The notes under the pieces: model-generated | Seen by the model: the letters and a program-made list of their open reading frames with translations, nothing else | The model's database searches: none | Told to the model about the DNA's origin: nothing | Position numbers and translations under genes: made by a program | In this document: positions 1-36,610 of the stretch, piece by piece | Layout of the letters: every line of letters begins with the position of its first letter | How positions within the stretch are numbered: the stretch's first letter is position 1 | Source: an uncultured Woeseiaceae bacterium | Lineage (GTDB): Bacteria; Pseudomonadota; Gammaproteobacteria; Steroidobacterales; Woeseiaceae | NCBI GenBank assembly: GCA_947259145.1 | Contig: CAMYLB010000036.1 | Span: 1 to 36,610 of the forward strand | Length of the DNA stretch: 36,610 bases | Direction of reading: 5' to 3'

Positions 1-894
1 TACCGGCTGCCGATCGTTATGGTCGCGGTCAACCGCACGCTGGGGCCGCCATGGAATATCTGGGCGGATCAGGGAGACACGCTGATGCTCCGGGATTTCG
101 CCTGGCTGCAGTTCTATTGCGAGAACAATCAGGAAGTGCTGGACACCACGCTGCTCGCCTTCCGCCTGGCGGAAGATCGTCGCATTTTGCTGCCGGTGTT
201 GACCTGCATGGACGCGTTTATTGTCTCTCATACCCAGACTGAGACCACGCTCCCCGAGCAAACCGAGGTTGACAGTTTCCTGCCGGACCTCGACCTTCCG
301 CATCGCATGCATTACGACGAGGCGCGCACGCTCGGCGGCCTTGCCTGGCCGCATGAAGGGCTGTCGATGCGATTGGAGATCGACGATGCAATGAAGCGCG
401 TGCCCGACGTGTACCAGGAGTGCCGGGAGAGTTTCCTGGAGGTCTTCGGTCGCGATCCCGGCGACGTGATCCAGATGTTTGCCACGGATGACGCCGAACT
501 GATTCTTGTCGCGAGCGGCACCATGGCCACGACGGCGCGCGAAGTCGTGCGGTTCCGGCGTGAAGCGGGCGAAAAAATCGGCCTGGTAAAACTGAAAATG
601 TTTCGACCATTTCCGGCGGCGGCGCTGCGCGATGCTTGTCAGTCGGCGACGCGCGTAGCGGTGCTGGACCGCAACTATGCGGCCGGTGTAGGCGGCATAT
701 TCGGGCAGGACACCCGGGCTGCTTTTCAGGGCCATCGTGACGACGTTCTGATTCAAAACTATCTCACGGGACTGTGCGGCGGCGACGTAACGCCGGCCGT
801 AATCGACCAGATCCTGGCCGACCTTGGCTCGCGAAGCGAGGCCGGCGAACCCGTATGGATGGGTATCGAAGCCGGCGCGGAGACCTTGCAATGA
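1..894 (+). CDS. porA: 2-oxoacid (pyruvate-type):ferredoxin oxidoreductase alpha subunit, 5' end outside window
   Basis: Frame open from base 1 (YRLPIVMVAVNRTLGPPWNIWADQGDTL...), characteristic of PFOR/OFOR alpha domain; C-terminal LDRNYAAGVGGIFGQD motif; ATGA overlap with the beta subunit. Confidence 0.88.
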   Translation, partial: YRLPIVMVAVNRTLGPPWNIWADQGDTLMLRDFAWLQFYCENNQEVLDTTLLAFRLAEDRRILLPVLTCMDAFIVSHTQTETTLPEQTEVDSFLPDLDLPHRMHYDEARTLGGLAWPHEGLSMRLEIDDAMKRVPDVYQECRESFLEVFGRDPGDVIQMFATDDAELILVASGTMATTAREVVRFRREAGEKIGLVKLKMFRPFPAAALRDACQSATRVAVLDRNYAAGVGGIFGQDTRAAFQGHRDDVLIQNYLTGLCGGDVTPAVIDQILADLGSRSEAGEPVWMGIEAGAETLQ

Positions 895-1829
895 CCGCTG
901 TGAGGGCACCAGGCGAGCTTCGGGAACGCCCGACGATTCCCTGCTCAGACGATTGTCTGCTCCGCCCGGGTAATACCAACTGCGGCGGTTGCGGGATGAG
1001 CGTCGGCCTGACCATGTTGGGCCGGGTGCTCCGTGAAGCCAATGACACCTGTACGCTGGTGATTCCCGCCTGCTGCGGGATCGTTACGGCAGGCGCTTTT
1101 CCGACCACCAGCTACGGCGTACCGACCATTGCAACGACGTTCGCATCCTCGCCGGCCGTGGCTTCGGGTGTGGCGACCATACGGGACCTCAATGATGAGC
1201 CGGGCCAGGTCATTTGTTGGGCGGGCGACGGTGGCACGTACGACATCGGCATGGCAACACTCTCGGCAGCTGCCGAGCGTAATGAGAACATCATCTACAT
1301 CTGTTACGACAATGAAATCTACGGCAACACGGGCGGACAGCGCTCCTCGGCCACCCCGGCTGGCGCGCGCACGACGACCACGCCATGGGGCAAAATCGAA
1401 GGCAAGAAAGACATCATGTCGATCATCGCTGCCCACAGGATTCCCTATGCCGCGACGCTGTCCATCGCTCATCCCGATGATTTCGCTCAAAAGCTGTCGA
1501 CTGCGCTTTCAATTCAGGGCATGCGCTTTCTGCTGCTGCATTCGCCCTGCCCCACGGGTTGGAAGTCCGAGCCCGAGGATTCGGTGGAACTGGTGCGGCT
1601 GGGGGTTGCAAGCGGCCTTTTCCCGCTCTACGAGGTTTACGACGGCGCTACCTATCGAATCAATCTGCAGCCCGACGGAACCGATCCAGCCGACTACTAT
1701 CACCGTCAGCGCCGGTTCGACGACGAGCATATAGACCTTGACGCAACCCGCCGCGCCTGCTCGGACCGCATGCAACGCCTGCAAGCGCTCGCGGATCAAT
1801 TCCCGTCGCACAAACAGCATTCATCGTGA
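891..1829 (+). CDS. porB: 2-oxoacid (pyruvate-type):ferredoxin oxidoreductase beta subunit (TPP-binding)
   Basis: CxxC-type GNTNCGGCGMS motif, TPP-binding GDGGTYDIGMATLSAAAERNENIIYICYDNEIYGNTGGQRS; start taken at ATG 891 (ATGA overlap) rather than the longer ORF start at 774. Confidence 0.9.
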   Translation: MTAVRAPGELRERPTIPCSDDCLLRPGNTNCGGCGMSVGLTMLGRVLREANDTCTLVIPACCGIVTAGAFPTTSYGVPTIATTFASSPAVASGVATIRDLNDEPGQVICWAGDGGTYDIGMATLSAAAERNENIIYICYDNEIYGNTGGQRSSATPAGARTTTTPWGKIEGKKDIMSIIAAHRIPYAATLSIAHPDDFAQKLSTALSIQGMRFLLLHSPCPTGWKSEPEDSVELVRLGVASGLFPLYEVYDGATYRINLQPDGTDPADYYHRQRRFDDEHIDLDATRRACSDRMQRLQALADQFPSHKQHSS

Positions 1830-3250
1830 CCGACGTTTCTATTCTCGACTATGCGTTTCTAGCGTTCGAAAGCGAAGCGAGCCCCAAGCATGTAGCAGGA
1901 CTGCAGATCTTTGAGCTACCGAAGGGTGCGCCCGACGATTTCGTCGCGCAGTTGGTGCTGAAGATAAAGGACGCCGAACCAGGCGTGCCGTTCAATCAGA
2001 AGCTCAAGACGCGGATCATTGGAATGCCCCAGTGGGTTGAGGCTACTGACCTCGATCTCGACGACCATGTGTTTGTCGAGTCGGTGCCGCAACCACACAC
2101 AACGGCGGCGCTGCTCGAGCGTATCGAGTATCTGCATGCAGAGAGCCTCGATCGTTCGGCGCCCTTGTGGCAGCTGTATATTTTCGAGCAGCTGGAGGGA
2201 CGCCGTTTCGCGACCTATTTCAAGGTCCATCATTCGTACATGGACGGCATCAGCCTGTCTCAGAGAACAATGGGCGCGCTCAATGAAGACCCGACTCTTG
2301 GCGATCTGGGCACCTTCCTCGGAGTCGACCATGCCGAGCACCACGAGGTCCGCAATCACCTGATGGGCGACCTGTTCGGTAGCGCAAAGAGAGCCGGCAG
2401 GGCCGCGCTGGTGTTACCTGCGCTGACGAAACTCGGCCTGAAACACGGCCTGCGAATGTTGCATCTGGGTGGCGAAGATCTGCCTGTTCCATTTACGGCG
2501 CCTCGGACAGCTTTCAACTCCCCGCTGACCCCCGAGCGCAGCATTGCCGTGCTCGATCTTCCGCTCGACCGTCTCCGCAACATCGCCCGGCATGCTGCCG
2601 TGACCATAAACGACGTCTTACTCGAACTCTGCGATCAGGCCATGACGCGCTACCTGGACGAGCATGGCGGCGCACCCGATGTGCCCCTGGTGGCGCAAAT
2701 GCCAGTCTCCCTCAAGCGCCCCAACGTCGAACAGGGCAATCAAATAACGATCGCGCTTCTTGAACTTGGATCGAAAGAAACGAATCCCGTGCGTCGACTT
2801 CAGGACATCCATAATCATGCAAGCGATGTGAAACACGAATTCACCGATATGACGCCGGAGACCGCCGAGACTTACACGCTGTTGATGCAAAGTGTCGCGC
2901 AACTCGGCGAGACCCTTGGTGCCGGCCGCATCATGCCACCGCTAGGTAACGTCGTGATATCGAATGTCATCGGCCCAAAAAAACAGCTTTATCTTTGCGG
3001 TGCACCGATGTTGGCAATCTACCCCATATCGACCATCGCGCCCGGTCTGGCATTGAATATCACGATTTATACGTGCAACAACACGTTGCATGTCGGCCTT
3101 GTCGCGGGGCAGAGCGCTATCCCGGATCTTGAACCTATCGCAGCAAATCTGGGTACGGCGGTGGATGATCTCGAGACGGCGATGGGACTCAAACCCAAAC
3201 GAAAGCGAGCAAAGACAAAGAAGAAATCGCCCAATAAAGACAGGAGATAA
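1826..3250 (+). CDS. Wax ester synthase / diacylglycerol acyltransferase (WS/DGAT family)
   Basis: HHSYMDGIS (HHxxxDG active site), PLWQLYIFEQLEGRRFA, NDVLLELC, PLGNVVISNVIGPKKQLYLCGAPM; GTG start overlapping the porB stop by 4 nt (GTGA). Confidence 0.93.
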   Translation: MTDVSILDYAFLAFESEASPKHVAGLQIFELPKGAPDDFVAQLVLKIKDAEPGVPFNQKLKTRIIGMPQWVEATDLDLDDHVFVESVPQPHTTAALLERIEYLHAESLDRSAPLWQLYIFEQLEGRRFATYFKVHHSYMDGISLSQRTMGALNEDPTLGDLGTFLGVDHAEHHEVRNHLMGDLFGSAKRAGRAALVLPALTKLGLKHGLRMLHLGGEDLPVPFTAPRTAFNSPLTPERSIAVLDLPLDRLRNIARHAAVTINDVLLELCDQAMTRYLDEHGGAPDVPLVAQMPVSLKRPNVEQGNQITIALLELGSKETNPVRRLQDIHNHASDVKHEFTDMTPETAETYTLLMQSVAQLGETLGAGRIMPPLGNVVISNVIGPKKQLYLCGAPMLAIYPISTIAPGLALNITIYTCNNTLHVGLVAGQSAIPDLEPIAANLGTAVDDLETAMGLKPKRKRAKTKKKSPNKDRR

Positions 3251-3253
3251 TAA

Positions 3254-4423
3254 ATGTCCCAATCCGTTCCCCGTTCAACAAACGACGACTACACCGACAA
3301 GATGGCAACAACGCGCCGGACCTTTCTGAAGGAACTAACCGGCGCCAGCCTCGATAACGTCGGCCAATACTCCATCGACATTTCCATGTTACCTGGAAAC
3401 ATCGAAAACTTTATCGGGGTGGCACAGGTTCCGCTCGGCGTCGCCGGACCTTTGCTGGTCAACGGCGAGCACGCCAAGGGCGAGTTCTATGTGCCACTCG
3501 CGACGTCTGAGGGAACGTTGGTGGCTAGCTACAACCGCGGCATGAAAATGCTTCACGCAGCAGGCGGCGTGAAGACGACGGTTGGCGACGACGCGATGCA
3601 ACGCGCGCCCGTGTTCATTTTTGATGACGCCCGCGACGCGCGCGAATTCGGCGAGTGGATTACGGCAAACTTCGACTCGATCAAAGAGCATGCTGAAACC
3701 TCGACCCGCATCGGTAAGCTAGTCAATATCGAACAGTATGCTGCAAGCCGTTTCCTGTTCCTGCGTTTCAATTTCACGACCGGAGATGCCGCGGGTATGA
3801 ACATGGTCAGCAAGGCCACCAAAGTCGCCAGCGACTGGATCCGTGATAACTACCCGAAGGTTCGGCACTATTACCTGGAATCGAATTTCGCGACGGACAA
3901 GAAGGCCTCGCAGATTAACCTGTTGCACACTCGAGGCAAGCACGTTACCGCGGAAGCCACAATACCAGCCGCACTGATGCAGCAGATGATGCGCAGCAAC
4001 GTACACAAGTTCTATCGCGGCCGGCAGATCGTCAATCTGGCCAGCATGCTGTCCGGTGTCAACAATAACGGCGCCCATTCACCGAATGCGATCACCGCAA
4101 TGTTCATAGCAACCGGCCAGGATGTCGCCAATGTCGTGGAATCATCGGCGGCGGCCGTTTATGCTGAGCTCATGCCAGACGGCGACTACTATTATTCGAT
4201 CACTATCCCATCGCTGATTGTTGCAACATACGGTGGCGGTACCGGACTCACGACTCAGCGCGAGTGCCTCGAACTGCTCGGCTGCTACGGTACAAATAAA
4301 GTAATGAAGTTCGCCGAAATTGTCGCTGCAACTATTCTCTGCGGCGAAATGTCGCTCAGCGGCGCGGTCGCATCAGAAGAGTGGGTTGAGGCACATGACC
4401 GATTCGGTCGCAATCGGCCCTAG
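3254..4423 (+). CDS. Hydroxymethylglutaryl-CoA reductase (class I-like)
   Basis: ENFIGVAQVPLGVAGPLLVNG, PLATSEGTLVASYNRG, GMNMVSKATK, ATGQDVANVVESS, and C-terminal EAHDRFGRNRP consistent with the catalytic His region. Confidence 0.92.
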   Translation: MSQSVPRSTNDDYTDKMATTRRTFLKELTGASLDNVGQYSIDISMLPGNIENFIGVAQVPLGVAGPLLVNGEHAKGEFYVPLATSEGTLVASYNRGMKMLHAAGGVKTTVGDDAMQRAPVFIFDDARDAREFGEWITANFDSIKEHAETSTRIGKLVNIEQYAASRFLFLRFNFTTGDAAGMNMVSKATKVASDWIRDNYPKVRHYYLESNFATDKKASQINLLHTRGKHVTAEATIPAALMQQMMRSNVHKFYRGRQIVNLASMLSGVNNNGAHSPNAITAMFIATGQDVANVVESSAAAVYAELMPDGDYYYSITIPSLIVATYGGGTGLTTQRECLELLGCYGTNKVMKFAEIVAATILCGEMSLSGAVASEEWVEAHDRFGRNRP

Positions 4424-4761
4424 TGTCCTGAGTTTAAGATAAGACCAGACAATCCACGCAATAAGGACTGATAAAAAAATGTGAAGCGCGTCACCACGCG
4501 ACACGCCCGATTCTGCTAGCGTCAAGAAATAGGGATGCAGTGCTTGGTGGCTTAACCCATCGCGGATGCACCCACCATGCAGCCGCTCCCTGTCACCGCG
4601 ATTAAACGCTGAGGTTCAGGTGATGGGCAGTGTTTCCAGTCAAGTAACACACGACTCTTCTCTCCGGCTCATGGCTAATGAGCTGACCCACCAGTTTTAT
4701 ATCGCAGAAATTCTGCATATTTCCGTAAACCAGTACCTCTATCGGCAAGGCTGATTATCCG

Positions 4762-5301
4762 ATGTATTCACAACGGACAAAAAGAGGCGCTGCACTCACC
4801 GAGGCGGGACGAGAATCAGGTAAACACGCAGGTCTGCCGACGCTCCAGCTGACGCGCAATGGGACCGTAGTTCAAGAATTGTCATTAGACCTCCCCCAAA
4901 CCCTGATTGGACGTACCGAAGACAATGATATGGCGATCGCGAGTACCTATGTCAGCCGGCACCAAATCTTGCTGGTTCGGCATGGCGACTCGACAATTCT
5001 TATTGATTTAGACAGCACAAACGGGACTTTCGTCAATTCAAGGCGTGTATACAATCACGTTTTAGCTCATGACGACGTAATTGAGGTTGATCGTCACAGT
5101 ATGTTCGTGCAGTACAGTATTAAGTACAGCGATCCCTACATGACAACCCATGGCACATGGGACGATCTTGAGCCTGCCGATATCGTAATTGAGAAGGCCC
5201 TGGAAAAAATTGGAGGCCTGCTTGAAAAGAGCGACACGGACGTGTTGCCGGCGTTGAGCGAGAGCGTGCCGACAGCGGTAGGTTTTATAGATGATCGCTA
5301 G
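4762..5301 (+). CDS. FHA-domain protein
   Basis: LIGRTEDNDMAIASTYVSRHQILLVRHGDSTILIDLDSTNGTFVNSRRV is a typical FHA signature (GR..SRH..STNGT.VN). Confidence 0.88.
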   Translation: MYSQRTKRGAALTEAGRESGKHAGLPTLQLTRNGTVVQELSLDLPQTLIGRTEDNDMAIASTYVSRHQILLVRHGDSTILIDLDSTNGTFVNSRRVYNHVLAHDDVIEVDRHSMFVQYSIKYSDPYMTTHGTWDDLEPADIVIEKALEKIGGLLEKSDTDVLPALSESVPTAVGFIDDR

Positions 5302-5573
5302 GGTTTTTTGACACCGGAACAACACCCCCCAAAACTAAGTACAATTTCCAGATTCCCAATTAATGCTGTGCATTTTCGAATGCTCGTATCAGGCAGATGC
5401 CAGGCGATCGGTGATGTATTTGTACTCGGCGGTTACAAGGCGCTCGCAATCTGCAGTAACCAGAACATTGGCAATGTCGATGATAAAGTTCAACTTGAAT
5501 ATTTTGAGCAATCTATCATTCACCGGCTGCGGCTGGCTAAGAGCGGCCAATCAGATTGGTCTGATTTGAGGTC

Positions 5574-5606
5574 CGAAAAAGGCGGTGAACTCACGCGCAC
5601 CGCCTC
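5574..5606 (-). terminator. Rho-independent terminator downstream of the 5636-6019 gene
   Basis: On the minus strand GGCGGTG-N10-CACCGCC followed by TTTTT. Confidence 0.7.
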
Positions 5607-5635
5607 TTGTCAGTCCACCTTGATGGGCACTCTCA

Positions 5636-6019
5636 GTAGATGTCGTAACCCCACCTGCCAATGTTCGTGCTGCAGGCCCGAAAACGCTCCCAAAGCTTAG
5701 CCGGAGTGGAATCGGGGTCGCTCAGCGCATCACGCCAGGTATCCCAAGCTTTGCCATACGTCGCCGCGTCCTTCGTCGTTCCGAGCCAGTACATCGACAC
5801 TAGATTGTCGTTTTGCAACGGCATCGCGACGCGAGAATTGTAGCCGTTTGCCTCGCCCCACTCTTTGTTGAAGTCGTTTACGATTTCCATGTATTGACCA
5901 AACGAACAGCCCTCATTCAGCTCGAACTCGATAACATCCATATACTCAGCAGAAGCGACCATCGGTACAAATAACAACAGTGCAAGGGTGATTATTTTCA
6001 CTATTTTCTCCTCAATCAT
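5636..6019 (-). CDS. Small secreted/periplasmic protein of unknown function
   Basis: Internal start MIEEKIVKIITLALLLFVPMVASA resembles a signal peptide; followed by about 104 aa mature region; terminator downstream. The ORF track extends upstream to 6091 and gives the stop near 5633. Confidence 0.65.
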
Positions 6020-6644
6020 GGCAATTCCACGGTGCTTGTCGTGGCACTCATGCCGCATAGCATTCAGTATAGTAGAGATCTCAGTGACCACAAGATGAAC
6101 CCAAAGGGTCGGTTGCCAGAAAATGTCTGCTTTGTGGTCTTGCTCAGGTTTAGCGGCCCTTTTTCCCCGTTCTAGCTAAACGACGACTTTTGCGCCGGAA
6201 GCGGACATCACGACACCATGTTTTTCTTCTTCGGAGTCAATGCCACGTGGACGCGGCCGGGTTTGCGAAAGTGCCCCAAGTGTCGTTCGTTTAGCAGGGT
6301 GACGATCTCCTCGATTGCTATCGTCACCGCTTCGAGATCCCCTTGCCGGCAGCCGTGAATACTTTAGGTGCGAGCAATCAGATCCACACAGTGGATCTGG
6401 CCATCTCGACTGACTCAAAGCAGCAGTTAGATACTTGATTGTAGCCTAAAGCGCTATCCCTCCGGGAAATGATCGGTCGATAGCCGCCCCAAACCCTCGC
6501 TTAAAGCGAATTTATCGGTTGGCTGTATCGCCCGGAGGCTGAGGATTGCGCCATCATCGAGATCGATCAACGATCTAACATTCCGATAAAGACGGGCCGC
6601 GTCACTGCCTCTTGGTTGCTCCCAGCATTTGCGTGCCGTGCCAA

Positions 6645-6677
6645 CAAAAAAAGGCAAGACCGACTGGTCCTGCCCTT
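6645..6677 (-). terminator. Rho-independent terminator downstream of the cold-shock gene
   Basis: Minus strand GGCAGGAC-cagtcg-GTCTTGCC followed by a TTTTTTT tract. Confidence 0.72.
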
Positions 6678-6746
6678 TCACGCCTAAACTCTCAAGGAGT
6701 TAGAGGCTGGCTCGCAATGACTTATTTGCAGGCCGAATTGCGTTAA

Positions 6747-6950
6747 CTAAAGCGCGACAATATTCTCTGCCTGGGGACCTTTTTGGCCTTCAGTCAGAGT
6801 GAACTCGACTTTTTGGCCCTCAGCCAACGATTTGTGTCCATCGCCTGTAATAGCGCTGTAATGGGCAAACACGTCGGGGCCAGATTCTTGCTCGATAAAG
6901 CCAAAGCCTTTGGCATCATTAAACCACTTTACGGTTCCGGTAGTAGACAT
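6747..6950 (-). CDS. Cold-shock protein (CspA family)
   Basis: [34 protein letters not shown]...[17 protein letters not shown]1/RNP2 motifs. Confidence 0.96.
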
Positions 6951-7205
6951 AGTCATAATCCTATTCATTCATTAGTAATGGGAGCCTTCTTGCGAAGGCC
7001 ATATCGCTGGAAACACTGCTATTACTTATGAAAAACAGGACGAGGTACTAAAGAAGGAACTTCGAAATGGTGTGCATAAATATCAGACGTACTTTCAAGC
7101 TGCGCGGAGTATAACAGCTTTATCTCATAGTCAACGGACATTCCCGAGCAAATGCACTGCAAATATGGGCGCCTATGCTCTACTTGTCGTCTTTAGTCCT
7201 CTCGG

Positions 7206-8174
7206 TCACTTTCCATCCTTGGGATCCATTCCCTTCAAAAACTTGAACAACTCGCTGTCGGTTGACATGACGAGTGTCGTATTTTCGGCGATGATAAATT
7301 TGTAGGACTCCAGCGTCCGTGTGAATTCGTAGAATGAGCGGGCTTCGGCGTTCTGGTTGTACGCCCTGGCGTAGATTTCAGTCGCCTTCGCGTCGGCCAG
7401 GCCGCGAATCTCCTCAACCTCCCGGTACGCTTCAGATTGAATCTTGTTCAAGTCACGAACACGGTTACCCCGAATCCTGGCCGCTTCACCATTGCCTTCC
7501 GATAGAAAGCGCTCAGCGATTTGCCGCCGTTCGCTGATCATTCGATCATAGATTTTCGGTCGTACGCTCTCGTTGTAATTAATTCGTTTGAAGCGAATGT
7601 CCAGCAGCTCGATACCGAATACCTGGACCTTTTCTGCGGCCGCGGTAAATATCTCCTGTTCGACCAGCTTGCGGCCCTTCTGAATCGGCACTAGCGTACC
7701 CATGTTGAGATCGCGCTCTGCATCCGTCAAAAGCGTGTCACGCAATGGCACGCGATCCTTGGTAGTACGAATGATTTCGATCAGTTCGTGCTTGGCAACG
7801 GCGTTGCGAGTCTCGCTACCCAGAATATCGTCGAGACGGGACTGGGCACTGCGTTCGTCGCGAAGCCTCAGAAAGTACTGCAGCGGATCAGTTATGCGCC
7901 AACGGGCGAACAGGTCGACAGATATGTAGAGCTTGTCCTTGGTCGGCATGTCCGAGGGATTCCCGTCCCACTCCAGTACCCGTTTATCGATCGGGTTAAT
8001 CTGCTGGATAAAAGGAATCTTGGTTTTCAGCCCCGCTGTGGTCACAGGTTCGCCGACCGGCTTGCCGAACTGGGTGATGATCACCTGCTCAACTTCATTG
8101 ACCGTGTAGATCGAACTGATCAGGACAAAGGCAGCAGCGCCAAGTATTACGAGCAGTGTGGCGAGTTTATTCAT
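7206..8174 (-). CDS. hflC: HflC, SPFH/prohibitin-family modulator of FtsH
   Basis: NEVEQVIITQFGKPVGEPVTTAGLKTKIPFIQQINPIDKRVLEWDG; overlaps hflK by 4 nt. Confidence 0.95.
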   Translation of the reverse strand: MNKLATLLVILGAAAFVLISSIYTVNEVEQVIITQFGKPVGEPVTTAGLKTKIPFIQQINPIDKRVLEWDGNPSDMPTKDKLYISVDLFARWRITDPLQYFLRLRDERSAQSRLDDILGSETRNAVAKHELIEIIRTTKDRVPLRDTLLTDAERDLNMGTLVPIQKGRKLVEQEIFTAAAEKVQVFGIELLDIRFKRINYNESVRPKIYDRMISERRQIAERFLSEGNGEAARIRGNRVRDLNKIQSEAYREVEEIRGLADAKATEIYARAYNQNAEARSFYEFTRTLESYKFIIAENTTLVMSTDSELFKFLKGMDPKDGK

Positions 8175-9229
8175 GGTCGATCACCGTTTGCGGCGTCAAG
8201 ATTCAACAGCGGCAGGATGTTACGTGTCTGATCGTCGACAATTATCTTCGAACGGATGTCCGGCAGCACAGCCTGCATAGTCTCGACGTAGATGCGGCGG
8301 CGCGTGACTTCCGGGGCTTTGGTGTACTCTGTCAACAAAGCACTGAATCGCGCAACGTCGCCTTCGGCCTCGTTGATGCGTTTGAGCCTGTAACCGTCGG
8401 CCTCGCGGATCCGCTGATCTTTCTCACCTTCGGCAAGAGGGATGACCTTGTTATAATCGCGGCGCGCCTCGTTGATCAGCTTTTCTTTCTCCTGCTGCGC
8501 CTGGTTAACTTCGTTGAAGGACTCCTGTACCGGGCCGGGCGGATTTATATTCTTCAGCTGTACCTGATCGATGCTGATGCCCATCGCATATTTGGTCGAG
8601 AGTTCCTGCATTTTTGTGAGGGCCTCCGATTCGATTTCCTGGCGCCCAATGGTGATTACCTCGTCCACCGTTCGATCACCGACGACTTCGCGCATGACCG
8701 ACTCCGAAACGTAGCGAAGCGTCGCGCCCGGCTCACGAACTTCGAACAGATATTTAGCCGGATCCGCGATTCGGTACTGAACAACCCATTCCACCAGCGC
8801 GGCGTTCAAATCCCCGGTCACCATTTCCGTTTCCCGTCTGCCATCGACCGGGCTTTGGTAGGGGTCCGTGGCGCCCGGCGTTGTGAAACCGAACTCCTGC
8901 TTCAGTTGCCGCTTTACCGGAACAATCTTCGCCGTATCGACTCCCATCGGGACTTTGAAATGCAGGCCGGGTTGTACATCTTTGAGATACTTGCCGAAGC
9001 GCTGGACAACCGCGACGGAATCGCTCGGTACCGTGTAGTACGCGGTCCATGCTCCGACAACAAGCGCCGCGAGCGCTGCAATGATGATGACTGTGGTCGA
9101 GCCGCCTTCGGGCACGATCTGCTTGAGCCTGTCCTGCCCCTCGCCTATGAGTTTCTCGAGTTCGGAGCCTGGGTTGGTGCCGCGGTCGAAAGGGCCGCCC
9201 TTGTACCCGTTACTGATTTGCAATGACAT
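8171..9229 (-). CDS. hflK: HflK, SPFH/prohibitin-family modulator of FtsH
   Basis: SDSVAVVQRFGKYLKDVQPGLHFKVPMGVDTAKIVPVKRQLKQEFGF; adjacent to hflC. Confidence 0.95.
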   Translation of the reverse strand: MSLQISNGYKGGPFDRGTNPGSELEKLIGEGQDRLKQIVPEGGSTTVIIIAALAALVVGAWTAYYTVPSDSVAVVQRFGKYLKDVQPGLHFKVPMGVDTAKIVPVKRQLKQEFGFTTPGATDPYQSPVDGRRETEMVTGDLNAALVEWVVQYRIADPAKYLFEVREPGATLRYVSESVMREVVGDRTVDEVITIGRQEIESEALTKMQELSTKYAMGISIDQVQLKNINPPGPVQESFNEVNQAQQEKEKLINEARRDYNKVIPLAEGEKDQRIREADGYRLKRINEAEGDVARFSALLTEYTKAPEVTRRRIYVETMQAVLPDIRSKIIVDDQTRNILPLLNLDAANGDRP

Positions 9230-9681
9230 GCGGGTAGTGTCCTTTGTTGTGTGTGTGTTTGTGTGTCACCGGGCATTCGTCTAGCCTGCACGCAAGGCGA
9301 CCCGGTGGGTCGGAGTGTCTGCAGGCAGTGGGTCGCGGCCGGCCTTCGGACCCTGGACATCGGCAAAGCCAGCCGACTTTCGATGAAACGATTAAGGAAA
9401 CAGACTTTGTTATTGGCCAGCGTGATTGGACAGGAGGCAATTGCAGTTAACTTACTTAGTTGATTTGCTCTCAAGTCCTGTTGATTTGTCGGCCATATTT
9501 GGCTAATTGACTTGAATAGTCAATATTGTCTGACATTGTTTTCGCTATTAGCCTATGCAGTAAAGCATGAGAGGCTACAAATGGAGGTTTGTTCGGTCAA
9601 TAAGTCGCGACTTCAGGAATTGGCCCGCGCTCAACGATTGGACGAGTACAGGCATGCCTATGGCACTACCGCTTCGGCCCC

Positions 9682-10812
9682 CTAGTCCTTTGAATGGAGA
9701 TGCGCCGCGGGAACATGTGACGGCGTTTTGTCGTTGATTTTGCCAAGCCAATCGGCCGCGCTGACTCCCCTGACTTTTCTGTTGAGGAATAGCGCATCAG
9801 ACTGGGTCATCGTATGTTGAACCCCGCCAGGAAGAAACGTCGCCCACTCGTGGCCAATGTATTTGTCGCGGAGAGCATAAAGACTGAAGCGATAGTTGAA
9901 GATATTGACGCCAGCACCGCCACAGGCTCGAGATTCCCGGTTATAAAGAATAACGCCGGCAAGATCTGCATCGGCGGAGGCGAATGCGAAACGGCCCTGT
10001 GGATAGGTCTGGCTTAGATAATCGTAGATTCCAATCAACCCCCCTGCCGCTGGTTCGGAACACTGAGGGCAGCGTTCCGGCAACTGCAGCTGAAAGGTAT
10101 CAATCAGTTTCCGCTCAAAACATGAGGTTTTGATTGCAGATTCGGGAATGATTGGAGCTGAATCGACCAGCGCCGCCACTGATCTTCCACCGAACGCCTC
10201 AACGACCTGGGGATAGTTGATCAACACGCCAAATCCACCCGCGCTCGCACCCATCAAAGCAACGTCTTTCGCACCTTGAAAATACGGCGCCAGAACTTTT
10301 AGATTATTTTGAATATTCCTGTAACCAACGAACTGTTGCTTACCTGTCACGCCCGGAACATTCGCATCCACTCTCGCCCCGCCATGCAAATCACCAGTGC
10401 AGTACGGAATGTAGATGTGATTCCACCTCGCGACCGGATTCGCGGGATTCATCGTGTTAAAGACACCTTGATTACCGAGCATGCCGACCCATTCCTGGAA
10501 TTTTTCCCGAGAGTAATTCTCACCGGCGATTGGTGCATTCTTATTTTCGGCACAAGATTGTGCGTCGTAGCAAGCTCCGCCGCCTTGAAGGTAGATCATT
10601 ACTGCATCGGCGTCCGGCAACAAGCGTGCTCCAAACCCTGCAATCGACCCGTCGCGACAGAATGTGTCATCCCTCGGAATCCAGACCCATTCTCCCGCGC
10701 TCACTTTGGCTTTAGAAAGCTGTGAGATTTTGCCCTTGCGTTCGACTTCGGGTTCCGCAGCGAAAGCGAACTGCGACAACACAGCAACCAATATAAATAG
10801 TCTTGAGATCAT
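9682..10812 (-). CDS. Pectinacetylesterase/NOTUM-family-like secreted hydrolase
   Basis: N-terminal signal-like sequence; IYLQGGGACYDAQSC, YIPYCTGDLHGG, LMGASAGGFGVL (Ser nucleophile elbow), GGVQHTM (catalytic His region). Confidence 0.8.
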   Translation of the reverse strand: MISRLFILVAVLSQFAFAAEPEVERKGKISQLSKAKVSAGEWVWIPRDDTFCRDGSIAGFGARLLPDADAVMIYLQGGGACYDAQSCAENKNAPIAGENYSREKFQEWVGMLGNQGVFNTMNPANPVARWNHIYIPYCTGDLHGGARVDANVPGVTGKQQFVGYRNIQNNLKVLAPYFQGAKDVALMGASAGGFGVLINYPQVVEAFGGRSVAALVDSAPIIPESAIKTSCFERKLIDTFQLQLPERCPQCSEPAAGGLIGIYDYLSQTYPQGRFAFASADADLAGVILYNRESRACGGAGVNIFNYRFSLYALRDKYIGHEWATFLPGGVQHTMTQSDALFLNRKVRGVSAADWLGKINDKTPSHVPAAHLHSKD

Positions 10813-10860
10813 GATGGGGAGAATAGTAGCGCGAGACTGAACGATACGTGAAGCAATCGA

Positions 10861-10990
10861 CAGGATGACCCTCGCGGGTTGACCGGCAACATCCTGTTGC
10901 CGGCCCTTCGGGCGAACTGCGTTTGTCCTAAATCGCTCCCGGCGATTTAGTCGCCGCTCAGCTAAGTCAGCCGGCTGCGCCGGCCTCGGA
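10861..10990. repeat. Hairpin-rich intergenic module related to units of the 16.0-16.6 kb array
   Basis: Three strong inverted repeats (CCGGCAAC/GTTGCCGG; CTAAATCGC/GCGATTTAG; GCCGGC/GCCGGC) and the shared string cgctcagctaagtcagccgg..ccggcctcg, compared with gctcagttatgtcggccg..cggcctcg in the array. Confidence 0.6.
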
Positions 10991-11578
10991 GTCCACTGTT
11001 CCGCCAGTTATGATCCGCATCCGCTTGAAATAGCCCAGTTCGGCCAGTCTGGCCCCTTCCCTGCCCTGAATGTCGGCTTTTCCCCAAAGCGAGCTATCAG
11101 TCGAGCGGTTTCCTTAATGGTAGCGCCTATAACCACTGGTTCGACCACGGTTTAATGGACCGCTGGTAGCTGCTCTTGGACTTCCCCCAGTACGTATGAC
11201 ACTTCCGGGCTATGATTGGACTTCCCCCGCCCCGAATGTCCGCGTCTCGACATAGCGGCCGTTCAATCAGAGCAATTCAAGTCAAATTGACCGGCGGCTT
11301 TCGGCCAAAAGCGGAGATAAAACGACTGCCGCGACGCTCACGCTTACGGAGCACCCACCCTTGCCGCCTCGACTCCAGGATTCACCGCCTGCCTTCCAAA
11401 CTCAGGGCCTCACCGTCACGATAGAATTTTCTGTCCTTTGACTGATATAGTGTTCTTTGTCATTAGAACATTCGTATATTAAGAAATAAGATATCGCGAG
11501 AAGCGCCAGGTTTCTTGGTGAAAATGCATTGTCGAAGGAAAAATGCGCGGTCTGTAAATTGTTTGTGAGGGGTTACCA

Positions 11579-12361
11579 ATGGAAATTCTTGCTTCAATTC
11601 GTAAAGCATTTGAAGGCAGAACGCCAAAGCGTCCGCATTTTGCGGTGGCTGATCAGGAAGCTGGCGAGAAGGAAGTCGGCCGGAGTCACGATCATGGCGT
11701 CACCCAGGAGCATACAGATCATGAATTATCTGGAATGACTATCGGTATTGAACATGTTGACGCTGATGGTTCCATCAGCCGTCGCTGGGTGACGATTGTC
11801 GCAACCGCCGATGTGGACGGACATAATCGGCTGCTATGTCACTGCTTCATGAGCGAAGGTCTGCGCTCTTTCCGCATGGATCGGGTGATCAACCTCTTCG
11901 ACGAGCATGGCGAAACTTTTGATGTGCGTGAGTTCCTGCACTTGAAAGCTAGCCCGACCAAAGCACGCACTGGTGGCGGTGCATACCGCTCTGCTCTCCG
12001 TGATGGCCTGCGTCTGCTGATTGCGATTGCACGGGCGGATGGTCAACTGGACGCTGAAGAGGTTGACGTGATCATGGATTATGCTCGCGCTGAAGGTGCC
12101 CGCAAGGGCGTGACAGAGAACAAAGCAGCACTTGCTGAACTCCGCCGTTATATTGAGCGTCTCCAGCCTTGTTGTAGCGTTGTAACCTCCTGCATTGATC
12201 GTTTGACCAATGAAGACGAGGAAACTCAGGACAATCTTCTGGCTTATCTTGAAAAGGTCATTCGAGCCGATGGTGTGGTGGATGGTTCTGAAGCTGCACT
12301 TGAACAGCTGGTCGCCAAACGACTTGAACGGGGGGGGTATGAACAGCCGGTACTGAATTAG
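11579..12361 (+). CDS. Protein with WYL-like N-terminal region and TerB-like C-terminal helical region
   Basis: IEHVDADGSISRRWVTIVATADVDGHNRLLCHCFMSEGLRSFRMDRVINLFDEHGE is WYL-like; GLRLLIAIARADGQLDAEEVDVIMDYARAEG...YLEKVIRADGVVDGSEAALEQLVAKRL is TerB-like. Confidence 0.72.
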   Translation: MEILASIRKAFEGRTPKRPHFAVADQEAGEKEVGRSHDHGVTQEHTDHELSGMTIGIEHVDADGSISRRWVTIVATADVDGHNRLLCHCFMSEGLRSFRMDRVINLFDEHGETFDVREFLHLKASPTKARTGGGAYRSALRDGLRLLIAIARADGQLDAEEVDVIMDYARAEGARKGVTENKAALAELRRYIERLQPCCSVVTSCIDRLTNEDEETQDNLLAYLEKVIRADGVVDGSEAALEQLVAKRLERGGYEQPVLN

Positions 12362-12569
12362 GCTTATGTAGTCTGAGATCTCTACCGCGCGTTCATGAGC
12401 CTACCACGCAGAATGTCTGGTAGCGGGGGCGCGCTTTGTTCGTTAGCAAGGTCCCTCGAGCCCATGACTATACTGGACGTCCCGCTGATAGCTGCCTAGC
12501 CATCGGGGGCGCCTTGCCCTGCAAACGTCTCCTTTTCCCGAAAAGGTCCAATTTCCTTCAAACGCTGCA

Positions 12570-13799
12570 CTAGTGTTTTGAAACGCGCAATAGCCTGGCG
12601 CGGCGGCGGTCGACACGTATTACGTCGACCTGGTGCCCATTCCAATCGATAGAATCGCCGACGACGGGGATACGCTCGAGTGTCTCGGTCACTAAGCCGC
12701 CGATCGTCGATACGTCTATGGTCGGATCCCACGTAATGCCGAGCTCGTCAGACAACTTTCGCAAGTCGACGCGACCACGAACGAGCAACGTACCATCGGC
12801 TTGCTCTCGAAAGTCATCCACCGGCAAATCGCTCTCGTCACGAATGTCGCCGACGATTTCCTCGAGCACGTCCTCCAGCGTCGCCACACCCCCGACAGTG
12901 CCATACTCATCAACGACGATCGCCAAGTGGCGGTGACTGTCCTGGTAGGTATGCAATAGCTGTGGCAGGGGCGCGCTATCCGGCACGACCAGCGCGTCCT
13001 TGCGAATCGCCTCCCAATCGATCGGGTCGTCGTCGTGCTCCAAGAGCCAGTACAACAGGTCCTTGGCCAGTACGACGCCGGACACGTCGGAAAGATGCGT
13101 CGTCGGCGAGAATGGGAAGCGACTGTGACCGGACTCCCTGACGAGCTCGATTGCCTCGTAGCGATCCATTGTTGCGGACAGATAGCGTACGTCCTTGCGC
13201 GGCAACATCACATCTCTCGCGTGCAGGTAGCGCAACTGTGTCGCACCAACGATGATCTCGGCGGTGTGGTCGGCGACCGCCCCCTCGCTCCGCCCGAGCG
13301 CAGCCAGCAGTCGGAGCTCCTCCGATGACGTTACCGGGACGTCGACGTCGCTGCGAATTGAACGGGAGATCTTTTCGCTAACCGCAACCAGCGGCCGTAA
13401 CAGGATCGCCAGCCAGTTGATGCCATGGGCGACAGGTACGGCAAGCTTAGACGCGTGCGTAATGCCAAGCGTCTTCGGAATGATCTCCGTGAACAGTAGA
13501 ACGGCTATCGTGAATATGATCGTAAATATCCACAAGGTTTTGACGTCGAATACATTGGCGTAGCTTGCGCCGGCGACCGCGGCGCCAACAGTATGGGCCG
13601 CTGTGTTTAGTATCAGGATTGCGGCGATCGGTACGTCCATGTTTTCCTTAAAGCCAGACAGCAGCCGACCGGCTCGCTCCCTCCTTTGACCAACCAGGGC
13701 AATTTGCGATCTTGTCAGAGACAGCAGAACACTTTCGAAGATCGAACATAAGAACGAAACGACAAGTACGACACTTACAGCTAAGACGAAAAGCAGCAT
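12570..13799 (-). CDS. CNNM-transmembrane / CBS-pair / CorC_HlyC-domain protein
   Basis: N-terminal membrane domain (FTEIIPKTLGITHASKLAVPVAHG), CBS region (ARDVMLPRKDVRYLS), VDEYGTVGGVATLEDVLEEIVGDIRDE. Confidence 0.92.
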   Translation of the reverse strand: MLLFVLAVSVVLVVSFLCSIFESVLLSLTRSQIALVGQRRERAGRLLSGFKENMDVPIAAILILNTAAHTVGAAVAGASYANVFDVKTLWIFTIIFTIAVLLFTEIIPKTLGITHASKLAVPVAHGINWLAILLRPLVAVSEKISRSIRSDVDVPVTSSEELRLLAALGRSEGAVADHTAEIIVGATQLRYLHARDVMLPRKDVRYLSATMDRYEAIELVRESGHSRFPFSPTTHLSDVSGVVLAKDLLYWLLEHDDDPIDWEAIRKDALVVPDSAPLPQLLHTYQDSHRHLAIVVDEYGTVGGVATLEDVLEEIVGDIRDESDLPVDDFREQADGTLLVRGRVDLRKLSDELGITWDPTIDVSTIGGLVTETLERIPVVGDSIDWNGHQVDVIRVDRRRARLLRVSKH

Positions 13800-13868
13800 G
13801 TTGCCTCCGCAAGAAATAAGGATTCATAATAACTCGCGGAAGCTGCTTTTGGGACGCCGGCTCAGCAG

Positions 13869-13913
13869 GCATTGGCTAAATTGGCATCGACACGATGCCA
13901 ATTTAGCCAATGC
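13869..13913. repeat. 45-bp perfect inverted repeat (21-nt arms, 3-nt spacer)
   Basis: gcattggctaaattggcatcg-aca-cgatgccaatttagccaatgc. Confidence 0.95.
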
Positions 13914-14035
13914 AACGCTATGCCAGGCCCATCGAATCCGGCTAACGGCCCAACTTCTACTGCCGTGACGGCTCACTGACACTAGTCATCTCATAGCGTA
14001 GCAGCAGCTCGGCAATCATCCGGGACATATGAATA

Positions 14036-14209
14036 ATGGATTTCGAGTGAATAGCCATAGCCCTTGGCGACGTCGCCTGGATCACTTTGGCCTTTGCGCT
14101 TGGCTTTGGCTCGCGACAAATCGGTTTACCGCCCCTCGTGGGCTTTCTCGCCACTGGTTTTGTGCTGAACTATCTTGGCATCGCCCCCGTCAGCTTGACC
14201 AACACGTAA
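14036..14209 (+). pseudogene. N-terminal relic of a CPA2-type (KefB-like) cation:proton antiporter
   Basis: MDFE*IAIALGDVAWITLAFALGFGSRQIGLPPLVGFLATGFVLNYLGIAPVSLTNT*: CPA2 N-terminal-like, with an in-frame TGA at codon 5 (14048-14050) and an early TAA. Confidence 0.6.
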
Positions 14210-14318
14210 ATACAGTAGAGCGCCAGTACGACCGCAGCCTCCCAGCGCTGTATGACGCATTTGAAAAGAAAGAAGAACATGACTAGGGCATTTACGGATA
14301 TGACTCCAGTTACGAATG
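14170..14318 (-). pseudogene. Possible C-terminal relic of a CaCA-type Na+/Ca2+ antiporter
   Basis: VTFVTGVISVNALVMFFFLFKCVIQRWEAAVVLALYCIYVLVKLTGAMPR*: hydrophobic helix pair with an RWEAA..L.LY..YVL motif; no upstream body. Confidence 0.35.
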
Positions 14319-14364
14319 TTACTCGACGAAAGCAACAATCTATTTAAAGTGCACGGTGGTCTTC

Positions 14365-15162
14365 CTATTCTGAATTTCTGTCTGACACCTGCGATTTCGA
14401 AACGCGTTCCCAGAGTATGGCGAACTGGCCATAGGCGAGCACCGTAATGATCGGGAACAGCGCCGTGAAGGCGATCAGGCCGAAGCCGTCCAGCAGTGGG
14501 CTGCGTCCCGGCACGGCGTCGGCCAGGCCAAGCCCGAGCGCCGCGACCAAGGGAACTGTAACGGTCGATGTCGTCACACCGCCCGAATCGTACGCTAACG
14601 GCACGATCTCTTTCGGGGCTGCCATCGTCTGCACGATCACAATTAAGTAACCGGCCGCGATGAAATAGGGCAACGGCAAACCCGTGATGATGCGGAAGCA
14701 GCCCAAGCTCACGCCGATGCCGGCACCGATGGCCACTGCAACGCGCAGGCCGACGACGCTGATTGCCCCACCAGAGACAGTGTTGGCTTTCATAGCCACT
14801 GCCATCAGTGAAGGTTCCGCCATGGCCGTGGAAAAACCGACCGTCGCTGCAAAGATATAGACCCAGTAGAAATCCTCCCAGGTAAAATCGGCCACGGCGT
14901 GCTCTACAGTGTCGCGCAAGAATTCGGGATGGGTGAGCTGCTCCGCCATCATGCGCCCGAGCGGAAACAGGCTCTGCTCGAGGCCTTCCAGGAACAGGCC
15001 CAGCCCGACGACGACGAACACGAATCCCACGATGATCTTGCCTCCGTTAGGCATCCTTTTGCCGATGACGAACCACTGAAACGCGAACAGAAAGACGACA
15101 ATCGGCAGCACGTCCAGCGCGCTGTCGGCGACGAAAATCAGTGTGTTAACAGCCAGCTCCAT
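14365..15162 (-). CDS. DUF1538 membrane protein (second gene of pair)
   Basis: [49 protein letters not shown], shared with its neighbour; UGAUG overlap with the upstream gene. Confidence 0.85.
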   Translation of the reverse strand: MELAVNTLIFVADSALDVLPIVVFLFAFQWFVIGKRMPNGGKIIVGFVFVVVGLGLFLEGLEQSLFPLGRMMAEQLTHPEFLRDTVEHAVADFTWEDFYWVYIFAATVGFSTAMAEPSLMAVAMKANTVSGGAISVVGLRVAVAIGAGIGVSLGCFRIITGLPLPYFIAAGYLIVIVQTMAAPKEIVPLAYDSGGVTTSTVTVPLVAALGLGLADAVPGRSPLLDGFGLIAFTALFPIITVLAYGQFAILWERVSKSQVSDRNSE

Positions 15163-15896
15163 CAGATCACCATGCCGTAGATCAGCACGAACAGGATCGG
15201 CGTCAACGAGGCAAATGCAATCAGGCCAAAGCCGTCCAGCATCGGGTTCCGGCCCTTCAGAGAGCTGGCGAGCCCCACACCCAGCGCGGTCACCAGCGGA
15301 ACGGTCACAGTCGAGGTCGTCACTCCGCCGGAATCGTAGGCGATGCCGATGATCTCGGGGGGCGCGATCGCCGTGAGCAGTACCACCAGCACATAGCCGC
15401 TAATGATCAGCATCGGCAGCGACAAGTTGGTGATGATGCGGAATACTCCTAGCACAAGCGCAACGCCGACGGCGAGCGCAACCGTCATGCGCAGGCCAAA
15501 CGCGTAGTCATCCATAGCCTCGGGCGTTCTCGCGATGACTTCCGCATCCGCGGCAACTGCCGCTGCCTCGGCTGCGACAGCGATCAGAGCCGGCTCCGCC
15601 ACCGTCGTCCCGAAGCCGAGCACGAAGGCGAAGGAGATAAGCCAGAATACGCTCCCTTTGCGCGCGAGCGAGTGAGCAAGCCCCTCGCCAACGGGAAAGA
15701 GCGCGAGTCGCAGGCCAAAGATGAAAAAGGTGAGACCCGCAAACACGAGCAGCCCGCCGACGACGAGAGACAGCAGGTCATTGACCGGCTGGCGGATGAC
15801 CAACACCTGGAAAACACCGATGACGACGATGATCGGCGTCAGGTCGCGCAGGCTATTAGCTGCATCTCTAGCGAGTGCTCGGAGTGAATCCTTCAA
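15162..15896 (-). CDS. DUF1538 membrane protein (first gene of pair)
   Basis: [49 protein letters not shown]; paralogous to the adjacent gene. Confidence 0.85.
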
Positions 15897-16235
15897 GTGT
15901 ATTTAGCCCGTTTCCCGACTTCAGTCTATCTATAGCCATTTGCAAAGACAATTAGAGGGCCCGTCGCGTGGCTCTCGTGGAGAAGGCCATAGGAACGAGA
16001 GTAGGATGTGGTGGTAGCCGAGGTAGGATGGCCTTCGCAGCTTCGCCGGTGGGGCAGGATTGCCCTCGGCGCTTCGCGCCTCAGTTATGTCGGCCGACCG
16101 CGTCGGCCTCGGACGATTCGAATCTCCCTAAGGTCGATTCTCACCCCTTCGGGGCGCTAGGCAAGCTGGCGTCCAAAACGCTAACGCGTTTTGTTGACTT
16201 GCTTCGCAGGTTCAAGCCCTGCACTCGCGTTAGCG

Positions 16236-16277
16236 AAAACAAAAAAGGCCCTCGCAAGGAGGGCCTTTTCTTGTTTT
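16236..16277. terminator. Bidirectional-looking terminator hairpin T1
   Basis: aaaacaaaaaaggccctc-gcaag-gagggccttttcttgtttt. Confidence 0.75.
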
Positions 16278-16394
16278 TGGTAGCGGGGGCAGGATTTCGC
16301 GCTTCGCGCGGTCTTGGCGCCTTTGCCGATGCTACACATCGGGGCGCCTGCAGCTGAACCTGCTTCCTCGCAGGTTCAAATCGGCCGCGCTATG

Positions 16395-16436
16395 CAAACG
16401 AAAATGGGCCCCACAAGGGGGCCCATTCTTCGTTTG
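16395..16436. terminator. Bidirectional-looking terminator hairpin T2
   Basis: caaacgaaaatgggcccc-acaag-ggggcccattcttcgtttg. Confidence 0.75.
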
Positions 16437-16554
16437 GTAGCGGGGGCAGGATTGCCCTCGCCGCTTCGCGGCTCAGTTATGTCGGCCGGCGAAGCCGGCC
16501 TCGAAACGAACCTGCGCCCCTGCGGGGCTGTTCAGGTTCAAACATTGCTCATTT

Positions 16555-16597
16555 CCAAATGAAAAAGGGCCCCACAAGGGGACCCTTTGTCATTTGG
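16555..16597. terminator. Terminator-like hairpin T3; its outer arm includes the tRNA CCA
   Basis: ccaaatgaaaaagggcccc-acaag-gggaccctttgtcatttgg. Confidence 0.75.
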
Positions 16598-16653
16598 TAG
16601 CGGGGGCAGGATTTGAACCTGCGACCTTCGGGTTATGAGCCCGACGAGCTGCG
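16595..16653 (-). tRNA. tRNA-fMet (CAT), 5' acceptor/D-arm region incomplete (apparent 18-nt internal deletion)
   Basis: Minus strand CGC|AGCTCGTCGGGCTCATAACCCGAAGGTCGCAGGTTCAAATCCTGCCCCCGCTACCA; initiator-type anticodon stem (GGG/CCC) and CAT anticodon. 59 nt present; a remembered 77-nt initiator tRNA would have about 18 more between CGC and AGCTCG. Confidence 0.85.
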
Positions 16654-16665
16654 GGGTTTACAACC

Positions 16666-18114
16666 CTATCCGAGTATCTCGATACAGAGCGCCATCAGCC
16701 AGCCCGGAACGATGCCAAGCGCCAGGACTGCCAGGGAATTCAGGCTCAGCAAAACGCGCGTATCAGAGCTCGCCTGCAGAACCGCCTGGTCCTCTGCGGG
16801 CTCGAAATACATGTACCAGATGACCTTGAGGTAGTAGAAAGCACCGACGACTGAGGCCAGTACCATCAGGACCGCAAGCCCCGGATAACCCGAGGCCAGC
16901 ACGGCGCTGATGACGTTTAACTTGGCGAAGAATCCGACGAATGGCGGCACGCCGGCCATGCTGAACATCAGGAACATCATCATGAGCGCGACCCAGGGGC
17001 TGCGGGCATTGAGACCGTTAAAGTCGGTCAGGTTCTCCGCCTCGTAACCACGTCGGCTCATTACAATAATCACGCCGAATGCTCCGGCGGCTGCAACAAC
17101 GTAGGTTAACGTGTAGAAGAGCGCGGAAGCGTCGCCCTCCCCCGTCCCACAGAAGATCCCGAGCAGAATAAAGCCAACGTGCCCGATGGTCGAATAGCCC
17201 AGCATGCGTTTGATATTCGTTTGCGCTATCGCGACCAGGTTGCCGACGACGAGCGACAAGACCGCAACGACCATGATCATCGACGACCAGGTCTCGTGTA
17301 AGCCGCCCAGGCCGTCAACCAGAATGCGTAAGGTCAGTGCCAAAGCCGCGAGTTTCGGAGCCGACGCGAGATACAACGTCACCGGAGTACGAGCCCCCTG
17401 GTAAACGTCAGGCAGCCACATGTGGAATGGTACGGCACCGAACTTGAACGCGATGCCAACGATCAGGAACGCGAGGCCGAACCACAATGGCAGGTTGTTC
17501 AGCGACGGGTCCGCCGCAATAGCCGCCGCAATTTCGTGAAACTGCAGCGAGCCTGTTATCCCATAGACCCAGGAGATTCCGTACAGCAAACAGCCGGAAG
17601 CGATTGCACCCAGCACGAAGTACTTCATGGCGGATTCTGCGGCCGTGACATTATTTCGGTCAATAGCGACCAGCGCGTACATGGATAGCGCAAGCGTCTC
17701 TAGACCCAGGTACATGGTCAACAGACTATTCGCGGACATCATGATCATCATGCCAAGTAAACCGAACAGTCCAAGCAAGTAATACTCGCCCTTGTGGAGG
17801 TCATTGGCACGCAAATAGTCGCGCGCATAGTAAAATGACACGCCGACAAACAAGACAGCGGCGAGTTTCAAAATCTGTGACAGCGGATCGCTGACGTAGC
17901 TGCCATAGAACAATACGATGCGGCCATCCGGCACGGTTGCGTAAATGACTCCGGCCGTAACGATGAGCGCGATAATGCTCAGCCAGAAGGTGTAGACACG
18001 ATGCTCACTATCAATGAACAGATCGGCAATCAGGACCACGCAGATCAACACTAGTAGCGTCATCTCCGGAGCAGCTGAAATCAATTCCATATAGTTCATA
18101 AATAGACCTGTCAA
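16666..18114 (-). CDS. nuoN: NADH-quinone oxidoreductase subunit N
   Basis: Proton-pumping subunit family motifs (FKFGAVPFHMWLPDVYQGARTPVTLYLASAPKLAAL); terminal nuo position. Confidence 0.95.
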   Translation of the reverse strand: MTGLFMNYMELISAAPEMTLLVLICVVLIADLFIDSEHRVYTFWLSIIALIVTAGVIYATVPDGRIVLFYGSYVSDPLSQILKLAAVLFVGVSFYYARDYLRANDLHKGEYYLLGLFGLLGMMIMMSANSLLTMYLGLETLALSMYALVAIDRNNVTAAESAMKYFVLGAIASGCLLYGISWVYGITGSLQFHEIAAAIAADPSLNNLPLWFGLAFLIVGIAFKFGAVPFHMWLPDVYQGARTPVTLYLASAPKLAALALTLRILVDGLGGLHETWSSMIMVVAVLSLVVGNLVAIAQTNIKRMLGYSTIGHVGFILLGIFCGTGEGDASALFYTLTYVVAAAGAFGVIIVMSRRGYEAENLTDFNGLNARSPWVALMMMFLMFSMAGVPPFVGFFAKLNVISAVLASGYPGLAVLMVLASVVGAFYYLKVIWYMYFEPAEDQAVLQASSDTRVLLSLNSLAVLALGIVPGWLMALCIEILG

Positions 18115-19598
18115 AGCTTCGTCTGCGCGACCTGTTCAATCAACAATTCAACCGATGTGTTCATCATGTCGACCAACGGTGCTGGCCACAGACCCACGAG
18201 CAGTACGCTGATCGCGAGTACTGCCAGCACAATGAACTCCCTCGCATTCAGATCCTGCAACTTCGCGACGTTGTCGTTGGCAACTTCACCGTAAATCACG
18301 CGTTTCACCATCCAAAGCGTGTAAGCCGCGCCCAGAACCAGGGTGCTGGCGGCCAGGAATGCGAACCAGAAGTTGGCTTTAAAGCTCGCGATGATGACCA
18401 TGAATTCACCGACGAAGCCCGATGTACCCGGTAAACCGGCGTTCGCCATCGAAAACAGCACCATGAATGCCGCGAATACCGGCATCGTGTTCGCGACGCC
18501 GCCGTAATCGGCAATCTGACGGCTGTGAACGCGGTCGTACAGCACACCGACGCAGAGGAACATTGCACCCGAGATCAGCCCGTGCGAAATCATCTGCACC
18601 ATTGCGCCGGTCATGCCGAGGCCCGCGCCGGTCTTCGCCGCGATATGCCACAACAGGAACATGCCGAGCGTGACAAAACCCATGTGTGCGATCGATGAAT
18701 ACGCGATGAGCTTCTTCATGTCTTTCTGCATCAGTGCGACAAAACCGATATAGACCACTGCAATCAACGACAGCAAAATCATCATGCCGGAAAAATAAGC
18801 ACTACCGTCAGGAACGATGGGGAGTGACAGGCGCACGAAACCGTAGCCGCCCATCTTCAGCATGATGGCCGCCAGGATCACAGAGCCGCCAGTCGGGGCC
18901 TCGACGTGAGCGTCCGGCAGCCATGTGTGCACTGGCCACATCGGCACTTTGACCGCGAACGCCAGCAGGAAAGCAATGAAGATCACCTGCTGGACCGACA
19001 AGCTCAGCGGTGCATTCATAAAGCCAAACAGGTCAAAGCTGCCGGTTTGCAGATACAGGTAGATAAACGCAACCAGCATCAGCACTGAGCCCAGGAAGGT
19101 ATAAAGGAAGAACTTCAAGGTTGCATAAACCCGCCGCTCGCCGCCCCAGATGCCGATGATCAGGAACATCGGAATCAGCATGGCCTCCCAGAACACATAG
19201 AACAACAGCCCATCAAGCGCAGAGAAAACGCCGATCATAAGGCCTTCCAGGATCAGGAACGATGCGAAGTACTGGGCAGGACGCGACTTGATCGAATCCC
19301 AGCCCGCTATGATGACCAGCGGTGTTATGAAAGTCGTGAGCAGTATCAGTGGCGCCGACAGGCCATCAACGCCCAGGTAGTAGTAGACGTTTAATGATTC
19401 AACCCACAGCACCCGTTCGACGAACTGCATGCCGGTTGCCGCATTGTCGAAACCGACATAGAGGACGACACTCATCAAAAACGTCAGCACCGTGAAAGCG
19501 AGTGCGGCAATTCGCATGAGAGCCGCCTGGGACGAACGTGCATCACCGCTGTCACCGATTACGAGCAGCGCGACGCCGCCGCCGATCGGCAGCCACAC
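18111..19598 (-). CDS. nuoM: NADH-quinone oxidoreductase subunit M
   Basis: KVPMWPVHTWLPDAHVEAPTGGSVILAAIMLKMGGYGFVRL; follows nuoL. The exact start is uncertain. Confidence 0.94.
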   Translation of the reverse strand: MWLPIGGGVALLVIGDSGDARSSQAALMRIAALAFTVLTFLMSVVLYVGFDNAATGMQFVERVLWVESLNVYYYLGVDGLSAPLILLTTFITPLVIIAGWDSIKSRPAQYFASFLILEGLMIGVFSALDGLLFYVFWEAMLIPMFLIIGIWGGERRVYATLKFFLYTFLGSVLMLVAFIYLYLQTGSFDLFGFMNAPLSLSVQQVIFIAFLLAFAVKVPMWPVHTWLPDAHVEAPTGGSVILAAIMLKMGGYGFVRLSLPIVPDGSAYFSGMMILLSLIAVVYIGFVALMQKDMKKLIAYSSIAHMGFVTLGMFLLWHIAAKTGAGLGMTGAMVQMISHGLISGAMFLCVGVLYDRVHSRQIADYGGVANTMPVFAAFMVLFSMANAGLPGTSGFVGEFMVIIASFKANFWFAFLAASTLVLGAAYTLWMVKRVIYGEVANDNVAKLQDLNAREFIVLAVLAISVLLVGLWPAPLVDMMNTSVELLIEQVAQTKL

Positions 19599-19606
19599 AA
19601 GAACAC

Positions 19607-21498
19607 TCAGAAGGTATGTCGGAGCAACATCGTCAGGCCGATAATCATTGCAAAGGCGTAGGTGTAGAGATAACCAGTCTGAATCTGGCGCATGACGCCG
19701 GCCAGGCGGCCCACGCTCCTCGCCGTACCGTTAACCATCATCCCGTCAATTACCAGCTGATCGCCCTTCTGCCACAGAAACTGGCCAATCGATCGTCCAC
19801 CGGCCGCGAAGCCCTTGATGTACAAATCATCGAAGTAGTACTTGCGATCCAGCAGCTTATAGACGCCAGAAAACTTGTTCTTGATCGTCTCCGGGATGTC
19901 CGGACGTTTGAGATAAAGAAACCAGGCCGTGAAAGCACCGCCTGCAGCCAGCCAGAATACGGGCGTCATTACGGCGTGCGTAACGAGACCGAGGCTGCCG
20001 TGCCAGAGAGTCTCGCCCATGTGCGCCAGCACATCATGCGCCGCATCGACTTTTATGCTCTCGCCAAAGTAGTTACCGAAAAGCACGGGGCCCGCTGTAA
20101 ACCAGCCGATGACAGCCGATGGAATAGCCAGCAGTATCAGCGGTACCGTAACCACGGCCGGTGTTTCATGCAGATGCGACTTCGTTTCCGCGTCCATACG
20201 TTCCTCACCATGAAACACGAGGAAGAACATGCGGAAAGAATAAAGGGCGGTCACGAAAACGCCGAGTAACACGCTAAGGTAGGCGATCCAGTAAACCGCG
20301 CCCTGCCCGTGCCAGTGTGACTCCTTGACTGCTTCGATCAAGAGGTCCTTGGAAAAGAATCCGCTGCTGCCCGGGAAACCTATGAGCGCCAAAGACCCGA
20401 CCAGCGCCGTCCAGTACGTTATCGGCATGTACTTCCGTATGCCGCCCATTTTGCGGATGTCCTGCTCATGATGCATCGCGATGATGACCGAGCCGGCAGC
20501 AAGGAAAAGCAGCGCCTTGAAAAACGCATGCGTCATGAGGTGAAAGATCGCTGCACTGTAAGCCGACGCACCCAGCGCGACCGTCATGTAGCCCAACTGC
20601 GACAGCGTCGAGTACGCAATCACACGTTTTATGTCGTTCTGCACGATACCGAGCAGGCCCATGAAAAACGCCGTGATCGCGCCGATGACGATGACAACAG
20701 CCAGCGCCGTTGTTGAAAGCTCGAACAGCGGCGACATGCGCGCAACCATGAAGATGCCGGCCGTGACCATTGTCGCGGCGTGGATCAGCGCGGAGATCGG
20801 CGTCGGACCCTCCATCGAATCGGGCCACGGCTTCGGCACTTCCGAATACGGTGGCGTAATCGAGCGAGCCCGTGAACATCACGACGCCTGATATGCCGAG
20901 GATAAAGCCGAAGTCGCCAATGCGATTGACCAGGAATGCTTTTAGGTTCGCGAAAATCGCCGATTCCCGTTTGAACCAGAAACCGATCAGCAGGTACGAC
21001 ACCAGGCCAACCGCCTCCCAGCCGAAGAACAGCTGCAGGAAATTATTCGACATCACGAGCATCAGCATCGCGAACGTAAACAAGGCGATGTAGCTGAAGA
21101 ATCTCTGGTAACCGGGATCTTCGTGCATGTAGCCGATCGTGTATATGTGCACCATCAGCGAGACAAACGTAACGACGCACATCATCAGCGCCGTCAATCG
21201 GTCGACGAGGAAGCCGACCTCCATACGCAGACCATCGGTGACGGCCCAGGTATAAACGCTGATATTTTCGGCCGCCGCGCCGCCCCAGAACATGTTGTAC
21301 AGAACCAGCATCGACAGAAGGCAAGAAGCCGCCCCAGAACATGTTGTACAGAACCAGCATCGACAGAAGGCAAGAAACGCCCACGCCGATTATAGTTACC
21401 CAATGCGCGCCGGCGCGACCGATCTTGTAGCCGAAAAGGCCGGCGATGATCGCCGCTGCGAGTGGGGCCAACACGATTGCCAGGTAATAATTGTACAT
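19607..21498 (-). pseudogene. nuoL: NADH-quinone oxidoreductase subunit L, reading frame disrupted twice
   Basis: Three ORF pieces: 21498 MYNYYLAIVLAPLAAAIIAGLFGYKIGRAG...; then MLVLYNMFWGGAAAENISVYTWAV...TGSLDYATVFGSAEAV; then PWPDSMEGPTPISALIHAATMVTAG.... Broken by a 49-nt tandem duplication (21279-21376) and a deletion near 20825. Confidence 0.9.
21279..21376. repeat. Perfect 49-nt tandem duplication inside nuoL
   Basis: gccgccccagaacatgttgtacagaaccagcatcgacagaaggcaagaa repeated twice back to back. Confidence 0.97.
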
Positions 21499-21499
21499 A

Positions 21500-21805
21500 T
21501 CAGCCTTTCAACGTATTGAGTTCCTGCACGGCAATGGATCGCCGATTACGGAACAGTACGACAAGAATCGCGAGGCCGATCGCGGCTTCCGCCGCTGCGA
21601 CTGTGAGGATGAAAAATACAAACACCTGGCCCGTTTCATCGCCCAGGTAGCGCGAAAACGCAATGAAATTGAAATTGACCGCCAGCAACATGAGCTCGAT
21701 GCACATCAGCAGCAGAATGAGGTTGCGGCGATTAACAACAATGCCGGCGAGGCTCAGTACAAACAGCATCGCCGACACGACCAGGTAGTGCTGCAGGCCG
21801 ATCAT
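21500..21805 (-). CDS. nuoK: NADH-quinone oxidoreductase subunit K
   Basis: [53 protein letters not shown]...; the ORF track shows it only as the tail of a longer ORF. Confidence 0.95.
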
Positions 21806-22407
21806 GACTTCTTCTCCGCATCCATTTTCACAATGCGAACGCGGTCCTTGGCGCGAACAGCCACCTGAGCCGAAATATCCTGAACCTTGAGGCCTGGCCG
21901 TTTGCGCATCGTTAACGTGATTGCGGCAACAATCGCGAGCAACAATATGACCGCGGCAATCTCGAAGGCATACACGTGTTCCGTATACAGCACGGAACCC
22001 AGTGCCTTGGTGTTGCTGTAGCCCTCCGGCGTCGCAGCAAATCCTGACGAAGTCTGACTGATCTGGCTGCGCAACCAGATGACCTGTATGAGTTCGACCA
22101 CCATGATCAACGCGATACCGATCCCGAGTGGTGCGAATCGTGTGAGACCGCGTTGTGCCGCCTCGACATCGACATCGAGCATCATCACAACGAACAGGAA
22201 CAACACCATAACGGCGCCGACATAGACGAGCACTAGTACGATTGCCAGGAACTCGGCTTCGGCCATGAGCCAAAGCACGGCAGCATTAAAGAATGTCAGT
22301 ACGAGAAACATGACCGCATGTACCGGGTTGCGCGAAAATACGACACCCAACGCGGCCCCGAACATTATCGCGGCGAATACATAGAACAATATGGAATGAA
22401 ACAACAT
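21802..22407 (-). CDS. nuoJ: NADH-quinone oxidoreductase subunit J
   Basis: [52 protein letters not shown]. Confidence 0.95.
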
Positions 22408-22415
22408 CGTGTGTC

Positions 22416-22904
22416 TTACCGGTACTTTGCATCCGCCGCTTTATCGGCAGAAATCATTGCGTCGAATTTATCACCCACTGCGAGCAGCTTGTCTTTGGTC
22501 ATGATGTTCTCGCCTGGCGATTCCATGTGATATTCATGTATACGCGTCTCCACGATTGCATCGACGGGACAGGCTTCTTCGCAGAAGCCGCAGTAAATAC
22601 ATTTGAAAAGATCGATGTCATAACGCGTCGTACGGCGCGTGCCATCGTCGCTGACATCCGATTCGATCGTGATAGCCAATGCGGGGCAAACGGCCTCGCA
22701 AAGTTTGCAGGCGATGCAGCGCTCTTCACCGTTCGGGTATCGTCGCAACGCATGCAGCCCGCGAAAACGATGTGATTGCGGCGTCTTCTCTTCGGGATAC
22801 TCAAGCGTGACGCTCTTCCTGAAGAAATTTCGTAGCGTGACCGACAGGCCCAGCAGCAACTCCCAGAGCGCGAATGTTTTTATGTAACTGATCGTTCGAT
22901 TCAT
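22416..22904 (-). CDS. nuoI: NADH-quinone oxidoreductase subunit I (2x[4Fe-4S] ferredoxin-like)
   Basis: [16 protein letters not shown] and [16 protein letters not shown]. Confidence 0.97.
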
Positions 22905-22917
22905 TTTTTCGTCCGCT

Positions 22918-23997
22918 CTATGCGTTCAAACCGGCCCAGGGACCAATCTGAAACCAGGCCATAACCCCTTCAACGGCAATCCAGACAATCGTCACAGGAA
23001 TAAAGACTTTCCAGCCGAGTCGCATGATCTGGTCATAGCGATACCGCGGGAATGTCGCACGCAGCCAGAAGAACGTGTACATGAAGAAACACATCTTCAG
23101 AAATAACCAGTGCAGTCCACCCGCTGTAAGCCATGCCAGCCCGGCAATGTCGTTGAGAAAAGTCCAGCCTTCAAACGGTGACGCCCAGCCACCGAGAAAA
23201 AAGATTGCTGTCAGCGTCGATATGAGCACCATGTTGGCGTATTCCGCGAGGAAGAAAACCGCGAATGCAACGCCCGAATATTCGACGTGAAAACCGGCGA
23301 CGATTTCCGATTCGCCTTCAGCCACGTCAAACGGTGCGCGATTGGTCTCGGCGACGCCCGATACCCAGTAAACAACGAACAATGGCAGCAACGGCAGCAG
23401 GAACCAGTGACTGACTCCGCCGGCCTGAGCTTCGACAATGGCGCCGAGGTTAAGGCTGCCGCCCGCCATGAGGACGCCGACCAGTGCAAAACCCATCGCG
23501 ATTTCGTAGGCCACGATTTGCGCGGCTGAACGCATTGCGCCCAACAATGCGTATTTCGAATTCGTCGCCCATCCGGCAAGGATGACGCCGTAGACGCCGA
23601 CGGAAGTCAGTGCAAGGACATACAGCAGTCCTGCATTGATGTCCGCAATGACGTACCAGTCGTTGAGCGGGATGACCGCCCAGGTTGCAAGCGCCGGCGT
23701 CAGCGACAGCAGCGGCGCTATGACAAACAGGAACTTGCTTGACTGTGACGGAACGATGACCTCTTTAATGAGGAGCTTGATAACGTCTGCGAACGGTTGC
23801 AGCAATCCAAATGGGCCCACGCGATTCGGGCCGATCCGCGCCTGCATGCTGCCGATAACCTTGCGCTCGAAATAGGTCGAAAACGCAACGATAAGAATCA
23901 CGCCAATCGTGACGATCAGGATTTTCCAGGTCGTAACCGTCAGGTATTGCACCAACGGCGGCAGTGAATTCCAGGCTTCCGTGAAGAACTCGATCAC
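22918..23997 (-). CDS. nuoH: NADH-quinone oxidoreductase subunit H
   Basis: [52 protein letters not shown]. Confidence 0.97.
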
Positions 23998-26168
23998 TGC
24001 ACGTCGCCTTTGGCGGACGCACGGCGGGCCTCATCCGTGAGCTGCAGCGCCGTCGCCCTGCGCACGACGCTGTCGACTGAATACAGCGGTATATCGATCT
24101 CCTGCGCCAGGGTATCGTCACCGTTCGGTTTGGCAATCTCAGCGGTGCCCTCATAGGCATTGCTGGTCGACACTTCGCCGAGCTGGTCCACAAATTCGTC
24201 GCGAACGTCTTCGCTCGTGACGTAGTCGAAGCCCGGGGCTTCGATGAGGTTGCCGATGACGCGCAACACTTTCCACGTGGGGCGAGCTTCGCCCACCGGT
24301 GTCGCAACGCCAGAGAAGCTCTGCCAGGTACCCTCGATATTGACGTAGGTGCCGGAAGTCTCAGCGAAGGTGCCTGTTGGCAACAGCAGATCGGCACACT
24401 CGAGCAAGCCCGCGGAGACGAATGGCGTCAGCGCCACCACGAATTTCTGCCTGGCGAGCTTGCCGACGGCATCAGTGATCGCATGAATGTCGGCATCCGG
24501 CTCAACATTGACGAGTACGACCGCGTCCATTGTGTCGGACAACATCGACGCTATGTCCCGTCCCTGAGCTTCTCGATTTTCGCCGCCCTGCGTCCGGTTC
24601 GGCAACACACCGGCGAGATGAGCGCCGGCCGAGTTCGGGCCTTCGGACAGGCTGCCAAACGTGGCGCCAGTCAAATCAGCAATGCATGAGGCGAGCGCAC
24701 GCACAGCGGTATACGACAGATGTCGTCCGGCAATGTTGCCGAGCAGCACCAGCGCACTGTCTGCTTTCTTAAGTGAAGCCGCAATTCGCTTTTGTGTCGC
24801 ATTTGCCTTGACGCCATCACAGATGGCGCCGACCAGGTCAGGCAGCGGCTTGCGTCCAGCGGCTGCGACAGCAATGCCCGCCAGCAATTCGACCAGCCCT
24901 GCGCCGGACACGTAATTGGCAACGTCAAAATAGTATTCGTACTCCGCACTGTTCGCGAAGTTCACTTCGGCGCCTGCGAGCGCGGCCTTGCGCAAACGGT
25001 GCGCGATGATCGGCGCTTCGGCGCGAATGTTCGATCCCGCGACGAGGATCGCGTCCTGTGTCTCGATCTCGGCAATCCGGCAGCCCAGCGATGGATAGAT
25101 CGGATCATCGTCCTGATCCGACACATCCCGGCGGGATACCCGATGGTCGATGTTGGCCGTGCCAAGGTGATCGGCAATCTGTGCCAACAGGTGGGCTTCC
25201 TCGACTGTAAGCGCAGGCGTTGCAATCAGCCCCACCTTTTCAGCATCCGCGTTCCCGAGGACTTCGGCCGCTGCCGACAGCGCATCCTCCCAGTCGAGAT
25301 CGCGCCACTCTCCATGCTCTTTAATGCGCGGTCGGATGAGTCGGTCATCGCTATAAATCGCTTCGTAGCTAAACCGGTCGCGATCCGCAAGCCAGGTCTC
25401 ATTAATAGCCTCGTTGACGCGTGGCACCACGCGTTTCACGGTGCCACGCAGTACATGCATATACAGGTTGGAGCCAACGCAATCATGCGGGGATACGGTC
25501 GGCCTTTGCACCATTTCCCAGGCACGCGCGCTGTAGCGATACGGTTTGTTATTCAGCGCGCCAACCGGGCAGAGATCGATGATGTTTGCCGACAATTCGT
25601 GATCGACGCTTTGCTCGACGTAGGTGCTGATTTCCATCATCTCGCCGCGACCCGTCGTGCCGAGCTGCGGTTTGCCTGAAATTTCTTCACCGAAGCGCAC
25701 GCAGCGCGTGCAGTGAATGCAACGTGTCATGTCCGTTGAAACGAGCGGGCCGATATCCTTGTCCTTAACAACGCGTTTTTGATCGTTGTAACGGGAGATA
25801 TCCCGACCGTAGCCCATGGCGAGATCCTGCAACTCGCATTCGCCACCCTGATCACAGATGGGACAGTCCAGTGGATGGTTGATCAGCAGGAATTCCATCG
25901 TCGCCTTTTGTGCTGCAATGGCTTTCGGCGATTTGGTGAAGATCTTCATGCCCTCGCCGACCGGTGTAGCGCAGGCAGGAATCGGCTTTGGCGCTTTTTC
26001 AACTTCGATAAGGCACATGCGGCAGTTCGCCGCGATGCTCAGCTTTTCGTGGTAGCAAAAACGCGGAACGTATGCCCCCATCGCGTCAGTAACCTCGATA
26101 ATCATCTGGCCTTTACGCGCCTCGACGGGCTTGCCATTGACTTCGATGTTTACAATATCGTCACTCAT
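23994..26168 (-). CDS. nuoG: NADH-quinone oxidoreductase subunit G
   Basis: N-terminal 2Fe-2S and CxxCxxC motifs ([35 protein letters not shown]). Confidence 0.96.
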
Positions 26169-26173
26169 GGCGC

Positions 26174-27481
26174 TTACGCTGCAACCTGGGTGGCGTTATC
26201 AACAATACTCCGTCCGTTATTTCGAACCATGTACTCAAACTCGTGATGAAAGTGTTTCAGAAAACTCTGTACCGGCCATGCCGCCGCGTCTCCCAGCGCA
26301 CAAATCGTGTGTCCTTCAATCTTGTTGGCCACGTCAACGAGTTTTTGGAGATCGGCTTCTTCGCCTTTGCCGTCAATGATGCGGCTCAGCATGCGATACA
26401 GCCAACCCGTACCCTCGCGACACGGCGTGCATTGTCCACACGACTCGGCCATGTAGAAACGCGAGATACGCCGCAGCACCTTGACCATGCAGGTCGTCTC
26501 GTCCATGACCATGACCGCACCGGTCCCGAAGGACGACCCGGCCTGCTGCAGCGAGTTGTAGTCCATCGTGCAGTCCATGATGATCTCGGCCGGCAATACT
26601 TTGCAGGATGAGCCACCCGGTATCACGGCCTTGAGTTTGCGTCCGCCCAACATGCCACCGCAGATGTCATCCAACAGATCTTTGAACGGGATGCCCATTG
26701 GCAGCTCGTAGTTGCCAGGCTTCTCGACATGCCCGGACACCGAGAACAGCGCCGTACCGCCGGAGCCTTCGGGACCCAGACCTGCAAACCAGGCAGCCCC
26801 GTTGCGAATGATCGACGGCACGCTGGCCAGGCTCTGTGTGTTGTTGATCGTGGTCGGCTTGCCGTACAAACCGAAGCCCGCCGGGAACGGCGGTTTGAAG
26901 CGTGGACGGCCCTGCTTGCCTTCCAGCGACTCGAGCAACGCCGTCTCCTCGCCGCATATATACGCACCCGCTCCGACAAAAGTGTGCAGATCGAAATCGA
27001 TTCCGGAGCCCTGGATGTCGTGACCCAGCAGCCCGGCGTCGTAAGCCTCTTTTACAGCGGCTTCAAAGCGTGGCACGGGCTCATCCATGAACTCACCCCG
27101 GATGTAGTTATAAGCGACTGTCGCTCCCATGGCATAAGCCGCGATCGCCATGCCCTCGACCAGCGCATGCGGGTTGTACCGCAAGACCTCCCGATCATGG
27201 CAGGTACCGGGCTCGCTCTCGTCCGAATTGCACACCAGGTACTTCTGCACCTTGGCGTCGCGCGGCATGAAGCTCCACTTCAGGCCGGTAGGGAATCCGG
27301 CGCCACCGCGGCCGCGCAAACCGGACGCCTTGACCTCATCGATGATTTGCCCGGGATTGAGATCACCGGCGAGTATCTTGCGCCACGACTCGTAACCGCC
27401 GTGCTTTTCATAAGTCGCGAGCGTCCATGATTCGTCGGAGCCGAACGTGTTGAAGCAAACGAGATTCTGTTCGTAGGCCAT
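26174..27481 (-). CDS. nuoF: NADH-quinone oxidoreductase subunit F
   Basis: [33 protein letters not shown]. Confidence 0.97.
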
Positions 27482-27966
27482 TAGTCGAGTCCGTCCAGGA
27501 TTTCGTCCACCTGCTCTTTGGTCAGGTTTTCGTAATACTTATGATTGACCATCATCACTGGCGCTCCGCAACACGCGGCGATGCACTCTTCCTCTTGCTT
27601 GAGAAAGACCCGTCCATCCTCGGTGCTCTGACCGAGCTTTGTGCCGAGCTTCTGCTCTACGTGATCCACAATGTCATCAGCGCCTCGCAACATGCAGGAA
27701 ACATTAGTGCAAATCGCTACTTCGTTACGTCCGACTTCCCTTGTCTGGAACATCGAGTAGAAGGTCGCAACCTCGTAAACCTGGATTGTCGGCAAATCCA
27801 GATACTCAGCAACGGCGTTCATCTGCTCGGCTGTTAGATAGCCGTGATTTTCATGCTGCACGGCATGCAATGCGCTTATAACCGCCGAGCGCTGCCGGCC
27901 TTCCGGAAAACGCGATTTCCAGTGTTCAATTTCGTCTTTGACGTGATCTGTAAGGACATAGCTCAT
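27481..27966 (-). CDS. nuoE: NADH-quinone oxidoreductase subunit E
   Basis: [38 protein letters not shown]; 2Fe-2S Cys pattern. Confidence 0.96.
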
Positions 27967-29216
27967 CGGTCTACTTCCCCGAAAACGATGTCCTGCGTGC
28001 CGATAACAGCAACAACATCGGCCAACATGTGACCTTCCACCATTTCTGACATAGCCGAGAGGTGTGCAAAACCGGCGGCCCGAATCTTTACCCGATACGG
28101 CTTGTTGGCGCCGTCCGAAATCATATAGACACCGAACTCCCCTTTCGGATGCTCAATGGCCGCATAAGCCTCACCTTCGGGTATGCAGTAGCCTTCCGTG
28201 AACAATTTGAAGTGATGAATGAGCGATTCCATATCATCTTTCATCTCAACACGCGTCGGCGGCGTAATTTTGTGATCATCCACGATCACAGGACCGGGAT
28301 TATTTCGCAACCATTCCACGCATTGGCGAATGATGGAATTGGACTGGCGCATTTCCTCGATCCGAACGAGATAGCGATCGTAGCAGTCACCGTTAACGCC
28401 GACAGGAATATCGAAATCGACCTTGTCGTATACCTCATAGGGCTGTTTCTTTCGCAGGTCCCACTCGACACCGGAGCCACGCAGCATCGGCCCGGAAAAT
28501 CCGAGTTGAATCGCACGTTCCGGAGACACGACGGCGATGTTCACCGTGCGCTGCTTCCAGATCCGATTATCAGTCAATAGCGTTTCGTATTCATCAACAC
28601 AGCCGGGGAAGCGATCCGTGAATGACTCGATGAAATCGAGCATCGAACCTTCGCGGTTCGCATTCATTCGGTCTAGTTCTTTTTTGCTGCGAAATTTCGA
28701 TTCCTGGTACTTCGGCATCGTCTCCGGCAGGTCACGAAACACGCCCCCCGGCCGATAGTAAGTGGCGTGCATACGCGTACCGGAAACCGCCTCGTAGCAA
28801 TCCATGAGGTCTTCACGCTCGCGGAAGCAATACAGGAATACGGTCATCGCACCAATATCGAGACCGTGTGCGCCGAGCCACATGAGGTGATTCAGGATTC
28901 GGGTGATCTCGTCGAACATGACGCGAATGTACTGCGCGCGTTCCGGTACCTGTACACCAAGCAGCTTTTCTATCGCCATGACGTACGCGTGCTCGTTGCA
29001 CATCATAGAGACGTAGTCGAGCCGATCCATGTAGCCGATGCTTTGATTGTAAGGCTTGCTTTCTGCGAGCTTCTCGGTGGCGCGATGCAACAGCCCGATG
29101 TGAGGATCGGCCTTTTGTATTACCTCGCCCTCGATCTCGAGGACAAGTCGCAGAACACCGTGCGCCGCCGGGTGCTGCGGCCCAAAATTCATCGTATAGC
29201 TCTGGATCTCAGCCAT
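27963..29216 (-). CDS. nuoD: NADH-quinone oxidoreductase subunit D
   Basis: [32 protein letters not shown]; start set at internal Met 29216 rather than 29333. Confidence 0.96.
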
Positions 29217-29910
29217 CTTTCGCATCCTTGAGGTCGGCTGAATATCGATTGTCGTCGCGAATGACGCGCGGCACGAGCGTGCGCGGCTCGATGCTGACTG
29301 GCTTGTAGACAACGCGGCCTTCGGCGGCGTCATAGCTCACTTCAACGTTGCCAATCAGCGGAAAGTCCTTGCGAAACGGGTGGCCGATAAAGCCATAGTC
29401 GGTCAGGATGCGACGCAGGTCCGGGTGGCCCTCGAAAAGCACACCGAACAGGTCGAACACCTCACGCTCGAACCAGTTGGCGCCGTTCCAGATATCAACA
29501 ACCGACTTGATTATCGGTGGATTGCTGGTGCCCGTGAAAACGCGCAGGCGCAGTCGAAAGTTGTGATGCAGCGACAGCAGGTGGTAGACAACCGCAAAGC
29601 GCCGTGGATCGAATTCATCGGCCTCGTCAAGAATAACGGGTTCGCGCTCGACGCCGCGACTGAAACCGGAATCCGTTGCGTCGTCGGTTTTCCACTCGTC
29701 GCTGCCGTAACTGAGGTAATCGACGCCGCAGACATCAACGAGCATTTCGAAGCCAAAGTCCGCTTCGTTCCTGAGCGCAGTGGCGATCTCGATCAGGTTG
29801 TCCTTATCGAGTTCGTAGGTCAGTTCACCACAGGTCGATGACACACGTCGCACCTGCTCTGCAAAGCGCGCATCAATTTGGCTCGCCAATGTTTCGTAAC
29901 GCTCAATCAT
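29209..29910 (-). CDS. nuoC: NADH-quinone oxidoreductase subunit C
   Basis: [40 protein letters not shown]. Confidence 0.96.
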
Positions 29911-29934
29911 CCTAATGCCATTATTGTCCGCAAC

Positions 29935-30462
29935 TTACCTGGCTACGGTGCTCGTGCGGCGAATCTTGTTTTGCAACTGGATCAGGCCGTATATCAGGGC
30001 CTCGGCCGTCGGTGGGCAACCGGGCACATAAACGTCAACCGGCACGATGCGATCGCAACCCCTGACGACAGAATACGAATAGTGGTAGTACCCCCCGCCA
30101 TTCGCGCATGAGCCCATCGACACCACCCAGCGCGGTTCCGGCATCTGGTCATAGACCTTTCTCAAGGGCGGCGCCATCTTGTTGGTAAGCGTGCCGGCAA
30201 CGATCATGCAGTCTGATTGACGCGGGCTGGGCCGAAAAATAATGCCAAATCGATCGAGATCATAGCGCGCGGCACCTGCCTGCATCATTTCGACCGCACA
30301 ACACGCCAGGCCGAACGTCATGGGCCATAGCGAACCCGTGCGCGCCCAGTTCATTACGGCATCGACGCTGGTGACAACAAACCCTTTTTCCTGCAGGCTG
30401 CCGCCAGCCGCCTCGGCATCCTGAGTACTTTGAGATACCGCCGCTGTTTCAGTTAATCCCAC
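29935..30462 (-). CDS. nuoB: NADH-quinone oxidoreductase subunit B
   Basis: [18 protein letters not shown]...[25 protein letters not shown] start overlapping the nuoA stop is inferred. Confidence 0.95.
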
Positions 30463-30809
30463 TCGAGTGCACCCTTCTTCCACTCGTAGATAAAACCAAC
30501 GACCAGAATAGCCAGGAACAAAGCCATCGAAAGCAGGCCGAACTTGCCAACCACGTCGAGGGAAACAGCCCACGGAAACAGGAAGGCGATCTCGAGGTCG
30601 AAAATTATGAACAGGATGGCGACCAGGTAATAACGAACGTCGAACTTCATGTGCGAATCGTCGAACGCCTCAAAGCCGCACTCGTAGGGCGAGAGTTTCG
30701 CTTCGTCTTTCTCGCCCTGACCAATCAGAAAACCAAGAACCAGCAACAACACGCCGATTCCCGTCGAGATGCCGAGGAAGATCAGGATAGGAACGTATTC
30801 TTGTAGCAT
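30453..30809 (-). CDS. nuoA: NADH-quinone oxidoreductase subunit A
   Basis: [24 protein letters not shown]...[44 protein letters not shown]. Confidence 0.96.
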
Positions 30810-30942
30810 TTTTGCCTGCTTATCCGGCGGCTTATATCGCACTTCAACCAGCGCGAGATTGTATCAGTGTCACAAGCCCGGAATACAGCCCATATTGGGA
30901 TTGTTACGTTTTGGGCTCCGCTCGATCACTGGCCTATATAAG

Positions 30943-30984
30943 AAAAACGGCCTGCTGCGCTCAAGGCAACAGCAGGCCGGTTTC
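30943..30984 (-). terminator. Rho-independent terminator after tRNA-Leu
   Basis: Minus strand CGGCCTGCTG-N12-CAGCAGGCCG followed by TTTTTC. Confidence 0.8.
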
Positions 30985-30988
30985 GAAT

Positions 30989-31073
30989 TGGTGCTCTGGG
31001 CGAGACTCGAACTCGCACGGCTCGCGCCACTGCCCCCTCAAGACAGCGTGTCTACCAATTCCACCACCAGAGC
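30989..31073 (-). tRNA. tRNA-Leu (anticodon GAG)
   Basis: Minus strand GCTCTGGTGGTGGAATTGGTAGACACGCTGTCTTGAGGGGGCAGTGGCGCGAGCCGTGCGAGTTCGAGTCTCGCCCAGAGCACCA; class II variable arm, encoded CCA. Confidence 0.95.
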
Positions 31074-31477
31074 CTGTCCGATAATTCTTCCTCCAGCGAC
31101 GGCAAATCAAGCGGATCTTCTGTCGGTTTCAGTGAGGGCAGATCCGAAACCGGCAATTCGTCGCTGAGATCGGGCACGGTCTCCGGCTCGACCTCGACAA
31201 TTGGCGCGTCTTCCAGAAGGCTCGCGGGCTCAGCAGAGCCCTGACTGCTCAGGTAAGCGAGTGTGAGGCTGCTGACAAAAAACAGGGTTGCACAGACGGC
31301 CGTCGCACGAGAAAAGAAACTGCTCGAACCGCGCGCTCCGAACACTGTGCCAGAAGCTCCGGCACCGAATGCCGCGCCCGCGTCCGCACCTTTACCGCGC
31401 TGCATCAGTACGAGCAGAATGATCAGTAACGCAATCAGTGTATGAGCGATCAAAACCGTTTTTTGTATAGTGTCCAT
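31052..31477 (-). CDS. secG: Preprotein translocase subunit SecG
   Basis: MDTIQKTVLIAHTLIALLIILLVLMQRGKGADAGAAFGAGASGTVFGARGSSSFFSRATAVCATLFF; the ORF reads 22 nt into the tRNA-Leu gene. Confidence 0.94.
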   Translation of the reverse strand: MDTIQKTVLIAHTLIALLIILLVLMQRGKGADAGAAFGAGASGTVFGARGSSSFFSRATAVCATLFFVSSLTLAYLSSQGSAEPASLLEDAPIVEVEPETVPDLSDELPVSDLPSLKPTEDPLDLPSLEEELSDRLWWWNW

Positions 31478-31496
31478 CGAATCCTCAATAACTCTG

Positions 31497-32255
31497 CTAG
31501 CTCTGGGCTGCCGCTTCGGCAATCGCCAGGAAATCCTTCGCTTTCAATGACGCGCCGCCAATGAGACCGCCGTCGATATCCGGCATGGCCAACAGGCCAG
31601 CCGCGTTTTCGCCCTTCATGCTGCCGCCGTACAATATCTGGACTCCAGCGGCGATGCCCGCATCCTTAGCGCTGAGCTGGGCACGAATGTGCTTGTGCAC
31701 ATCCTGAGCCTGCTCCGGCGTTGCCGTCATGCCCGTGCCGATAGCCCAAACCGGCTCATACGCCACAACTGCCCTGGCGAATGCCCCGATACCGGCAGCG
31801 TCGAGCACAGCGCCCAACTGATAGTCAACAACACTCTCAGTCGTGCCCGCCTCACGCTCTTCGAGCGTCTCGCCAACACACAGAATCGGCACAATTCCTG
31901 CGGCCTGGGCCGCCTGAAATTTCGCGGCGACCTGGAAGCTCGACTCACCGTAAATAGCGCGCCGCTCCGAGTGCCCGACAATGACGTACTCACAGCCGAT
32001 ATCGGCCAGCATACTCGCCGCGACTTCGCCCGTGTATGCACCCGATTCGTGCTCCGAGACGTTCTGTGCCCCCACGCTGACCGCCGACCCAGCGACCTGC
32101 GCCGCCACTGCGGCGACATAAGGATACGGCGGGCAAACCAGGAGGCTGAAACCGCTGCCACCGGGCACACCAGCGACGATGCCGGCAATCAAGGCTTCGT
32201 TGGCCGCACTGCTGCCATTCAACTTCCAGTTGCCGGCAATCAGGAAATCACGCAT
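31497..32255 (-). CDS. tpiA: Triosephosphate isomerase
   Basis: IAGNWKLNG; VIVGHSERR; VVAYEPVWAIGTG; ILYGGSMKGENA. Confidence 0.97.
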   Translation of the reverse strand: MRDFLIAGNWKLNGSSAANEALIAGIVAGVPGGSGFSLLVCPPYPYVAAVAAQVAGSAVSVGAQNVSEHESGAYTGEVAASMLADIGCEYVIVGHSERRAIYGESSFQVAAKFQAAQAAGIVPILCVGETLEEREAGTTESVVDYQLGAVLDAAGIGAFARAVVAYEPVWAIGTGMTATPEQAQDVHKHIRAQLSAKDAGIAAGVQILYGGSMKGENAAGLLAMPDIDGGLIGGASLKAKDFLAIAEAAAQS

Positions 32256-32333
32256 TCGTCTGTTTCCAGTGGCTTAAAAGGCGCGCAAGGATACCGGGGC
32301 CGTAGCGGCAAATCAACGCACAAAACGCCTCGA

Positions 32334-33668
32334 TCAAGTGGCCGCCGCAGCAACAACCGAGGCCAGGCGGTTGGCGAGCGACAGAACCTGCTCTCCGTCT
32401 TCGCCCTCTACCATGACGCGAATGACCGACTCCGTGCCCGATGCGCGCAGCACAACTCGCCCTCTATCGGCCAATTCGCCCTCTGCAGCGGTCACCGCAT
32501 CCTGAATTTCGGCCGACTGTCCCGGATCCATGCGACGCTCGGTGCGGACGTTAACCATCGTCTGCGGGTACTTGGACATGCCCGCCACAAGTTCGGAAAG
32601 CGGCTTGCCGCTGTCTTGCATTATGGCGAGGATCTGAAGCGCACAGATCAGACCATCTCCGGTTGTTGTCTTGTCCAATACCAGCATGTGGCCGGACGTC
32701 TCGCCGCCTAATATGCCGCCGCTGTCTTTGAGAGCCTCGAGCACGTAACGGTCACCGACGCTGGCCCGGCGGAACTCGATCGCCAGCGCATTGAGTGCGT
32801 GTTCCAGCCCGAGATTACTCATCACTGTGCCGACGACAGGGCCGCGCAGCTCACCTTTACTGTGGCGCGCCGACGCCAGTACATACAGCAACTGGTCACC
32901 ATCGACCAGGCTGCCATTTTCATCGACCATGACCAATCGATCGCCGTCACCGTCCAGGGCAATACCGACATTGGCCCGTACCGCAGGCACGGTCAGCTGC
33001 AGTAGTTCCGGCTCCATAGAACCGCACCCGGAATTGATGTTCTTGCCATTCGGCGAGCAACCGATGGGGATGACCTCGGCACCCAGGCCTGCCAGCGCCC
33101 GCGGTCCAACCTTGTAACCGGCCCCATTCGCCCCGTCAAAGACGACCTTGAGGCCTTCGAGGTTCATTCCCTCGGGCATGCTGGCCATGCAGAATTCCTG
33201 GTAGCGTATCCGCGCCGTGTCGATACGTTTGGCTTTGCCGAGCGCCTGCGATTCCAGTGTGATCGCGCGGTTTTTCAGCTGCTCTTCAATTTTGTGCTCG
33301 ATTTCGTCGGTCAGTTTCGATCCAGAGCGATCGAAAAACTTTATGCCATTATCGAAGTACGGGTTGTGCGAGGCGCTGATGACAACACCAAGATCGGCAT
33401 GGAATTCCTGCGTCAGGCGGGCTATGCCCGGAGTCGGCAGAGGTCCGAGCAACAGCACGTCGGCGCCTGCCGCGACGAATCCCGCCTCGAGCGCCGATTC
33501 GAACATGTAACCCGACAAGCGTGTGTCTTTGCCGATGACGACGGTACCGCCGGTTGGCACAAGCACCTGCGCCGCCGCGCTGGCGAGGCGCATCGCAAAA
33601 TCAGCGGTCATTGGATCATCGCCGACCTTGCCACGAACGCCGTCAGTGCCAAAATAGATTTTGCTCAT
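32334..33668 (-). CDS. glmM: Phosphoglucosamine mutase
   Basis: YFGTDGVRGKVG; VISASHNPYFDNGIKFF; DGDGDRLVMVD; RASGTESVIRVMVEG. Confidence 0.97.
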   Translation of the reverse strand: MSKIYFGTDGVRGKVGDDPMTADFAMRLASAAAQVLVPTGGTVVIGKDTRLSGYMFESALEAGFVAAGADVLLLGPLPTPGIARLTQEFHADLGVVISASHNPYFDNGIKFFDRSGSKLTDEIEHKIEEQLKNRAITLESQALGKAKRIDTARIRYQEFCMASMPEGMNLEGLKVVFDGANGAGYKVGPRALAGLGAEVIPIGCSPNGKNINSGCGSMEPELLQLTVPAVRANVGIALDGDGDRLVMVDENGSLVDGDQLLYVLASARHSKGELRGPVVGTVMSNLGLEHALNALAIEFRRASVGDRYVLEALKDSGGILGGETSGHMLVLDKTTTGDGLICALQILAIMQDSGKPLSELVAGMSKYPQTMVNVRTERRMDPGQSAEIQDAVTAAEGELADRGRVVLRASGTESVIRVMVEGEDGEQVLSLANRLASVVAAAAT

Positions 33669-34495
33669 AGCTTCTTGCCCATTTCCATAACCGCTCGCAC
33701 GACCTTCAGTGCATCGACCGTCTCCTGAACATCGTGTGCCCGGATCATGTCTGCGCCCTGTATAACCGCGACGACCGCGGCCGCGATACTGGCCGGCATG
33801 CGCTCGGTGATTGTCCGCTCGGTCAACTCGCCCAACGTCGACTTTCTGGACACGCCCACGAGCATCGGCCGGTCGCGCACCCGCAATTGTCGCAGATTTG
33901 CGAGCAACTCGATATTGTGGTCATGAGTCTTTCCAAAGCCAAAACCCGGATCGACGACAATAAGATCTTCGCTAAGCCCCGCAGCAACGCACGCCTCAAT
34001 TCGAGACTCAAGAAACGACGCGACTTCGGCCACCACATCATCGAACTGCGGGTTGTCCTGCATTGTCCGCGGCTTCCCCCGCATGTGCATCAGGCACACG
34101 GGTACTTCGAGTTCTACAGCAGCCGCCATCGCGCCGGCCGCCCGCAGTGCGTACACGTCGTTGATCATCGATGCGCCGGCTGCAACCGCCGCACGCATAA
34201 CCTCGGGCTTACTGGTATCCACAGAAATCGGAACGTCGGTGACGGCACGGATCGACTCGATAATCGGCACTACGCGATCAAGCTCTTCCTGCTCGCTGAC
34301 GTTCTTCGCGCCCGGACGAGTAGATTCGCCACCGATATCGATTATCGCGGCACCGGCCTCAGCCATCATGGCCGCCTGCCGCAACGCTATGTGAGGATTA
34401 TCGAATCGACCGCCGTCGGAAAAAGAATCCGGCGTGACGTTGAGTATGCCCATCACTGCCGGAGCCGCGATGGTTAGAGAACCTAGGCGCAACAT
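33665..34495 (-). CDS. folP: Dihydropteroate synthase
   Basis: MGILNVTPDSFSDGG; IDIGGESTRPGA; DPGFGFGKTHDHN; start placed at internal Met 34495. Confidence 0.96.
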   Translation of the reverse strand: MLRLGSLTIAAPAVMGILNVTPDSFSDGGRFDNPHIALRQAAMMAEAGAAIIDIGGESTRPGAKNVSEQEELDRVVPIIESIRAVTDVPISVDTSKPEVMRAAVAAGASMINDVYALRAAGAMAAAVELEVPVCLMHMRGKPRTMQDNPQFDDVVAEVASFLESRIEACVAAGLSEDLIVVDPGFGFGKTHDHNIELLANLRQLRVRDRPMLVGVSRKSTLGELTERTITERMPASIAAAVVAVIQGADMIRAHDVQETVDALKVVRAVMEMGKKL

Positions 34496-34556
34496 TTTTG
34501 TCTCGTGAAGGCCGGACTCTGGCCGGCAGGCGCTCGCACGAAGTCCGGGCGAAGAG

Positions 34557-36456
34557 CTAGTGTTCGCTCGCCGGACCACCGATTGTCCCGGTGGCATCCG
34601 ATTCGGCGCTCGTCGAGCCGCCATCAGGACTCGTGGGCTCTATCGTATCGTCCCAGTCCTCGGGTGGCTGTGGCTCCCGGCCTGCCATGATGTCCTTGAT
34701 CTGCGTGTCTCCGATCGTCTCGTACTTGACGAGCGCTTTAGCCATCGCATGCAATTTATCGATATTTTCGTCGAGCAGATTTTTCGCACGCTCGTAATTG
34801 CTGTCGATGATTCGCCTTACCTCTTCATCGATCGCGTGCGCCGTATCATCGGATACCTGCTTATGCTGAGTCACCGAGCGGCCGAGGAACACCTCGCCAT
34901 CGTCTTCGCTGTAAGTCAGTGGACCGAGGCGATCCGATAGCCCCCACTTGGTCACCATATTGCGGGCGATTTCGGTGGCGCGCTCGATATCATTTGACGC
35001 ACCCGTCGTAACACCTCCAGCGCCGTTGATCAGCTCTTCGGCAATACGCCCGCCAAACAGGCTCGAAATACTGCTCTCTAGTCGCTGCCGCGACATGCTG
35101 TAGCGATCCTCTTCGGGCAAATACATCGTTACGCCAAGCGCTCTGCCTCGAGGAATAATGGTCACCTTGTAAACGGGGTCATGTTCCGGCACGAGGTAGC
35201 CGATAATCGCATGACCGGCCTCATGATAGGCAGTGTTGAGCTTCTCTTTCTCGCTCATGACCATCGAGCGGCGCTCGGCACCCATCATGATCTTGTCTTT
35301 GGCCTTCTCGAACTCATCCATGCTGACAACGCGCTTGTTCGAGCGCGCCGCAAACAGCGCTGCCTCATTGACGAGGTTTGCCAGGTCAGCGCCGGAGAAA
35401 CCAGGCGTACCACGTGCGATAATTCCCGGACGCACATCCTCGCTCAGCGGCACTTTGCGCATGTGTACTTTGAGGATCAGCTCGCGACCGCGAACATCCG
35501 GTAACGGCACCACGACCTGACGATCAAAACGACCCGGTCGTAACAGTGCTGGATCAAGAACATCGGGCCGGTTGGTCGCGGCAATGACGATGACGCCCTC
35601 GGTACCTTCGAAGCCATCCATTTCCACGAGCATCTGGTTCAGCGTTTGCTCGCGTTCGTCGTGTCCGCCACCCAGTCCGGCGCCACGGTGACGACCCACG
35701 GCGTCGAGCTCGTCAATAAAGATGATACAAGGTGCCTGCTTTTTCGCCTGATCGAACATGTCACGGACACGTGATGCGCCTACGCCGACAAACATCTCCA
35801 CAAAATCGGAGCCTGATATCGTGAAGAACGGCACTTTTGCTTCGCCCGCGATCGCTTTCGCCAGCAGCGTCTTACCGGTGTTTCGGAATTTTTCCACCCA
35901 GCCGCTGGAACTTGCTCGGGTCTTTCAGGAATTCGACGATCTCGGCAACTTCTGCCTTGGCTTCGTCAATGCCGGCAACATCGGCAAACGTAATGCCCAC
36001 CTGATCTTCACCGAGAAGTCGCGCCTTGCTCTTGCCGAACGACATGGCCCCACGGCCGCCACCGCCACCCTGCATCTGGCGCATGAAGTAGATCCAGACA
36101 CCAATCAGCAGCAGGATCGGGAAGGAACTGATCAGCAGCTGGCCAATAAGACTCTGCTGTTTCTTGTCAGCACCGGTAAAATTCACGCCGTTCTTGTCGA
36201 GCAAGCCGATCAAGGTATTGTTGTCAGTTTCCGGGCTTACCGTATAGAACTGCAGCGGCTCAGTTTTGCCGAAGCGAATCTGGTCTTCGTCAATAACGGC
36301 GATCGCAACTTGCCCCGACCGTACCTGCGTTAGAAATTCCGAATAGTCTTTCTTCTGTGGCTGTCCGCCGCTGACGCCGGACAGGCCCTGCACCACCGAC
36401 AGCAGAACGACGATGATGACAATAAAGACCAGTATGTTTTTAGTTAAATCATTCAC
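34557..36456 (-). pseudogene. ftsH: ATP-dependent zinc metalloprotease FtsH, frame disrupted at the Walker A motif
   Basis: N-terminal piece MNDLTKNILVFIVIIVVLLSVVQG...[16 protein letters not shown] and C-terminal piece [41 protein letters not shown]...HEAGHA. The expected GVLMVGPPG segment is missing at 35880/35881. Confidence 0.93.
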
Positions 36457-36610
36457 ATTCGGATTCCGTACAGAGGGGGCGCCAAGACCGAGGCATTCTT
36501 GGCCGGCTTTGATTATTTGACACTACTACAATCGGTAGTTCCTCGCTACCAAGTAAACCTCACGGCTGCCGGCTCTTGATGCCTTCGGCTTCATGACCCT
36601 GACACGCTCG

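Follow-up and report, generated by a model that had tools for sequence, protein, structure and literature searches.

A tyrT-like array of tRNA-fMet 3′ ends in a Woeseiaceae genome, probably stacked by insertion at the T-loop

Why should the 3′ end of an initiator tRNA gene be repeated behind the gene itself? The question is raised by a 36,610-nt stretch of DNA from an uncultured Woeseiaceae bacterium (GenBank assembly GCA_947259145.1, contig CAMYLB010000036.1, positions 1 to 36,610; hereafter the window), in which the last 19 nt of tRNA-fMet recur in tandem. Comparable repeats behind E. coli tyrT have remained an old, isolated and unexplained curiosity. An earlier note, made from the letters of the window alone, proposed that the two arrays are analogous. 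Here, we examined the anatomy of the window array, its counterparts in related genomes and the explanations that could account for it.

The tRNA-fMet tail array of the window

The exact 19-mer AATCCTGCCCCCGCTACCA, which is tRNA-fMet from A58 to A76, occurs three times on the minus strand at spacings of 160 and 157 nt, confirming the recurrence that had been reported (Table 1). An exact search of the 3.08-Mb assembly found no fourth copy, and the likelihood that the array arose by chance is negligible. The array follows nuoN, whose stop is at 16666, and is on the minus strand. In the reading direction of the tRNA, the order of a unit is tail, intrinsic terminator, T-arm-like hairpin ending in GGTTC, a string of perfect hairpins (the module) and the next tail. 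The terminator stands at the head of every unit directly after the CCA, and a GAACCTG..CAGGTTC hairpin is the second element, between terminator and module. The earlier note had each tail preceded by a hairpin on the plus strand; the hairpins exist, but on the tRNA strand they come after each tail, as intrinsic terminators. Similarly, the caggttcaaa ends that it read as inverted T-arms are the 5′ half of the T-arm, with an upstream GAACCTG as partner. Since GGTTC, module and tail follow one another in this order (the junction runs ..CAGGTTC, module, CAATCCTGCC..), the module lies inside the T-loop, between C56 and A58.

Table 1. Features of the tRNA-fMet tail array and its adjoining segments in the window.
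Feature	Position	Strand	Basis or remarks
tRNA-fMet remnant, 5′-truncated: anticodon arm, T-arm, acceptor 3′ strand to CCA	16595..16652	-	Rfam, ARAGORN, L058 alignment
Exact 19-nt tail within the remnant	16595..16613	-	exact match
Intrinsic terminator opening unit 1	16556..16594	-	AAAGGGTCCCCTTGTGGGGCCCTTTTT hairpin and T-run; fold
Unit 1 (160 bp): terminator, GAACCTG..CAGGTTC hairpin, module I, 19-nt tail	16435..16594	-	
Module I: two hairpins linked by GACATAACTGAG, within T-loop of tail fragment	16454..16507	-	covariation
Exact 19-nt tRNA-fMet tail, copy 2	16435..16453	-	
Unit 2 (157 bp): terminator, GAACCTG..CAGGTTC hairpin, module II, tail	16278..16434	-	
Exact 19-nt tRNA-fMet tail, copy 3	16278..16296	-	
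Unit 3 (compound, decayed): terminator, module III, second module I copy, damaged tail	16050..16277	-	
Diverged tail ATCCTACCTCGGCTACCA	16012..16029	-	
Tail-delimited segment with genes	12418..16277	-	ends in type C site and GCCCCCGCTACCA; Pfam, tail at 12418
Two DUF1538 genes	15162-15896 and 14365-15162		in (-) segment 12418..16277; Pfam
CNNM/CorC protein gene	12570-13799		in (-) segment 12418..16277; Pfam
Decayed module I behind type A-like arm (..GGAACAGTGG / ACTCCGAGG..)	10910..10992	-	R1 34.6 bits

Units 1, 2 and 3 contain three different modules (I, II and III), and unit 3 also has a second module I and a damaged tail. Unit 1 aligns tail to tail with a unit from another locus (L050:6951-7110) at 83%. 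R1, the covariance model of module I, gave 95.8 bits for module I plus tail at unit 1; in unit 3, the scores were 91.3 bits for model R2 (16111-16192) and 87.7 bits for R1 (16043-16115), all three being sequences from the training sets. The weaker copies noted near 16048 and 16013 also held up, the first as a second copy of the 16435-16507 block (16043-16115, 89% identity) and the other as a diverged tail. The array was originally placed at 16012-16653, which is real but too short, as tail-ended segments reach 12418 and probably 10910, where a decayed module probably marks the end of one more segment.

To what extent are the hairpins of the modules conserved? In a small alignment of module I/II (12 rows, sequences sharing descent), 97.6% of cells were paired, with 8 doubly changed pairs, compared with 30-38% in slid controls. 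For module III (8 rows, likewise few and sharing descent), the values were 96.6% paired and 9 doubly changed pairs, with slid controls at 30-47%. Because pairing was far above that of the slid controls and pairs had changed on both sides, the fold is conserved, either in RNA or in single-stranded DNA.

What the earlier note called the tRNA-fMet gene, at the head of the array, has lost its 5′ part. ARAGORN called no tRNA at this locus, the Rfam tRNA model reached only 33.7 bits, and ~51 bp are absent in comparison with L058, the closest named relative (NuoN 95%), covering the nuoN-tRNA intergenic gap and the 5′ part of the tRNA up to the D-arm. The window copy lacks the intact 5′ acceptor strand and D-arm that a functional tRNA-fMet needs. 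A pattern search of this 76%-complete MAG found no second fMet-like 3′ arm; therefore, either the assembly misses an intact copy or the deletion is itself an error of assembly, and the ~51-bp loss could be a true deletion or an error of this kind.

Modules, tails and gene-bearing segments in related genomes

The earlier note suggested searching related genomes for the array, and similar arrays were present in many relatives, so the objection that no related genome has one fails. The genomes compared were draft MAGs throughout, E. coli excepted, and some searches scored a limited number of candidates. An intact tRNA-fMet behind nuoN, followed by more tails, is common in the related genomes. Units of different genomes align tail to tail across settings, be it immediately after the tRNA, after a different end site or on a contig that has no tRNA-fMet. 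In many genome pairs, nuo-region synteny of up to 11.7 kb breaks within ~15 nt of the CCA. Two pairs of filled and empty forms were also identified. Behind its final tail, L142 has the terminator found immediately after tRNA-fMet in L024 (another family), and an 89-bp unit in L126 is absent from L136. In both comparisons, the array stands inserted ahead of the native flank.

Several related loci differ in form. Tail repeats of tRNA-fMet that are 89-140 bp long and free of the Woeseiaceae modules occur in other gammaproteobacterial MAGs (L125:7030-7400, L126:2059-2148); in L125, an inverted piece of the anticodon stem is also part of the units. At L041:10060-10210 (G013:C322), a tRNA-Gly(CCC)-like gene has the fMet-type tail AAATCACGCCCCCGCTACCA at its end, as though recombination had joined the end of an element to a different tRNA. 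Woeseiaceae contigs often end within a few hundred bp of tRNA-fMet (e.g. G058:C53, G031:C69, G019:C78), and the array is probably under-represented in assemblies because of these breaks.

R1 matches occurred in 37 of the 73 genomes of the genus and in 56 of 296 genomes of the order, mostly Woeseiaceae. Based on covariance-model matches, modules accompany at least seven tRNA types in this family, namely fMet, elongator Met (CAT), Pro (GGG, CGG), Gln (CTG), Arg (ACG, CCG), Ser (GCT) and Glu (CTC), and many R1 matches lie away from tRNA-fMet, with the tail of their local tRNA. In loci that had not been fetched by a GTTC-containing pattern, GTTC lay 2-3 nt upstream of 31 of 49 modules, compared with ~2% by chance. 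The exact motif was absent from 18 of the 49; three of these look like coding-sequence coincidences and most others are in T-loop-like or type A contexts. Many modules then continue as (A/C)ATC.. to the CCA of the local tRNA. Scrambled-flank controls gave 0-1 hairpins each.

At tRNA-Pro, L237 has two near-identical 144-bp units with the tRNA-Pro tail at the end, and units of this kind are also found in the window's own genome (C268, L247). Whole tRNA copies broken in the T-loop stand beside an intact copy in L251 (window's genome), L243, L254 and L256. The last of these has three tandem tRNA-Glu copies (L256:1221-1900), with TATAAT-like boxes and a T-loop module, ahead of an intact tRNA-Glu; judging from these boxes, the interrupted copies may be transcribed. 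GTTC also closes the module in L251, L252 and L235, and GTTC at both module ends would fit insertion with a repeated end. Such an end duplication is not general, because some modules, the fMet ones among them, have no second GTTC.

Woeseiaceae tail-delimited segments are 0.65-12 kb long with one to several genes each. Their cargo includes toxin-antitoxin pairs (BrnT/BrnA-, HicA/HicB- and HigB-like, read from sequence) and CNNM homologues of the window gene. Window genes were checked with Pfam and the genes of other segments were identified by reading the sequence. The segment in the window carries an adjacent pair of DUF1538 membrane-protein genes (14365-15896). The end sites of the segments can be grouped into types that recur. 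Type A, the most frequent (23 sites), is conserved for ~60 bp upstream of the CCA and not beyond, and module I or III occupies the same place within the type A site in L190, L222, L224 and L176. About 4 kb behind tRNA-fMet, L042 (G045:C22) has a second tail-delimited segment of 12.4 kb with a gene for a 2127-aa protein and a fragment resembling a serine recombinase C-terminus.

Known systems and candidate enzymes

The E. coli K-12 tyrT locus (RtT RNA, RF00391, rttR) has three near-identical 178-bp units, which run from AAGGTTCGA through hairpins to GCGCTGAGT and AATCCTTCCCCCACCACCA, giving a 19-nt tail from A58 with a module in the T-loop. The likeness covers repeats behind a tRNA, lengths of 157-178 bp, the A58-A76 tail and a hairpin module between GGTTC(GA) and AATCC, i.e. 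the T-loop. In agreement, the window has tandem units that each close with the 19-nt end of the tRNA ahead of them, and a structured module between GGTTC and A58, with a junction common to window unit 1 and E. coli (L315). Since the tyrT/rtT units show the same anatomy, the tyrT analogy is valid, and it goes deeper than was first claimed. In contrast to E. coli, fMet units open with strong terminators, and Woeseiaceae arrays extend to further tRNAs and to segments with genes. By covariance model, the window was rejected as a member of the RtT family, as the RF00391 model did not report the window at E<=1 and R2 in the reverse test gave the E. coli units only 14.4-14.8 bits (E ~0.1). The similarity of module sequences between E. 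coli and Woeseiaceae is only suggestive.

The modules, as short GC-rich hairpins that are probably non-autonomous, also resemble REP/BIME palindromes and REPINs with their RAYTs, and rtT-like elements belong to BIMEs (PMC2965389). In contrast to REPs, the Woeseiaceae modules in the DNA examined are almost only in tRNA T-loop contexts, and the RAYT genes of these genomes have no flanking modules. No R1 match lay beside the RAYT gene in ten RAYT loci, and no RAYT (PF01797) was detected in G000. On the basis of these module-free loci, a RAYT/REP origin of the modules was rejected.

Like integron cassette arrays, the Woeseiaceae arrays have small one-to-few-gene segments, toxin-antitoxin-like pairs, one anchor and conserved end sites, but the anchor is a tRNA, gene orientation is mixed and attC-like sites do not fold consistently. 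Indeed, the type A-F end sites mostly gave z near 0 and folded no better than shuffles in most cases, so that attC-like folding of these sites was rejected. No IntI was seen beside the array among the matches listed for 24 genomes to PF00589, which is not IntI-specific. Like tRNA-targeting integrative elements (genomic islands, ICEs, tycheposons), the arrays have a tail duplicate at the far end, a restored tRNA at the near end, a synteny break at the CCA and, in some genomes of the genus, a serine recombinase adjoining tRNA-fMet. Unlike such elements, most segments are too small for a recombinase gene, and the shortest are gene-less ~160-bp units.

Few large serine recombinases are present in the genus, with 15 matches to PF07508 in 73 genomes. 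Eight of the 11 matches above 35 bits sit 0.7-2.5 kb behind tRNA-fMet and are convergent, pointing toward the tRNA (G046, G015, G048, G049, G053, G045, G040 and G012); none was detected in G000. Based on this position, a serine recombinase is the candidate enzyme of the fMet site. Tyrosine recombinases (PF00589) were rejected for this role, as none lay near the fMet tails among the matches listed for 24 genomes, and no recombinase was linked to the modules at non-fMet tRNAs. A long palindrome of tail plus inverted tail was also rejected, since p<0.05 was reached in 3 of 40 segments, roughly the number that chance would give. In a partial coverage of the literature, we found no paper on tail arrays of tRNA-fMet, on arrays of tRNA-tail cassettes or on REP insertions in the T-loop, nor one that names T-loop inserts as a common feature.

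Explanations for the array

The evidence points first to an insertion hot spot at the DNA level. The window holds a tyrT/rtT-type tRNA-tail array that, we infer, was probably stacked by site-specific insertion at the T-loop. Each unit combines a copy of the tRNA 3′ end, from A58 to CCA, with a terminator of its own and, behind these, a T-arm 5′ half whose T-loop is filled by a module. Insertion would be site-specific, in the T-loop next to C56, and the host tRNA would stay functional because the inserted DNA supplies it with a new 3′ end and terminator. The displaced tail would move downstream, and repeated insertion would pile up tails, with the 160-bp units as the smallest, gene-less members, possibly mobilised in trans by recombinases. 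T-loop insertion with a new 3′ end would account for the start of the tails at A58, the terminator of every fMet unit, the change of cargo and modules from one tail to the next and the loss of synteny at the CCA. Support comes from where the modules lie in the T-loop, from their conserved fold, from the tail-to-tail alignment of units, from the two filled and empty pairs, from the synteny breaks, from the serine recombinases near tRNA-fMet and from the like anatomy of E. coli tyrT. Counting against it are the failure to link any recombinase to modules at tRNAs other than fMet, the 18 of 49 modules without the exact GTTC, the lack of a general end duplication, the draft state of the MAGs and the several different end arms of the gene-bearing segments; in addition, the near-identical tandem units of L237 could be plain duplications.

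Alternatively, much as the earlier note suggested with its processed small RNAs or decoys for 3′ maturation enzymes, the repeats may be kept for their transcripts, as rtT-like small RNAs whose tRNA-like 3′ ends occupy tRNA-processing enzymes or which regulate. The hairpins are kept by compensatory changes, rttR of E. coli carries a small-RNA annotation, and TATAAT-like boxes persist in the interrupted tRNA-Glu copies. In addition, a relative of module III in L226 passes the gathering threshold of AaHKsRNA22 (RF02902, an Aggregatibacter sRNA; 40.9 vs 39.8 bits), with window unit 3 falling below it (32.3 bits). However, fold conservation is also expected if single-stranded DNA is the substrate, and low read-through from the tRNA promoter is expected because a strong intrinsic terminator heads each fMet unit. 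We therefore regard RNA-level function as rather unlikely to be what maintains the repeats, with modules acting as RNAs a live rival.

If slippage or unequal recombination had simply duplicated tRNA 3′ ends in tandem, REP-like hairpins would have joined as passengers afterwards and no site-specific system would be needed. Such plain duplication explains identical tandem units such as the nearly identical 144-bp pair of L237 and the three of E. coli. As an account of the whole array it is improbable, since adjoining window units hold different modules, units lie behind unrelated arms on other contigs, cargo varies between tails and synteny breaks at the CCA. A MAG assembly or binning artefact, which contigs ending just behind tRNA-fMet and the truncated window tRNA might suggest, has next to no probability and is refuted for the array by units that recur in independently assembled genomes and other families and by the equivalent array in the finished E. 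coli genome.

Returning to insertion at the T-loop, we raise, tentatively and at somewhat less than even likelihood, a broader reading: an undescribed T-loop-targeted system in which folded modules (DNA or RNA) and small cassettes enter many tRNA genes at a fixed T-loop position and stack behind regenerated 3′ ends, with E. coli tyrT/rtT as one old example. If the same anatomy recurs behind many tRNAs of other bacteria, and the insert is in the T-loop every time, the puzzle of the tail repeats becomes one of what inserts at the T-loop, and whether its substrate is RNA or single-stranded DNA. The array also brings to light small gene cassettes that are stacked on a tRNA anchor in a bacterial family of marine sediments, where the fMet site has a candidate recombinase.
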